A stretch of 64,000 bases of DNA from contig NZ_AP024601.1 of NCBI RefSeq assembly GCF_018326425.1, forward strand, positions 1,104,001 through 1,168,000, read 5' to 3'. Positions 1 to 64,000 of this stretch are shown piece by piece; the stretch's first letter is position 1; every line of letters begins with the position of its first letter. This stretch comes from Polycladomyces abyssicola. GTDB lineage: Bacteria; Bacillota; Bacilli; Thermoactinomycetales; JIR-001. A program made the translations under genes and the position numbers. Under the pieces are notes generated by a model, which was given only the letters and a program-made list of their open reading frames with translations, was not told the DNA's origin and did no database searches.

Positions 1-85
1 CATGATAAATGGAAGATCAGCGCTGTTTATTGAAGTGTGTGATCGACCGGTTCATCCTTCACTTACGTATGGGTTTGGATCACTG

Positions 86-1711
86 TCACGTTCCCCCCGC
101 CGGTTCCGGCCCGTCAAAAAAGCGCTGATGTTGGCGGTTGATCCAGAACAGGCGGTAGTAGGTATATTGGGCTGCCAATCCAAACGCGAACGCAATGGGG
201 TACGCCATCCAGATCCCACGCAGACCGATAGTGTGAGACAACAGAAAAGCAACCGGCACCTCGACTCCCCAGATGGTGATAATGCCGATCAGTGTCGGCC
301 AGAAAACGGTGCCGCTCGAGCGCATCACACCCGAGAGGATCATCATGTTGCCGAAGATCATGAACGACCACAGTGTGATATACAGCAGTTCTTCCGCGAC
401 CGACAGCGTTGCGGGATCGGTCAAAAACCAGGACAAAATGCTGCGGCTGAACATATAGACGATCCCGGTCAGCAGAATGCCAATCACGTAATTCAACATG
501 ACGGCGCTTTTCACCAGGAGCCGCAGTCGGGCCTGTTTTCCAGCACCGATCAGTTGTGCGCCGAAGATCCCGGAGGCGATCCCCAAGCTCAGCGCGGGCA
601 TTTGCACGTAATTGATCACTTGGATGACTGCGCCATAAGCGGCGGTGGCATGGGCGCCGAACCGGTTGACAAATGTAACGACGGCCACTTCGGACAACGA
701 GACGAAAATCATCTGGATTCCGGTTGGCAAGCCGATTTTGATCAGCAGTTTGACGATTTGCGGATCCAGTCGCAGTTTTTTAATCGTCTCCCGATCCAGC
801 GCCAGCGGGTGACGTTTCCATCCCAGATAGGCGATGGTGACGATCAGTGTAATAATGGATGATACCACCATGGCCAGTGCGGGACCTTTCACACCCAACC
901 GGGGCAGGCCACCCCATCCGAAAAGGAAAACGGGGGTTAAACCGACGGTCAGTATGGTGCTGAAAAGCAGTAAATAAAACGGGGTTTTGGCGTCTCCTGT
1001 CCCGCGCAAAAAAGTGGTGTAGTTGATATACAGGAAGAAAAACGGGAGTCCCGTAAACAACACATGGGCGTAGCCGATCGAATACGGGATGATGGATGCC
1101 GGTGTTCCGATCAGCTCCAGCAATTCGCGGGCGAACAGGTTGCCGACTACGGCCGTGAACAGTCCCAGGATAAAGGCAAAGGTCAAGGAGGTCCCGACTG
1201 TCGCTTTCATCCGCTCCGTATTGCCGCTCCCGTAGGCTTGACCGATCAAAACAGAACTGGCGCTTCCCAGTCCGATGATAAACGAGATCAGGAAAAACGT
1301 CACCGGAAAGACGGCACTGGCTGCTGCAAGTGCATATTCTCCGAGACCTCGTCCCAACAGGATGGAGCTGACCGTTCCGCCGATGGATTGCAGGATGTTG
1401 CTCAACATGAGCGGGATGAGGAAGAACAGCAGGGACAGCCACATCGGGCCTGAGTCCATCGCCCCCCGACCCCACCCGCGGTTGCCTGATGGCACGCCCT
1501 GAGCAGGTCCGGTTGGTTGACCGGTCGCCTCATCAGTTGGGGACGGGTGGAGTTTGTTGGGAGCGTAGACCGCGGTTTCACCGGAAGTACGGAGATCGGA
1601 GGTTGAATCGGTTGCGGAAGATGCCGGATCACGTGCCGTTGTGGAGTCAGCTTTGTCGGATTCTTTTTGATCCCCTGTGTTGGTGTGGTTCTGATCGTCG
1701 ATCGGTTTCAA
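86..1711 (-). CDS. MATE-family multidrug/cation antiporter
   Basis: This is a polytopic inner-membrane exporter of the MATE family, which expels drugs or metabolites in exchange for cations. The 541-residue product has a hydrophilic N-terminal extension of about 85 residues, rich in Asp, Thr and Ser, before the first membrane helix (FFLIPLMLSNI). About twelve hydrophobic segments follow, with family-like stretches such as GLPTGIQMIFVSLSEVA. The TTG start at 1711 has an upstream GAGGTG ribosome site. The extension is longer than in typical family members, so initiation at an internal Met near residue 86 is also possible. It is divergent from ruvC, and substrate is unknown. Confidence 0.85.
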   Translation of the reverse strand: MKPIDDQNHTNTGDQKESDKADSTTARDPASSATDSTSDLRTSGETAVYAPNKLHPSPTDEATGQPTGPAQGVPSGNRGWGRGAMDSGPMWLSLLFFLIPLMLSNILQSIGGTVSSILLGRGLGEYALAAASAVFPVTFFLISFIIGLGSASSVLIGQAYGSGNTERMKATVGTSLTFAFILGLFTAVVGNLFARELLELIGTPASIIPYSIGYAHVLFTGLPFFFLYINYTTFLRGTGDAKTPFYLLLFSTILTVGLTPVFLFGWGGLPRLGVKGPALAMVVSSIITLIVTIAYLGWKRHPLALDRETIKKLRLDPQIVKLLIKIGLPTGIQMIFVSLSEVAVVTFVNRFGAHATAAYGAVIQVINYVQMPALSLGIASGIFGAQLIGAGKQARLRLLVKSAVMLNYVIGILLTGIVYMFSRSILSWFLTDPATLSVAEELLYITLWSFMIFGNMMILSGVMRSSGTVFWPTLIGIITIWGVEVPVAFLLSHTIGLRGIWMAYPIAFAFGLAAQYTYYRLFWINRQHQRFFDGPEPAGGT

Positions 1712-1878
1712 ACGGATACACCTCTTTTATTAATGGACTGAAATTCCTCGTCTTTGTCAGGATATGACAAATCAATATCTCCATTATAAACTTTGTTGGG
1801 GGGAAATAGGGAGGGGGATGTTGTGATATAATCGACACACGGCAAACGAAAACATGTTCGCAACAGAGGGGGAACGTT

Positions 1879-2385
1879 GTGAAGATCATGGGTATCGACC
1901 CGGGCATCGCCATCGTCGGTTACGGCGTATTGCACCGTCAGGGAAATCGCCTCAGGGCTGTCGAATACGGCAGTATCCAGACAGAGGCGGGTCTGGCGAC
2001 GGCGACCCGGTTGAAGCAGATTTACGACGCATGTGGAGAGTTGTTTCAAAAGTATCGTCCGGATGTGGTGGCGATCGAAAAGCTCTTTTTCAATCGCAAC
2101 GTGACCACCGCCTTCACTGTCGGTCAAGCACGCGGCGTGATTATGCTGGCCGCAGAAGAGGCAGGGGTGCCGATTACGGAGTATACGCCGTTGCAGGTAA
2201 AAATGGCAGTGGTGGGTTACGGACAAGCAGAGAAGCGGCAGGTGCAGGAAATGGTACGCATGTTATTGTCCCTGCCCGAAACGCCCAAGCCGGATGATGT
2301 GGCCGATGCGCTGGCCATCGCCATCTGTGAGGGACATTCGTCCACATGGGTGAACCGGTTGAAACAGGGGGGCTGGAAACGTTGA
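1879..2385 (+). CDS. ruvC: Holliday junction endonuclease RuvC
   Basis: RuvC is the resolvase that cuts Holliday junctions within the RuvABC complex. The 168-residue protein carries the four acidic catalytic residues in the expected places: D7 in GIDPG, E67 in AIEKLFF, and D140 and D143 in PDDVADALA. The GTG start at 1879 follows a GAGGGGGA ribosome site. The gene opens the conserved ruvC-ruvA-ruvB-queA-tgt series and its stop overlaps the ruvA start, so the three ruv genes are probably co-transcribed. Confidence 0.97.
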   Translation: MKIMGIDPGIAIVGYGVLHRQGNRLRAVEYGSIQTEAGLATATRLKQIYDACGELFQKYRPDVVAIEKLFFNRNVTTAFTVGQARGVIMLAAEEAGVPITEYTPLQVKMAVVGYGQAEKRQVQEMVRMLLSLPETPKPDDVADALAIAICEGHSSTWVNRLKQGGWKR

Positions 2386-3008
2386 TCGAGTTTTTGGAAG
2401 GAACCGTCGCCTACGCCGGAGCGGATTACATCGCCATCAACGTGTCGGGTGTGGGCTACCGCGTGTTTTGCGGTAATCCCTATCGCTGGGAACCCAATGT
2501 GCAGACACGGGTCTACACGCATCAGGTGGTGCGGGAGGATGCCGTTACTCTCTACGGGTTCCCGACCCGGGAGGAGCGGGATTTGTTTCGAATGTTGCTC
2601 GATGTGTCCGGGATCGGTCCCAAAGCGGGACTTTCCATATTGGCTGCAGGAACGCCGCGTCAGGTCGTGCAGGCGATCCAGCAGGAAAACGTCGTTTTTT
2701 TGACCAAACTGCCGGGGATTGGAAAAAAGACGGCGCAACGATTGATACTGGATCTGAAGGACAAATTGAAAAAAGCGGGCTGGGTCCATGCGTTGATGCA
2801 ACAGCCAGACGATTCGGCAGAAGGACCGGTCGAAACGCCCGTTTCCTCCGGAGGGCGTGTGGGTGAGGCGATTGAAGCCCTGATGGCCCTCGGATATAAT
2901 GAGGAAGAAGCGGCTTGGGCCGTCGAAGAAGCGCGTAAACAGTGGGAGGACGAGCCGGAGCTGGACGAGTGGATCCGGCGGGCGTTGCAACTGTCGATGA
3001 AACGATAG
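2382..3008 (+). CDS. ruvA: Holliday junction DNA helicase subunit RuvA
   Basis: RuvA binds the four-way junction and loads the RuvB motor. The product is 208 residues from a TTG start at 2382 that overlaps the ruvC stop; the resulting N-terminus (MIEFLEGTVAY) fits the family, while reading further upstream would add a non-conserved extension. Visible features are the N-terminal OB-fold, tandem helix-hairpin-helix motifs (DVSGIGPKAGLSIL and KLPGIGKKTAQRL) and a C-terminal UBA-like domain ending in a three-helix bundle that contacts RuvB. A run of G residues just before the TTG supplies the ribosome site. Confidence 0.96.
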   Translation: MIEFLEGTVAYAGADYIAINVSGVGYRVFCGNPYRWEPNVQTRVYTHQVVREDAVTLYGFPTREERDLFRMLLDVSGIGPKAGLSILAAGTPRQVVQAIQQENVVFLTKLPGIGKKTAQRLILDLKDKLKKAGWVHALMQQPDDSAEGPVETPVSSGGRVGEAIEALMALGYNEEEAAWAVEEARKQWEDEPELDEWIRRALQLSMKR

Positions 3009-3014
3009 GGGGAT

Positions 3015-4019
3015 GTGAGCGTGGAGGAACGGATCATTTCCGCTCATATGGCGGAAGAGGATGCGACGGTGGAGTTCAGCCTGCGCCCCCGTTACCTGAG
3101 CGAATATATCGGTCAAACGCGCGTGAAGGAAAATTTGAAAGTATACATAGAAGCGGCCAAAATGCGGGGCGAAGCTCTGGATCACGTGTTATTGTACGGC
3201 CCGCCCGGATTGGGGAAAACGACACTGTCTCACATCATCGCCAACGAGTTGGGGGTGCATATCCGGGCCACGTCCGGTCCGGCAATCGAGCGGCCCGGGG
3301 ACTTGGCGGCCATCTTGACCAACCTTCAACCGGGCGATTTGTTGTTTATAGATGAGATTCACCGTTTGAACCGATCCGTGGAGGAAGTCTTGTATCCCGC
3401 GATGGAGGACTTCGCACTCGATATCGTGATCGGAAAAGGTCCCAGCGCCCGGTCGGTCCGGCTTGATTTGCCGCCGTTTACGCTTGTGGGTGCCACGACG
3501 CGGGCTGGTTCGCTTTCATCCCCTTTGCGGGATCGTTTCGGAGTGGTCAGTCGGTTGGAGTATTATACAGAGGACGAACTCACTCTGATCGTGCAGCGGG
3601 CGGCTGATTTGCTCGGGGTGGCCATCCGGGAGGAAGGCGCTGTGGAAATCGCCCGGCGGGCGAGAGGCACACCTCGTGTGGCCAACCGCCTGCTGAAACG
3701 GGTACGGGACTTCGTCCAAGTGCAGGGTGACGGTGTGATCACGGGAGAAGCAGCCCGGGATGCATTGGACCGGATTCAGGTGGACAAAATGGGATTGGAC
3801 CAGATAGACCACAAATTGTTGTTGTCTATCATCGAAAATTTCCGTGGGGGACCTGTTGGTCTGGAGACGATCGCGGCCACGATCGGTGAGGAGGCGCACA
3901 CGGTGGAAGACGTCTACGAGCCGTATCTGATGCAGATCGGTTTTCTCCAGCGTACCCCCCGCGGCCGTGTGGTCACCCCCAAATGTTACGAGCACTTCGG
4001 ATTGGAGATGCCGACATGA
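3015..4019 (+). CDS. ruvB: Holliday junction branch migration ATPase RuvB
   Basis: RuvB is the hexameric AAA+ motor that drives branch migration with RuvA. The 334-residue protein has a Walker A motif at residues 62-70 (GPPGLGKTT), a Walker B DEIH at 112-115, sensor 1 in GATTRAG, the arginine finger region LRDRFG, and the C-terminal winged helix ending in TPRGRVVTP. The GTG start lies six bases after the ruvA stop. The end overlaps the following membrane-protein gene by four bases. Confidence 0.97.
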
Positions 4020-4234
4020 ATCCGTTTGCCAAAACGTTGATCGTCTTGGGAATGGTACTGGTAGTGATTGGCCTTCTGTGGCAGTTCGGCGGGCGTTTTT
4101 TCCCCTTCGGTCGACTGCCCGGGGATATCGTCGTCGAGAAAGAGAATGTACGGTTCTACTTTCCGATCGTCTCCAGTATCGTACTCTCCATTTTACTGTC
4201 CCTGATTCTCTATTTGGTGCGCCTGTTCCGTTGA
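4016..4234 (+). CDS. DUF2905 small membrane protein
   Basis: This 72-residue protein has two hydrophobic segments ([15 protein letters not shown] and [18 protein letters not shown]) separated by a short loop with the family motif GRLPGDI. It matches the DUF2905 family, which commonly sits between ruvB and queA in Bacillota. The ATG overlaps the ruvB stop as ATGA, which points to translational coupling. The function is not known. A reading starting at 3983 would be longer but has no advantage over the coupled start. Confidence 0.8.
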
Positions 4235-4295
4235 CGGGGCGGGCGTTTTCGTTTCAGGCGAACCCAGTTTCATCAATGGAAAGGACGTCGGTGAC

Positions 4296-5327
4296 ATGGA
4301 TGTATCGATGTTTGATTTTGATTTGCCGGAAGAGCTGATCGCACAGAAGCCCAACCCGGAGCGATCCGCGTCACGGCTGATGGTGTTGCATCGGGATACG
4401 GGGGAGGTGGAACACAAACGATTTCCCGATCTGTTGGACTATTTGCAGCCCGGTGATGTGCTGGTGTTGAACGACACCCGCGTCCGCCCTTCCCGTTTGA
4501 TCGGTGTCAAGGAAGAAACGGGTGCGAAAATTGAATTGCTGTTGCTGAAACCATTGGGGAATGACCGTTGGGAAGCGCTGGTCAAACCGGCGAAGCGGGT
4601 AAAGCAGGGAACCGTGATCACCTTCGGCGACGGTCGCCTGACCGCAGTCTGCGAAGGGGAATCCGAGGTGGCCGGCGGTCGTCTTTTTCGCCTTCAATAT
4701 GATTCGGATGATGTGGAATCGCTGTTGGAAGAGCTGGGACAGATGCCGTTACCGCCCTACATTCGCGAACAATTGGACGATCCGGAGCGGTATCAGACCG
4801 TCTTTTCGCGGGTGGTGGGCTCAGCGGCCGCACCGACGGCTGGATTGCACTTCACGCCCGCGTTGTTGGAGCGTATCGAGGAGAAAGGCGTCCATATCGC
4901 ATATATCACGCTGCACGTCGGTTTGGGCACGTTTCGGCCGGTCACGGCGGAGAAGGTGGAAGACCATCAGATGCATGCCGAATATTACGAGGTGAGTGAG
5001 GAAACTGCAGAAATCATCCGTCGGGCCAGAGCTGAAGGTGGGCGCATTTTTGCCGTGGGCACCACCACCGTACGCACCCTGGAGACAGTTGCTTCCCGGT
5101 TTGGCGAAATCCGGGCGACAAGCGGCTGGACCGACATCTTTATCTACCCCGGATTTCGTTTTCGCGCAGTGGATGCAATGGTCACCAATTTTCATCTTCC
5201 AAAATCGACGCTGATTATGCTGGTCAGTGCGTTTGCGTCACGGGAGCAGGTGCTCGCGGCCTACCGTGAGGCAGTTCGGGAACGTTACCGATTTTTCAGT
5301 TTTGGTGATGCGATGTTGATCGTGTGA
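4296..5327 (+). CDS. queA: tRNA preQ1(34) S-adenosylmethionine ribosyltransferase-isomerase
   Basis: QueA transfers and rearranges the ribosyl group of S-adenosylmethionine onto preQ1 in tRNA, giving epoxyqueuosine at the wobble position of GUN anticodons. The 343-residue product shows family hallmarks: the N-terminal [21 protein letters not shown], the [10 protein letters not shown] segment, [10 protein letters not shown] and the C-terminal FGDAMLI. It lies directly upstream of tgt, the previous enzyme of the same pathway, as is usual in Bacilli. The start ATG follows a GGAAAGGA-like ribosome site. Confidence 0.97.
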
Positions 5328-5449
5328 CCATTTCCGGCTTGTGATTCCTTTCCCGGCCATCTATAATGAGAAAGGCAACGAAATTCAACAACAATTTCAC
5401 TTTCAATCGGTTGAAGGTGATTGAAACAAGGTATAATGGTAATGAGTAG

Positions 5450-6592
<1,143 letters not shown>

Positions 6593-6675
6593 CGGTGATT
6601 GCTTGATGGTGTGTTTTCTCCGCCGATGCCAAACATTGGCGGCTGGCTTTTAAAATGAATGAAGGAGGAACAACA

Positions 6676-6999
6676 GTGAACAACGCTTTTTTGGTACAAA
6701 TCGCACCGCTGATTCTGATGTTTGCCATCTTCTATTTCCTGTTGATCCGTCCCCAGCAAAAGCGGCAACGGGAACGCAACGCCATGCTGGCGGCGTTGAA
6801 ACGTGGTGACAAGGTCGTTACCATCGGCGGATTGCACGGAACGATCACCGATCTGACCGATGAACGTGTCACGCTGAAAGTGAGCGACAACACCCGGTTG
6901 GTGTTTGAACGTTCCGCGATCAACGCGGTCTTGAACAAAACGGAAGATACGAAGGACGAGAAAAAGGAAGAGAAGAAAGAAGAAGAGAAGAAGGATTGA
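6676..6999 (+). CDS. yajC: Sec translocon accessory protein YajC
   Basis: YajC is a small single-pass membrane protein that associates with SecDF and the SecYEG channel. The 107-residue product has one N-terminal membrane helix followed by the hallmark FYFLLIRPQQKRQRE, then a cytosolic domain containing KRGDKVVTIGGLHGTI. The tail is an unusually charged run of Lys, Glu and Asp. I chose GTG at 6676 because GAAGGAGG lies immediately upstream. A terminator follows at once, closing the core block. Confidence 0.95.
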   Translation: MNNAFLVQIAPLILMFAIFYFLLIRPQQKRQRERNAMLAALKRGDKVVTIGGLHGTITDLTDERVTLKVSDNTRLVFERSAINAVLNKTEDTKDEKKEEKKEEEKKD

Positions 7000-7002
7000 G
7001 GA

Positions 7003-7034
7003 AAACCCCCGGCGCATATTGCCGGGGGTTTCGA
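7003..7034 (+). terminator. Intrinsic terminator after yajC
   Basis: An 11-bp perfect stem (AAACCCCCGGC paired with GCCGGGGGTTT, 7-base loop) begins three bases after the yajC stop. The T tract is short, so termination may be incomplete. Confidence 0.75.
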
Positions 7035-7081
7035 CTTCTCGGCCGGTTTGCTATTCAATGTCTGCGATGGGTCTCATCACA

Positions 7082-7101
7082 ATCATGTATATACACATGA
7101 T
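7082..7101. promoter_or_regulatory. Palindromic candidate operator upstream of the PTS regulator
   Basis: ATCATGT and ACATGAT form a 20-bp near-perfect palindrome with one mismatch pair near the centre. It lies about 75 bases before the start of the PTS regulator gene, where a promoter is expected. No regulator can be assigned from sequence alone. Confidence 0.35.
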
Positions 7102-7175
7102 GAAAAATCGGGATGAAAACGCATACAAAAAGTCGGGCCCATCCGATAAGATAATGTTAAGGAAGGAGGGATGGG

Positions 7176-9243
7176 ATGATACTTGATGACCGCAGCATCA
7201 AGCTACTCAAAGAAATCCTGATGTCACCAGGAATCAAAATTTCTGAATTACAGGGAAAATTCGCTTTGACTCGGCAACAGGCGTATTACAGTCTCAATAA
7301 GATCAACGATTGGCTCTCGGCAAATCATCTCCCCGTGATTCAAAAAAACGGTCAGTCGGGGGTGATGGTCGATCCCATCGTCAGCCAGATGTTTCCCGGA
7401 GCTGATGGCTGCATCAAGTATGATCGATTATGTTCCCTCTGAAATGGAGCGGTGCAAACTCATCTTGTTGATGCTGCTCGGCCGGCAGAATGATATCTCC
7501 CTGTTCCACTTATCCAGCGCCCTCAAGGTGAGTCGCAATACGGTATTGCTGGATCTGAAAAATATCAAGGAAATGTTGAAGGGTGAAGATCTACATTTGG
7601 CATATACCCGGCGTGGCGGGTATGATCTTCACGGCCAAGAAATGGAGAAACGAAAATGGCTGATCAAACTGGTACGGGAAGTTTTGCAGATGCCCAATGG
7701 GAAATCGTGGCTGTTATCCGTGACAGAGCTGTCATCAGATGAGGTAACGCTCATTCAAAAAAGAATTGAACAAGCGGAAAAACGTCTGCAAGTACGGTTC
7801 ACCGATGAAATACTGGAGGAATTGCCTTATATCTTTTCCCTTCTAAACAGAAGGATCAAAAGAGGACAGATTCTTCAACATCATGAGCTCGATCATCAGG
7901 ATATTCGGAATACACGGGGATATCAGATTGCCAAAGAGCTGTTTGGTCAGGATGATTGGAGCGAACCCGAGCTCCTTTTTATCGCGTTGCAACTGTTGTC
8001 TTCCAATCTGCTGTCAGCTACTCCCGCCAAGGATGAGCAAACGGCTCGATTGACGGCAGCGATTGATCAGATGTTGCAAACGTTTGAGCAATTAGCCTGT
8101 ATTACCTTTCACGAAAAGGAACATCTGATTGAGCGGCTGTTATTTCACTCGCGGCCAGCCTATTATCGCATCAAATACGGCTTCCCCTTCGACAATCCGA
8201 TGTTGGATGTCGTTGTAAAAGAACATGGTGAATTACATCATTTGGTCAAGAAATCGATCCACTCATTCAAGGCGTTGTTAAAAAAAGACATACCAGAAAG
8301 TGAATGCGCTTACATCACCATGCTGATCGGAGGTTGGTTGCAAAAACAGGGGGATGCACTATCGGAAAGATGGAAAGCGATTGTGGTGTGTCCGAATGGG
8401 ATATCTGTTTCCAAGCTATTGTTGGAAACGTTGCGTGAACTTTTTCCCGAGTTTATATTCCTGGATGCCATTTCCGTTCGGGAATTTGCCGACTATCAAC
8501 TGCATTACGACCTGGTATTTTCCACGGTGTTTCTAAATACGGACAAGAAATGGTTTCTTGTCAAACCGCTGCTCTCGGCTGAGGAAAAACGCCGCTTGAG
8601 AATGCGTGTCTCGCAAGAGTTGTTGGGATTCAACCCGATGCAAATCGATCTGGAACAATTGATCGGGGTGATTCAACAACATGCCGCGATTGAGAACAAA
8701 ACCACATTAAAAACTTCGCTCAAGCGCTTTTTTCAGGTAAAATCATCTCCCTATATCCTTGAAGATCGAAACAGGAAAAAACCCGATTTGGCCGATCTGT
8801 TGACCAGCGAGACCATTTTGATAAACAAGGGCGTTTCTACTTGGCAAGATGCCATTCATCTGGCTTCGACACCCTTGATCGACATGGGATCGATTGATCC
8901 CGGTTACGTTGACGCCATGATTCGCATGTACGACCCATCCCAACCCTATATCGTGATTGCGCCCAGGGTTGCCCTTCCCCATGCTAGACCGGAAGACGGG
9001 GTTTCCCGATTGACGATGAGCATGCTGTGCATGGAAGAAGGGGTGGAATTTGCCAAAGGGTTGACAGTAAATGTAGTGATCGTGATTGCAGCCGTTGATC
9101 GGAAACAGCATCTCAAAGCGCTCATGCAATTGAATCAACTCGTGTCGGATCCAGTCAATGTGACTCAAATCATACAAGCCGGAAATAAAGTGAGTATCCT
9201 TCGTTTGGTTGAAAAATATTCCAAATTAAGCGAAGTCAGCTGA
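7176..9243 (+). pseudogene. PRD/EIIB/EIIA-domain transcriptional activator, frameshifted
   Basis: This is a BglG/MtlR-type PTS-controlled activator in two reading frames. The first part (from ATG 7176 after AAGGAGGG) encodes an HTH domain (KISELQGKFALTRQQAYYSL). The second, from about 7398, encodes a second HTH, PRD domains, a GatB-like EIIB domain (VVCPNGISVSKLLLETL) and a C-terminal EIIA domain with the phosphorylatable His in ALPHARPEDGV. Removing one C from the CCC at 7395-7397 joins the frames as QMFPELMAASSMIDYV, which reads naturally. It is either a recent one-base insertion or a sequencing error. It heads the PTS operon and would be its activator; the downstream frame could also start at ATG 7405. 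Confidence 0.8.
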
Positions 9244-9291
9244 TAGATAAATGACGCGAGGAATGAAGATGTCAATTTTGAGAAAAAGAGG

Positions 9292-9780
9292 GTGGGTACG
9301 ATTTTCAGTGACTTTTTTCATAGAGAATTGATTTTCACCGACGTGGTTTATGCTGACCGAGAGGATCTGCTGGAGAAGATTTCCCGTTATTTGTGGGAAA
9401 AAGGGTTTGTCAAAGAGAGTTTTCGAGAAGCCATTCTGGAAAGGGAAAGAAAATATCCCACCGGGTTGCGCATCCTTCCACACCATGTGGCGATTCCGCA
9501 TATAGATCCGGAACACATCAAAACACCCTTTATCGCGATGGTTCGTCCCAAACAATCGATTGAATTTATAGAAATGGCTACCCACGATCAAGTGATTGAT
9601 GCCCGACTCGTCTTTGTACTCGGTTTGAAACAATCTGCAGATCAAGTGGAGCTGCTACAAAGCCTGATTGAACTGTTTATGAAACAAAAGGTGATGGATC
9701 AATTACTAAAGGAACATGATGTCGAGGTCATCATGAGTTCGTTGGAAAAAAATCTCTCTGCAAAGGGGTTGAGTGTATGA
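9292..9780 (+). CDS. PTS sugar transporter subunit IIA, galactitol type
   Basis: EIIA receives a phosphoryl group from HPr and passes it to EIIB. The 162-residue protein resembles the fructose/mannitol-type EIIA fold as used in GatA. The active His is probably H70 in HHVAIPHIDPEH. The GTG start at 9292 lies next to an AGAGGG ribosome site, and the stop overlaps the EIIB start by four bases, indicating coupling. The substrate cannot be told from this subunit. Confidence 0.88.
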   Translation: MGTIFSDFFHRELIFTDVVYADREDLLEKISRYLWEKGFVKESFREAILERERKYPTGLRILPHHVAIPHIDPEHIKTPFIAMVRPKQSIEFIEMATHDQVIDARLVFVLGLKQSADQVELLQSLIELFMKQKVMDQLLKEHDVEVIMSSLEKNLSAKGLSV

Positions 9781-10052
9781 AAAGAGTGATTGTAGCGTGT
9801 GGCTCTGGCGTGGCGACGAGTCAAATGGTCGCATCCAAACTCAAAAATCTGTTACAGAAACGAGGGATACCGGCGCAGGTAGATGCCGTAGATATCAAAT
9901 CCCTGGATCGACACATCAAAAACTGTGACGTGTATGTATCGATTACGAAGCCAGACAAGGATTATCCCGTTACCGTCTGCAGCGGAATTCCTTTTCTAAC
10001 GGGTGTTGGTATGGATGCAGAGCTTGAAAAGATCATCCAGGCATTGAAATAA
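9777..10052 (+). CDS. PTS sugar transporter subunit IIB, galactitol type
   Basis: EIIB carries the phosphoryl group on a cysteine and transfers it to sugar during uptake through EIIC. The 91-residue protein has the P-loop-like active site VACGSGVATSQM with the phosphocysteine at C8, typical of the lactose/galactitol EIIB fold. It overlaps EIIA and is followed after 27 bases by EIIC, so the three subunits are separate polypeptides of one complex. Confidence 0.92.
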   Translation: MKRVIVACGSGVATSQMVASKLKNLLQKRGIPAQVDAVDIKSLDRHIKNCDVYVSITKPDKDYPVTVCSGIPFLTGVGMDAELEKIIQALK

Positions 10053-10079
10053 TTGGCCTTATTAAAAGGAGGTTCCAAT

Positions 10080-11462
10080 ATGGAAGTACTCAAAAACGCG
10101 ATTCATTTTGTATTGGACCTTGGTGCCCCTGTGTTCGTGCCGTTGATTATGATCATCGTGGGCTTGATTGTCCGCATGAAATTTAGAGATGCTTTTTCAT
10201 CTGCATTAACCCTGGGATTGGCTTTCATCGGAATGAACATGGTCGTCGGTTTCATGATGGATTCCATCAGTCCGGCAGCACAAGCGTTTGTCAAGAACAG
10301 CGGCATCAACTTAAATGCTATTGATGGGGGCTGGACCCCCATGTCCACTCTTGCATGGGCATGGCCGCTGGCTTTCCTGATGTTCCCTGTTCAGATCATA
10401 ATCAATCTCCTCATGTTGGCGTTTAAACAAACAAATACACTCAACGTGGATTTGTGGAACGTGTGGGGGAAGATTTTTACCGCGGTTCTCGTGATCGGGG
10501 TTTCCGGTAACATCCCGCTTGCCTTTTTGATCGCAGCCATTCAGGTAGTGCTTGAACTGAAAATGGGAGATGTCAACCAAAAACAAATCCAAAAATTAAC
10601 GCAAATCCCTGGCGTCACTTGTACCCATGGGATGACACTTTTCAATGTATTTTTGTATCCCATTAACCGATTGCTGGATTATATTCCGTTCTTAAATAAA
10701 CACATTGACGCCAACTGGTTGAAACAAAGGATCGGAATATTCGCAGAAAATCATGTGATGGGGTTCATCATTGGAGTCCTGATCGGAACTTTTGCCCAGT
10801 ATCCGCCGCAAAAAATTCTCATCCTGGGGGTGCAAGGGGCAGCAGCCTTGACGCTGTTTCCCATGGTGGCCCGCTTGTTCATGGAAGCACTTGCTCCACT
10901 GTCAGATTCCATCTCCGAATATATGAAACGAAAGTACTCCGATCGTCAACTATACATCGGCTTGGATTGGCCGTTTATGGCAGGTTGCAATGAATTATGG
11001 GTGGCTATGATCATTTGGGTTCCCATTACCTTGTTATGGGCAGTCATCCTTCCCGGAAACAACATTCTACCCTTCGGAGGGATCATCAATCTCTCGCTGG
11101 CTGTACCAGCCCTCATTGTAACAGGTGGAAATCTACTGCGTATGATCGTGCTCGGCGTGCTGACAACACCGGTTTTCCTGTATGTAGCGACTTACTTTGC
11201 ACCCACCATCACCAACCTGGCGAAGGACACCCATGTGATCAATATAAAAGATGGCCAGTTTTTATCGTGGAGTTCGATTGAATTACCCGATTTTCGTTAT
11301 ATATTCGCTCAAGCATCCAACATCGTTCACGGGGAGTTCCTGGGTCTGGTTTTGGCCATTGGATGGTTGGGGCTTTTCTACTGGTATTACAAGGGCATGC
11401 AAAAACGTGCGAATCAGCTTTCGACGGAACTTGACGGAACGAGTCATCACATGTCTTTGTGA
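10080..11462 (+). CDS. PTS sugar transporter subunit IIC, galactitol type
   Basis: This 460-residue polytopic membrane protein is the permease of the PTS complex and matches the GatC family, with segments such as LGAPVFVPLIMIIVGL, GMNMVVGFMMDSISPAA and LAWAWPLAFLMFPVQ. I chose ATG 10080 because AAAGGAGG sits directly upstream; a longer reading from 10053 runs through that ribosome site. GatC-family permeases transport hexitols, pentitols and some pentoses, so galactitol is only one possibility. No sugar-phosphate dehydrogenase accompanies it. Confidence 0.92.
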   Translation: MEVLKNAIHFVLDLGAPVFVPLIMIIVGLIVRMKFRDAFSSALTLGLAFIGMNMVVGFMMDSISPAAQAFVKNSGINLNAIDGGWTPMSTLAWAWPLAFLMFPVQIIINLLMLAFKQTNTLNVDLWNVWGKIFTAVLVIGVSGNIPLAFLIAAIQVVLELKMGDVNQKQIQKLTQIPGVTCTHGMTLFNVFLYPINRLLDYIPFLNKHIDANWLKQRIGIFAENHVMGFIIGVLIGTFAQYPPQKILILGVQGAAALTLFPMVARLFMEALAPLSDSISEYMKRKYSDRQLYIGLDWPFMAGCNELWVAMIIWVPITLLWAVILPGNNILPFGGIINLSLAVPALIVTGGNLLRMIVLGVLTTPVFLYVATYFAPTITNLAKDTHVINIKDGQFLSWSSIELPDFRYIFAQASNIVHGEFLGLVLAIGWLGLFYWYYKGMQKRANQLSTELDGTSHHMSL

Positions 11463-11502
11463 ATCTCCGGCTCTTTCCGACTTCAGGAAAGGTGTTAGAA
11501 AG

Positions 11503-12490
11503 ATGATTTATACGGTGACGCTGAATACCGCGCTCGATCGGATCCTTCACATCAAGGGAACGATCGAGCGCAAAAAGAACAATCGAGTATGTAGTGTAGA
11601 ATATGATGTTGGCGGCAAGGGGACCCATGTGTCCCTGGTTTTGTCAGCATTGAAGATCCCCAATTGCTACGGGATTTGTAGGGGAAAACAAGAAAGATCA
11701 ATTCATTCAACTGCTCGAACGAAAAGGTGTCCATTGCGATTTTGTGGTTCAGAAAAACGCAACCGTCCGCGAAACCTTGGTGCTGTTGGACAGTACGGGT
11801 GAAGGGAGTTTGATGATCACTGATTCGGGGTTTCAACCTACTGTGGAATCGATCCAACGACTGCATCAAAAACTGAACCAGCAAATTCAGCAGGGGGACT
11901 GGGTAGTGTTTGCTGGAAGTCCCCCGGAAGGTTTTTCTCCGGATGATTATCGTGAATTGCTAAAGTGCGTGGTCGAAAACGGTGGCCGATTGGTGGTAGA
12001 TACAAGTGGACAGTATCTGAAAACAGCCATTCCGTTGCGGCCGTATCTGATCAAACCCAACGAATACGAATCCCAGGAATTGGTAGGCAGGACACTGAAC
12101 ACAGTGGATGAATACGTGAATGAAATAAAACGATTGATGGCGAAGGGAATCAAGTATGTCATCGTTTCCCTCGGAGATAGAGGCAGTCTGGTGGGTCACA
12201 ACGGGGAAGTCTTCCAAGTGCTCCCCCCATCCATCGAGGCACGAAATGATACTGGTTGTGGAGATGTCTTTGTAGGAGGCATCGTTGCCATGTTGAGCAG
12301 GAAAGCAGACCTCGAAGAAGCCCTTCGTTTTGCAACAGCGTTGAGTGCCTCTAAAGCCACTCATACATCCAGCTCATCTTTTTCGTTGGAACAGACGAGA
12401 CAACTTGAAAAACAAGTTCGGATTATAAGGAGGGAGAGCGTGTGTTGTACTTTGAAGAGCGAAAAGACTTGTGCGAAGTCGCAAGGATGA
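11503..12490 (+). pseudogene. PfkB-family 1-phosphofructokinase/tagatose-6-phosphate kinase, frameshifted
   Basis: The gene begins MIYTVTLNTALDRILHI, with the DVGGKGTHVS sugar-binding motif typical of 1-phosphofructokinase and tagatose-6-phosphate kinase. At the GGG of 11671-11673 the frame changes. Removing one G gives CYGFVGENKKDQFIQLLE and continues to the C-terminal ATP-binding motif NDTGCGDVFVGG. Such kinases add a second phosphate to a ketose phosphate before aldol cleavage, which fits its place between the PTS permease and the aldolase. The end overlaps the aldolase start by 49 bases. It is a recent pseudogene or a sequencing error. Confidence 0.8.
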
Positions 12491-13092
12491 TGTTCGATCG
12501 ATTGTTGACCAATGCGGCCGGGGGCAACATAAGTGTAAAGATGAGCGATTCAAGATTTATCATGACGCCTTCCCTCATGTCGCAACAAAAATTTTGCCGT
12601 TTGAAACCGGAAGAAATCCTGGTTGTAGACTCGAATGGGAACATTTTAGAGGGAGACGGACAACTTACCCGTGAATTTAATATGCATATGGCAGCCTATG
12701 ATGCCATGCCAGACGCAGGTGCAGTCATACACGCCCATCCGAAGGAATCCATGGTGTTCGCTTCTTTAGGGCTCGAGATGCCTCATATGTGTGAAGCTAC
12801 ACGGAAGCTTGGAGAGATACGTACGCTTGAGTATGCTCCGGCTACCAGTAAAGATTTGGCGGACCGTGTATATGCTTATCTGAGAAGTCGAGCAGGTGAC
12901 ATCCCTGTAGCCACCTTATTACGTGAGCACGGGATTCTTGTGATCGATAAGACTCTTCGTAAGGCTTACGATATGTTAGAGAGAATTGAATTCAACGCCT
13001 ACGTAAATATTCAAGCAAAGTTGTTTGAATTGATGGGTGCTGTCAAAGGGGACAATCATGTTCACTCTTTCAGTTATCACTCGGAGGAGTAA
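12442..13092 (+). CDS. Class II aldolase/adducin-family sugar-phosphate aldolase
   Basis: The 216-residue protein belongs to the L-fuculose-1-phosphate aldolase/ribulose-5-phosphate 4-epimerase family. It carries the phosphate-binding AGGNISVK motif, the zinc site AVIHAHP and a later His in LLREHGILV. Members cleave ketose-1-phosphates to dihydroxyacetone phosphate plus an aldehyde, or epimerise pentulose phosphates. The GTG start has an AAGGAGGGAG ribosome site inside the end of the kinase gene. Note that a GatY-type bisphosphate aldolase, the usual partner of a tagatose-6-phosphate kinase, is not the enzyme found here, so the exact substrate is open. Confidence 0.88.
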   Translation: MLYFEERKDLCEVARMMFDRLLTNAAGGNISVKMSDSRFIMTPSLMSQQKFCRLKPEEILVVDSNGNILEGDGQLTREFNMHMAAYDAMPDAGAVIHAHPKESMVFASLGLEMPHMCEATRKLGEIRTLEYAPATSKDLADRVYAYLRSRAGDIPVATLLREHGILVIDKTLRKAYDMLERIEFNAYVNIQAKLFELMGAVKGDNHVHSFSYHSEE

Positions 13093-13095
13093 GGC

Positions 13096-13248
13096 ATGGA
13101 CAAACGGTTACAAATTGCTTTGGTTATGACAGCACTTGTGACATTAATCTTAGGAATGTACTTTGATCATTTAATAATCAGTCTTGGGTCACTCATCATC
13201 ACGCTGTACTTAAAAACTCGACTTTCGCAGACCAATACCGGTAGATAA
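13096..13248 (+). CDS. Small membrane protein in the PTS operon
   Basis: A 50-residue product starts three bases after the aldolase stop, with a GGAGGAG ribosome site overlapping the end of the aldolase gene. It has a short charged N-terminus (MDKRLQ), two hydrophobic stretches (IALVMTALVTLILGMYF and LIISLGSLIITLYL) and a polar tail. I do not recognise the family. Tight spacing and a strong ribosome site argue that it is a real last gene of the first transcript, ahead of the terminator at 13272. Confidence 0.6.
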   Translation: MDKRLQIALVMTALVTLILGMYFDHLIISLGSLIITLYLKTRLSQTNTGR

Positions 13249-13271
13249 AGCTTGAAGTAATTGAGTGCTCC

Positions 13272-13297
13272 AGAATGGCTAGCCATTCTTTTTTGTT
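13272..13297 (+). terminator. Intrinsic terminator within the sugar cluster
   Basis: The sequence AGAATGGCT/AGCCATTCT forms a perfect 9-bp inverted repeat followed by TTTTTGTTTT. It separates the PTS-kinase-aldolase transcript from the FGGY kinase gene, unless it acts as a partial attenuator. Confidence 0.65.
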
Positions 13298-13428
13298 TTG
13301 CCGAACAAACACAGTTGTCACGTCAGAACGCCTATGGCTTCTGCGGCATGTAAAAAGCCCGTTAGGGGTTAGTTTGTTTCGATCCCTTCCAGACTGAATA
13401 CACCTCATCTAATTGGAGGTTAGATCCA

Positions 13429-14898
13429 GTGAACAGCTCGCCTATTTTTTTGGGAGTAGATATCGGAACTCAGGGAATTCGGGTCGTAGCAATTGACCAG
13501 TTCGGAAATCTTGTGGGCTCACGAGAAGAGACATTCGAACTGGATGAGCGAGCCAGACAGGAACAGTCTCCTGAAAAATGGTGGGACGTCCTATTGCGTG
13601 TGATGGGAGATCTGGCACACCAGCTCCGATCAGTCGGGAAACTTGATGCCATCAAAGCCATGTCGGTAACGTCAACGTCCGGTACGATGATTCCCTTAGA
13701 CTGTAATTATCAACCGCTTCATGATGCCATCATGTACAGTGACAAACGTTCCGGCGCGGAAGCCGAGGTTTGCCGAGAGGCGGCTTTCCACGACTGCAGG
13801 GAAGGTTACAAAGATTTTCACACGTCGAGTGGGTTGCCGAAGATTTTATGGTTTATCAATCATTACCCTAAAAAAGCTGAACACATCCATGTCTGGGCTC
13901 ATGCCGCCGATTTTATTTTGGGAAAGTTAAGTGGCGTATGGGGTGTAACGGACTATACCAATGCGCTGAAAACCGGCTATGATCTTACCAACTTGTGCTG
14001 GCCTGATTATCTGTTTCAAAAACTGTCCCTTCCGAAGAACTGGTTTCCCAACGTTCTCCCCTCTGGGACACCGATAGGTCGAATTTTACCAGAAGTAGCC
14101 GAGATAACAGGCCTGCCAAAAACGATTATGATCGTTGCCGGTATGACAGACGGATGTGCTTCTCAAATCGCTTCAGGAGCGATCCATCTCGGCGACTGGA
14201 ACACGACGATCGGTACAACCCTTGTAATAAAAGGCGTGACCAAGAATAAAGTTGTTGACCCGCTTGGCCGGATTTATAATCATCGCCATCCGGAAGGATA
14301 TTGGATGCCAGGTGGTGCGAGTAATGCTGGGGCCGATTGGGTCACTAAGGAATTTGGAAACGCCGATCTGGAAGCGTTAAATAAACAGGCAGAAGGCATC
14401 ATTCCAACTTCTTTTATGGCCTATCCGTTGCATCAAGAAGGGGAACGCTTCCCCTTCATCGCGCCGCAAGCAAGAGGTTTTGAACCGAAAGGGCTTTCAA
14501 AAGCAGAGGCTTTTGCCGCTAAGATGGAAGGAGTCGCGTATCTCGAACGCTATGCCTATGAAATGATTGAAGCGCTTGCGAGTGAACAGGTTAACGCTGT
14601 TTTCACAGCAGGCGGTGCTAGTAATAGTGATGTCTGGTTAACTATCCGAAGTAGCGTATTGCAAAAGCCGATCTATAAAATGAGACATACGATGGGTGCC
14701 GTTGGCGCGGCAATTCTCGCAGCTTCGCAAACGAGCTTTTCAAGTATAAGCGAGGCCGGAAAAGCGTTAACAGTTTGTGAAAAACAAGTGGAACCTTCGA
14801 AACAGCTCATTTCACAATACGACGAAAACTACCATCGTTTTATCGAGATACTTCAAGACAAAGGCTATATTTCGAAAGAGGGGAATGTTGTTGGCTAG
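13429..14898 (+). CDS. FGGY-family carbohydrate kinase
   Basis: The 489-residue protein has the FGGY two-domain kinase layout: an N-terminal LGVDIGTQGIRVVAID phosphate-binding motif, a central AGMTDGCASQIASGA segment, WNTTIGTTLVIKG, and the C-terminal AVFTAGGASNSDVWL adenosine-binding motif. It looks closest to xylulokinase/ribulokinase-like members, which phosphorylate free ketoses. The GTG start at 13429 follows TTGGAGG. It overlaps the following phosphatase gene by 14 bases. Finding a free-sugar kinase beside a PTS suggests that a dephosphorylated or unphosphorylated intermediate also enters the pathway. Confidence 0.88.
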   Translation: MNSSPIFLGVDIGTQGIRVVAIDQFGNLVGSREETFELDERARQEQSPEKWWDVLLRVMGDLAHQLRSVGKLDAIKAMSVTSTSGTMIPLDCNYQPLHDAIMYSDKRSGAEAEVCREAAFHDCREGYKDFHTSSGLPKILWFINHYPKKAEHIHVWAHAADFILGKLSGVWGVTDYTNALKTGYDLTNLCWPDYLFQKLSLPKNWFPNVLPSGTPIGRILPEVAEITGLPKTIMIVAGMTDGCASQIASGAIHLGDWNTTIGTTLVIKGVTKNKVVDPLGRIYNHRHPEGYWMPGGASNAGADWVTKEFGNADLEALNKQAEGIIPTSFMAYPLHQEGERFPFIAPQARGFEPKGLSKAEAFAAKMEGVAYLERYAYEMIEALASEQVNAVFTAGGASNSDVWLTIRSSVLQKPIYKMRHTMGAVGAAILAASQTSFSSISEAGKALTVCEKQVEPSKQLISQYDENYHRFIEILQDKGYISKEGNVVG

Positions 14899-15550
14899 GA
14901 TTTATTTATTGCGTCATGGCGAAACTGCATGGAATGCATCAGACTACCGATATTGTGGTCGAACTGATATTGAACTTTCAGATAAGGGAAGAAAACAAGC
15001 AGAATTAGCTGCTGTGTATTTAGAAAAAGTGCCCTTTGCTGCTGCGTATGCTTCTCCCTTGTCTCGAGCCTATGAAACAGCAAGAATCATTGCAACGAAG
15101 CACCAGCTGTCGGTTGAAAAAGATGAGCGGATTATCGAAGCAGATTTCGGCCTATGGGAAGGAAAAGCAAAAAAGCAGTTTATTGAGGAAGATCCAGCAG
15201 TATGGGAGGAATGGTTGAACGATCCGGGAACTACTCAGGCAGGGAGGATAGGAGAAACAGCTGAACAAATCTTTAACAGAATGAAAGCTTTCTTTGACGA
15301 AATCGCGGATAAACATAAGGGGCAAACAATTCTTGTCGTCGCACATAATACGGTTAACCGTATCTTTATTGCTGGATCGCTTGGAATGCCTTTCAGGAAT
15401 TACAGGAGCATTCATCAAGATAATACCGGAATCACGGTGTTTGAGAAGGATAGCGAATCCATCAAATTCTTCAACATCAATCTAAATACTCACTTGGAAA
15501 TATCCGGTGATGAGAAGATAGAAAAAACAAACTGTATTGAAAGACATTGA
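14885..15550 (+). CDS. Histidine phosphatase family protein
   Basis: This 221-residue protein has the catalytic RHG motif near its N-terminus (ARIYLLRHGETAWN), the partner SPLSRAYETA region and a second His in VVAHNTVNRI. The family includes phosphoglycerate mutases and alpha-ribazole or sugar phosphatases. I chose ATG 14885 because GAAAGAGGGGA precedes it; a longer in-frame start at 14777 lies inside the kinase gene. Its overlap with the FGGY kinase gene suggests it removes phosphate from an intermediate or dead-end product of the same pathway, which is an inference. Confidence 0.85.
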   Translation: MLLARIYLLRHGETAWNASDYRYCGRTDIELSDKGRKQAELAAVYLEKVPFAAAYASPLSRAYETARIIATKHQLSVEKDERIIEADFGLWEGKAKKQFIEEDPAVWEEWLNDPGTTQAGRIGETAEQIFNRMKAFFDEIADKHKGQTILVVAHNTVNRIFIAGSLGMPFRNYRSIHQDNTGITVFEKDSESIKFFNINLNTHLEISGDEKIEKTNCIERH

Positions 15551-15782
15551 AGGAAATGATGGAGATGGGCGGTTTTTCATCCAAAGTCGGAGTTTTAACC
15601 TCGTTACTTAGAAAAGCGGATTTCTCTACTGGCATACTGATTGATGCCTCAGTAATCGAGGCTCCACAGACTGGGTTTGGGGTTGGCTGCTCCCATGGCA
15701 TTTCCGAAGTCAGTAGATTTGTAGTGGGTATGTACACCCCGAATGTGATGCCATTAGGGCATCAGCCTCGGGGGCTGGTTGA

Positions 15783-16238
15783 TCATTTTCTTACCCGACA
15801 CAATCTTTTTTCCACCCAGCGGTAATGAAGCATGAGCAACACCAACAGCACCACATTGGCGACCCACGAGTACCCGATGTTCCAGCCGTGATCATATCGA
15901 ATGTGTCCTGTCGAGAACAGATGAAATTCCACCGCGATCAAGATGGAGGCACCGAGGACCACCCAAACGGCTCGCTGCCAAAAGCGGTGGGGAAGCTTTT
16001 GCACAAAAATCCATGTGCCGATCGGATATAATCCCAGATTTAACGTGATATTGGGCCACATTCCGGGTAAAATCGGGTCGTGATATTTCCAAAAGCCTTG
16101 GTAATCGATCGTCATATCCAAAAAAAACGACCCGACTATCCCTGCCAGTACTGTAGCGTAACCTTTTTGCCATTGGGACCAGTTAATCAGAACCAGCCCG
16201 ATTACCCACCATACCAGCCACCATTTTAAAAACACCAT
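15783..16238 (-). CDS. CBO0543-like integral membrane protein
   Basis: This 151-residue, Trp-rich protein has about five hydrophobic segments (WWLVWWVIGLVLINW, LAGIVGSFFLDMTIDY, ITLNLGLYPIGTWIFV, VWVVLGASILIAVEF, WVANVVLLVLLML). The PNITLNLGLYPIGTWIF segment resembles the CBO0543 family found in spore-forming Bacillota. Function is unknown. It lies just downstream of another small membrane protein on the same strand. Confidence 0.6.
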   Translation of the reverse strand: MVFLKWWLVWWVIGLVLINWSQWQKGYATVLAGIVGSFFLDMTIDYQGFWKYHDPILPGMWPNITLNLGLYPIGTWIFVQKLPHRFWQRAVWVVLGASILIAVEFHLFSTGHIRYDHGWNIGYSWVANVVLLVLLMLHYRWVEKRLCRVRK

Positions 16239-16262
16239 GACGCATCTCTCCGGGGGATTAAG

Positions 16263-16412
16263 TTATCTCACCCGTTTTCTTTTGCCCCATCTGGTCTTCA
16301 ACCGCTCCAACCATTTTACGGACACCTGCCAACCGCTGATCCACCGGAACGCGAGCGGCAACATGATGAGGAACAGTGCCAAGCTGAACCACCATTGTGT
16401 ACGAATACTCAT
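16263..16412 (-). CDS. Small single-pass membrane protein
   Basis: A 49-residue product with one membrane helix (WWFSLALFLIMLPLAF) and a basic C-terminal tail ending in a run of Lys and Arg. I chose the ATG at 16412 because an AAGGATGAG ribosome site lies eight bases upstream; a longer reading to 16508 adds a polar stretch without such a site. It sits 24 bases upstream of the CBO0543-like gene, so the two may be an operon. I do not recognise the family. Confidence 0.5.
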   Translation of the reverse strand: MSIRTQWWFSLALFLIMLPLAFRWISGWQVSVKWLERLKTRWGKRKRVR

Positions 16413-16538
16413 TGATAACTCATCCTTGTTTTGGTTAGTATTTGGTTTGGGTGGCAAATGTATGCGAGATTGGTTCAAATCGCGGGTCATCCCCCTCATA
16501 GCATCCAAAACTCAGCGAAGATTTGACAAGTTTTGCTC

Positions 16539-16665
16539 TTAGTTGATCGGCACAGCCGTATGGTTGTGGCCGTTCATGTCCGTGTACGACAGACGAACGG
16601 GGTTTCCTCGAAGATCAAAGATCAGCTTCTCATCGACGTATTCTGTGACGCATCGAATTTTTCTT
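16539..16665 (-). pseudogene. Fragment of an unrecognised protein gene
   Basis: The minus strand reads about 40 residues without a stop, including DLRGNPVRLSYTDMNGHN, and ends in TAA, but has no ATG, GTG or TTG start with a ribosome site. The residue pattern looks like coding sequence rather than chance. It may be the 3' end of a lost gene; nothing more can be said. Confidence 0.25.
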
Positions 16666-16721
16666 TGTCAATAACCTGTCAGGCCCGGCAATACCGGGCC
16701 TGTACGTGTGATGGTACATCT

Positions 16722-18175
16722 TTACTTCGTAAAAATCTTTACTTCCTTCGGTCCCAAGGTGGCGGTGATGGCGCCGTTGTTGACGGTGGCCGTGTCGGTT
16801 CCCATCCGGTTGTACAGCACGGTGCCGTTGGGCAGGTTGGAGAGATTGGGAATGGTGCGTGTTTGGTTGTTCCAAGAGTTGTTGATCATCACCACAACCT
16901 CATCGCCGTTTTTGGACCGTTGGAAGGCGTAGAAGGTGTCATCCACCCATTTTTCCTCCTGCCAACCATCCTGCAGAGCGGGATGGGCGTTGCGGATGCT
17001 ATTCAATTTGGCGATGTATTGGTACAGCTCATGGTTGGGATTGATCACCATGTCCTCGCGGTTGAAGGGATCGTTGCCGCCGCTGTATCCCTGTTCCGTC
17101 CCCTGATAGACAATGGGAATGCCGCGGGAAGTAAAGATAAACCCAAGCGCCGCTTTCAACTGTGGCCACTTGTCCCAGCTGGCGCCTGGCCGCCCAGAAG
17201 CGTCGGACAAAAAGCGGGGAACATCGTGATTGTCGATGAACAGGCCGTTGGTGAATTTGTTTTGATAACGCCAATCGTCTGCATAGCGGTCCCGGATCTG
17301 ATACATCGACTGATCATGTCCGAAGACGTTTTTGATCGTGTAATACATCGGGAAATCCAGAACGGCGTCCAAATAGTTGGTGTAATCCGCGACATAAGCG
17401 GGATCTCCGTTGTACACCTCACCAATGGTAAAGGTGTTGGCGGCGGTGTCAAAATCGCGCCAGAACCACTTCGGAACGTGTTTCACCGTGTCGACACGCA
17501 AGCCGTCCACGCCGGTGGTTTGCACCAACCAGCTGATCCAGTTTTTCAACTCGGTGGAGGTGGCAGGATTTTCCTGGTTCAGGTCGTCCAAACCCGCTAC
17601 GTCCCCGTTTTCCACCCACCACTGATCATTCCAGTTTTGCACATCGCCGTTGTGGTGATACCAATCATATTTGTCAAACGGCGGAGCGGCATAGCTGCCG
17701 GGTTGGAAATCGCCCGTATGGTTGGCCACCACGTCCAACATGACGGAAATCCCTTGCTGTGAGCGGTCTGCACCAGCTCTTGCAATTTGGCCAATGATCC
17801 CAGATGACCATCGACGCTGTAAAAGTCATAGGTCCAATATCCGTGGTAAGCGTTTACGCTTTTCTGCATGGTAACCGGTGTAATCCAAATCGCGTTGAAT
17901 CCCATTCCCTTGATGTAATTCAATTGATTGATGATCCCTTGGAAGTCACCGCCATGCCATTTGCGCGGGTCCGATTTGTCCGAGGCGAATCCCCCGTAAT
18001 TGTTGTTGGTGGGATCACCGTCGGAAAACCGGTCCGTCATGATGAAGTAGATGCTTTTCTTTTGCCAGTCTGTGGGCGTCAATGCCTGGGCGGGAGGGGT
18101 GGAACCTATCCATAATAAACACGCAAGCATCGCAGTGACGACCGTGCGCAACACCCATCTCTTCAACCTTGCCAC
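16722..18175 (-). pseudogene. Secreted GH13 alpha-amylase, frameshifted
   Basis: The 5' part encodes a signal peptide (hydrophobic core VVTAMLACLLWIGS, cleavage near AQALT) and the start of the catalytic barrel (SIYFIMTDRFSDGD). The rest encodes the conserved GH13 regions DVVANHTGD, DGLRVDTVKH (nucleophile Asp), GEVYNGD (acid/base Glu) and FIDNHDVPRF. The frames meet at the CCC of 17751-17753; adding one base restores HSKGISVMLDVVANH. The product would be about 484 residues, a catalytic domain without a starch-binding module. It would hydrolyse starch outside the cell. It is a recent pseudogene or a sequencing error. Confidence 0.85.
17844..17859. promoter_or_regulatory. cre-like site inside the amylase gene
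   Basis: TGGTAAGCGTTTACGC closely resembles the CcpA catabolite-repression operator, with GTAA and TTAC arms around GCGT. It lies within the coding region about 320 bases after the amylase start, where a bound CcpA could block elongation. A second weaker candidate (GCAAACGTTTTC) lies near 18374 upstream. Both are pattern matches only. Confidence 0.35.
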
Positions 18176-18432
18176 CTCCGTGAAGGTTCTTGCCGATGGT
18201 GAAATCGGTTTCGCAAAATATCGTACAAATATTACAAAAATAATTCAACATTCATCAAAAGGTGTAAACAAGCGTGAAAGAAAGTAAAGGGTTGACCCAA
18301 AGCGTTTTGGTACCACTTTCGGTTGATTTCTACAAAAAGTTCATCAATTGGTGAAAATGATAGTATGCTACTTGCGCAAACGTTTTCCTTACGTAAAAAC
18401 AATCGGCGCCATAAGTTCGGCACCGTTTGGCC

Positions 18433-18496
18433 CAATGATAGGACTGTTTCGAAGCAGTTTTTTTGAGGAAATATCATGGATAAGCGAGTGTATAGT
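18433..18496. repeat. Imperfect direct repeat, upstream copy
   Basis: This stretch starts CAATGATAGGACTGTT and ends GAGTGTATAGT. It is a diverged copy of the 19048-19117 sequence, which is the 3' end of the PAP2 gene. The two copies flank the His-rich gene in the same orientation. The 18176-18648 interval holds no other gene that I can see. Confidence 0.7.
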
Positions 18497-18648
18497 GAGC
18501 TGACAGTGTAAAGGACGCTGCTATAGAAGTTGGAATTCCCTTTCTTATCAGGCTACGAGCTTTTTTCATGATTTTTCACGGTAAGATGCACATGTTTTCA
18601 TGATGAAAGATGATACTTAAGGATAAATAAGAAAAGGAGGCAATTTCT

Positions 18649-19053
18649 TTGAGTAAATTCGAGCATACTGTTCATGAAAATCATGGACACGTTCACAGCT
18701 TATCTTGTGGACATACCAAAATCCTTCATAAAGGCCATGTTGATTATGTACACGATGGCCATCTTCATCATCAACATGAGAATCATTGGGACGAATGCCG
18801 AATTGATGTATCCGATGTAAACCCAGATACTTGTCGTCCTGTTACTTGTGGGTGTGACCATGATAAAAGTTGTGGTCATGAGATGGTTCCACATGGTAAT
18901 CATATCGATTATCTAGTAAATGGGCGGCTTCATCATGTTCATGGTGATCATTGTGATGATCATGGGCCTGTGGAATTGATCACTGTTCAATCAAAAAACA
19001 ACATCCCCTCGATCAAGAAGAAATCGAGGAGATGTTGTTTTTTCCTTCAATGA
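18649..19053 (+). CDS. Histidine-rich putative metal-binding protein
   Basis: The 134-residue product contains about 23 His and 9 Cys. It has two related halves of the form GH-DYVHDGHLHH-H and GNHIDYLVNGRLHHVH, each followed by an acidic or Cys-containing segment (GCDHDKSCGH). This composition predicts binding of zinc, nickel or a similar metal in the cytosol; there is no signal peptide or membrane segment. The TTG start follows AAAGGAGG at eight bases. The last 18 or so codons run through a strong terminator hairpin, so the C-terminus may be accidental. Similar HGDH-rich hypothetical proteins occur in Bacilli, but no function is established. Confidence 0.7.
   Translation: MSKFEHTVHENHGHVHSLSCGHTKILHKGHVDYVHDGHLHHQHENHWDECRIDVSDVNPDTCRPVTCGCDHDKSCGHEMVPHGNHIDYLVNGRLHHVHGDHCDDHGPVELITVQSKNNIPSIKKKSRRCCFFLQ
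18997..19043. terminator. Bidirectional terminator
   Basis: A 17-bp stem with one mismatch (AACAACATC-CCTCGAT against ATCGAGG-GATGTTGTT) carries T runs on both strands. It ends the His-rich transcript on the plus strand and the PAP2 transcript on the minus strand. It overlaps the last codons of the His-rich gene. Confidence 0.85.
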
Positions 19054-19886
19054 TAGGACTGTTCCGACGCAGGTTTTTTACGGGTCGGGAAAAACCACGG
19101 ATAAGTGAGTGTATAGTCGCTCCATCTGAATGCCAGCGATGCGCTGAAGATACCCAGGATGACGCCAGCCAGCAAATCCATAATCCAATGGATACCCAGA
19201 TACAAAATGGAAAATAAAATGACGGCGGCCGAAACGATCGTGAATCGGGCGAACCGGCGATTTTTGGACTGATACGCAATCATGGCCATCATCACTGAGA
19301 TGGACGTATGCAGACTGGGAAAGGAGTTGTCCAATCCGGAGAAATGACGGTATTGTTCCTCAAAGGCCGGATAAACGTCCGGAATCAGAAATCGTACAGC
19401 CGGATGCATGTGCCATGTCTCTTCTACCGGTATGAACAGGAAAAACGGAATCGCGAGAAAATAATTGAGTGAAATGGCATACAAAAACGCATACAGCGAA
19501 CGAAAGTCCTTTTCTCTGTGGTAGATGGCCAGTGAAGCGACCATCATGGCTGCAAATACAATCACATAGAAATAGGTGGTGATGTACGTGAGCGGCCGGG
19601 AAGTCAATGTCTGTTGAAACAAGGGCGTGACGTGGCCTTCGAAGGCATAAATGTACGGAGTAAAATCGATTTTTTGCTGAATATGCGATTCGATCAACAA
19701 CTCCAGTTTGTTGAGTAGCAATACACTGAGTGCTCCAGCAAACAAGACCAACAGGCGCCTCTGTCGGAAGAGATCCACAACGAAGCCGTGCAGAGCGGAG
19801 AACGGATTGGAACGTAAACACCAGCCGATGATGAGAAGGATAGTTGCAATCCAGGTTACGATGATGGTTTCGACTGATTGAAACAC
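19047..19886 (-). CDS. PAP2-superfamily membrane phosphatase
   Basis: This 279-residue polytopic protein carries PAP2 phosphatase motifs in the C-terminal half: NSFPSLHTSIS (catalytic His) and YLGIHWIMDLLAGVILG. The layout resembles inositol-phosphorylceramide-synthase-like members of the superfamily acting on lipid phosphates at the membrane. I chose the GTG at 19886 because AAAGGAGGGGA precedes it; the reading from 20006 has a non-conserved leader. The last 65 or so bases are partly duplicated upstream of the neighbouring His-rich gene. Confidence 0.8.
   Translation of the reverse strand: MFQSVETIIVTWIATILLIIGWCLRSNPFSALHGFVVDLFRQRRLLVLFAGALSVLLLNKLELLIESHIQQKIDFTPYIYAFEGHVTPLFQQTLTSRPLTYITTYFYVIVFAAMMVASLAIYHREKDFRSLYAFLYAISLNYFLAIPFFLFIPVEETWHMHPAVRFLIPDVYPAFEEQYRHFSGLDNSFPSLHTSISVMMAMIAYQSKNRRFARFTIVSAAVILFSILYLGIHWIMDLLAGVILGIFSASLAFRWSDYTLTYPWFFPTRKKPASEQSYH
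19048..19117. repeat. Imperfect direct repeat, downstream copy
   Basis: This is the coding 3' end of the PAP2 gene. It matches 18433-18496 at both ends (CAATGATAGGACTGTT and GAGTGTATAGT), with a diverged middle. Confidence 0.7.
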
Positions 19887-20002
19887 CGATTCCCCTCCTT
19901 TGTTGAAAAAAGGAAAGCTCCGGCATCGTTCAAACCGAAGCGATGGGCCTCTGTATATATTCCCCGCGTGACCGCACTTGAAACCTGATATTCCTGATAA
20001 TG

Positions 20003-20398
20003 TCATCTCCTGGAGTTGACCCCGACCATACCACCCAATGCACTTAATCCGAACGCAGCTCCGGAGAACAACAGCGGTGGAAGACGCATGGCGGTATCAA
20101 AAGCGAGAAATGCAAGCATCCAGACGATAAGTGCATATAACAAACCGGCCATCCCCCCGTACAACCAACCTTTCCCCCTGCTTTTCCTTCCTGCAAGCCA
20201 GCCGCCGCCGAGCAGTGCGATACCATTGATGCCGTAGGTGATGAACGGCAGGGAAGATTCCTGTATAGAAGTCCAGCGTAACAAGAACGTGACCAATACT
20301 GATCCTGCGATCACCACGGTCCAGATCAGAAGCAACCCTGCTAACAGGGGAGAGCGCAGACGAAATTTGGATGAATGATCCACCATGGGCGTTTTCAT
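20003..20398 (-). CDS. yrzE: TIGR04086/YrzE-family membrane protein
   Basis: The 131-residue product has four hydrophobic helices and the pattern of TIGR04086 (YrzE) proteins, including GINGIALLGGGWLAGRKSRGKGW. In Bacillus this gene lies between yajC and the DUF421 gene, so its presence marks the return of the core gene order after the 13-kb insertion. I chose the ATG at 20398 because GGGAGG is six bases upstream; the ATG at 20404 abuts that site. Function is unknown. Confidence 0.75.
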   Translation of the reverse strand: MKTPMVDHSSKFRLRSPLLAGLLLIWTVVIAGSVLVTFLLRWTSIQESSLPFITYGINGIALLGGGWLAGRKSRGKGWLYGGMAGLLYALIVWMLAFLAFDTAMRLPPLLFSGAAFGLSALGGMVGVNSRR

Positions 20399-20606
20399 GG
20401 CCATCCTCCCGATTGTCCGATTTTGTACATGGGTATGAACTTTCCCATTGTTTTATGATCGTGTGGTCATCATAAATCTCGTGCTGTTGGACGAAACTAC
20501 AGGGGGAAAGCGATGCGGCGGGGCCTGGAAGGCCTTATCAGGCCCCATGCCCAATAGGTTACAAAATCTCAGTCGGGATGAAAATCGGGAGGAAGGGGGC
20601 GCGGTT

Positions 20607-21296
20607 GTGGAGTTATGGTCATTGTTTCTTCGTTCTTTATTCGCATATTTATTGGTGCTGTTGATTATGCGGTTGATGGGTAAGCGGGAAATCGGCAAAC
20701 TGTCCATTTTCGATTTGGCTGTGTTCATCATGATTGCCGATTTGGCAGTGATCTTCATTGAAGATACCCACGTGCCGTTGGTAAAAGGCATCATTCCGAT
20801 CATGACCCTGTTTCTGGGACAATTGACGCTTTCTTATCTCTCATTGAAGAATACCCGACTGCGTCACTTGGTGGACGGTCAACCCTCCATCCTCATCAGA
20901 AACGGCAGGATCATGGAGGAGGAAATGGCCAGACAACGATACACGTTGGACGATCTTATGACGCAGTTGCGGGAGAAGAACATACCCAACATCGCCGACG
21001 TGGAATTTGCGATTTTGGAGACTTCGGGGAAATTGAGCGTGATCCCGCGCGCGTCGGTGGAAAAAAGAGCTGAAAGCCACGATCCCAATGAAAAATCGGG
21101 GTTTCGTCCATTTATGCTGCCGGTGACATTGATTGTCGATGGTAAGGTACAGGAAGATGGATTGAACCAAATCGGACAAAACCGTTTTTGGCTGAAAAAC
21201 CAGATTCAGCAATACGGATACAAGGACTTTAAAGAGGTTTTCTTCGCCAGCATCGATCACCGAGGACGTCTCTACATTGATGCCAAACAGGATTAA
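20607..21296 (+). CDS. DUF421-domain membrane protein (YetF/YrbG type)
   Basis: The 229-residue protein has three N-terminal membrane helices with the family motif LMGKREIGKLSIFDLAVFI, then a cytoplasmic domain containing the paired DUF421 blocks around GQPSILIRNGRI and RYTLDDLMTQLREKNI. The GTG at 20607 follows GGAAGGGGG; a longer reading to 20448 has no ribosome site. Its neighbour spoVB converges with it and the two ends overlap by four bases. Related proteins occur in spores, but a molecular role is not established. Confidence 0.85.
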   Translation: MELWSLFLRSLFAYLLVLLIMRLMGKREIGKLSIFDLAVFIMIADLAVIFIEDTHVPLVKGIIPIMTLFLGQLTLSYLSLKNTRLRHLVDGQPSILIRNGRIMEEEMARQRYTLDDLMTQLREKNIPNIADVEFAILETSGKLSVIPRASVEKRAESHDPNEKSGFRPFMLPVTLIVDGKVQEDGLNQIGQNRFWLKNQIQQYGYKDFKEVFFASIDHRGRLYIDAKQD

Positions 21297-22852
21297 CGCG
21301 GCAGAAGTCGGTTCATCCATTTGCCGATCACCGGCAAGTGTCGGGCATCTTCTCTGCGAATGAGCGAAAACAGAATCAGCAGTGCACCGTACACCCCGGC
21401 ACTCACCGCGAACGTGGACAACAACCGCATCCACAACGCACCGGTACTGTGGTTTAACCACAGGAACGACGTCATTGCCATCCCGCCGATGCAGACGGTG
21501 AGTTTGATCCAGTCCCTCAGATGAACGGTGAACGGGATATGGCGCATGATGCTAAACAGATGGAGCACCGTGACGATGACGATCCCGCAATTGATAGCCA
21601 GTGCCACCCCGTCGATCCCGAGGGACGGACGAGAGGCGAACAGAAAGATCAACCCAGTTTTGATCAATGATCCGAATATGGAATTACGCATGGCATCGTT
21701 CGCCCGGTCCAGCCCTTGCAGAACAGCTGCCAACGGTCCCTGAAGGTACAAGAAGACGGCGAACGGAGCCAGTATCTGTATCAAACGGGCTACCTCCGTG
21801 TTACGGTAAACCAACAGTGTCAAAGGATCGGCCAGTACAAACATCCACACGGCACAAGGAGCGCCAACGATCATAGACAACCGAACTGCTTGGCGAAGAC
21901 GATGTTCGACCATTCGGCGCTGTCCGCGTGCCGCTGCTTCGGAAACGGCGGGGACGAGTGAGACAGACAGTGCATATGTGATGAACGCTGGAAAATAGAC
22001 TAACGGAATGGCCATTCCCTCCAATTGTCCATACAGTGCTGTCGCTGTTGTGGTGGCAATGCCGGCGATTGCCAGGCTTTGGGAAACAACGATCGGTTCC
22101 ACCGCATAGGATAGCGACCCGAATGTTCTACTGGCGGTAACAGGTAAGGCCAACCGACTCAGTCGGCTCAAGGTACCGACGCGGTCATTCCGTCCGATCC
22201 GCATACGAAGCGGCGGTCTCCGGGGGTCATTGCGAAATGCGCGCAACAAGACGAACAAACCCGCCCCTTCTCCCGCAACAATGCCAATCATGGCGCCCGC
22301 CGATGCGTATTCCACCCCATAGGGCAACAAATATTGCGCCAACAGGAGAATCGTGGTGATCCGAACGATCTGCTCAACGATCTGGGCGGCGGCATACGGA
22401 TTCATCTGTTGACGTCCCTGAAAATAGCCGCGAAAAATGGAGGCAACCGCCACGATGGGGATGACGGGAGCGATACCGGTCAAAGCGTAGACAGCTCTCT
22501 CATCCGTCAAGAGATGGGAGGCAATCCACGGCGCAAACAGAACCGTCAATCCCGTCAACACCATACTGGTTACGATGACAATGCCCAGCGATACCCTCAG
22601 GATGAAGCGGATGCGTTCTTCATCGCCGGTGGCTTCGGCTTCCGAGACCAGCTTGGAGATGGCCACGGGCAAACCCGCAGTTGCGAGGACGATGACGAAC
22701 AGCAGAATCGGGAACGCCATCTGAAACAAACCCATGCCTTCGTCGCCGATAATACGGGACAAGGCAATACGGTAGACAAATCCGAGGATTTTTGTGATAA
22801 ACCCCGCACCGACCAAGATCAGGGTGCCGTGCAAAAAAGACTGCTTGGTCAC
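21293..22852 (-). CDS. spoVB: Stage V sporulation protein B, putative lipid II flippase family
   Basis: The 519-residue protein is a MATE-like/MurJ-superfamily flippase with about 14 membrane helices. The N-terminal SFLHGTLILVGAGFITKILGFVYRI and GLPVAISKLVSEAEA are characteristic of SpoVB. In Bacillus it is needed for spore cortex peptidoglycan, presumably by moving lipid-linked precursors. The position between the DUF421 gene and comN matches Bacillus order and supports the assignment over other paralogues. The gene runs opposite to its neighbours. Confidence 0.88.
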   Translation of the reverse strand: MTKQSFLHGTLILVGAGFITKILGFVYRIALSRIIGDEGMGLFQMAFPILLFVIVLATAGLPVAISKLVSEAEATGDEERIRFILRVSLGIVIVTSMVLTGLTVLFAPWIASHLLTDERAVYALTGIAPVIPIVAVASIFRGYFQGRQQMNPYAAAQIVEQIVRITTILLLAQYLLPYGVEYASAGAMIGIVAGEGAGLFVLLRAFRNDPRRPPLRMRIGRNDRVGTLSRLSRLALPVTASRTFGSLSYAVEPIVVSQSLAIAGIATTTATALYGQLEGMAIPLVYFPAFITYALSVSLVPAVSEAAARGQRRMVEHRLRQAVRLSMIVGAPCAVWMFVLADPLTLLVYRNTEVARLIQILAPFAVFLYLQGPLAAVLQGLDRANDAMRNSIFGSLIKTGLIFLFASRPSLGIDGVALAINCGIVIVTVLHLFSIMRHIPFTVHLRDWIKLTVCIGGMAMTSFLWLNHSTGALWMRLLSTFAVSAGVYGALLILFSLIRREDARHLPVIGKWMNRLLPR

Positions 22853-22872
22853 CTGTGGTCCCCGCTTTCTTT

Positions 22873-22910
22873 AGGATGTGTCCGATTGATAAAACCGGAC
22901 ACACTTTTTT
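22873..22910 (+). terminator. Hairpin with T run between spoVB and comN
   Basis: GTGTCCG and CGGACAC form a 7-bp stem followed by an ACTTTTTT tract on the plus strand. It lies between two divergent genes, so it may stop transcription that is antisense to spoVB. A similar GGATGTGTC/GGACACAC hairpin occurs near 62351-62395. Confidence 0.5.
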
Positions 22911-23053
22911 CCATACAAGCCTATGCCCTTGTCCAAACGGTTCATGACTAAAAATCGTCGGTTGATTTTCCGGCAGGATTTTGATAAAACGGGATCGAAT
23001 CACCCTGTTGGATGGGCCTTCGATTGCACCTGTGAAGGGAGGTCTGCGTCAAT

Positions 23054-23365
23054 ATGCGGCAGTCTTTGAAACCGGTGAGCCGGAAAGCCAAGTCCTCCGT
23101 GGAGCTGTTGAGTGAATCCGAGCTGATGCAGTGCATCGAGGATTTGTGCAACAGCAAAGCCGAAGAATTTCGGATGTACGGATACGAAAATGTGACGGGT
23201 GAACAGGTGTGGGCCTGCGTTTCCGAGAACTATCGGCGTGGGTGGCCGCGCTTGAATCGCCTGGTGAACGACATTATGTCCCTGAAAGCTACCCGTTTCA
23301 TGAACTGGCTGATGATCAGCGTCTACAAAAACGATGAGGAAGAACCATTGAAGAAAAAAAGCTGA
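23054..23365 (+). CDS. comN: Post-transcriptional regulator ComN
   Basis: The 103-residue product matches the ComN (YrzD) family, with an all-helical domain (SESELMQCIEDLCNSKAEEF, YENVTGEQVWACV). In B. subtilis ComN affects comE mRNA stability and localisation and supports competence. The position just upstream of secDF agrees with Bacillus gene order. A GAAGGGAGGTC ribosome site precedes the ATG. Confidence 0.85.
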   Translation: MRQSLKPVSRKAKSSVELLSESELMQCIEDLCNSKAEEFRMYGYENVTGEQVWACVSENYRRGWPRLNRLVNDIMSLKATRFMNWLMISVYKNDEEEPLKKKS

Positions 23366-23494
23366 TGGAGGGAGAACGGGGCCATCGGTATCGCACCGGT
23401 GGCCTTTCCCGTCGTCTGCGGCCAAATTGACATGGCCCGATCCAGTTGGGATAATGGGAATAGTTGTCTGGGCAAACGAAGGAGGATCGGATGT

Positions 23495-24736
23495 ATGAGG
23501 GTTCGCTGGGGTCAACTTGTTTGGTTTTCCCTCTTGGTGATCGCCGTTTTGGCGACGGTGGCACTGACCACGAAAGACGTCGTCAAACGGATCACATTGG
23601 GACTGGATTTGAGAGGCGGTTTCGAAGTCTTGTACGAAGCGAAGCCCCATGAAAAGGGACAGAAGATCACCCCGCAAACGTTAGCCAGCGCGGCGGAAGC
23701 CCTGCGGAACCGGATCGATGTGCTGGGAGTGACCGAGCCTGACATCACTATCGAAGGAAACAACCGGATTCGCGTGCAGTTGGCCGGGGTGAAGGATAAG
23801 GAGAAGGCACGGGACATTTTGGGTAAACCGGCCCGTCTGACATTCCGGGATCCTACCGGAAAAAAGGTGCTTTTGGACGGGGGAGACCTGAAGGAAGGCG
23901 GTGCTTCGCAGGACTATGACCAGAATGGACGGCCTGCTGTATCGCTGGAACTGAAGAATCCGGAGAAGTTTTATGATTTGACGCGGAAGTATGTCGGACA
24001 ACCCATGCCGATCTATTTGGATGACCAGCAGCTGGATGCACCGGTGATCAACGAGCCGATTCCCAACGGCAAAGCGATCATCACGGGAAACTTCACGGCG
24101 GAGTCGGCCAAAACACTGGCCAATCTGCTTAACGCCGGTTCGCTGCCGGTCGACCTGAAAGAAAAGCAAAGCTACTCCGTCGACGCCAGTCTCGGACAGG
24201 ATTCGCTGATGAAAAGCCTGCGCGCCGGCTTGATCGCGTTGGTGATGATTTTTGTTTTCGTGATCGGTTATTACCGATTGCCGGGATTGATTGCCGTTTT
24301 GACGCTGGTAGCGTATTCCTATCTGGTATTGTTGACTTTCTCCCTGTTGAAAGTCACGTTGACGTTGCCGGGCATTGCCGCTTACATACTCGGGATCGGG
24401 ATGGCGGTAGACGCCAACATCATCATGTATGAGCGGATCAAGGAAGAAATGCGTCGGGGAAAAAGTATTCCCGCCTCCGTGCGTTCCGGTTCCCGCCGAT
24501 CGTTCCTTACCATCTTTGACGCCAACATCACAACCGTGTTGGCGGCTGCGGTGCTGTTCTACTTTGGAACTGCCGGCGTGAAGGGATTTGCCGTCTCGCT
24601 GATTGTCAGCATCGCCGTCAGCTTCCTCACAGCGGTGGCGTTGGCTCGGATTCTGATGACCCTGCTGTTGAAGGCCAATGTACTGAAAAGCCCGGGGTTG
24701 TTTGGTGTGAAGGAGAGTGAGATCGGTGAACTATAA
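23495..24736 (+). CDS. secD: Protein translocase subunit SecD
   Basis: SecD, with SecF, uses the proton motive force to help pull exported proteins across the membrane. The 413-residue product starts with a membrane helix (LVWFSLLVIAVLATVAL), then ITLGLDLRGGFEVLYE, a P1 periplasmic-type domain (here shorter than in E. coli), and a five-helix C-terminal bundle with GIGMAVDANIIMYERIKEE. I chose ATG 23495 because GAAGGAGGATC precedes it. Unlike B. subtilis, where SecD and SecF are one fused protein, they are separate here and overlap by 11 bases. Confidence 0.96.
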   Translation: MRVRWGQLVWFSLLVIAVLATVALTTKDVVKRITLGLDLRGGFEVLYEAKPHEKGQKITPQTLASAAEALRNRIDVLGVTEPDITIEGNNRIRVQLAGVKDKEKARDILGKPARLTFRDPTGKKVLLDGGDLKEGGASQDYDQNGRPAVSLELKNPEKFYDLTRKYVGQPMPIYLDDQQLDAPVINEPIPNGKAIITGNFTAESAKTLANLLNAGSLPVDLKEKQSYSVDASLGQDSLMKSLRAGLIALVMIFVFVIGYYRLPGLIAVLTLVAYSYLVLLTFSLLKVTLTLPGIAAYILGIGMAVDANIIMYERIKEEMRRGKSIPASVRSGSRRSFLTIFDANITTVLAAAVLFYFGTAGVKGFAVSLIVSIAVSFLTAVALARILMTLLLKANVLKSPGLFGVKESEIGEL

Positions 24737-25625
24737 ACTGGACTTCGTCAGACGTCGCAAATGGTTTTATCTCATCTCCGGCGCGCTGTTATTGCTGGGC
24801 TTGGTATCGTTCTTGGTGCAGGGACTCAACCTTGGGATTGACTTCAAGTCCGGGACCCGGGTGGATGTTCGCATCGGTCATCCCTATGATTTGGCGGAAG
24901 CCAAAAAGGTGTTGACCGGATTGGGTTACAAGGACGCCAATGTACGGGCGGCCGGTAACAACAAAGAGGTACTGGTGTTTCGCACCAATGAGGTGCTTTC
25001 CCCCGACAAGGTGGCGAAGATTCGCACGGCGTTCCAGCAGAAGTACGGCAAAAATGTGGACATTCAAGAGCAAAAGGTGGACCCGATCATCGGGCAGGAA
25101 CTGGTTCGAAACGCGATTATCTCGGTGGCGGTCGCGTCGATCGGAATCATCCTGTACCTGACGATTCGGTTTGAGTACCGGTTTGCTGTCTCCGCCGTGG
25201 TGGCGCTGTTGCATGACGTATTGATCGTAATCGGGCTATTCTCGTTGTTTCAGTGGGAAGTGGATCTGGTGTTCGTGGCCGCCATCCTCACGATCGTCGG
25301 GTATTCGGTCAACGACACGATCGTGATTTTCGACCGGATCCGGGAGAACGTGGAACTGCACAGACCCAAAAAGTTTGAAGAACTGGCCCGTGTGGTGAAC
25401 GAGAGTATCCACCAAACGCTGGTTCGTTCGATCAACACGGTGTTGACCGTGGTGTTCGGTGCCTCCACCCTGCTGTTGTTTGGTGGGGAAAGTATTTTCT
25501 ACTTCTCACTGGCGTTGTTGCTGGGACTGCTTTTCGGTGCGTATTCGTCGATTTTCATCGCCAGCCAAATCTGGCTCGATTGGAAATGGCGCTCGATGAA
25601 TCGGGCCAAACCGGCTTCTGAATAA
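24726..25625 (+). CDS. secF: Protein translocase subunit SecF
   Basis: The 299-residue product has the SecF hallmarks LGIDFKSGTRVDV after the first helix and GYSVNDTIVIFDRIREN in the membrane bundle. The GTG at 24726 lies within the end of secD, with AAGGAG upstream; GTG 24717 is an alternative. Coupled translation would keep SecD and SecF in balance. A strong hairpin follows at 25653. Confidence 0.96.
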   Translation: MNYKLDFVRRRKWFYLISGALLLLGLVSFLVQGLNLGIDFKSGTRVDVRIGHPYDLAEAKKVLTGLGYKDANVRAAGNNKEVLVFRTNEVLSPDKVAKIRTAFQQKYGKNVDIQEQKVDPIIGQELVRNAIISVAVASIGIILYLTIRFEYRFAVSAVVALLHDVLIVIGLFSLFQWEVDLVFVAAILTIVGYSVNDTIVIFDRIRENVELHRPKKFEELARVVNESIHQTLVRSINTVLTVVFGASTLLLFGGESIFYFSLALLLGLLFGAYSSIFIASQIWLDWKWRSMNRAKPASE

Positions 25626-25652
25626 GAATGAAAGGAATCACATAAACTTCCA

Positions 25653-25682
25653 ATGGCCGCGGTATACCGCGGCCATCTCTTT
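25653..25682 (+). terminator. Intrinsic terminator after secF
   Basis: ATGGCCGCGGTA followed at once by TACCGCGGCCAT makes a perfect 24-base palindrome, followed by CTCTTTC. The T tract is weak. Confidence 0.6.
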
Positions 25683-25696
25683 CGGAGGTTTCCACC

Positions 25697-26602
25697 ATGA
25701 GATCGGATCAATTTCGTCAAGCAGAAAAAGGTGCTTGGATTGGCATCATCGGCAACGCGCTGTTGGCTGCGTTCAAGGGTATGATCGGCGTGGTGGCACA
25801 GAGTCAGGCATTGATCGCCGACGCTGTCCATTCAGCCTCCGACGTGGCCGGTTCCCTCGCTGTGTTGATCGGGGTGCGGGCCGCGCAGATGCCGCCGGAT
25901 GAAGATCACCCTTATGGCCACGGCAAAGCCGAATCCATCGCTGCGATTATTGTGGCGGTGTTGTTGGGCGTAGTGGGATTTCAGATGGTGTATGACTCGT
26001 TTTCGTCGCTGTTTGAACCTGCTCGGGCGCCTGGATGGTGGGCTGCTGTTGCCGCAGTGGTTTCCATGGTCGTCAAAGAATGGATGTTTCGCTACAAGTA
26101 CCGGTTGGGCAAACGGATCGGTTCACAGGCTTTGATCGTCAACGCGTGGGAACATCGTTCTGACGTGTTTTCCTCATTTGCCGCCCTGCTCGGAATCGGC
26201 GGCGCTATCCTGGGTGCTCGCCTGGGTGTATCCCCATTGGTTTATTTGGATGCAGTTGCAGGCATCTTCGTATCCATTCTGGTATTGCTGATGGCTTACA
26301 AATTGGCCAAAGAGTCGATTCACACCACGATGGATCACGTTTTGCACGAAGAGGATGCCGCGGAGTTGGTGGAGGCGGCCGCTTCCGTACCCGGTGTGAC
26401 ACGGGTGGACGAATTGCGTGCCAGAGAGCACGGGCACTACGTCATCGTGGACGTGAAAATTGCGGTAGATCCCCAGATCACAGTGGAAGAGGGGCATCAG
26501 ATCGGCAAACGGGTAAAACACACGCTGATGGATCGTTTTGATTATGTTTCCGACGTGCTGGTACATGTCAATCCCTATTCGGAAGAAGAAAAGGAGGCAT
26601 GA
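25697..26602 (+). CDS. Cation diffusion facilitator family metal exporter
   Basis: This 301-residue membrane protein exports divalent cations in exchange for protons. The metal-site motifs are visible in HSASD on helix II and EHRSD on helix V, with DHPYGHGKAES between helices, and a C-terminal cytosolic metallochaperone-like domain (VDELRAREHGHYVIVDVKI). The DxxxD-type sites are the kind found in zinc, manganese or iron exporters; the metal cannot be fixed from sequence. GGAGG precedes the ATG. The end overlaps a region with the recJ promoter. Confidence 0.92.
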   Translation: MRSDQFRQAEKGAWIGIIGNALLAAFKGMIGVVAQSQALIADAVHSASDVAGSLAVLIGVRAAQMPPDEDHPYGHGKAESIAAIIVAVLLGVVGFQMVYDSFSSLFEPARAPGWWAAVAAVVSMVVKEWMFRYKYRLGKRIGSQALIVNAWEHRSDVFSSFAALLGIGGAILGARLGVSPLVYLDAVAGIFVSILVLLMAYKLAKESIHTTMDHVLHEEDAAELVEAAASVPGVTRVDELRAREHGHYVIVDVKIAVDPQITVEEGHQIGKRVKHTLMDRFDYVSDVLVHVNPYSEEEKEA

Positions 26603-26614
26603 CTTCGGTAGGGG

Positions 26615-26627
26615 TGTGCTATAATGG
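26615..26627 (+). promoter_or_regulatory. Extended -10 promoter element ahead of recJ
   Basis: TGTGCTATAATGG just after the cation exporter gene contains a perfect TATAAT with a nearby TG dinucleotide. No clear -35 box is seen. It would give recJ and apt their own transcript. Confidence 0.45.
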
Positions 26628-26655
26628 AAGCGCAAAGCGAGGTGAACCTGATTCC

Positions 26656-29079
26656 ATGCTGCGCCCGAAAACACGCTGGCAGACCGTGGAGGCGGATCAG
26701 GCCAGCTGTTCTACCTTGGCGGACTCGCTTGGAGTCCATCCGGTCGTCGCGCGTCTCTTGGTCAATCGGGGATTGACCGAGGTGGAATCTGCGCGGCGGT
26801 TTTTACGTGCAGACGCTTCCGATTTGCATGATCCCTTTCTGATGGACGGGATGGAAGAAGCGGTGGACCGCGTCCGAACAGCACTGAAACGAAATGAGAA
26901 AATCTTGGTATACGGTGATTACGACGCGGACGGTGTATCCAGTACGGCTTTGATGATGACGGTATTTCGGCGTCTTGGAGCTGACGCGCACTATTACATA
27001 CCCAACCGTTTTCGCGAGGGATATGGGTTGAACAAGGAAGCGCTGGCCAAAGCCAAAGCGGATGGGGTCGATTTGGTCATTACGGTCGATACTGGTATCA
27101 GTGCGGTGGAAGAAGCCGCATATGCCAGGGAGTTGGGATTGGATCTCATCATTACGGACCATCACGAGCCTCCGGATGCGATCCCTGAGTCATTGGCAGT
27201 GATCAATCCGAAAAAGCCGAACTGCCCGTATCCGTTCGATATGTTGGCCGGAGTGGGCGTGGCGTTCAAACTGGTTCAGGCGCTACTGGGAGAAGTGCCG
27301 GAAGAAGTGTGGGAATTGGCGGCACTGGGCACGATCGCGGACCTCGTTCCATTGGTGGACGAAAACCGAATCATCACCGTCGGCGGCTTGCGTAGAATGA
27401 ACCAGCGGAGACATGTCGGCCTGCGGGCATTGATGGATGTCTCCGGGATCCGTGGCGAAGTGGGATCGGGGCATGTCGGATTCTCGCTCGGTCCGAGAAT
27501 CAATGCGAGTGGGCGTTTGGACAGTGCGGTGCATGCGGTGGAACTGTTGTTGACGCAAGACGATGAAACCGCTTATATGATGGCCAATCAGCTGGATCAG
27601 ATGAACCGGGAACGACAACAACTCGTGGAGGAGATCTTCGAGGAAGCGCGGGCGATGGTGGAAGCGGACCCTGATGCACACCGTCGCTTCATCGTGGTTG
27701 CTTCACCCGGCTGGAATGTCGGTGTCATCGGCATCGTTGCGTCTCGATTGGTGGAACGGTACTACCGGCCCACCATCGTGCTCGGTATCGACGAGGAGAC
27801 GGGGATGGCCAAAGGTTCGGCACGCAGTATCGAGGGACTGGATATGTACCGGGCTCTGTCAGAGTGCGTCGATCTGCTGCCTCATTTCGGCGGCCACAAA
27901 ATGGCGGCGGGCATGACGCTTTCGGCCCAGGACGTACCGGAATTGCACCGGCGTCTGGATCGTCTCGCGTCCGAATGGTTAACCGAGGAGGATTACATTC
28001 CGATCTCCCGGGTGGAATACGAGCTGACGCCGGATCAGGTAAGTGTGGAATTGATCGAACAATTGGAGCATCTCGCACCGTTCGGCGTGGGGAATCCCAC
28101 CCCGCGGTTTCGTGTCACGGGAGCGGGTTTGTCCCAAATCCAACTTATGGGAGCGGACCGCAATCACGTGAAATTGATTTTATCGGACGGAAACGGTACA
28201 TTGGATGCGGTGGGATTCCGTATGAAAGAGTTGGCCGAGGAAGTTACCCCGCACGCCCGGATCGAGGTGTTGGGAGAGCTGCAGATCAACGAGTGGAACA
28301 ACAAACGAATCCCCCAACTGTTGATTCGTGATGTACACGTTCCACACGTCCAGATCTTCGATTGGCGGGGAAACGGAGACAAACGGGATCGGTTGAACCG
28401 GTTGCTTGCGGATCCGTACACGTTATTGCTGACTTCCACTCCTGAGAAGGCTCCGGATCGAGATCAGCCGGCAGCTTGGGTGTCTTGGGACGAGTGGGAG
28501 AAGGAAGCGAAGATGGCTCCGGATCGGTGGTCCGAGTTCCGCCGGTTGGTGTTGTTGGAACCCCCTCCCAGCTTGCAGACGTGGGAACGACTCGTCCTCA
28601 CGCTTTTGCATGTGGAACGTTTTTATTTCGCGTTCGGCGATGCCGAGATGGATGATGTACTGTTGAAGACCCCGGACAGGGAAGGGTTCAAACAATTGTA
28701 CGGTTGGTTGCTGCGCGTGCAGTCGGTACGTTTACCGCGGGATTTACAACGCCTTCAAAAAATGACCGGGCTTTCTAAACGGATGATCTCCTTTATGTTG
28801 CGGGTATTTCAGGAACTGGGATTTGTGGATGGCAGCGGGGATTATCTTCGGGTCGTGCCGAAACCGGCCAAGCGACCGCTCCACACCTCCGATTCCTATC
28901 GGCGGCAGATCGAGAGGGAGCGCGTGATGCGCCAACTCGTGTATTCTTCCTACCGTGAATTATGCCATTATGTGTTTGATCTTCTGGGATTGGACTTGAA
29001 AATAGGAGGAGACGAAAATGGATTTCAAAGAAAAGATTCGCGTGATTCCCGACTTCCCGCAACCGGGTATTCGGTTTAA
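26656..29079 (+). CDS. recJ: Single-stranded-DNA 5'-3' exonuclease RecJ
   Basis: RecJ degrades single-stranded DNA from the 5' end in recombination and mismatch repair. The 807-residue product has the DHH-family catalytic motifs [10 protein letters not shown] (about residues 87-96), VDTGIS and ITDHHEPP (about 165-172), the DHHA1 motif [10 protein letters not shown] and an OB-fold region, then a C-terminal extension typical of Bacillota RecJ. I chose ATG 26656 ([12 protein letters not shown]) with a GAGGTGA site upstream. The last 62 bases overlap apt in another frame, and the final 20 or so residues (after DLKIGGDE) look unconserved, so the original stop may have been lost. Confidence 0.95.
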
Positions 29080-29530
29080 GGACATCACCACGCTGTTAAA
29101 GGAAGGACCGGCTTACCGTGCAGCCATCGACACCATGGTGGAACGTCTGAAAGACAAGAAAATCGACTTGATCGTCGGACCGGAAGCACGGGGATTCGTC
29201 GTCGGCGCGCCGCTGGCCTACGCGTTGGGGGCCGGATTCGTTCCCGTACGCAAAGCGGGCAAATTGCCGGGGGAAACGATCGAGACTGAGTACAGCCTGG
29301 AATACGGGAAAGACAAACTGGCCATCCACCGAGACGCGATCCAGCCGGGGCAACGCGTGCTGGTTGCGGATGACCTCTTGGCTACGGGCGGTACGATCAG
29401 TGCCACGATCAACCTGGTTCGACAACTGCAGGGCGAACTGGTGGGCGCTGCTTTCTTCATCGAACTGACCTACCTCAACGGCCGCGAAAAATTGCAGGGT
29501 ATTGATGTGTTCTCCTTGGTTCAGTATTGA
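29018..29530 (+). CDS. apt: Adenine phosphoribosyltransferase
   Basis: Apt converts adenine and PRPP to AMP in purine salvage. The 170-residue protein carries [15 protein letters not shown], the [20 protein letters not shown] segment and the PRPP-binding loop [13 protein letters not shown]. The AGGAGG ribosome site at about 29005 lies within recJ. In Bacillus apt is followed by relA; here it is followed by a terminator and an ABC permease gene, so the core order breaks at this point. Confidence 0.97.
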
Positions 29531-29544
29531 GTTGTCAATCGTTT

Positions 29545-29573
29545 GGCACCGGAATTTTTCCGGTGCTTTTTTT
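29545..29573 (+). terminator. Intrinsic terminator after apt
   Basis: GCACCGG and CCGGTGC form a stem with a 7-base loop, followed by a run of seven T. Confidence 0.88.
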
Positions 29574-29625
29574 ATGCAACGGCCCATACACATGACAACA
29601 ACAAGGACAGGTCAAGGAGCGGAAA

Positions 29626-30516
29626 GTGATGGGCAAACGTCGCCGAATTCGGCCGGAAGACCTCGCGGGATGGGGATTCATCCTGCCGCTGATGGCGGGA
29701 TTGTTGCTGTTTCGGCTGTATCCGTTGGTGGAATCCCTGCGGCTCAGTTTTCATCATACCAACGGGGTGATGGAAACTTGGGCGGGATGGGACAATTACC
29801 GTTACCTGCTGCGGGACGAAGATTTCTGGGAAGCGCTGCGCAACACCCTGATTCTGGGCGGAATCGGCATGGCGATCAGTATCCCCGGTTCATTGGTGCT
29901 GGCGACATGGATTCATTCTGCCCGATGGGGGCGCACCTTTTTCCGTGCAGTGTATTTCCTGCCTAACATCACGTCGATGGTGGCGGTGGCGGTCGTTTTT
30001 CAGTTTCTCTTCTATCCCACCGATCAGGGGTTGGTCAATTATATACTGACAGGGTGGGGACTTCCGGCACAGGGATGGTTTGCCGATCCGGATACATCCA
30101 AGCTGGCGGTCGCACTGATGGGCGTATGGCATGGGATCGGATATTCCATCTTGATCGTGTTGGCGGGTTTGCAGTCGGTCCCTGGCGAATTGTATGAAGC
30201 GGCAGCGATCGATGGTGCCGGACCGTTTCGACGATGGTGGCACGTAACGTTGCCTGGAGTTCGCCCGATTCTTGTTTTTTTGCTGATCACCGGCATGATC
30301 AGCGCCATGAGGCGGTTCAACGATGTATGGATGATCGGCGGCGAGGCGGGTAATCCCGGAGGGAGTTTGTCCACGCTGATGCTGTATATCTATCGTGTCG
30401 GTTTTCACAGCTTTGAGCTGGGTAAGGCTTCAGCCGCCGCGTATTTGCTGTTTGTCGTCGTCTTTTTGCTCACGTTGGCCCATTTTCGCCTGATCCGGTT
30501 TCAACGGCGAGAGTAG
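29626..30516 (+). CDS. Sugar ABC transporter permease, MalF/UgpA type
   Basis: The 296-residue protein has six membrane helices (first GWGFILPLMAGLLLFRLYP) and the permease EAA loop ELYEAAAIDGAGPFRRWWHVTLPGV that contacts the ATPase. It is the first permease of a carbohydrate-type importer whose second permease and binding protein lie about 2 kb downstream. No ATPase gene is nearby; many Bacillota share an MsmX-type ATPase in trans. GTG 29626 or ATG 29629 may be the start, both served by AAGGAGCGG. Confidence 0.9.
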   Translation: MMGKRRRIRPEDLAGWGFILPLMAGLLLFRLYPLVESLRLSFHHTNGVMETWAGWDNYRYLLRDEDFWEALRNTLILGGIGMAISIPGSLVLATWIHSARWGRTFFRAVYFLPNITSMVAVAVVFQFLFYPTDQGLVNYILTGWGLPAQGWFADPDTSKLAVALMGVWHGIGYSILIVLAGLQSVPGELYEAAAIDGAGPFRRWWHVTLPGVRPILVFLLITGMISAMRRFNDVWMIGGEAGNPGGSLSTLMLYIYRVGFHSFELGKASAAAYLLFVVVFLLTLAHFRLIRFQRRE

Positions 30517-30722
30517 AGTGTGTCGTCAACCGGTTCGAAATAAATGAGTGAACAATAATGAAAAAGCCCCCTTTCTGGAGGATAGCATATCAATGAGATT
30601 CTTCTTTGCGCGAACGCCTTCCAAAAAGTTTTTTCTCCGGTGTGATCTAATTCACACTTTTTTCGTGTATCTATAAATATAATAGCTGATTGAATATAGT
30701 AAGAAGCTGAGGAGGATACATC

Positions 30723-31136
30723 ATGGCACAATTTAGAACAGAATGGGGTTTGTTGTTGGGCCGACTTGTTTTGGGGATCGTAATGTTGGCACATGGATTG
30801 CAAAAAATGACGGCACTGGGTCAAGTGGCGCAGATGTTCGCCGGTCAAATGGGATTGCCTGGGCCGTTGGCATATGTCGTGGCTGTGGTGGAGTCCGTAG
30901 CCGGGTTGCTGTTGATCTTGGGATTGTGGGTGGAAATCGCAGCCGCGGCAGTCGGATTGGTGATGGTGGGGGCGATTGCTACAGTCAAATGGAAAGCGGG
31001 CTTCTTCGGTGGATATGAACTGGATCTGGCGTTGTTGGGACTCAGTCTGGTTCTGATGCTGAGCGGCAGCCGGAAATGGGCATTGTCCGGGCTGTGGTCA
31101 AAACAAACGAAATCTAATTCCCCGACTGAGGGTTGA
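30723..31136 (+). CDS. DoxX-family membrane protein
   Basis: The 137-residue product has four hydrophobic helices with DoxX-family features such as LLLGRLVLGIVMLAHGLQKM and an ESVAGLLLILGLW helix. The family is linked to quinone- or thiosulfate-related redox and to stress functions in various bacteria, but the role here is unknown. It has its own GAGGA ribosome site, a TATAAT-like box upstream near 30680 and a terminator downstream, so it is probably an independent unit inserted between parts of the ABC importer. Confidence 0.82.
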   Translation: MAQFRTEWGLLLGRLVLGIVMLAHGLQKMTALGQVAQMFAGQMGLPGPLAYVVAVVESVAGLLLILGLWVEIAAAAVGLVMVGAIATVKWKAGFFGGYELDLALLGLSLVLMLSGSRKWALSGLWSKQTKSNSPTEG

Positions 31137-31235
31137 GGTAGTTTCTGGCACTCATCTTGTCATAAAGATAGGGGAAGCCGGCTCACAGACGCTCAGAGTC
31201 GGAAGCCGACTTCCCGTGCAAATCATCATCAGTCT

Positions 31236-31262
31236 CCGGTTCCTCAAGGAACCGGTTTTTTC
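31236..31262 (+). terminator. Intrinsic terminator after the doxX gene
   Basis: CCGGTTCC-TCAA-GGAACCGG forms an 8-bp perfect stem followed by six T residues. Confidence 0.88.
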
Positions 31263-31264
31263 GT

Positions 31265-32215
31265 TTAACCAGCCACGCGCTTGCTGGTCATGTGGCGCTC
31301 CACAAAATCGAACTGCGCAGGAACCGAATGATAGCCCAAGGCAAATTCGCCTCGTTTGGGATTCCACGCTTTGTAAACGGCAAGGGCTCGTTTCAGGATT
31401 TCCCGGTCTTGGCGGTGGGTCAGCCTGATGATCGGCCAATGGTTGTGATCATATTTCAACCGGGTGGCGACGGATGCATAATTCACCTTGTTCCACACTT
31501 TTCCCTCTGCATACAGTTCATCCAGTACCCGTCCCAGCATCGCGTGGTCGCGATGAACATCCCAAGCGGACATCGTTTTCAGTGTGGCGCCCGGATATCG
31601 ATGGATCCAGTCGAGCATAATCCGTTTCACCGCCGCGTGCGTAAAATGATCGTTGGGTAAATAGTAGATGACCAAATGTGAATACGGTACGCCCAGAGCC
31701 AGAGATGCGCGGATAAATTCTTGAATACGTGATTTTCCAAATGTTTCCAACGTCATATACGGATATCCTTCTGCAGCGGGATTGTGATACCGGTGGTGAA
31801 CTTTACACCATACACGTCGACCCGTTTGGGACGGCCGGACGGACTGTCGATCATACCGCCCGTTGATCACTTCCCGGGAAATAGAATGTTCTCCCGCCGA
31901 CATCAACACCAAATACACCTGTTTGCCTGCTGACAAATCATTTCTGATGGGAACCCCGAAGGTCAGGACTTCGTCGTCAGGATGCGGGTCAAAGTAAATC
32001 ACCGTGTTACTGGAGTTATTTGACATAAAGGCTGCGACCTGTTTGGGAGATGACGATTGTGGCCGGATTGTCCGGGTTATGTGGTGAAGCACAACAGGAT
32101 GGGGCGTGGTCGCACCGAATACAGCATGGGAATTGGAGCAACCCGACAGCAGCAAAGCGAGAACAGTTGCCAGGGTGATGATGACAGAAATCCAGTGTGC
32201 GTTTTTTTTGATCAT
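31265..32215 (-). CDS. PIG-L family deacetylase, lipoprotein
   Basis: The 316-residue product begins with a lipoprotein signal (hydrophobic VIITLATVLALLLSGC), so it should be anchored outside the cell by the Cys. The catalytic PIG-L/LmbE zinc motif PHPDDE follows at about residue 75-80 and a second site HRDH occurs in SAWDVHRDHAML. Family members remove acetyl groups from N-acetylglucosamine-containing substrates. I chose the ATG at 32215 because GGAGAGGGGAAGC precedes it. It is the only minus-strand gene within the ABC importer region, and its substrate is unknown. Confidence 0.85.
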   Translation of the reverse strand: MIKKNAHWISVIITLATVLALLLSGCSNSHAVFGATTPHPVVLHHITRTIRPQSSSPKQVAAFMSNNSSNTVIYFDPHPDDEVLTFGVPIRNDLSAGKQVYLVLMSAGEHSISREVINGRYDRQSVRPSQTGRRVWCKVHHRYHNPAAEGYPYMTLETFGKSRIQEFIRASLALGVPYSHLVIYYLPNDHFTHAAVKRIMLDWIHRYPGATLKTMSAWDVHRDHAMLGRVLDELYAEGKVWNKVNYASVATRLKYDHNHWPIIRLTHRQDREILKRALAVYKAWNPKRGEFALGYHSVPAQFDFVERHMTSKRVAG

Positions 32216-32508
32216 GACGCTTCCCCTCTCCAACAAACGAGCATCTCCCAAATTCACCATAAAAAGAAAATCTTAAAATGAAGTGAGAAATGAAAGATTG
32301 TCACCAAACCGCCAAAGTTGGGGCCCTGAGGGATGCGGCAGGCACATATCCCCGGCGGAAAGTCCATACAATGGACCAGGGCATTCTGGTCAATCCATCG
32401 CCGCACGTTTTCCCATACGCGCGATTCTGTCGCGGGCCATTTTCTCTGTAGTGAAGCAAAGCATTCATCAGACAGCCCTCACCACGTTTATGGAAAGGAG
32501 GGGGGACA

Positions 32509-33345
32509 ATGTTCCGGCAAGCTACTTGGGGTCAATGGTGCATCATGGTATTGCTGTCGATCGGGGCGGTGATCATGTTGATTCCGTTTCTGTGGATGGT
32601 GTCCACCAGCTTGGACGGAAAGGCGATGACGCAGGTACCATTTCCACCGCGTTTGATTCCGGAGGAGCCGACTTGGAATAGCTATGTCATACCGTTTGCC
32701 AATGTACCTCTGGCCCGCTATTTTCTCAATTCCTTTCTCATTGCATTGTGTGAAGTGTCTGTTTCCGTCCTGTCGGCGTTGATGGCAGGTTACGCATTTT
32801 CCCTGCTGCGTTTCCGCGGAGCGAGAGGGTTGTTTTTGTTCGCTCTGGGGACGTTGATGATACCGCCGGAAGTAGCGATGATTCCGTCATTTCTGCTGTT
32901 GAATGAATGGGGGATGACCAATTCGTTGTGGGCTTTTCTTCTCCCCTCATTGGCAGCAGTGATCGGCACGTTTTTGGTCAAGCAGTACATGGATACCCTG
33001 CCCGCGGAACTGCGCGATGCGGCCAAGGTGGACGGCGCATCCGAATGGACCGTTTTTTGGCGCATCTATGTGCCGCTGTCCGGACCGGTGATCGCAACGC
33101 TGGTCATCTTGCAGTTTTTGTGGTCGTGGAATGACGTGTTGTGGCCTTTGTTGATGCTGAGTCACCCGGACTGGTACACCGTGCAGATCGGGGTGGCGAT
33201 GTTCGTACATGACAGCGGTCAGCGGATTTTACCCGCCATTCATATGGCGGTGGCCGTGCTCAGTCTGTTGCCGGTGCTGATCTTGTATTTGCTGCTGCAG
33301 CGGTATGTGGTGCAAAGTATCGCTTATTCCGGGATCAAGCAATGA
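32509..33345 (+). CDS. Sugar ABC transporter permease, MalG/UgpE type
   Basis: The 278-residue protein has six helices and the ABC coupling loop ELRDAAKVDGASEWTVFWRI. It is the second permease of the importer that includes the permease at 29626-30516 and the following binding protein. AAAGGAGGGGGG precedes the ATG. The binding-protein gene follows after 12 bases. Confidence 0.92.
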   Translation: MFRQATWGQWCIMVLLSIGAVIMLIPFLWMVSTSLDGKAMTQVPFPPRLIPEEPTWNSYVIPFANVPLARYFLNSFLIALCEVSVSVLSALMAGYAFSLLRFRGARGLFLFALGTLMIPPEVAMIPSFLLLNEWGMTNSLWAFLLPSLAAVIGTFLVKQYMDTLPAELRDAAKVDGASEWTVFWRIYVPLSGPVIATLVILQFLWSWNDVLWPLLMLSHPDWYTVQIGVAMFVHDSGQRILPAIHMAVAVLSLLPVLILYLLLQRYVVQSIAYSGIKQ

Positions 33346-33357
33346 GGAGGATGCAAG

Positions 33358-34731
33358 GTGAGATGGCGACGTTGGTTTCTCGGTGGTTGGCTTGTTGTGC
33401 TGTTAATTGTGATGACGGCTTGCTCAGGTTCCCAAGACTGGAAAGTAAGCGGAGATCCAGCCCAATTGGAGGGCAAAGTGGTGGTCAACACCATCGACTT
33501 CAAAATCGACGATTATACGGATCCGGTGACAGGAGCCAAAATGCCGGGACTGAAGACAGCCATGAAACCCTTTTTGAAGCAACACCCGCACTTGCAGGTG
33601 GAATTCATCAATATTCCGTGGCAGGATTACAACACCAAACAGCAAACCATGCTAATGAGCGGACAAGCGGATGTGTTCTACCTCCCGCAGTTTCGCGCCT
33701 TTTATGAGCAGGGACTGATTCGCCCGATCGATGACCTGCTCCGGCAAGACACCAGGCTCAAGCTTTCCTCGCGGTATCAGCGGTCGGTTGTGCCGTTGAT
33801 CAAAGACCGTACGGGACGACATACATTGGGCTTGCCGTCCGGGGCATTCTCCCGCCTAATCACGGTGGACAATCAACTGTTCCGTGATTGGGGGGTCGAA
33901 CCGCTGTCGAGCCGTCCCACTCCCGAAGAAGTATTGGCAAAAGCGAAGCGTATGACGGGGAAAAATCCACGAACAGGTGAACAAACATACGGCCTCTACT
34001 GGGACGGCGTTTGGCGTACCTCTACACTGTTGGAAAGCCTCATAAGCTATTACGGGGGAAGAAATGAGGTGGTCACCGGCGATGTTGCCCGGCCACGCAC
34101 GTTGAAGTTCCATTTTCACCATCCCGCCTTTATGAAAAGCGTGCAGTGGATGATGGCGGCTACCCCCTATGTCCATCCTGGATTTTTGGTGAGCCAGGGG
34201 CAGGAAAACCTGTTTACCGACCGGAACCAACATGCGATCGTACTGGAAAACCCCAACATGGAAGTACCGTGGAAACAGTATGTCGGGAAAAAGGATGCTC
34301 GTTTGTTGCATCGCTTCTCTCTGCGCGTCAACTTCAAGGGGCCGGACGGTTTGGGTTCGCCGATCAGCACGACACCTTGGTGCATCTCCGCCAAAACACG
34401 CAATCCCTCGGCGGCGTGGGAAGTGGCCAAATTCCTCTCAGGCCCCCAAATCCAGCAATTCAAATACGAAAACGAAATGGTTCCGCCCAGCGTTCAGCCC
34501 TTCGATTTCCAAAGAAAAGACGATCCCTATGTGCCCGTCTACGTTCAAAATGCCAAAACCAATACCACTACCCCGTGGTTGATGGATATGCCGTACCAAA
34601 AAACGATCCTGGTCCCCTGGGTGAGCAAAGTGCTGTCCCAAGTCCAGCAAGGAAAGCGAGTAGATCTGAACAACGAGATTGATCAACTTCAACAGCGAAT
34701 GGAACAATGGGCCGAGGAACAGGGGAGATAA
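33358..34731 (+). CDS. Extracellular sugar-binding lipoprotein of an ABC importer
   Basis: The 457-residue product has a lipoprotein signal (VVLLIVMTACSGS, lipid on the Cys) and the general fold of family 1 solute-binding proteins, with a QADVFYLPQFRAFYEQGLIRPIDDLL segment that sits in the usual N-lobe position (read in two pieces here for length). It should deliver a carbohydrate to the two permeases. The GTG start follows GAGGAGG. The ligand cannot be predicted. Confidence 0.85.
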   Translation: MRWRRWFLGGWLVVLLIVMTACSGSQDWKVSGDPAQLEGKVVVNTIDFKIDDYTDPVTGAKMPGLKTAMKPFLKQHPHLQVEFINIPWQDYNTKQQTMLMSGQADVFYLPQFRAFYEQGLIRPIDDLLRQDTRLKLSSRYQRSVVPLIKDRTGRHTLGLPSGAFSRLITVDNQLFRDWGVEPLSSRPTPEEVLAKAKRMTGKNPRTGEQTYGLYWDGVWRTSTLLESLISYYGGRNEVVTGDVARPRTLKFHFHHPAFMKSVQWMMAATPYVHPGFLVSQGQENLFTDRNQHAIVLENPNMEVPWKQYVGKKDARLLHRFSLRVNFKGPDGLGSPISTTPWCISAKTRNPSAAWEVAKFLSGPQIQQFKYENEMVPPSVQPFDFQRKDDPYVPVYVQNAKTNTTTPWLMDMPYQKTILVPWVSKVLSQVQQGKRVDLNNEIDQLQQRMEQWAEEQGR

Positions 34732-34889
34732 CAGAACAGTGCAACGAATACTGTAAGGCAAGACTAATGATAAAGTAGTTGAACCAAGGTGGCTTTGGGC
34801 GAGTCGTTTTCCTTCTCGCTCCTGCAACGCAAAACGCTCAAAGGTTGCTCGCAGGAAAACGGAGCTTGTGAACTTTGTCAACAGCCTGG

Positions 34890-34916
34890 CCAAACGGATA
34901 CCGTTTGGTATTTTTC
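34890..34916 (+). terminator. Intrinsic terminator after the ABC importer genes
   Basis: CCAAACGG-AT..-CCGTTTGG forms an 8-bp stem followed by TATTTTT. Confidence 0.65.
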
Positions 34917-34996
34917 TGCAGCTCTTTGGAAGTGACGATAGCGTTCCCATACCGTACAATGGAACCAACACGATCAACTAAAAGAGGCGATATCAT

Positions 34997-35494
34997 ATGC
35001 AACAACAACCTGCCGTACTCTCTATCGTGGGATATTCCAACTCCGGCAAAACCACACTGATCACCCGTCTGATCGAGCGATTGTGCCAACGCGGATGGAA
35101 AGTGGGGACGATTAAGCACCACGGCAAAACGATGGAATGGGACCAGCCAGAAAAGGACACATGGCGTCATCGAGAGGCTGGCGCGGACATCGTGACGATC
35201 ACCGCGTCCAATCAGACGGTGGTGTGTTTCCCGCGGACATTGGAGGTAGAAGAGCTGTTGCCCTTTTACTCTGCGTGCGATCTCGTGCTGGTAGAAGGGT
35301 TCAAACGGGCGGGTTGGCCCAAATGGGTGATCCTTCGCCGGGAGGAAGATCTCCCGCTGTTGCGGGAGCTGCACAACATCCAGGCGGTGGTCAGTTGGTT
35401 TCCGACCGACGACTGTCCGTATCCGCTGTATGCCATCGACGATGTGGACGGAATGGAAGCAGCTTTGGTTCGTTGGTTGAATGAAGAGAAGTGA
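34997..35494 (+). CDS. mobB: Molybdopterin-guanine dinucleotide biosynthesis protein MobB
   Basis: MobB is a GTP-binding protein that assists MobA in attaching GMP to molybdopterin. The 165-residue product has a P-loop GYSNSGKTT near residue 12-20 and the family segments GTIKHHGK and LVLVEGFKRAGWPK. It stands alone here, without mobA, moeA or other molybdenum-cofactor genes. The start ATG follows AAAAGAGGCG. Confidence 0.92.
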   Translation: MQQQPAVLSIVGYSNSGKTTLITRLIERLCQRGWKVGTIKHHGKTMEWDQPEKDTWRHREAGADIVTITASNQTVVCFPRTLEVEELLPFYSACDLVLVEGFKRAGWPKWVILRREEDLPLLRELHNIQAVVSWFPTDDCPYPLYAIDDVDGMEAALVRWLNEEK

Positions 35495-35499
35495 TCCAC

Positions 35500-35529
35500 C
35501 ATCCCTCCCTTGTGGAAGGGATTTTTTTG
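35500..35529 (+). terminator. Intrinsic terminator after mobB
   Basis: ATCCCT and AGGGAT arms with extra CC/GG pairing form a short stem followed by seven T. Confidence 0.65.
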
Positions 35530-35616
35530 CTCTCTCTTTACAAAAAATCAAAAGGTGTTTTTTCGCACCAGACAGAAAATAGATTTCTGAAAACTGAATC
35601 AGGGAGGTATTAGGTA

Positions 35617-36321
35617 GTGAAGCATTTCCGGTGGTGGGTGGGGCTCGTTGTTTTGGCCATTGGCCTGGTAGTAGCGGTACCGCAGGGAGATGCGGCTGGT
35701 CTGGCCGGCTTGTCAGCAGAACAGTGGAAGGACGTGGAACAGGCCAAAGCAAAGACGGAGAGAGAGTTGAGTCAGCCTTCCAAGGTGTTTGATGTCCAAA
35801 AAGTGCGGGAGGAAGCCCCGAATCGGGGGTTGGATTCGAACAAAGTACTTCAGCGTCAGCAGATGGGTGTGATGTCAGGCGCGGTGGGAACCTATGGTGA
35901 CATCCTGGTGACCCTGGACGGTACCAGCTCCGGCTCCTCGGCTTGGGCCGGTGGGCACGCAGGCGTGGTATCGGATGTCCCCGGCTATGTGGTGGAGAGC
36001 TTCGGCAACAAGGGTGACCTGAACGGCGTGCGCCACTGGCCCAACGACTGGGCGACCCGGTACAACCATGTACGGGGGTTATGGGTGTCCGGCGCATATG
36101 ATTCTAACTACGCCTATTCTGCCTCCTATTCCAGAAACCAGATCGGTCTTCCGTACAACTACAACTTTTTCAACATCACCACCACCAGCTCGTTCTATTG
36201 CTCCCAGCTGGTCTGGCGCTCCTGGTACAACCAGGGATGGGACCTCAATGACGGCGGTGCGGTCTGGCCGGTGGACCTGATCGAAAGCCCTTATACCATC
36301 GTCTTTTACAGCCAGGGATGA
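35617..36321 (+). CDS. Secreted NlpC/P60-like (YiiX-type) putative hydrolase
   Basis: The 234-residue product has a signal peptide (VGLVVLAIGLVVAVPQGDAAG) and a domain that resembles permuted papain-fold YiiX/NlpC proteins: a conserved His in AGGHAGVVSD and, in permuted order, a Cys in SSFYCSQLVWRSWY. The order His first and Cys later is the hallmark of the YiiX type. A peptidoglycan- or lipid-directed amidase role in the cell envelope is likely but unproven. GGGAGGT precedes the GTG start. Confidence 0.65.
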   Translation: MKHFRWWVGLVVLAIGLVVAVPQGDAAGLAGLSAEQWKDVEQAKAKTERELSQPSKVFDVQKVREEAPNRGLDSNKVLQRQQMGVMSGAVGTYGDILVTLDGTSSGSSAWAGGHAGVVSDVPGYVVESFGNKGDLNGVRHWPNDWATRYNHVRGLWVSGAYDSNYAYSASYSRNQIGLPYNYNFFNITTTSSFYCSQLVWRSWYNQGWDLNDGGAVWPVDLIESPYTIVFYSQG

Positions 36322-36444
36322 GATCGAAAGCGGTTCATTTTCGGTTCGGACACGACACGGCCAACGCGGTATAGTCAGATGAGAGAAATGCCTTGCAGAT
36401 TCAGCGGAGCGTGTCTCCGCATTTTTGTTGGAGGAGGTAGGTGC

Positions 36445-37452
36445 ATGATCAGCTGGTTTGCCCGGTTCATGCTGATGATCCTGTTGTTGTTGCCAACCTC
36501 CTGTGCTGCGAGCGATCTGGGATTTGATCGGGCGGAGGTAGGTGTGATCTATACCGATGCGCTCCGAAAAGACAGCGAACTGGTTCTGTTTGACCAAGGC
36601 GGAGAGCGTATCGGCAGCCGTCGTTTCAACGAAATGGGCATCTTCCGGATCGTACCGGATGAAAGAGACTGGCTCCTGCCCGTTCGGTTCGGGAAAGGGT
36701 GGATTCGGCTCACCAGGGAGGGAAAGGAGACAAAGGAAAACCCCCGTCAGTTTCCGATTGATGTCCTGTCCAAGCCCGGCATCTTGCTGGCCTCCTACAA
36801 CAGCGGCCTCCATACCAATACACTGGAGATGGAGTTGAAGAAAGAGGGACGTACTTACCGTGTGGAGCTGGACGGTTTCCTCCGCGTCTTGGATGCGGAT
36901 GAACAAAAGGTGTATGTGTTCGCCGATGTGGTGAGAGACAAAAAGTCCCTCTTGTACGTGCTGGATCGGAAAACGGGCAAAGTGGAGCGGGAGATCTCGC
37001 TGGAAACGGGTGAAGCTGACGACATACTCCTGTCTGGCGGCCGGGTTCTGCTGTCATCGAGGAGCGGAGGCGGGCGGATTGCCGTGGTGGATAAGAAGAA
37101 CTGGCAGGTGCGTTACGTGACGCTTCCCTATGCCGAGCCCCAATACCTGCTGCCGGACGGAGACCGAATCCTCGTTACACATGCGGGTGCGGAAGGGCGG
37201 ATCAGCATTCTGGATGCCGCCACTCTCCGGGTCAGGGGGACAGTGCAGCTTCCCCAGCCCATCTACAAAGTGCGTCAGGCGAACGGTAAGCTGTATGTGC
37301 TCACCCAGTTACACTCGCGTGAAAAAGGCGGGGAGATTGGTGTTTATTCGATCAAAGACTGGAAACGGGAGATGCGGTGGGAGTTGCCTGTGGTCCGCGA
37401 TACCCTGGTGCAGGATTTGGAAGTGGTGGGGAGGGGGCATGAGCGAGAGTGA
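36445..37452 (+). CDS. Putative beta-propeller lipoprotein
   Basis: The 335-residue product has a signal sequence with a probable lipobox (LLLLPTSCAAS) and then repeats rich in beta strands and turns, as in YncE- or PQQ-like propellers (KVYVFADVV, LLYVLDRKTGKV, RISILDAATLRVRG). I chose ATG 36445, where GTTGGAGGAGG precedes it, over a longer reading from 36379. No catalytic motif is visible. Function is unknown; it may bind partners at the cell surface. Confidence 0.55.
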   Translation: MISWFARFMLMILLLLPTSCAASDLGFDRAEVGVIYTDALRKDSELVLFDQGGERIGSRRFNEMGIFRIVPDERDWLLPVRFGKGWIRLTREGKETKENPRQFPIDVLSKPGILLASYNSGLHTNTLEMELKKEGRTYRVELDGFLRVLDADEQKVYVFADVVRDKKSLLYVLDRKTGKVEREISLETGEADDILLSGGRVLLSSRSGGGRIAVVDKKNWQVRYVTLPYAEPQYLLPDGDRILVTHAGAEGRISILDAATLRVRGTVQLPQPIYKVRQANGKLYVLTQLHSREKGGEIGVYSIKDWKREMRWELPVVRDTLVQDLEVVGRGHERE

Positions 37453-37556
37453 ACGCTCTGGCGATAGCCAATCAACCTACATCTCAATCCGTTTTCAATC
37501 GCCAAGTGAGTTTGTGCTATGATATGTGGAAGAAATGATAAAAAGGAGGACCAGTC

Positions 37557-38114
37557 ATGGCGCTTACGGAATCCAACATGTTCCCGCTTGGGGCAAAAGC
37601 TCCATCTTTCACCCTGCCCGATGTGGTTTCCGGCAAAAACGTTTCCCTCGACGAATTGAAGTCGGAAATTGCCACCGTGATCATGTTTATCTGTAACCAC
37701 TGCCCTTACGTCAAGCACGTGCAAGATCAACTGGTCAAACTGGCAAACGATTATATCCCCAAAGGTATTTCCTTTATCGCCATTAACGCCAATGACGTGG
37801 AAAAATACCCGGAAGATTCCCCCGAAAAGATGAAAGAAGTCGCCCAAAAACTGGGATATCCGTTTCCTTATCTATTCGACGAAACCCAAGAGGTCGCCAA
37901 AGCTTATCAAGCGGCTTGCACACCGGACTTCTACATCTTTGACAAGGACTTGAAATGTGTTTACCGCGGTCAGTTGGACGATTCCCGTCCCGGCAACGAT
38001 ATCCCCGTCACCGGCGAATCCATTCGCTCTGCTTTGGACAGCTTGCTTCGAAACGAGCCGATCACAGTGAAACAAAAACCCAGTATCGGTTGCAATATCA
38101 AATGGAAAGAATAA
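37557..38114 (+). CDS. Thioredoxin-fold (AhpC/TSA-like) redox protein
   Basis: The 185-residue protein has a thioredoxin fold with the active region FICNHCPYVKHV, in which the first Cys of the NHCPY motif takes the CxxC position and a second Cys lies elsewhere (CTPDFYIFD). It matches the widespread thioredoxin-family proteins with the NHCPYV signature. It is cytosolic, with no signal peptide. An AAAGGAGGACC site precedes the ATG and a strong terminator follows. Confidence 0.85.
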   Translation: MALTESNMFPLGAKAPSFTLPDVVSGKNVSLDELKSEIATVIMFICNHCPYVKHVQDQLVKLANDYIPKGISFIAINANDVEKYPEDSPEKMKEVAQKLGYPFPYLFDETQEVAKAYQAACTPDFYIFDKDLKCVYRGQLDDSRPGNDIPVTGESIRSALDSLLRNEPITVKQKPSIGCNIKWKE

Positions 38115-38123
38115 AGGACACAA

Positions 38124-38150
38124 ACCCAGCGGTTTTCCCGCTGGGTTTGT
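38124..38150 (+). terminator. Intrinsic terminator after the thioredoxin-like gene
   Basis: AAACCCAGCGG-TTTTC-CCGCTGGGTTT forms an 11-bp perfect stem; it has A residues before and T residues after, so it may work on both strands. Confidence 0.85.
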
Positions 38151-38322
38151 ATATGGATTGGAAAAGCAGGGCTTTGACGAACCCACTCCTCGGATTTTCC
38201 AATATGCGTGTCAGGTGATGGTTTTCATGGTTCTTCGAGTACCAAAATCGACGTTCGCAACCTTTCTCCCTACTTCGAAAGAGTTTATGCCCGACAAAAA
38301 TACTGGACACCACAGCGAGCAC

Positions 38323-39102
38323 TTATGGAATTGAAAGCCATGCCCGGTCGTTTCGCCAATCTACTTGAACAGGAATCTCAAAAAAATCCGTTAGAGTAGG
38401 GCCGGTTAAAACACTTTTTGACCTTCCTTTAGTAAATACGCGGCCACGGCGGAGCAATAATGTATGGGTAAAGATGGGAGCGATCTCTTCAATGTGATGG
38501 GTCACAAATAGCATATGGGGGGCGTCCGGTTGTGCTGCCAATTGGCTAATACTGGACAATAGCGCTTCTCTTGAGAGAAAATCAAGTCCGCTGCAGGGCT
38601 CGTCCAAAATCAGCAGTTTTGGGGAAGCCATCAACGCACGGGCGATGAGCAGTTTTTGTTTTTCTCCTTGGGAACAACTTTGATATGAACGATCGATCAA
38701 ATGATCGCACCCTAATTGTTCCATCAGTTGTTGGGCTCGATCATAATCTTCATCGCTTGGTTTCTCGTACAAACCAATCGAAGCATACTTTCCACTGATC
38801 ACCACGTCCTGCGCACGGACGTTACCGTATATTTGTTCTTGCAGAGAAGAACTGACCCACCCAATCGATTTGCGCAGTTCTCTTAAATCTACGTCACCAA
38901 ACCTGTGACCCAACACACAAACACTCCCTTTTGTGGGCCATATGTATCCGTTAATGATATTGAGCAATGTCGTTTTTCCGGATCCATTCAGGCCCAATAT
39001 CGCCCAGTGTTCTCCCTCGCTGACCTGCCAATTGATTTGATGAAGGATGGTTTGATTTTCTCTCTTCCAAGAAACATTGGTCATTTCAATGACAGGCGTC
39101 AA
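38323..39102 (-). CDS. Solitary ABC ATPase, YlmA/ModF-like
   Basis: The 259-residue protein is a single nucleotide-binding domain with Walker A GLNGSGKTT, a variant signature SCSQGEKQK in place of LSGGQ, and Walker B LLILDEPCSGLD. It resembles YlmA-type ATPases, which have no permease partner, and none is adjacent. The TTG at 39102 is chosen because GAGGGAGAG lies seven bases upstream; an in-frame ATG at 39084 is the alternative. It is divergent from hmgA. Confidence 0.8.
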   Translation of the reverse strand: MTPVIEMTNVSWKRENQTILHQINWQVSEGEHWAILGLNGSGKTTLLNIINGYIWPTKGSVCVLGHRFGDVDLRELRKSIGWVSSSLQEQIYGNVRAQDVVISGKYASIGLYEKPSDEDYDRAQQLMEQLGCDHLIDRSYQSCSQGEKQKLLIARALMASPKLLILDEPCSGLDFLSREALLSSISQLAAQPDAPHMLFVTHHIEEIAPIFTHTLLLRRGRVFTKGRSKSVLTGPTLTDFFEIPVQVDWRNDRAWLSIP

Positions 39103-39288
39103 TTTTTTTCTCTCCCTCAAATCACGAAGATTGTTATAAGAAGAATAGCATGAAAGTTCTCTTCTTGGAATGCCATGCCACAGCTTTAGGTAATTGTTAA
39201 GCGATGAAGGGATCTTTTCATTTATTTCTGATACAATGGAATTGAATGCGTTTTCATAATAGGCGGTTAAGGGATGGGAGGAAGAAGG

Positions 39289-40449
39289 ATGCCTTTTTAC
39301 CGTCGCATGGGAGAGATTCCGTGCAAACGGCATGTGCGGTTCCGCAAGGAAGACGGCGGGTTGTACCGCGAAGAAGTGATGGGAACCAAAGGATTTTCGG
39401 GGATGCAATCCATCTTGTATCATCATCATCCACCCACACAGATCAGCGATGCACGTTTGCTTCGCGACTGGACGGTGCTGTTGGAAGAATCGGGGGCCAA
39501 CCGGCACCGCCATTTTCTCACGCGAAAGCTTTCGCCCGGAGGCGATCCGATCGACGGAAGACAATATTTACTGGTCAATGAGGATGTGGCGATCGGTATT
39601 TGTATGCCGACGGAGCCGATGGATTATTTTTTTCGGAACGGCGATGGAGATGAAATATTGTTCGTTCATGAGGGAGAAGGGTGTGTGGAGACGGTGTTCG
39701 GAACCCTATCCTACCGCCCCGGTGACTACATCGTCATCCCGGTCGGTACGACGTACCGCATCGTTACGTCCAGTGAACGGACCCGTTTTTTGGTGATCGA
39801 GTCCACGGGTGAAATCACGATTCCCAAACGCTACCGCAATGAATACGGTCAATTGATGGAGCACAGTCCATTTTGTGAACGGGACATTCGTGGTCCGGAG
39901 CGGCTGATTCCCCATGTGGAGGTAGGCGAATTCGAGGTGCGTGTCAAGGCACGAAACCAACTCCATGCCTATCGCTATGATTTCCATCCGTTTGATGTGG
40001 TGGGGTGGGACGGTTATCTGTATCCGTATGTGCTTAGCATTCACGATTTTGAGCCAATCACCGGATCCATTCATCAACCCCCGCCGGTGCATCAGACGTT
40101 TGCCGGACCCAACTTTGTGGTATGTTCGTTTGTGCCGCGCCTGTTCGACTACCATCCGGAGGCGATCCCCGTACCTTATTATCACAGCAATGTACACAGT
40201 GATGAGGTACTGTACTATGTGGAAGGTAATTTCATGAGCCGTCGCGGGATCGAGTCCGGTTCGATCACGTTGCATCCGAGCGGTATTCCGCACGGCCCGC
40301 ATCCCGGGGCGATTGAGAACAGCCTGGGTAAGGATCGAACCGAGGAGCTGGCCGTGATGGTGGATACGTTTCGTCCCCTTCATGTGGCCCGTTCGGCGTT
40401 GGCGGTGGAAGATCCCAACTATCTGAAGAGCTGGTTGCCCGCGCAGTAG
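39289..40449 (+). CDS. hmgA: Homogentisate 1,2-dioxygenase
   Basis: HmgA opens the ring of homogentisate in tyrosine breakdown using a non-haem iron. The 386-residue protein shows the family segments MGEIPCKRHVRF, the DEILFVHEGEG cupin strand, and the C-terminal iron-binding set including HSNVHSDEVLYYVEG and LHPSGIPHGPHPG. The ATG at 39289 follows GGGAGGAAGAAGG. The rest of the tyrosine pathway (4-hydroxyphenylpyruvate dioxygenase, fumarylacetoacetase) is not in the window. Confidence 0.92.
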   Translation: MPFYRRMGEIPCKRHVRFRKEDGGLYREEVMGTKGFSGMQSILYHHHPPTQISDARLLRDWTVLLEESGANRHRHFLTRKLSPGGDPIDGRQYLLVNEDVAIGICMPTEPMDYFFRNGDGDEILFVHEGEGCVETVFGTLSYRPGDYIVIPVGTTYRIVTSSERTRFLVIESTGEITIPKRYRNEYGQLMEHSPFCERDIRGPERLIPHVEVGEFEVRVKARNQLHAYRYDFHPFDVVGWDGYLYPYVLSIHDFEPITGSIHQPPPVHQTFAGPNFVVCSFVPRLFDYHPEAIPVPYYHSNVHSDEVLYYVEGNFMSRRGIESGSITLHPSGIPHGPHPGAIENSLGKDRTEELAVMVDTFRPLHVARSALAVEDPNYLKSWLPAQ

Positions 40450-40714
40450 TAATGTTTTAGTCATCAGGTTGTGTCTGGCCAATCTGTCAGGCGACAACGT
40501 TTTCCCAGGTGAACGAAGTCTTCCACGTCTGAGTAAAAAACCGGAAAACATAGGAACCCCATCGCGGGAATTTCCTCCTCCTTGGGCAAAGCAGGCTTGG
40601 CCAGTGTCTGCGCTTTTGGCTTGGGGCAGGTGAAGTGAGCCGGGATAGAGAAAACGAGAATATGGATCGATCAAATGGATGGATCAGACACGCCCGAGTG
40701 AAGGAGTGGTATTC

Positions 40715-41362
40715 ATGCAAATCGATCCTCAACAACAGTCGCAAAAAGAAAACTATAAATTGTTGATCGGCAGTGTATTGCCACGTCCGATCGCGTTTGT
40801 CACCTCCCGAAATGGTAACGGGGTGGTCAATGCGGCTCCATTCAGCTTTTTCACCGTAGTTTCCACCAATCCACCGATGGTAAGCATTTCGGTTGGACGC
40901 AAACCGGGGAATGTACAGAAGGACACGACGCGTAATATCGCCGAAATGAAGGAATTCGTCGTGCACGTAGTAGACGGGGAGAATGTGGAGCGAGTCAACC
41001 AGACCGCGATCGACTTCCCTCCGGATGTAAGTGAGGTGGAAGCGGTCGGATTTGATCTGGTGCCCAGCGTCAAGATCCAAACGCCGCGAATTGCACAGGC
41101 CAAAGTGCAGATGGAATGTGTGTTGGACCGAATTCTGCCGATGGGCGGAACACCGGATGCACCCAATACCGATCTCATTATCGGCCAGGTCGTAATGTTC
41201 CATGTGCGCGATGACCTGTTGGCGGAGGGGAGAATCGACACCCGTCTGCTCGATCCGATCGGACGGTTGGCAGGAACGTCCTACGGCACGATCGGTCAAA
41301 CCTTTTCTCTGCCGCGTCTGTCATTCGAAGAGTGGCAACAGCGAAAACGGGAACAGGAGTAA
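40715..41362 (+). CDS. Flavin reductase-like domain protein
   Basis: The 215-residue product has the FMN-binding split-barrel fold of the flavin reductase/DIM6-NTAB family (GSVLPRPIAFVTSRNGNG, VNAAPFSFFTVVS, PPMVSISVGRK). Such proteins supply reduced flavin or act as flavoproteins in ring oxidation. The ATG at 40715 has AAGGAG upstream. It is on the same strand as hmgA but 265 bases away; a link to aromatic catabolism is only suggested by position. Confidence 0.85.
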   Translation: MQIDPQQQSQKENYKLLIGSVLPRPIAFVTSRNGNGVVNAAPFSFFTVVSTNPPMVSISVGRKPGNVQKDTTRNIAEMKEFVVHVVDGENVERVNQTAIDFPPDVSEVEAVGFDLVPSVKIQTPRIAQAKVQMECVLDRILPMGGTPDAPNTDLIIGQVVMFHVRDDLLAEGRIDTRLLDPIGRLAGTSYGTIGQTFSLPRLSFEEWQQRKREQE

Positions 41363-41380
41363 GGCGGCCCGGCAATAGTG

Positions 41381-41406
41381 AAAGCCCTCATTTGAGGGCT
41401 TTTCTG
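41381..41406 (+). terminator. Intrinsic terminator after the flavin reductase gene
   Basis: AAAGCCCTCA-TT-TGAGGGCTTTT forms a 10-bp stem ending in T residues. Confidence 0.8.
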
Positions 41407-41449
41407 AAAGTGAACATATGATTTTTCTATGGTTAGAGTTAGCGGCTGG

Positions 41450-42942
41450 TTATAGGGACGAGGTGGATTTCGATGGTCTGTCTTGGCTCAAAGTTTCCAT
41501 CATATTAGCAACTTCAGGTCGTAGCCCATGTCTGCGTGAGAACCATCCAATGACAGTGTAAAGGATGAGAGACACAACTACCGGTAATCCCACCGTCGCT
41601 GCAGTGCCGACGTGAAACACGTACTCATTCAGCGCAAATACTACAACACCACCAGCAAGAGAGATGATAGCCGCAGCCGAACCGCTATAGCGGAACGCTG
41701 GCAATAAACCGAACAACATCGCTATTGAGATCGGGCCGACCAGTGCTCCGAACCATGAGATAAGTAAGCCCAGGACACCACCAAACGAGTTCTGTTCTAC
41801 GGCGATAAGCATGGTGAGCAACACAAACACCAAAGTAGTAGTGCGTGCTGCGATGAGAGCTCCTCGTTTGCTGAGACTACGAGTCTTTTTTGATAGTTTT
41901 GGTAGAATATCGCGTGTGAAGACAGACGAGATCGCGTTTGCATCCGAAGTGGTCATAGCCATGGTGTGACTGAACATCCCAGCCAAAACAAGTCCAACAA
42001 GCCCGGGCGGCAGGAAAGTTCGCGCCATTAAAGAGTAGGACTGATACGGCTCCGCCAGATTGGGGAAGGTGCAGCCCACATGGGAAAGAACAGGATGAGC
42101 GGCCAGAGCAAGTATAGAAAGCCGGACAGGATCGCTGCCTTGCGTGCATCCGTTCCGTTCGGCGATGCCATATATCGCTGAGCAAGGTTCCAAGTGCCCC
42201 CATTGTAGCTGAGGAAATTGATGAGCAAGTAGGCAACTGCAAACCAGAATGTGTAAGGACCGTCAAATGGGTGGCTGTGACTGGGAGGCAATTTGCTCCA
42301 AATCCCAATGATTGCACTAATACCGCCGAGTTTGGCCAATACGATCACGAACATCGCAATTCCGGCAACAAATTGGATGATAAATTGTACGAAGTCAGTA
42401 AGAGCGTCCGCCCAAAGCCCACCTATGGTGGAGTAAATGAGGGAAACACACACCACCAGATATGAGAATTCCGACCGTCAGTGGTAAGCCCGTGAACACC
42501 TGAAGTATGATGGCAATTGCTGCCCATTTGGCACCGACGTCGAACACCTTGAGCAGTACGCCACACCACGCCATCAGCTGCTGCGTGATACGTTATATCG
42601 GGTGGCAAGATACTCCATGGGTGAACCGATGTTGTAGTGTTCCCGCAATCGCGCCCACCGCGGTGCAATCCAGATGGCCCCGATAAACACTCCTAACGAT
42701 ACCGGGATCGCCCACCACACATACAGCGTGAAACCGTTGTTGTAGGCGACTTCCGCGTATGCAACAAACACCGCTGCGCTGTACCCAGACATGTGATGTG
42801 ATATGCCTGCTAGCCACCACGGCATTTTTCCACCGGCTGTAAAGTAATCCTCTGCACTTCCGACCTGCCGGTATGACCAGACACCAATACCAATCATGAT
42901 GAAGAAATACGCAATCAGTATAAACCAGTCAAATCCAGACAC
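41450..42942 (-). pseudogene. Sodium:solute symporter (SSS family), multiply frameshifted
   Basis: The minus strand holds an SSS-family permease in at least four reading frames. The parts run from SGFDWFILIAYFFIMIGIG through QLMAWCGVLLKVFDVGAKW and VSLIYSTIGGLWADALTDF to ARTFLPPGLVGLVLAGMFSHT. Frame changes lie near 42585, 42447 and 42068. Each alone could be mended by one base, but three breaks in one gene make decay likely. The intact protein would have about 13 helices and import a solute with sodium. A terminator-like sequence is not evident at its end. Confidence 0.85.
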
Positions 42943-43059
42943 AATTTCACCCCTCTCTTCAGAATCGGAAATCTCGCCCCATTAATATACTATCAATTCA
43001 GAAAAGTTATACCAAAAAGGTTGGGCATTCAAAGTGGCGGATATGGAAAGAGGGGATAC

Positions 43060-43086
43060 GAAAAAAACGAAGGTGAAAACCTTCGT
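43060..43086 (-). terminator. Intrinsic terminator for the small minus-strand genes
   Basis: ACGAAGGT-TTTC-ACCTTCGT (minus strand) is followed by seven T. It closes the two small genes at 43101-43447. Confidence 0.8.
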
Positions 43087-43100
43087 TCATCAATAAATAA

Positions 43101-43259
43101 TTACTCATTTATATTGTCCTCAAAATGGTCATGGGGATGGATGGTTGTTTCACAGGCAGGGCATTGGAGAAAGCTTTGAAGATACTTGTTTTTGTCGACT
43201 TGAAATACATTACCACATTGACAGGCTATGGTTACAATTTCATTGGGGTGCTTTTCCAA
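43101..43259 (-). CDS. Small zinc-ribbon protein
   Basis: A 52-residue product contains two CxC/CxxC pairs (ACQCGNVF and LQCPACET) spaced as in a zinc ribbon, followed by a His- and acid-rich tail (HPHDHFEDN). The TTG start at 43259 has AAGGTGGG upstream at seven bases. It follows another small gene by 17 bases and precedes a terminator, which supports expression. I do not recognise a named family; small zinc ribbons often bind RNA, DNA or other proteins. Confidence 0.6.
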   Translation of the reverse strand: MEKHPNEIVTIACQCGNVFQVDKNKYLQSFLQCPACETTIHPHDHFEDNINE

Positions 43260-43276
43260 TACTTTTCCCACCTTAT

Positions 43277-43447
43277 TTATTCATTCTTTGTTTCTTTAGA
43301 GGGGGAAGCATAAGATAACCGTTTGATGAAATTGAAGATACCATTTTTTGTTGGTTGATCAAGGGATTTTTCATATAAATGAATATTATCTGAATGATTA
43401 TGTCGTTCTTCATTGTTATTTGAATAACATATTTGCTGATCTTCCAT
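43277..43447 (-). CDS. Small polar protein upstream of the zinc-ribbon gene
   Basis: A 56-residue, Asn- and Lys-rich product (MEDQQICYSNNNEERHNHSD at the start) with no membrane segment. AAAGGGGGA lies about nine bases before the ATG. It ends 17 bases before the zinc-ribbon gene and shares its terminator. An overlapping frame from 43605 is longer but lacks a ribosome site. The DNA here is more AT-rich than the surroundings, suggesting acquired sequence. Confidence 0.45.
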   Translation of the reverse strand: MEDQQICYSNNNEERHNHSDNIHLYEKSLDQPTKNGIFNFIKRLSYASPSKETKNE

Positions 43448-44012
43448 GGTATTGTGTCCCCCTTTACGATATAAGATATAAATCGAATAACTGATTGTTC
43501 ACTTTCGACACGAAAATGCTTTTTCCTTGTTTTGTTTTTGATCATTTTGTGAAGTGATATCATGCCAAATATAAGGTTGGGATTGCCAGGGAAAGGATGC
43601 TGCAAAAACGAATGAGCAGGGATGGGTTTTTCTGCTCACTTATTGCTACGGTCTGTTATGATTGAGCTAAATAAACATCTCAGAGGAGAAATTTCAAGGA
43701 TTTTCAAGGGTTTTACGGGTTTCCTTTTCATGCACAGACAAGGTTTCAAATATATCAAAATGTATGTTAACTTTGGTGGAAGTCATATGTTATAACTATA
43801 TATATCACATATAAATCCTCCGAATTTGGTCTATGGGTGTAAACAGGAAATAACATTTGACCTCCTTATAGGATCCTCATTGAATACAGCAGAAAGACTG
43901 CGCTTCTACAATACAAAACCCGGCACCCTGTACCTTAAGTGTTCCGAGTTTCGTAATTCGACCATGTGACTGCTTAATTTTTTAACTATTCATGAATAGG
44001 AGAAACTATGGT
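43448..44012. other. AT-rich intergenic region without a supported gene
   Basis: This 565-base stretch is AT-rich and probably contains divergent promoters for the small genes on the left and the MFS gene on the right. An inverted repeat GAGCAG/CTGCTC occurs near 43614-43640 and a run of alternating TA near 43798-43812. No coding frame with a ribosome site was found. Confidence 0.4.
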
Positions 44013-45251
44013 ATGCAACTCTCATCAACAGAAAGATTAAATAACAAACCAACCTTATATCATATTCTGTTTTTGATTGGTCTCGTCCATTTGTTCAATG
44101 ACTCCATACAATCAGTCATCCCAGCCATCTTTCCTATCTTGAAAGATTCGATGCACCTGACCTATACGCAGATTGGCTGGATCGGTTTTTCGATCAACTT
44201 TACCGCCTCACTTTTACAACCAGTATTTGGATGGTATACGGACAAACGACCGTTTCCTTATATGTTGCCGCTTGGCATGGCTTCCACGTGCCTGGGGATG
44301 TTGTGTCTGGCTTTCGCTCCCAGCTACTCGTATGTTCTGTTGGCCGTTGTACTGGTGGGAATCGGATCTGCCGTCTTCCATCCCGAGTCTTCACGTGTTT
44401 CCTATCTGGCTGCCGGAAATCGGAGAGGGTTGGCCCAATCCATTTTTCAGGTTGGGGGAAACACGGGACAGGCTCTTGCTCCCTTGATGACTTATTTGAT
44501 TTTTATCCCGTTCGGGCAGAAAGGAGCCATCTGGTTTACACTGGTGGCGGGCATCGCCCTCGTCATCCAATTGTTCATCGCCAGATGGTATCAGGGTTAC
44601 CTTCTTTCCCATCCGCACCCTGCCAAAAAAGAAAATACGTTTTGGGTTCAGCAGAGCGGGATGAAAAAAATGCTTCTTTTGGCCATGGTTTTGCTCATCT
44701 TTCTCATCTTCGTCCGGTCATGGTACATTGCCGGAATCAGCACTTACTATCAATTTTATCTGATGGAACAGTACAAGCTCTCTTTAAAACAATCCCAACT
44801 TTTCATTTTTCTCTTTTTGGTGGCCGGGGCAATCGGAACCTTCTGCGGCGGACCGCTGGCAGACCGATTTGGCATGAAAAAGATCATCTATTTTTCCATG
44901 CTCGGTTCCGCACCGCTCGCCCTGCTCCTGCCTTATGTGAGTGCAACATGGGCTTATACGATTTTATTATTGAACGGCTTTATCCTGTTATCCAGCTTCT
45001 CCGTCACGGTGGTATATGCACAGCAGTTGTTTCCGGGAAAGATAGGAACCGTGTCCGGCTTAACCGTAGGATTTGCCTTCGGCATGGGGGCCGTCGGTTC
45101 GGTAGGGCTGGGTAAAATGATCGACGTCATGGGACTCTCGTATATTATGCAGTGGATTGGTTTTCTCCCGCTCCTTGGTGTGCTCACTTATTTCCTCCCC
45201 TCTGACCAAAAAGTGAAGGAATGGACTCTTGATGCAAAACAGTCAGCTTAA
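44013..45251 (+). CDS. MFS exporter, fosmidomycin-resistance (Fsr) type
   Basis: The 412-residue protein has twelve hydrophobic segments and the Fsr-type motif FHPESSRVSYLAAGNRRG between helices 4 and 5, followed by QSIFQVGGNTGQALAPL. Fsr proteins export fosmidomycin and other compounds by proton exchange. I chose ATG 44013, with AGGAGA nine bases upstream, over ATG 43992, which precedes that site. It appears to be a single-gene unit. Confidence 0.85.
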   Translation: MQLSSTERLNNKPTLYHILFLIGLVHLFNDSIQSVIPAIFPILKDSMHLTYTQIGWIGFSINFTASLLQPVFGWYTDKRPFPYMLPLGMASTCLGMLCLAFAPSYSYVLLAVVLVGIGSAVFHPESSRVSYLAAGNRRGLAQSIFQVGGNTGQALAPLMTYLIFIPFGQKGAIWFTLVAGIALVIQLFIARWYQGYLLSHPHPAKKENTFWVQQSGMKKMLLLAMVLLIFLIFVRSWYIAGISTYYQFYLMEQYKLSLKQSQLFIFLFLVAGAIGTFCGGPLADRFGMKKIIYFSMLGSAPLALLLPYVSATWAYTILLLNGFILLSSFSVTVVYAQQLFPGKIGTVSGLTVGFAFGMGAVGSVGLGKMIDVMGLSYIMQWIGFLPLLGVLTYFLPSDQKVKEWTLDAKQSA

Positions 45252-45572
45252 TATGTGAGAACAAGCAAGAAACCCAATACATAAGAGCTGGGTTGATAGT
45301 TGCAACCGGCGATTGTGCGGCACCTTGTGATGGAGATTTGATCTGTGTTGTGATTGAAGTAAGTGGAGGGCATTTTTGCAACCATTGGCCATGGTTTCAA
45401 AAGGTTTGATTCGATTGAATTCGTCACAGGGTTTAAACAAAAGAGAAATGGATCTCCAGGCACATGGATCGGGTGATATGGCGGTATTTCGTTCCTTTTT
45501 GAAGAAAAATGATACTTTACAACAGGTTGTTACAGGAGTATGATGAGCTCAGTTTAAAATTCAATATATCCT

Positions 45573-45735
45573 CGTAAATCGCTGAGTCCCGCGATACGCG
45601 GGAGCGGGGGAACCAACCGCAGACTGTGACGAATTCGTCACGGACTGCACGGGGTGAATCCCGGGTTGATGCCTGGGTAGGGTGACTCTCAGCCACCCGA
45701 ATCCGTCAGCTAACCTCGTAAGCGTTGTGAGAGGG
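45573..45735 (+). ncRNA. c-di-AMP riboswitch (ydaO/yuaA type)
   Basis: Conserved blocks of the ydaO-type aptamer occur in order: GCTGAGTCCCGCG, a GCGGGGGAACCAA segment, GGGGTGAATCCCGG, TAGGGTGACTCTCAGCC, and CCGAATCCGTCAGC followed by TAACCTCGTAAGCG. These are established hallmarks of the class that binds cyclic di-AMP and usually turns genes off. A terminator 45 bases downstream provides an expression platform. The first gene after it is an ABC ATPase at 45929. Boundaries are approximate. Confidence 0.88.
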
Positions 45736-45778
45736 GGAGTGAGAATCGTGCGGGCGCACGGCTATTTTTGCTGTGCCT

Positions 45779-45815
45779 AAAAAGCCACGAGAAGACACCC
45801 TTCTCGTGGCTTTTT
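45779..45815 (+). terminator. Terminator of the c-di-AMP riboswitch platform
   Basis: AAAAGCCACGAGAAG and CTTCTCGTGGCTTTTT form a 15-bp stem ending in T residues. When c-di-AMP is bound this stem is expected to form and stop transcription. Confidence 0.85.
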
Positions 45816-45835
45816 CTGTTGTGGAAATTCCCTAA

Positions 45836-45854
45836 CGTTATCATAACGATAACG
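45836..45854. promoter_or_regulatory. Palindromic candidate operator ahead of the ABC genes
   Basis: CGTTATC and GATAACG form a perfect 7-bp inverted repeat with a 5-base spacer between the riboswitch terminator and the ABC ATPase gene. It could bind a TetR-type regulator, but none is encoded nearby. Confidence 0.4.
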
Positions 45855-45928
45855 AAAAATATGATGGATGTGTGGATGATGCTCGAGTATGGTATTAATC
45901 GCCGAGAAGGCGAAGAGGAGGCTGGATC

Positions 45929-46813
45929 ATGATCCGAATCAATGGGTTGACCAAACGATTTCCGGGAGGAAAGGGAATTTTTGATCTCACCCTTGAAGTG
46001 AATCGGGGAGAAGTATTCGGTTATCTCGGACCTAATGGAGCGGGAAAATCCACCACGATTCGCCACTTGATGGGTTTCATGAGACAAGATGAGGGCAAAG
46101 CGGAAATCGGCGGCATGGACTGTTGGAGTGAATCGGACAAGATTCAAAAAATCACCGGCTATCTCCCGGGGGAGATTGCCATGTTTGAAGGGCTGGACGG
46201 TACCGGTTTCTTGGATTTGATAGCGGGACTCCGTGGACAGAAGGATGACAGAAGGGATGAGTTGCTGGAGCGACTGGAGTTGGACCCCCGGGTCCCGATC
46301 CGAAAAATGTCCAAGGGAATGAAACAAAAACTGGCTATTGTGGCCGCATTCATGCATGATCCGGAGATCCTGATCCTGGATGAACCCACTTCCGGTTTGG
46401 ATCCGCTCATGCAACGGGTGTTTGTGGAATTGATTCTGGAAGAAAAAAAGCGAGGAAAAACGATTTTTATGTCCTCCCATCTGTTTCCGGAGATTGAGCG
46501 CACGGCAGACCGGGTCGGTATCATTCGGGATGGACGGCTGATCGCTGTGAGATCTGTACAGGAATTGCGCAATGAGCAGCGAAAGGCGTTTGTTGTGACT
46601 TTGGGAAGAAAATCGGACATCGACCGATTGATTCAGGCCGGGCTCAGAGTAGTCCGCCGGGGAGAAACAACAGTTGAAATCGAGGTACAAGGGGATCTGA
46701 ATCCCCTGATCCATGCTCTGGGCGATGTGGATGTCCGCCATCTGGAACACAGAGAGATGGATCTCGAAGAAGTCTTTATGCACTACTATGAACGACGGGA
46801 GGCGAAAGAATGA
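45929..46813 (+). CDS. ABC transporter ATP-binding protein, ABC-2 type
   Basis: The 294-residue protein is a nucleotide-binding domain with Walker A GPNGAGKST, a signature KMSKGMKQK and Walker B LILDEPTSGLD, plus a C-terminal extension as in drug or lipid exporters. It is coupled by a four-base overlap to the permease gene. GAGGAGGC precedes the ATG. It is the first gene after the c-di-AMP riboswitch, an unusual position for this transporter class. Confidence 0.9.
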   Translation: MIRINGLTKRFPGGKGIFDLTLEVNRGEVFGYLGPNGAGKSTTIRHLMGFMRQDEGKAEIGGMDCWSESDKIQKITGYLPGEIAMFEGLDGTGFLDLIAGLRGQKDDRRDELLERLELDPRVPIRKMSKGMKQKLAIVAAFMHDPEILILDEPTSGLDPLMQRVFVELILEEKKRGKTIFMSSHLFPEIERTADRVGIIRDGRLIAVRSVQELRNEQRKAFVVTLGRKSDIDRLIQAGLRVVRRGETTVEIEVQGDLNPLIHALGDVDVRHLEHREMDLEEVFMHYYERREAKE

Positions 46814-47616
46814 TGAACGTTGCACTGTACCGGGCAATGTGGCGGTTGCATGGCAAGACGTTGGGAGCGATGGCGATCGGGTCGTTTCTTTATGTGCTGA
46901 TGATTGTCACCATCTATCCCACCTTGGCTCCAGAAGACATGAATGAATTGCTGAAGAAAATGCCGGAAGAGATGATGAAAGTGTTTGGAATTGAGGCCGG
47001 GGTACAGCGTTTAAACGATTTTATTGCTGTAGAGTACCACAACTTCATGTATTTGATCCTGCTGATGGTGTACAGCGTGGTGATCCCGACCCGGCTAGTG
47101 GCCCGGCATGTAGACCGGGGGTCCATGGCTTTTCTGCTGTCAACGCCGTTGTCCCGGCCACGGCTCGTCCTGACGCAAGTCGCATTTTTCATCACGGGGC
47201 TCGGGCTTATCAACCTGTTCACCGTCCTCGGCGGGATCGCGGGAGATGTCTGGATACTGGATCAACCTGCCCTGGATCGGTCAAACTACGTGGAACTGAA
47301 TCTGGTCTGTTTCCTGTTTTTTTCTGTGATCGGTGCGTACAGCTTCCTGTTTGCGTGCTTGTTTGACGACGAAAAGAAGGCGGTCTCCTGGTCGGCGACA
47401 GTGACCATTTTGTTCTATGCCATGGACTTTGCGGGCAAGCTGGGAGAAAAACTGGATTGGCTTCGAAACTGGACGTTTTTCAGCCTATATGAACCGGCAC
47501 GTCTCGCGCGGGGAGAAGAAGATATCTTGTGGACGGCGGTAGGTTTGGGCTTTACCGCAATGGTGCTGTTCCTCCTTGCGGCGATGGTTTTCCGACGGCG
47601 CAATTTGTCATTGTGA
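46810..47616 (+). CDS. ABC-2 type transporter permease
   Basis: The 268-residue membrane protein has about six hydrophobic segments (first GAMAIGSFLYVLMIVTIYP) and the general layout of ABC-2 permeases, with STPLSRPRLVLTQV in the cytoplasmic loop that contacts the ATPase. Together with the ATPase gene it should form an exporter or a membrane-stress transporter. GGGAGGCG lies seven bases before the ATG. The substrate is unknown. Confidence 0.82.
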   Translation: MMNVALYRAMWRLHGKTLGAMAIGSFLYVLMIVTIYPTLAPEDMNELLKKMPEEMMKVFGIEAGVQRLNDFIAVEYHNFMYLILLMVYSVVIPTRLVARHVDRGSMAFLLSTPLSRPRLVLTQVAFFITGLGLINLFTVLGGIAGDVWILDQPALDRSNYVELNLVCFLFFSVIGAYSFLFACLFDDEKKAVSWSATVTILFYAMDFAGKLGEKLDWLRNWTFFSLYEPARLARGEEDILWTAVGLGFTAMVLFLLAAMVFRRRNLSL

Positions 47617-47691
47617 TGAGGGGTCACGGAATGTGTCCGCATCATGAACAGCGCGAAGTCCCCTATTTGATTGTGAGGGGAGTGAAATGTC

Positions 47692-48118
<427 letters not shown>

Positions 48119-48150
48119 TAGCAGTGCGGCAACCAAAAACGAAGTAAGGG

Positions 48151-48219
48151 GCCACTCTGATAAAGAGTGGCTGAGGCAGTTGATAAACCCAGTGGTTTTG
48201 CCATGGGTTTGTCAACTGC
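48151..48219. repeat. Two adjacent hairpins, one long and nearly perfect
   Basis: GCCACTCT/AGAGTGGC (48151-48171) is followed by a 44-base hairpin at 48176-48219 with arms GCAGTTGA-AAACCCA-TGG and CCA-TGGGTTT-TCAACTGC. No T tract follows. The pair lies just after the PEP-synthase remnant. Confidence 0.6.
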
Positions 48220-48300
48220 TTCACCTAATATAACTTAGCTCATGGTGTCAGAGCCCTGTTTATGACCACCAAATCCAAAATATGTGTGATAAAAGACTTG

Positions 48301-48471
48301 CTATTTCAACCCAAGCAGATTTTTGCAAATGATCCATAATGGTGTAATTCTTCTCCAAAGATTGATGATAGACTGAATTACTTTAGGCATAGGAATAAAA
48401 TTCAATACTTTTAACATCAGACTACGAATATCCATTCCTTTTAAAGAAGGTAGCGAAGCGGTCATTTTCAC
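48301..48471 (-). CDS. Small cationic hydrophobic peptide, unrecognised
   Basis: A possible 56-residue product from GTG 48471, with AGGGGGG upstream. It is strongly basic (about nine Lys/Arg against one Asp) with hydrophobic and Trp-containing stretches (VIQSIINLWRR, PLWIICKNLLGLK). This resembles small membrane-active peptides in general character only. It lies in a decaying region, so it could also be chance. No immunity or export gene is adjacent. Confidence 0.35.
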   Translation of the reverse strand: MKMTASLPSLKGMDIRSLMLKVLNFIPMPKVIQSIINLWRRITPLWIICKNLLGLK

Positions 48472-48671
48472 AAATCCCCCCTAATGTTTTCTGGGAATAG
48501 GTTATTCTGACTCATGTGATGTGGAAAGGGCAGATGTTAGTAGTCAGACGCTTATTTTCTCATTCGAGTTTGTGTGCGAATCACTATTTTTGCGTATTGA
48601 GCATTCGTGGTGACCAGGAAGAAAGGAAATAAATATGGTGATTTCGGATTTAGAGGAAAGGGGGGAATCAG

Positions 48672-48883
48672 ATGAGTTGGAGTTATGGTTATGGCTTTGG
48701 AATGGACTTCGTCGACTCTTGATTTTCCTGTTGGTTATCGCCACCATCTTTGTATTTGCCGGAATAGGTTTTGGTTATAAAGAGCGAGCGGGAAAACCCA
48801 GCCCTTCAGGTTTGGAAAGCGAGCGTCGGACGAGGGAGGGCTTAAGCTCTCTTGCAAGTTCGACAGAATTTTGGTACAATTAA
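48672..48883 (+). pseudogene. YjcZ-type small sporulation protein, frameshifted
   Basis: After an AAAGGGGGG ribosome site, ATG 48672 reads MSWSYGYGFGMDFV, the Gly/Tyr-rich start typical of YjcZ-family proteins. The expected following membrane helix (LLIFLLVIATIFVFAGIGFGY) lies in another frame just downstream near 48717. A one-base change would join them. Alternatively the second frame is a separate ORF starting at 48635. Confidence 0.4.
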
Positions 48884-48889
48884 ATATAA

Positions 48890-49056
48890 ATAGAGAAGCG
48901 AGAAAACACTTAAAACTACTTTGCGAGCGAAATCTCGATAAACTAAAATCACTAGGCTTGGACGAAGCCATCGTGGATGGATGTGGGTTGCCACGCCAGA
49001 TGAAGCGAGAAGCCTACGGCTTTAGCCGTGTGGGGCAAGTCACTAAAACGAGATAA
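48890..49056 (+). mobile_element. 3' remnant of an IS200/IS605-type element
   Basis: A coding fragment (KLKSLGLDEAIVDGCGLPRQ followed by MKREAYGF) resembles the C-terminal end of OrfB/TnpB proteins, which often end in KQEA-type motifs. It is followed by a small ACGGCT-TT-AGCCGT hairpin near 49016-49032, like the right-end hairpins of IS605 elements. The rest of the element is absent. The identification rests on pattern recall. Confidence 0.4.
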
Positions 49057-49103
49057 AGTAAGTGGATCAACGGCACACACTTACTTTTGGTGGCTTATTA
49101 CCT

Positions 49104-49144
49104 GACAAACAAGCTACATTCGGTAGCTTGTTTGTCATTTTTTT
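49104..49144 (+). terminator. Strong intrinsic terminator
   Basis: GACAAACAAGCTAC-ATTCG-GTAGCTTGTTTGTC forms a 14-bp perfect stem followed by ATTTTTTT. It lies at the end of the mobile-element remnant. Confidence 0.88.
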
Positions 49145-49172
49145 AGAAGGTCCCGTCTGGTACATCTTTGTT

Positions 49173-49340
49173 TTATTCGTCCTCTCGTAGAAAAGAATCG
49201 GCTTGTTCGGCGGCTTCTTCTTCTGACTGAAAATCAAACAGACGGTGCATCTCGTGAATCACTTTCCAAATCTCATCTTTGGAATACCCTAAGTTCTTTA
49301 ATGCCAATGTTGCATAACCGATTACGTGATTATGGTTCAC
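49173..49340 (-). CDS. Small acidic protein, unrecognised
   Basis: A 55-residue product from GTG 49340 has an amphipathic N-terminal half (YATLALKNLGYSKDEIWKVI) and a Glu-rich C-terminus (FQSEEEAAEQADSFLRE). AAAGGGG lies ten bases upstream. The smooth codon usage and helical pattern make it a likely real gene. No family is recognised; size and charge resemble small regulatory or anti-factor proteins. Confidence 0.5.
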   Translation of the reverse strand: MNHNHVIGYATLALKNLGYSKDEIWKVIHEMHRLFDFQSEEEAAEQADSFLREDE

Positions 49341-49489
49341 GGATACCGATCCCCTTTACAATGTTGATCAGTCCTATTTTGAGCAGAAAACGTGTTTTCG
49401 AATACGTGAAGGTCCCCGATTCAGTGTAATTGGCACAGCTTCATAGCCCATTTTGCCGGGATCGTGAAGGTCGCTCACCTGGAAAAACA

Positions 49490-49520
49490 ACGCCCCCATA
49501 CAAGGGGGTAATTTTTTTTA
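49490..49520 (+). terminator. Weak hairpin with T run ahead of the fusion gene
   Basis: CCCCC and GGGGG arms with an ATACAA loop are followed by TAATTTTTTTT. The stem is short. A TTGTCA...TATTAT promoter pair (18-base spacer) lies just downstream at about 49540-49570. Confidence 0.4.
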
Positions 49521-49627
49521 AAAAATTGCGCCAAAACCCTTGTCAAAGTGTAATGATGCTTTGTATTATAACAGTAAGATATAATCAGGAGTTGTTATAA
49601 AACAATCCGGTGGAAGGGGCATCATCC

Positions 49628-52204
49628 ATGACCACTCATACTTCTACGCATAGAAAAGCCGTCTCTGTTGCCTTCGATTCGGATGGGCGTGCATCGCTCC
49701 AAGTCGTTCGCTCGGGAAATCCAGTCCACGCCAAAACCAGAATCCGACCGCAAGTGAATACTACTGACCATTTTCGGCTGATGGAATGGGAAGTTTCACC
49801 CGGTCGTACGATTGCTGTGTTGTCGCCTACATCCGGGTCGTCCGACTCATCCGCCATCGAGGAATGGGTACGATGGATGAGGCAACTGGCAGCACGGGAT
49901 GAACTGAAAGTATTGATCCTCGCCTGCCATGGCGGTCGTTTCCTGTTTTCCTCCAGCCATCTTCAAGAGAAGTGGCAGTCCTTCGAGGCGGGATTGGAAT
50001 TGATGGAACGGATGAACAAGTCATTGATAGCAGCGGTGGACGGGACGGTCTCTGGGATTGGTTGCGCAGTTGCCCTATGTACGCACGCAGTCGTGGCAAG
50101 CGAATCGGCACGTTTTATCCTGCCGGCAGGAACGGGTGTCATTCAGCGTCTGGTAAGAATCGCCCACTTGCAAAAAGGAGCTGACGGCCTCGTTCGAGCT
50201 GTCACCTGGCTTTGCTCCGATCGTGCGATAACGGCGCGGGAAGCGGAGGAAATGGGATGGGTAGACCAATGTTGTGAAGGAGAAGCCTTGCCGTTGGCGG
50301 TTGCTTGGGCAAAAGCGGCGGCTGCGGCAGGACAGGGGCCGCTTGCCGAAGCGTTTATCCGCCGCAGGGCGTGGCGAAACGATTGGGAGCGCCCAAGGCC
50401 GTTCACCATACTGGGCAGACAAGAGCGGGAACGAATCATCGCAGGAATACGAGATCAGGATACACAATTGAAAGAAATCCTGTCCTTGATTCAAACCGGC
50501 TATGAACAAGGATTTTCGACGGGGTTGGTTCATGAACGGAAATGGTGGGCTGCACGAACCCAACGGCCGGAAGCCAATCAGTCCCCGCAATGGAGCTATA
50601 CCGTTCGGTCATTGACACAGGAGGAAGAAGAGCAGTGGATTCGCGAAGGTCAGTTGCTTCCTCCCGATTCCCCTTTTTACCCGGGTATCTCACCGGTTCC
50701 GTCCTGGCAATACCGGACAACGGATCCGGTGACGGTGATCCCCGTACGTAGGCCCGGTCCGAGAGAAGTGTTGGTGTATGTATTGTCACGTGGGGCCAAT
50801 TGCTCCGGCTTGGTGGTGGAGACAGGGCGAACAGTAAGGGAGGAAAAGGAGATCCATGCAGGAGATGCGGTGATCGTCATCCCCGGAGGTTTACAAGAAA
50901 TGGAAGGACAGTTTGTAACGGTAGGAGCGGAACAGGTATTTCCCAAACCGGTCAATCTGTCTTTTGCGGAGGCAGCCAATTTGTTGCCGTGGATGATGGC
51001 CCACCGCATTACTCGTCATCGGGAAAGAGGACGCGTCTGGATCGACGGTTTGGAGGAAAGTGCGGCGCTGGCTTGTTACACCTTGGTTCAACATGATGAA
51101 GGGAAGGTGACGGTGATGACGTCGTCGGATCGGGAGAGGCGGATGACGGAGGAAAGGAATGCCGAGGCATTGGATCTGCGTCATTTACGTTACCGCGGTG
51201 TTTTCACCAAAATCCCAGCCGACTCCTCTACTTGGCGCAGGTGGGAGGAGCTGGGGAAAAAGGTGATTGAGGATTTTCGGTGTCGCAATCATGGGGAGCT
51301 AGCAGATTGGACCGCTACTTTCTATGGAGAACGCACATTCGGAAGAGCTTACCAACTGTTGAAGGACGGCGGACTCTTGGTGGTGGCGGGTGCCCGTGAA
51401 GGGGAACAGCTGACGTTTATCGGGAAAAGGGGAGAGCGCTCACCTTCTACCTTTCTGAAGCGAGCCGGTGAGTCGGTCGTCTTGTACTACGGAATGGGTC
51501 TGCGTCGGGATGAAGTGATGGACCCGTTCGGTTGGCGGGTGATCCAAGTTGCCGAGCAGCGTCAGGATCGGTTGGTCATCATCACCCAATCCGAAGCGCA
51601 GAAACGGTGGCTGAAAGGTCGACTCGGTGACCATGTGGCGGGAATCATCAGCATCGAGGAGTGCGCTGCCTCTTGGCCGGGAGAATTTGATTGGCCCCCT
51701 TCTGTTCCCTATTTGCCGAACCCTTCCGAACGGAAAAAGGATTGGCTGTTGACGCGACAACTGTTCGAACGACGGACGATTCGTCCCTTGCGCGCCGTGA
51801 TCGGTGAACACTTACGTACGATGCAAAATCCGGAGGGGTATGCGGACGTGGTGGTGGACCGGGCGGATCACGATGCTTTGGGGATCAGCCTGTATTTGGT
51901 CAAGCCGAAGTCGGGACGTGTCGTTTTTGGTGAGAATATGGCCGGCAAACGGTACAGTTTTTACGCTTCCACCATGATGGAACCGGAGCGGCGAATCGTC
52001 ACACCGTCAGCGACCATCGTCGGATGCGGACTTCCCGATACCGAAGATGTGCAACGTGTGTTGGAATGGATGGAAAACGGAGTGTTCCGGAAAGAGCGTC
52101 GTCTCATAATGGCGGAAACGGAACACAGAGGTATGGCCACAACCGTGTTAGCCGATCTCCACACGGTGGATCAACTATATGAAGCGTGGAGTTCGCAGTG
52201 TTGA
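49628..52204 (+). CDS. Fusion of crotonase-like and medium-chain reductase-like domains
   Basis: The 858-residue protein joins two enzyme folds. Residues of about 55-250 resemble enoyl-CoA hydratase/isomerase (LKVLILACHGGRFLF, SLIAAVDGTVSGIGCAVALC, TAREAEEMGWVDQCC). Residues of about 350-858 resemble crotonyl-CoA reductase/MDR dehydrogenases (GPREVLVYVLSRGANCSG, HAGDAVIVIPGG, DLHTVDQLYEAW). The crotonase oxyanion-hole and acid residues are not clearly conserved, nor is a clean GxGxxG in the reductase. A role in acyl-CoA or polyketide-like metabolism is possible. ATG 49628 has GGAAGGGG upstream. It stands alone, with promoter and terminator. Confidence 0.65.
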   Translation: MTTHTSTHRKAVSVAFDSDGRASLQVVRSGNPVHAKTRIRPQVNTTDHFRLMEWEVSPGRTIAVLSPTSGSSDSSAIEEWVRWMRQLAARDELKVLILACHGGRFLFSSSHLQEKWQSFEAGLELMERMNKSLIAAVDGTVSGIGCAVALCTHAVVASESARFILPAGTGVIQRLVRIAHLQKGADGLVRAVTWLCSDRAITAREAEEMGWVDQCCEGEALPLAVAWAKAAAAAGQGPLAEAFIRRRAWRNDWERPRPFTILGRQERERIIAGIRDQDTQLKEILSLIQTGYEQGFSTGLVHERKWWAARTQRPEANQSPQWSYTVRSLTQEEEEQWIREGQLLPPDSPFYPGISPVPSWQYRTTDPVTVIPVRRPGPREVLVYVLSRGANCSGLVVETGRTVREEKEIHAGDAVIVIPGGLQEMEGQFVTVGAEQVFPKPVNLSFAEAANLLPWMMAHRITRHRERGRVWIDGLEESAALACYTLVQHDEGKVTVMTSSDRERRMTEERNAEALDLRHLRYRGVFTKIPADSSTWRRWEELGKKVIEDFRCRNHGELADWTATFYGERTFGRAYQLLKDGGLLVVAGAREGEQLTFIGKRGERSPSTFLKRAGESVVLYYGMGLRRDEVMDPFGWRVIQVAEQRQDRLVIITQSEAQKRWLKGRLGDHVAGIISIEECAASWPGEFDWPPSVPYLPNPSERKKDWLLTRQLFERRTIRPLRAVIGEHLRTMQNPEGYADVVVDRADHDALGISLYLVKPKSGRVVFGENMAGKRYSFYASTMMEPERRIVTPSATIVGCGLPDTEDVQRVLEWMENGVFRKERRLIMAETEHRGMATTVLADLHTVDQLYEAWSSQC

Positions 52205-52278
52205 TACTTCATGAGGATTGGCCGGTGAATTCGGGAGACAATCTCTACCCGAACACCGGTCATTTCAAAAATTCGGAC

Positions 52279-52315
52279 AAAAAAGACCCGACATCCCAGT
52301 ACGGGTGCTGGGTCT
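52279..52315 (-). terminator. Terminator for the HTH-TPR regulator gene
   Basis: On the minus strand AGACCCAGCACCCGT and the matching ACTGGGATGTCGGGTCT form a hairpin with internal bulges, followed by TTTTTTG. Confidence 0.7.
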
Positions 52316-52377
52316 ACTATGTATGTTGAACTGAAATCGTATTCGCTGCCATTACCTCCAAAAAGGTGCGGGTATTG

Positions 52378-53712
52378 TTACATGATTTCGCCGTAATCCT
52401 CTTCATTGTGGCCCGCTTCCAAATCTGCAGTAATCTCATACATGTTTTCCAACAGAATGAGGAAGTCCTCTTGGCTTTTGTTTCGTGCAACCTTCGCCAA
52501 GCGGAACAATGCTTTTTGTTGAAGGAACTTGTTTTGGTACTTGCGGGAGATGTCCAACGATTGGCTGAAAAAGTGTGCAGCCTCTTCAGTGTTGCCCCGT
52601 TTCAGGTGGTAATCTCCCATTACCAAACAGGCGGCGGTGGTGGAGATGGCATCGCTGGACCGGTCGCTCAGCCGGATCGCCGTGGAGAGGGCATCGTGGG
52701 CTTTTTCCAGCAAATCCTGATGCATGTACAGGAGGCCCAGTTTGGTGTAGGTGGTGACCAGTACGTTTTTGGAGCGGACATATCGTCCCAGTTTGAGAGC
52801 GGTTTTGAAACAGCTCTCGGCACAGGACCAATCCCCCTTGGCAGAATAGACACTGCCAAGGCTAGACCACAAATCGAAGAGCTGGTCGATATGCTGGTTC
52901 AACTGCGCTTTCTCAATCCCTTCCAATGCCACTTTGACCGCTTCGTCGTACATTTTGATCTTTCGAAGAATGTTGACCTTGGTCTCCCGCAGACGGAGTG
53001 CGGCGGTAGAGTCCATGTGTTCGATTTGGCTCCATACATCTTCCATCACTTTCATCGCTTCCCCCAACCGGCCAAGTCGTTCGAGGTAAGCAGCTTTGTT
53101 GGCAGCGGCGATGTATTTGATCTGTGTACGTTCTCCTTCCTCGGTAAATGTCTTGAGAGCGCTTTCGGCAAATTGAAGGGCTTGCTCGAGATGGTTCTGT
53201 CTGTAACTGCAGACGCTCAATTCACAGAATGCTGCGGCTTCGATGTTGTATTTTTCTTCCGTCTTGTATTGATTGGCCAGTCGGATTGCATTGTACAGTG
53301 CTTTCTCCGCTTTTTTCCAGTTTTCGTCGGCGACATGACATTTTCCTTTCAAATAGTGTACAGTGGGTGCAAATTTGTGATCGTCCCCGATATTCAAGTC
53401 GTCCAATTCCGTTAACAGTTCGCGGCTGTCGCCGTACCCGATGGAGGATTCAATCGCCATCAACCGGATCAGCAATTTGTTGTCCCTGTGCGTTTCACTT
53501 TCCAATAATTGCGGGATCTGTTCCAGCGTCAGTCCCAGTTTGTCCAGCAGGTACATTATTTTATCGGGACTGACATGAGGAACGCCGCGCTCGATGTTGC
53601 TCACTGTGGCAGGTGAGATGTTTTCGTCGGCCAGGTCCTCAAGACGCAGGTTTTTGTTTTTGCGTACCTTCCGAATCACATCGCCGATTTGGATCACGTC
53701 GATTTCTTTCAT
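52378..53712 (-). CDS. HTH-XRE and TPR-domain regulator
   Basis: The 444-residue protein has an N-terminal XRE DNA-binding domain (IGDVIRKVRKNKNLRLEDLA, NISPATVSNIERG) and a long C-terminal array of TPR-like helices (WKKAEKALYNAIRLA, LEKAHDALSTAIRLS, TEEAAHFFSQSLDISRKY). This layout is that of RRNPP-type regulators such as PlcR, NprR and ComR, which bind signalling peptides. No peptide gene is evident next to it, so the ligand, if any, must be encoded elsewhere. The ATG at 53712 follows an AAGGAGAG site. Confidence 0.82.
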   Translation of the reverse strand: MKEIDVIQIGDVIRKVRKNKNLRLEDLADENISPATVSNIERGVPHVSPDKIMYLLDKLGLTLEQIPQLLESETHRDNKLLIRLMAIESSIGYGDSRELLTELDDLNIGDDHKFAPTVHYLKGKCHVADENWKKAEKALYNAIRLANQYKTEEKYNIEAAAFCELSVCSYRQNHLEQALQFAESALKTFTEEGERTQIKYIAAANKAAYLERLGRLGEAMKVMEDVWSQIEHMDSTAALRLRETKVNILRKIKMYDEAVKVALEGIEKAQLNQHIDQLFDLWSSLGSVYSAKGDWSCAESCFKTALKLGRYVRSKNVLVTTYTKLGLLYMHQDLLEKAHDALSTAIRLSDRSSDAISTTAACLVMGDYHLKRGNTEEAAHFFSQSLDISRKYQNKFLQQKALFRLAKVARNKSQEDFLILLENMYEITADLEAGHNEEDYGEIM

Positions 53713-53867
53713 CAAATTCTCTCCTTAGAAAAAACGATTTGATTAATAATTCTATCATATCATTTGACGGAAAAGTGTGAAATAAATTTTCAAACGCACA
53801 CGGCTCCGAACTTCTCGCCGTGATGGAGGTGGGATCAGAGCCGTGTGGATTTCAAAGTGTGTACTTG

Positions 53868-55694
53868 TTAACCTTCTTTTTTTACCGCTTGTGCGCGTTT
53901 TCGTTCGCTTTTGGTCAGGTAGCGTTTACGTAAACGGAAAGCGACAGGTGTTACTTCCAACAATTCATCATCCGCCAAATATTCGATGGCATCATCCAAA
54001 CTCATTTTACGCGGCGGTTCCAGACGAAGGGCGTCGTCCGATCCGGCGGCCCGGAAGTTGGTCAGTTGCTTTTTCTTGCATACGTTGACTTCCAGATCCG
54101 TTTCCCGGATATGCTGGCCGACAATCATGCCTTCGTACACTTCGGTATTGGGTTCGATAAACAACTGACCGCGATCTTGGGCGGCATGAAGCCCGTAGGT
54201 GGTGGCCACACCCGATTCCCATGCAATCAACGATCCGAAATTGCGGGTCTGAATCTCACCTACGTACGGCTCGTAACCAGCGAACAAGGTGTTCATCACC
54301 CCTTCGCCGCGTGTGGCGGTGAGGAATTGCTGGCGGAAGCCGATCAAGCCCCGGGTAGGAACGAGATACTGAAGGAATACCATTCCGTCCTCGCGGATTT
54401 GCATATCCTGCATCCGTCCCTTTCGTTGGCCGAGGAGTTCAACAACGGCCCCCTGATGCTCACTGGTCACTTCAATTTCCACCGTCTCAAAGGGTTCGTA
54501 CAACTGGCCGTCAATCCGCTTCATGATGACTTCCGGTTTGCTGACCTGAAATTCGTAACCCTCCCGGCGCATATTTTCAATCATGATGCCGAGATGAAGC
54601 TCGCCCCGACCGGCCACGAGAAAGACGTCCGGTGAGTCCGTGTCGGAGACGCGCAGGGCCACATCCCTGGCCGCCTCCAGATAGAGGCGCTCCCGGAGTT
54701 TGCGGGAGGTGACGTATTTGCCTTCCCGTCCGGCGAACGGGCTGGTATTCACTCCGATCGTGACGCGCAGGGTGGGTTCTTCCACTTTGATCGGAGGCAG
54801 TGGTCGCGGATCATCAGGGTCGGCGATCGTGTCCCCGATTCCGACATCACCCAATCCCGTCAAGGCGATGATATCCCCGGCCGTGGCTTCCTCCACTTCG
54901 ATCCGGTTTAGCCCGCGATGCGTAAATACCTGTGCGACTTTGAGCGGTTGGGAAGTCCCGTCCGCCCGCATCCACAAGACATTTTGGTTGCGGCGGATGG
55001 TTCCGCTGTTCAATCGTCCGATCACGATTTTCCCTTTGTATTCGTCGTAGCCCATCAATGTCGCCTGCAGTTGCGTCGGACCTGACGGGTCGACGTCCGG
55101 TGCGGGAAGATCGGCTACGATCCGTTCAAACAGTGGCTTTAGCGTCTCCGCCAAACGGTCCGGTTCCGTCCCGGCCCATCCCTTGATCGCACTGGTGTAG
55201 ATCACGGAAAAGTCAGCTTGTTCATCCGTCGCACCCAGATCGACGAACAAATCAAACGTCTCATTGACCACTTCTTCCGGCCGTGCGTTGGGTCGGTCGA
55301 TTTTGTTGACGACGACGATCGCTTTGTGACCCCGCTCCAGGGCTTTGCGCAACACGAACCGGGTCTGCGGCATGGGACCTTCCACCGCGTCGACCAAAAG
55401 CAGCACCCCGTCCACCATGTTCATGACACGTTCCACTTCGCCGCCGAAATCGGCGTGCCCCGGCGTGTCGACGATGTTGATTTTGATCCCTTTGTATTCG
55501 ATGGCGGTATTTTTGGAAAGGATGGTGATCCCCCGCTCCCGTTCCAGTGCATTGGAATCCATCACACGTTCCGCCACCTGTTGATTTTCGCGGAAAATAC
55601 GGCTTTGTTTCAGCATGGCGTCGACCAATGTAGTTTTGCCGTGGTCGACGTGTGCGATGATAGCGATATTGCGAATCTGATTCGGTTGTTTCAT
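53868..55694 (-). CDS. typA: Ribosome-associated translational GTPase TypA/BipA
   Basis: TypA is a ribosome-binding GTPase of the EF-G class that supports growth under stress and 50S assembly. The 608-residue protein has G1 AHVDHGKTT near residue 14-22, the switch region RERGITI, G3 [13 protein letters not shown]4 [10 protein letters not shown] and the BipA C-terminal domain. I chose the ATG at 55694; a TTG at 55703 and a longer reading from 56183 are less convincing. A 9-bp inverted repeat with a long loop (ACACGGCTC/GAGCCGTGT, 53797-53846) lies after the stop. Confidence 0.95.
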
Positions 55695-55913
55695 GTCCGT
55701 CAAGGGGTTGTCCCCTGTTCCTCCTCCACTGCCAAAATAGCGGATTTCACTAAATGACATGGTATCACACGAGAACGACACTCCGCCATAGGTAATCAGG
55801 TTAAAGGAGATGAAAGGAATAAACGGACTGTGAAATGTATACAAATCAAAAATACCCGGAGATTGATCAGACGTACCCTTGAATGAATCGATCCGGGAAA
55901 GGTGGAATGGGAT

Positions 55914-56438
55914 ATGGAGCCGAACCGTCAAAAGCGGATCGTGATTCGGGAAGCGGAAAGAAAGGATGCCACAGGCATTCTTTCCTGCCTGCGACAAGCG
56001 GCGATGGAGTCGGATTTTTTGACATCGGAACCGGACGAGATGAATTTGACGGTGGAACAGGAGGAGCGATTCATCGCAGAGATGGCTTCTCGTTCCAATG
56101 CATTGTTTTTGGTGGCCGAAGCACAGGAAGGGATCGTGGGCACCTTGACCTTTACCGGAGGTTTCACACGACGAACCAGGCATGTGGGAGAGGCGGGGGC
56201 TGCCGTTTTGCGGGATTATTGGGGATACGGAATTGGTACGAAATTGATTCAGGTACTAGTGGACTGGTGTCCTCGGGCGGGGATTCGGAAGATTAACGGG
56301 AGAACGCGCTTGGATAACGTACGGGGCATCCGTCTGTGTGAAAAGATGGGGTTTCAAGGGGAAGGTGTGTTAAAAAGGGAGCTGCAGATCGATGGGCGGT
56401 TTTATGACTTTGTGTTGCTCGGCCGTCTGATTGACTAA
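55914..56438 (+). CDS. GNAT-family N-acetyltransferase
   Basis: The 174-residue protein has the GNAT fold, with the acetyl-CoA motif [20 protein letters not shown] and the later [20 protein letters not shown]. Substrate is unknown; similar proteins modify antibiotics, peptides or ribosomal proteins. I chose ATG 55914, with AAAGGTGG upstream, over a GTG at 55902. Confidence 0.85.
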
Positions 56439-56656
56439 AAGAGGATATGGGCATTATCATTCAATGTTAAAAAAGAACCCAGGAGAAACTCCTGAGATTG
56501 GCCAAATCCTTAGAAAGCGGTATCTTTCCTAGTTGTGAAATAAGCGTTGAAGTATTGAACTTTCTAGCTAATATACATATATGATGTGGAATAGTTGACA
56601 GAGTGGTTGATCAAAGTTTTCTATACCCAACTCTTTACAACCATTCAAATTTTTTG

Positions 56657-56672
56657 TACAATTGCAATTGTA
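56657..56672. promoter_or_regulatory. TACAATTG/CAATTGTA palindromic operator
   Basis: A perfect 16-bp palindrome lies 26 bases before the leader-peptide ATG. It resembles OhrR/MarR-type operators (TACAATT-AATTGTA). No MarR gene is adjacent. Confidence 0.45.
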
Positions 56673-56697
56673 TCTTTCGTGAAGGGAGGGTTGTGCC

Positions 56698-56772
56698 ATG
56701 CTACGGATGATGGGAAAAACCAATCAAAGGAAGCGAATGGCACAATACCGCCCTGATGGAATTCAAAACTGA
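56698..56772 (+). CDS. Putative leader peptide of the ABC exporter operon
   Basis: A 24-residue reading frame starts at ATG 56698 with a strong GAAGGGAGGG site. Its sequence is basic (GKTNQRKRMAQYRP). It ends just before two hairpins, the second an intrinsic terminator, ahead of the exporter gene at 56865. The arrangement resembles the bmrB leader of B. subtilis bmrCD, where ribosome stalling on the leader lets transcription proceed past the terminator. The peptide sequence itself is not BmrB. Confidence 0.55.
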   Translation: MLRMMGKTNQRKRMAQYRPDGIQN

Positions 56773-56801
56773 AACGGCAATTTTGCCGGTTGCCGATCCA
56801 T

Positions 56802-56832
56802 CCACAGGTGCGTAGCGTGCCTGTGGTTTTTT
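56802..56832 (+). terminator. Attenuator terminator ahead of the ABC exporter
   Basis: CCACAGG and CCTGTGG form the base of a stem with a 11-base loop, followed by TTTTTTG. A smaller CGGCA-ATTT-TGCCG hairpin lies just upstream at 56775-56787. A GGCAC in the leader (56739-56743) can pair with GTGCC at 56817-56821, a possible antiterminator contact. Confidence 0.7.
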
Positions 56833-56864
56833 GTGCTTTTCATTCGTGGAGAGGGGGGGAGATC

Positions 56865-58630
56865 TTGCGAATTTTCCGGGAACTTGGTTGGTTTTTCCGT
56901 CAGGAAAAAAGGAGTTACGCCATCGGTGTGTTGACGCTGTTTCTGGTCGCGTTAATGGAACTGTTTCCTCCCTATGTGATCGGTGTGATTGTCGATGCCA
57001 TCGAAAGCGACACACGACTACCGGCATGATCGGGATGTGGATGATGTTGCTTGCGTTGTCCGGAGTGCTGATCTATCTCCTGCGTTACCTCTGGCGGGTG
57101 ATGTTGTTCGGGGCGTCCATGCGTCTGGGTAAATTGTTGCGTGAACGACTGTATCAGCATTTCACGAGTATGCCTCCCTCCTTTTTTCACCGCAGACGAA
57201 CGGGCGATTTGATGGCGCATGCCACCAACGACGTCAGCGCCGTGGAGCAAACGGCGGGTGAGGGTGTGCTGACCTTGGTGGATTCGCTGACATTGGGCAG
57301 TCTGGTGGTTTGTACGATGGCGTTCACGATTCACTGGAAACTGACGGTGATCGCCTTGTTGCCGTTGCCTGTGATGGCGTGGGCTGTCAGCCATTACGGT
57401 CGGTTGCTGCATGAGCGGTTTCACCGGGCGCAGGAGGCGTTTTCCACGATGAATGACAAAGTGCAGGAAAACATCTCCGGGGTGCGGGTAATCAAGGCGA
57501 TGGGGCTGGAAGAAGCGGAGACGGAGGCATTTCGTAAACTGACACACGATGTGGCGGAGAAAAATATCGCAGTAGCCCGGGTGGACGCCTTGTTTGAGCC
57601 TACCATCTCGGGAATCGTCGGTTTTTCATTTTTCCTGACGGTGGCTGTCGGTGCCTACTACGTCGTGAAGGGTGAGATCACTGTTGGTGAGTTGACTCAG
57701 TTTTCCATTTACCTGGGGCGGTTGATTTGGCCGATGTTGGCGTTCGGATGGCTGATCAACATTCTGGAGCGGGGAAGCGCTTCGTACGATCGGATTCGTT
57801 CGCTTTTGGAAGTGAAACCGGAGATCACCGACGAGCAGGCGACACTGGACCGGATTCATTCCACGGAGATGGAGGTGCACATCCACTCTTTCACCTACCC
57901 CGGGCAAACCTCTTCCGCGTTGCAACAGGTTCATTTGCAGGTTCGGCCCGGCCAGACAGTAGGGGTGGTGGGCAAGACGGGCAGCGGGAAATCCACATTG
58001 CTTCGTTTGTTGCTCAGAGAGTGGGACGTGACGGACGGTGTTATCCGATTAGGCGGGCATCCCTTGTCTGACTACCGTTTGGATGCTCTGCGGAGAACCA
58101 TTGGTTATGTGCCGCAAGATCACTTTCTTTTCTCGACTACAGTGGCGGAGAATATTGCTTTCGGCAAACCGGAAGCGACGCGAGAAGAGATCGAGGCCGC
58201 AGCCCGATTGGCCAACATTCACGAGGACATTCTCCGGTTTGATCGCGGCTACGAAACAATGGTAGGCGAGCGCGGCGTCACCTTGTCCGGCGGACAAAAG
58301 CAACGGATTTCCATTGCCCGCGCACTGTTGCTCGATCCGCCCGTTTTGATTCTGGATGATGCATTGTCTGCGGTGGATGCAGAGACCGAGCAAAACATTT
58401 TGCACGCGCTTCGCCGTCATCGAACCGATCGGACTACATGGATTGCCGCTCATCGGATGAGTGCGGTTGAACATGCCGACCTGATTCTTGTCCTGGATGG
58501 TGGAAAAGTCGCGGAGTCCGGCACGCACGATGAGTTGATGGCCCGCAGCGGATGGTATGCGATGATGCATCGGCGGCAGCAGATGGAGACGCTTGTGCAG
58601 AAGGGGGGACAGGCGAATGGTCTCTCGTAG
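56865..58630 (+). pseudogene. ABC exporter half-transporter, BmrC/YheI-like, frameshifted
   Basis: The 5' part encodes a membrane region (LRIFRELGWFFRQE, FLVALMELFPPYVIGVIVDA) from a TTG start with a GAGAGGGGGGAG site. After a frame change near 57010-57015 the rest of the transmembrane domain (SFFHRRRTGDLMAHATNDVS) and a nucleotide-binding domain follow (GKTGSGKST, LSGGQKQR, PVLILDDALSAVD). The Walker B Asp-Asp in place of Asp-Glu marks this subunit as the degenerate site of a heterodimer. It resembles YheI (BmrC). The gap is either a pseudogene lesion or a sequencing error. Confidence 0.75.
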
Positions 58631-60353
58631 GTTGTTTCGTTATCTTCTACCTTATCGCAGGGAATTGGGATGGGCGGTAGTAGCTTTGTTGGCGGCGACC
58701 GGTGCCAGTGTGGCCGGGCCCATATGGATCAAATGGTTTATCGACGATTATTTGACACCACGCAAATTGGATGCAGAGGTATTGTGGGGGGTTGCCGCCG
58801 GCTATCTCGCCCTGCATGTGATTTCGGTTGTGTTAACCTATTTTCAACTGTTGTCATTTCACCGGATTGCTCAGTGGGTGGTACGGCAGCTGCGCGTTGA
58901 CGTCTTTGCCAAGGTGCAGCGTCTGGGCCTGTCCTTTTTTGACCGTACGCCGGGAGGTTCGCTCATTTCCCGTATCACCAACGACACGGAAGCGGTGAAG
59001 GATCTGTTTGTCAACGTCCTGTCTACTTTTATCCAAAACATCGTGTTTATCATCGGTGCCTTTGTTACACTGCTCGTGCTGGATGTGAAATTGGCTACCG
59101 CCTGTCTGATCATTCTGCCGCTCATCGGTGGTGTGATGTGGACGTACCGGCACTTTAGCACCCAAGTATACCGACGTGTGCGGAACATGGTAAGTGAGAT
59201 CAATACCAAATTGAATGAAACGATCCAAGGCATGACCATTATCCAGGCGTTTAGTCAGGAACAACGTATGCGGCGGGAATTTGAGCGAAGCAGTACCGAA
59301 CTGTACGGAGCACACATGCGTAACATCCAGTTGGCCGGGTTGTTGCTCCGTCCCGCTGTTGACGCCATATACCTCATCGCTTTAATCGTGGTATTGACGC
59401 TATTCGGTATCCGTTCATTCAACGGGTTCGTGTCGATCGGGACGATGTATGCGTTTTTGAACCTGCTGGAGCGATTGTTTGAGCCGTTCATCCAGATCAT
59501 GCTGAAACTGTCGCAGGCGCAAAATGCCATCATATCTGCCGAACGGGTATTTCAACTGCTGGACGAGAACAATCTGGCGCCTGTGAAAACCGGGGATGAT
59601 ACACCTGTCATCACCCGTGGCAGGATCGAGTTTCGCAACGTGACGTTTTCCTACGACGGACAACACGAAGTCTTGCGTAACATCTCTTTCACAGCGGAAC
59701 CAGGACAAACCGTGGCGCTGGTCGGACACACGGGCAGCGGTAAGAGTTCCATCATCAATCTGCTGATGCGGTTCTACCCGTTGCGGCAGGGAGAGATTCT
59801 CATCGACGGGGTTCCACTCACTGCATATGACGACAAGGAACTGCGGCGTCAGATGGGATTGGTGTTGCAGGACCCCTTTCTCTTTGTCGGTACGGTCAGG
59901 GAAAACATTCGGATGGGGGATCCAGATATCACGGACGATCGGGTAGAACAGGCGGCACGGTTTGTACAGGCCGATACTTTCATCCGCCGGTTGCCCCGGG
60001 GGTATGAGACGGAACTGGGAGAGCGGGGAGCCTCTCTGTCAAGCGGGCAACGGCAGTTGTTGTCGTTTGCGCGGACCATGGCACGGGAGCCGAAAATTCT
60101 GGTGTTGGATGAGGCAACCGCACATGTGGACACCGAAACAGAAGAAGCGATTCAACAGGCGTTACGAAACATGCGTCAGGGGAGGACGACGATCGCCATC
60201 GCCCATCGGTTGTCCACCATTCAGGACGCCGATCTGATTCTGGTATTGCATCGGGGAGAGATTGTGGAACTGGGCACTCATGACGAACTGATCGCTCATA
60301 AGGGACTCTATCACAAGATGTATCTGTTGCAGGCATACGGCACCGCATCATAA
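58617..60353 (+). CDS. ABC exporter half-transporter, BmrD/YheH-like
   Basis: The 578-residue protein has a six-helix membrane domain (SFFDRTPGGSLISRITNDTE) and a nucleotide-binding domain with Walker A GHTGSGKSS, signature LSSGQRQL and Walker B KILVLDEATAHVD with the full catalytic Glu. It overlaps the preceding subunit by 14 bases and should form a heterodimer with it, as BmrC with BmrD. The dimer would export drugs. The ATG at 58617 follows GGGGGGAC. Confidence 0.88.
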   Translation: MVSRRLFRYLLPYRRELGWAVVALLAATGASVAGPIWIKWFIDDYLTPRKLDAEVLWGVAAGYLALHVISVVLTYFQLLSFHRIAQWVVRQLRVDVFAKVQRLGLSFFDRTPGGSLISRITNDTEAVKDLFVNVLSTFIQNIVFIIGAFVTLLVLDVKLATACLIILPLIGGVMWTYRHFSTQVYRRVRNMVSEINTKLNETIQGMTIIQAFSQEQRMRREFERSSTELYGAHMRNIQLAGLLLRPAVDAIYLIALIVVLTLFGIRSFNGFVSIGTMYAFLNLLERLFEPFIQIMLKLSQAQNAIISAERVFQLLDENNLAPVKTGDDTPVITRGRIEFRNVTFSYDGQHEVLRNISFTAEPGQTVALVGHTGSGKSSIINLLMRFYPLRQGEILIDGVPLTAYDDKELRRQMGLVLQDPFLFVGTVRENIRMGDPDITDDRVEQAARFVQADTFIRRLPRGYETELGERGASLSSGQRQLLSFARTMAREPKILVLDEATAHVDTETEEAIQQALRNMRQGRTTIAIAHRLSTIQDADLILVLHRGEIVELGTHDELIAHKGLYHKMYLLQAYGTAS

Positions 60354-60501
60354 ATGCGAGCGAGAAAAGTAAAGAGGGCAACCTCGGCCACGGTTACCCT
60401 CTACCAGAGACTCAAACGCCCTTAAGCCTAGGAGTTCGCTCGAAACCCAGGTATGACCTCTTAGGGGGAAGGAACAGCTATTTTGGATCATTTGATCAAG
60501 T

Positions 60502-60532
60502 AGCTCAGGATAATTCCTGAGCTTTATCTTTG
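60502..60532 (+). terminator. Intrinsic terminator after the ABC exporter operon
   Basis: AGCTCAGG-ATAATT-CCTGAGCT is followed by a T-rich tail. An upstream AGAGGG-AACC/GGTT-CCCTCT repeat lies near 60373-60402. Confidence 0.65.
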
Positions 60533-60540
60533 TTTTTTTA

Positions 60541-61026
60541 TTACTTTTTAACCTCAATATTAACTGCATAATCCGCATATCCTTCTTTCCATTCTGCTTT
60601 AATCAAATATATATATTTCTTTGGAGAGAGCGGTAATGAGAGCATTCCTGTTTTGGTGATATCCCAACTCGTTTGTTTGTTCCCCTCATTTAATGAAACT
60701 ACTATTTTCTGCGGCTGCTTATCAAACTTGATCACTAGCGGGCGGTTTCCCTGGACAACTGAATATGGTTCACTTTTCGCATCCTCTAATAATTGAGGGT
60801 ATTTTTGGCATTTCCGTTTTTTGAGCAAACCGGATCTCTCTGTCCAACAATAGGAACCTTTTAAAACAGGAAGTTCCATGTTTCCTACAGATACTTTTAG
60901 AGTAGGAGGCTCTTCAAAATTGAATAACTCATTACTTTTAAATAATTTAAATCCATATAAACATAGCACGATCATAATTACGACAATAGTTGTTATTGTA
61001 ATTAACCATTTTACCCACATACTCAA
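60541..61026 (-). CDS. Membrane-anchored protein of unknown function
   Basis: The 161-residue product has one N-terminal helix (WLITITTIVVIMIVLCLYGF) and an extracellular domain with two Cys (SYCWTERSGLLKKRKCQK) that could form a disulfide. Its AT-rich codon usage differs from neighbours. A TTG at 61026 and an ATG at 61020 both follow AAGGTGG. I do not recognise the family; similar single-pass extracellular proteins occur in Bacilli. Confidence 0.55.
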   Translation of the reverse strand: MSMWVKWLITITTIVVIMIVLCLYGFKLFKSNELFNFEEPPTLKVSVGNMELPVLKGSYCWTERSGLLKKRKCQKYPQLLEDAKSEPYSVVQGNRPLVIKFDKQPQKIVVSLNEGNKQTSWDITKTGMLSLPLSPKKYIYLIKAEWKEGYADYAVNIEVKK

Positions 61027-61403
61027 TCAAACCACCTTACATAATTATCTAACTGAAAGGGTAACAACACTGGGAGTAAATTCGATTATTTGACTTTTTT
61101 CTCAGATAGATGGCGAAGAAAAAATTTGTCTGGATGGCGTAGCGTACCTTTGGCAAAGAGAACGAGTGCAACAAAATAGAGATAGTGGGGCAAGGAAACA
61201 TAATTGAAATTAGAATGGCTCACTTAGTTTATTCGAAATCACTACTTGTTTTATGGTCAAATTACGGATATAATCCCAAATTTACCGACCCCCAGGGCCT
61301 CTCCTCGGAATCGCCGTCCTTCCTCGCCACAAACCGCCGCACATTAAAAACTTTCGAACCCAGATTTCCCCATTCCGCCTTGGCTGGTAGCAACAGATTC
61401 TTG
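61027..61403. other. Intergenic region without a supported gene
   Basis: About 380 bases with no reading frame that has a ribosome site. The middle part (61280-61400) is more GC-rich than the flanks. The interval lies between two minus-strand units. Confidence 0.4.
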
Positions 61404-61431
61404 AAAAGGGCAACCGACGAATCGGTTGCCC
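61404..61431 (-). terminator. Intrinsic terminator after the DUF4871 remnant
   Basis: GGGCAACCGA-TTCG-TCGGTTGCCC (minus strand) forms a 10-bp perfect stem followed by TTTTC. Confidence 0.8.
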
Positions 61432-61450
61432 TCTCTATGTACCTATGTCT

Positions 61451-61646
61451 CTATTTCACTTCAACAAAGATGGTGCCGTGCAAATGATCGTGGATATAGG
61501 CGTCAAGCCGCCACATCCCTTTGGTGGGCAAGGTGATTAGAGAAGGTGAGGAAGCGGTCGCACCCCAATTGGACCGTTTAGCGACAAACCTGAAAGAACG
61601 GTTTTTTGAATTCCTTGATCATTGGTTTCGATCACCTTGAACTCTT
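61451..61646 (-). pseudogene. C-terminal remnant of a DUF4871-like secreted protein
   Basis: The minus strand reads EFKVIETNDQGIQKTVLSGL and, after a frame change near 61568, TASSPSLITLPTKGMWRLDA followed by YIHDHLHGTIFVEVK and TAG. This matches the end of DUF4871 lipoproteins. The 5' part of the gene is missing. The intact terminator after it suggests recent decay. Confidence 0.55.
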
Positions 61647-61971
61647 CCTGATTTTAACACAAAATTGGTTAACTTTGTATTGAGTCGAAAGCACGCTATA
61701 CATCAAGGTAATTGCCCGCCAATGAATTCCTGCGTAACTGGCCGCAATGGTAAGTAGCCGCGGGAAGGGACACAAAATGATGGCGGATGTGTTAGTGAGA
61801 TGTATCAGTTCTGTCTTGTTACTGCAATTAGGATGCACCTGGATTATACAGCAAATGCTCGTAATGGTATATATTTTCAGTTAGATTATTGGTAAAGTTT
61901 CGTCTCATCAGTAGGAATTGCGGGGGAGAAAAAAGAATAAAAAGGGAACCGGGGTGGGGGAGGAGACAATC
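61647..61971. other. Intergenic region without a supported gene
   Basis: About 325 bases between the DUF4871 remnant and the SnoaL-like gene. No frame has a good start, and no strong hairpin is seen. Confidence 0.35.
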
Positions 61972-62328
61972 ATGATGAAAACAGCGAAGCCCGAAGCACC
62001 TGAACAATTGGTGCAAATACAGTTGGAAGCCTACAACCACCATGATTTGGAGCTGTTTCTATCAGTATTCAGCCCATATGTTATGGTGTACGACCATCCC
62101 TGTGAACCCATCATGTTTGGTATCGACGAGATGAGAGAACATTATACCAGGCTGTTTGAAGAAAATCCCAATATACATGCCGAGTTGATCCAACGGATTT
62201 CCATGGGACCCTATGTGATCGACCATGAGCGGATCACCGGACGAAACGAAGGGGTATTGGAATTAATCGCCATTTACGAAGTGAGAGATAGATTGATTCA
62301 ACAGGTGTGGTATGTACATCTATCATGA
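61972..62328 (+). CDS. SnoaL-like/NTF2-fold small protein
   Basis: The 118-residue product has the helix-sheet pattern of NTF2-like proteins (QLEAYNHHDLELFLSVFSPY, FGIDEMREHYTRLFEENP, LELIAIYEVRDRLIQQVW). Members include ketosteroid isomerases, polyketide cyclases and proteins of unknown role. ATG 61972 follows GGGGGAGGAG; the upstream in-frame extension is Lys/Arg-rich and unlikely. Confidence 0.75.
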   Translation: MMKTAKPEAPEQLVQIQLEAYNHHDLELFLSVFSPYVMVYDHPCEPIMFGIDEMREHYTRLFEENPNIHAELIQRISMGPYVIDHERITGRNEGVLELIAIYEVRDRLIQQVWYVHLS

Positions 62329-62459
62329 TAGACAAATATACGGGAGTTTAGGATGTGTCGCGTAAATCTTCGAGAGATTTTCCGGACACACCCTTAGGTC
62401 ACGTGCCTGGAAATCCTGATTAACAATTCAGGGACAGGGTGAAAAGCACCCCTAGTGAA

Positions 62460-62978
62460 TCAAACACGGTTCAGAGAAGCATAGGATTGCGCCATGGATC
62501 GAGTGTACAGTTCTACTACATTTCCGTCCGGATCTTTGAAATAGAGCGCCCGGTATTTCGGTTCAAATTGCCGGATGGTAACGGGAATACGGAGCGTTTG
62601 TAACTGTTCAAAGGTGCGGTCGAAATCTTTTTCCTCAATGTACAGGGCAAAATGCACATGTTTGCCGCCCTCGTCATACAACTCAGGAGACGGCCAGGAG
62701 GTCACGGGTTGTTCCTTGATCCGGCGTTCCTCTGGTGTCCATTTCCGGGGAAGCCACAACCCCAACCGTGTGTTTCCCCCGACATAAAGCCAAGTTGTCC
62801 AGACATACGGATGTTGGCGACTCACGAATTGCTCCGCCAGGAAACCGCTCGTACCGGGGTTCCACTTCCATTGATCCACGACGGGAAATCCGAGCACTTC
62901 CGACCAGAAGTGTACGGCCCGATCCATGTCCGTCACTTCCAATACCAATTCCGACACGCCTTTTACGGGAAGTTTCAT
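62460..62978 (-). CDS. VOC-family (glyoxalase/dioxygenase-like) protein
   Basis: The 172-residue product has the paired beta-alpha-beta units of the VOC superfamily (SELVLEVTDMDRAVHFWSEV and the second unit HVHFALYIEEKDFDRTFEQL), with metal-ligand candidates at the C-terminus in DPDGNVVELYTR. The substrate is unknown. ATG 62978 follows GGAGGGAT; an upstream ATG at 62999 precedes that site. Confidence 0.82.
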   Translation of the reverse strand: MKLPVKGVSELVLEVTDMDRAVHFWSEVLGFPVVDQWKWNPGTSGFLAEQFVSRQHPYVWTTWLYVGGNTRLGLWLPRKWTPEERRIKEQPVTSWPSPELYDEGGKHVHFALYIEEKDFDRTFEQLQTLRIPVTIRQFEPKYRALYFKDPDGNVVELYTRSMAQSYASLNRV

Positions 62979-63174
62979 CGGCGATCCCTCCGACACCATG
63001 ATATTTCATGAGCAATGAAAGATTACCCACTTTTCATAATTCATAAACATCATTATTTCGAAAGTATTGCACATCAAAATTGCCTTCCCTCCTACGGCCT
63101 GTACGACAAATTTTGATAAAATTTTTGAGAATATTCAGTTAGAATGGAGATAGCCGTCAAAAGGAGGGGAGCGC

Positions 63175-64000
63175 ATGAAGCGTTGGGGCAAATGGCTAGC
63201 CGTGTGGTTAGCTGTTTTGCTGGTTGTTTCCGGCATCAGCCTGCCCGCTCGGGCGGAGACGCCGTCGGCGGATCAGCGGTTGGATGCGACGCTCAAACAC
63301 TACGTCGCTGAACTGCGAGAAAACCCTGAGACCAGGGGGATGCTGGTGGGTTACGAGGTGGTATCGCTTGACCGTAGCCGAACTTTGTCGGCACTGCGGG
63401 AGCACAACACGTTTGTGCCGGGATCAACGGTGAAACTGTTGTTGGCCGCGGCGGCAGTGGATCGTTGGTCTGCGGATACGAAGATCCCTACGGAGGTATG
63501 GCTGGACGGAACCCTCAGCTCCGGTGGGGTCTTCCGGGGGAATGTATGGCTCAAGGGATATGGCGACCCTTCATTGGACGAAAAGCAGTTGCGAAAGTTG
63601 GCGAAAGCGCTCGCAGACCAGGGCATCCGCAAGGTGGAAGGGAATATCGGTGTCGATGACCGGTATTTTGATCGGGTGCGGCTGGGAACCAGCTGGGTGT
63701 GGGATGACGAACCGTATCCGATCAGCGCGCAGATCGGGGCGTTATCGGTGGATCAAAATACGGTGCGCGTACAAGTGACACCGGGACGCCACACGGGACA
63801 AGCCCCCCGTGTGACGGTGACACCCGCACCGGAATATGTGCAGGTGATCAATCGGGCGCAGACGGTGGAGGGAGACCAACAGCAACTGACCATCACACGG
63901 ACTCGTGCCAAAAATGAGATCGTCATCACCGGTACGATCGGAGAGGACCATACCGGTGTCACAGTAAGAAGAACGGTGGAAGAACCGGATGTGTTCACCG
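63175..64000 (+). CDS. dacB: D-alanyl-D-alanine carboxypeptidase (S13 type), partial
   Basis: The reading frame is open to the window end and gives 275 residues of an envelope penicillin-binding protein. A signal peptide (WLAVLLVVSGISLPARAET) is followed by the S13 SxxK motif in VPGSTVKLLLAAAA and the large inserted region typical of this family, including GGVFRGNVWLKGYGDPSL. The enzyme trims cell-wall peptides. The remaining active-site motifs lie beyond 64000. AAAGGAGGGG precedes the ATG. Confidence 0.85.
   Translation, partial: MKRWGKWLAVWLAVLLVVSGISLPARAETPSADQRLDATLKHYVAELRENPETRGMLVGYEVVSLDRSRTLSALREHNTFVPGSTVKLLLAAAAVDRWSADTKIPTEVWLDGTLSSGGVFRGNVWLKGYGDPSLDEKQLRKLAKALADQGIRKVEGNIGVDDRYFDRVRLGTSWVWDDEPYPISAQIGALSVDQNTVRVQVTPGRHTGQAPRVTVTPAPEYVQVINRAQTVEGDQQQLTITRTRAKNEIVITGTIGEDHTGVTVRRTVEEPDVFT

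Follow-up and report, generated by a model that had tools for sequence, protein, structure and literature searches.

We analyzed a 64,000-nucleotide window of the genome of Polycladomyces abyssicola (3,197,230 bases in one contig; NZ_AP024601.1, window at positions 1,104,001 to 1,168,000), in which positions 49628..52204 of the plus strand hold an open frame for a protein of 858 amino acids, P0001. Preceding the ATG at 49628 is a stretch resembling GGAAGGGG, for the most part conserved across the three species of the genus, and a GTG at 49610 is a second possible start. The frame is unbroken in 3 of the 3 genomes of the genus, the other two proteins being 84 and 87% identical to P0001. As the preliminary description of this DNA had stated, the gene lies outside any fatty-acid operon: it stands alone behind its own predicted promoter, TTGTCA-N18-TATTAT (49540..49569, plus strand; 10/12 matches), the one site found in a scan of an upstream region where 2.3 such sites are expected by chance. 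The leader RNA upstream of the gene is predicted to be no more stable than shuffled sequences (z -0.77), and no Rfam family matched within 47000-53500. Upstream on the plus strand are a homogentisate 1,2-dioxygenase-like gene (39292..40440) and a flavin-reductase-like gene (40715..41335); downstream, in convergent orientation, is a frame holding the TypA GTPase (53868..56183, minus strand). A gene for an HTH-TPR regulator (52378-53715, minus strand) adjoins the P0001 gene and is absent from the gene list of a second genome of the set, G002, between the same neighbors; a short frame at 47692-48075 with two PPDK_N stretches is probably what is left of a PEP-synthase-like gene that was once longer.

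The first half of P0001 belongs to the crotonase superfamily, with a Pfam ECH_1 match at aa 111-221 (37.7 bits, above the curated cut-off of 27). The second half resembles the crotonyl-CoA carboxylase/reductase family of medium-chain dehydrogenases, weakly by sequence and also by fold (4gi2, 4y1b); its matches to ADH_zinc_N (Pfam; aa 555-593, 20.6 vs a cut-off of 31.8) and to the family model TIGR01751 (NCBIfam; aa 428-595, 31.4 bits vs 378.55) fall below the respective cut-offs, and P0001 differs from this family also in the fused crotonase (ECH) domain and in an additional Rossmann domain. By far the more extensive similarity is to propionyl-CoA synthase (PCS), represented by the structure 6eqo from Erythrobacter sp. 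NAP1, which phmmer matches with an E-value of 1.2e-78 in two stretches, query 56-402 and 427-818. The domains and activity of PCS are already known and are described, in part, in two publications (PMC11599936; PMC4029986). The preliminary description had recognized a single protein uniting crotonase-like and crotonyl-CoA-reductase-like halves, and the open 858-aa frame, the ECH_1 match and the match of PCS to both halves bear this out.

The whole-protein model of P0001 (AlphaFold2 with 20 sequences) is of moderate quality (pLDDT 77.6, pTM 0.58) and matches 6eqo with a Foldseek E-value of 4.5e-65. In VIA-align, which re-examined Foldseek matches only, so that families outside that list could match as well, residues 41-858 superimpose on 885-1843 of 6eqo with Z 43.4, rmsd 9.1, 798 aligned residues and 30% identity. 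The order of the ECH domain and the reductase (ECR) as well as the overall fold are thus those of PCS, and the large rmsd implies that the domains are placed differently or that their packing in the model is unsure. From the N-terminus, the model comprises a low-confidence tail (aa 1-45; 49628..49762), the ECH domain (aa 46-318; 49763..50581), and an ECR made of a GroES-like domain (aa 346-462; 50663..51013), a first Rossmann domain (aa 463-612; 51014..51463) and a second, duplicated one (aa 613-815; 51464..52072), all on the plus strand. The two Rossmann domains align along their length in a single profile comparison (probability 86, E 4.6e-6), and the model of a short relative from another family of the order (residues 93-285) resembles the nucleotide-binding domains of crotonyl-CoA carboxylases/reductases (4y0k: Z 14.8, rmsd 2.6, 162 residues); together, these observations indicate that the ECR of PCS contains a duplicated Rossmann domain, a feature that P0001 shares. 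Of the three domains of PCS, the ligase (ACS) is absent from P0001, and no ACS match is among the Pfam and NCBIfam matches listed for it. The frame starts within the linker between the ligase and ECH domains, and aa 36-50 align with that linker of intact PCS. Judging by sequence, P0001 almost certainly descends from PCS. An independent or recent crotonase-reductase fusion was considered and discarded because the match to PCS extends over the two halves and includes the linker. Accordingly, the earlier suggestion of a separate fusion that only resembles PCS does not hold: given the full-length sequence and fold match, the PCS-specific parts and a promoter composite shared with PCS genes (see below), P0001 is PCS itself, reduced to the ECH and ECR domains.

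That descent does not extend to the catalytic residues. The alignment of P0001 with 6eqo and other PCS rows confirms the preliminary remark that the catalytic motifs of both halves are altered. In the ECH domain, A147 occupies the position of Glu 1007 of 6eqo, Glu 1027 falls in a 7-residue deletion following P166, I144 replaces the glycine of the oxyanion hole, and the PCS motif FVAGAD reads LFSSSH; by analogy with enoyl-CoA hydratase, we take the two glutamates to be the crotonase catalytic pair and the glycine to be the oxyanion glycine. In the ECR, residues ~402-427 stand for some 76 residues of PCS, and the glycine-rich NADPH loop, of the EGAATGTGLEAL type in PCS, is replaced by DGLEESAALA (473-482). 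We defined 303 PCS-invariant columns as those at least 95% identical among 26 PCS rows, which include four N-terminally incomplete ones (L084, L087, L090, L111) and two from one contig (L073, L106). P0001 retains 35/95 of these columns in the ECH domain, 4/9 in the linker, 23/78 in the GroES-like domain (where 34/78 are deleted, leaving the substrate domain incomplete), 2/15 in the NADPH-loop half of the first Rossmann domain, 21/32 in its second half, 36/55 in the second Rossmann domain (603-800) and 3/19 in the tail. The best-kept body of the protein is therefore the second half of the first Rossmann domain together with the duplicated second one (aa 517-800). P0001 thus lacks the two glutamates and the glycine of the crotonase site, has no NADPH loop and has lost a large part of the GroES-like domain, which makes PCS chemistry very unlikely; we conclude with high confidence, from the residues, that P0001 no longer performs it. 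The preliminary description had named similarity along the whole length to a well-characterized enzyme family as the finding that would refute its reading. By homology such a similarity exists, to PCS, but the features that make PCS an enzyme are missing. Genes of this kind are liable to be annotated as crotonase or zinc-binding dehydrogenase despite the lost catalytic residues.

P0001 might still act as an enzyme on an acyl-CoA, catalyzing a changed reaction with substitute residues, given that the ECH and ECR folds are predicted for it, that one of the two glutamates is retained in 2 of 3 rows of related proteins from family f6 (see below), and that some members of the crotonase family function without the hydratase pair. 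Against this stand the combined loss of both glutamates, the oxyanion glycine, the FVAGAD motif and the glycine-rich loop (2/15), the deletion of 34/78 GroES-like columns, and the loss in the P0001 family, f1, of the cofactor-side columns of the first Rossmann domain (Y561, S564, H565, A566, Y587 and S590), which are also lost in family f3 except for one row with Y587 and one with Y561. We consider such an enzyme improbable; a non-catalytic role fits P0001 better than a new activity.

The gene is under purifying constraint. Three pairwise comparisons among the three species of the genus yielded dN/dS values of 0.203, 0.207 and 0.224, and across six segments of the gene the values over the three pairs range from 0.15 to 0.39, none above 0.39. 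For neighboring genes (G000 vs G002), the values are 0.061 (TypA), 0.096 and 0.205 (two ABC genes) and 0.12 (MFS); the constraint on P0001 is real, yet looser than for most of these four neighbors. At 0.20-0.22, P0001 is no neutral relic, which rules out a plain pseudogene within the genus; a chance frame is ruled out by these values together with the intact frame in all three genomes.

We searched 42 genomes of the order Thermoactinomycetales with P0001 as the query (E at most 1e-25) and found relatives in 13; a family f6 protein used as the query added three (G027, G029, G038). The 16 PCS-like loci are distributed over three families: f1 (3/3 genomes), f3 (8/10) and f6 (5/23). At the thresholds used, none of the 6 genomes of families f2, f4 and f5 showed a PCS-like match, and nothing matched in 18/23 f6 and 2/10 f3 genomes, so that the gene appears to be dispensable there. 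An intact PCS was found in none of the 42 genomes; among 398 genomes of the class Bacilli, it was present in 7, all in family f17, which a named scan identified as Aneurinibacillus and its kin. A scan of genome contigs with P0001 alone retrieved no relative, whereas an alignment-based scan yielded 33 loci, of which 19 entered the alignment (A3). Candidate virus-borne relatives were rejected: none of 55 candidate stretches on viral contigs was upheld. A literature search that mostly excluded subscription journals yielded no report of a reduced PCS or of a PCS in Thermoactinomycetales.

The reduced proteins differ from family to family. In f3 (Paludifilum, Melghirimyces, Marinithermofilum, Marininema, Kroppenstedtia), they are short, ~300 aa, and lack the ECH domain and the ECR front; they consist of the ECR rear only, with 52-59 of the 89 invariants there, nothing of the front domains being present except isolated residues where a frame was extended too far, and the best three are 41-44% identical to P0001 aa 505-838. 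The model of one such protein is confident (pLDDT 88.4, pTM 0.88) and matches 6eqo with Z 38.1 over 302 residues. Conversely, the f6 proteins of G022, G026 and G029 consist of the ECH domain and the ECR front and miss the rear (4-5/89), and in G027 and G038 the ECH domain is missing too. The f3 and f6 proteins have almost no segment in common, and P0001 spans the gap: of the forms observed in this analysis, it alone still unites the two halves that occur separately in its relatives. Because the parts kept in f3 and f6 hardly overlap, a function common to both families cannot reside in one retained domain. Either the pieces found new uses independently, or the gene is being lost in some lineages. 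The invariants retained in both f1 and f3 number 42 vs 28.5 expected (p 2.6e-9), an excess to which shared ancestry contributes. We class P0001 with the PCS lineage by descent but not as a PCS by function.

In an unrooted tree of the ECR rear, which omits five f3 loci (duplicates) and L103 (broken), f1 and f3 are together, separated by a branch with 100/98 support from 30 other PCS rows, some of which are split or incomplete. The f1 stem is long (1.35), and the f3 end branches measure 0.08-1.0 vs a median end branch of 0.062. A tree of the ECH side places f1 and f6 on one side with 74/89 support, a weak grouping because of this support and because long branches meet. Unrooted trees with such a split, along with the stand-alone PCS-type reductase of Haladaptatus (see below), are compatible with an ancient two-domain ECH-ECR fusion that preceded the ligase joining by which PCS arose. 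Such an origin is highly improbable: aa 36-50 of P0001 correspond in the alignment to the linker that joins ligase and ECH in intact PCS, the promoter composite is common to the intact PCS of Aneurinibacillus, and PCS-invariant residues are fewer at the active sites than elsewhere, as expected of loss.

This composite consists of two sites in the P0001 promoter region. Site A, TTGTATTATAACA (49561..49573, plus strand), overlaps the -10 box, and site B, TGTTATAAAACAA (49593..49605, plus strand), repeats site A in inverted orientation; when the 111-base region was shuffled 500 times, no shuffle attained 12/13 paired positions. The promoter and both sites are conserved in the three species, whereas the DNA further upstream is not, and the pair occurs at a single place in the genome of P0001. 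In the 42 genomes of the order, the strict composite, TATTATATAACA-N(8-36)-TGTNNTANTACAA, has 10 occurrences, all of them at PCS-like genes, and a looser form admitting the f1 variant covers 15/16 PCS-like loci, those of the short f3 proteins included; in the case of G029, site A is present without site B. Site A alone is found in 35/42 genomes of the order and hence is no marker by itself, only the pair being specific. Across the 398 Bacilli genomes, there are 16 strict occurrences in 14 genomes, 14/16 at PCS or PCS-like genes and 2/16 before a set of dehydrogenase and carboxyltransferase genes. Four of the 7 intact PCS genes are preceded by the strict composite (G052, G090, G118 and G130, the last assigned from coordinates only); those of G104, G160 and G190 lack it, for G160 and G190 in a second scan as well. 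Reversed control patterns are not among the matches listed in either composite search, and in the other loci of at least 9 kb, the only further matches of the loose pattern belong to duplicate copies of loci already counted and to the dehydrogenase and carboxyltransferase set. The shared composite points to a putative regulator of PCS in Bacilli.

The homogentisate-dioxygenase-like and flavin-reductase-like genes lie upstream on the same strand in 11/16 loci of f1, f3 and f6 and appear to be ancestral neighbors; TypA is downstream on the other strand in 5/16, in f6 as well as at P0001, some contigs stopping too early for the arrangement to be read in these counts. The shared neighbors and the two-site promoter (15/16) point to one ancestral gene.

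Taken together, these findings are compatible with the following scenario. In an ancestor of the order, an Aneurinibacillus-type PCS gene would have lost the ligase domain and the active sites; this single orthologous locus would then have shed different parts in each family, the promoter with its two sites staying in place, and in the genus of P0001 the ECH and ECR domains would persist as an 858-aa protein expressed from that promoter. On balance, we favor the interpretation of P0001 as a catalytically dead, PCS-derived protein that is still regulated and probably acts by binding. Binding is the simplest action to infer for a protein without ligase domain, dehydratase site or NADPH site in which a compact pair of Rossmann domains and the original control persist; the putative ligand, a CoA ester or a nucleotide, or else a protein partner, would be bound via aa 517-800. 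That such a non-catalytic binding role is under selection is a tentative proposal. Equally tentative is the broader idea that a trifunctional enzyme was dismantled differently in sister families, each piece being reused non-catalytically in the response that once controlled PCS.

The main rival explanation is slow decay, whereby the function is gone and the open frames persist owing to a slow rate of loss and a promoter that remains in use. The lineage-specific deletions, the absence of the gene from many relatives and the fast evolution evident in the f1 stem and the f3 end branches would all be expected of such a gene; in G027, moreover, a stretch resembling the end of the ECH domain lies in a frame different from that of the gene, a break that looks like decay. 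We nevertheless regard this explanation as unlikely in view of dN/dS values of ~0.2 among the three species, in every one of the six segments, and of 0.23 between two f3 genes, of listed frames that are open at 16 loci (the single stop, in G007, falls in a stretch matched at its end), of a promoter conserved where the flanking DNA is not, and of the compact f3 model. If the pieces favored here as binding proteins are functional, they form a natural series from an enzyme to non-enzymes, with intact and reduced forms under a shared locus and promoter, the steps of which can be dated and tested, and in which a regulatory element has outlasted the enzyme it served.

The second target of the composite was found in two Aneurinibacillus-genus genomes (G090 and G130), where the composite precedes genes for a short-chain dehydrogenase, an iron alcohol dehydrogenase, and accD-like and accA-like proteins (both above curated cut-offs), which are followed by electron-transfer-flavoprotein (ETF beta, alpha) and FixC-like genes (L162:3313-11356, and L163). 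In both genomes, two copies of the composite lie ahead of the set, the second, loose copy being closer to the dehydrogenase gene. Together with PCS, the predicted products of this set could convert acetyl-CoA via malonyl-CoA and 3-hydroxypropionate to propionyl-CoA, hinting at a possible route of this kind in Aneurinibacillus; no malonyl-CoA reductase was identified for it.

At the loci L072-L074, L078 and L079, frames that presumably resemble uracil-DNA glycosylases adjoin intact Aneurinibacillus-type PCS genes, in several cases together with a permease-like frame, both names being our own assumption. In Thermochlorobacteriaceae (L099:4161-7322 and 7812-10349), PCS is split inside the ECH domain into two tandem frames, and in Blastocatellia/Chloracidobacterium (L093, L097, L110), PCS frames of ~820 aa begin within the ECH domain with no PCS front part immediately preceding them in the same orientation; sequencing errors could account for both arrangements. 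Finally, a plasmid of Haladaptatus encodes a stand-alone PCS-type reductase that is annotated as a zinc-binding dehydrogenase (L114:5935-7833); distinct genes for a hydratase and a CoA ligase lie close by, making this an unfused counterpart of PCS.
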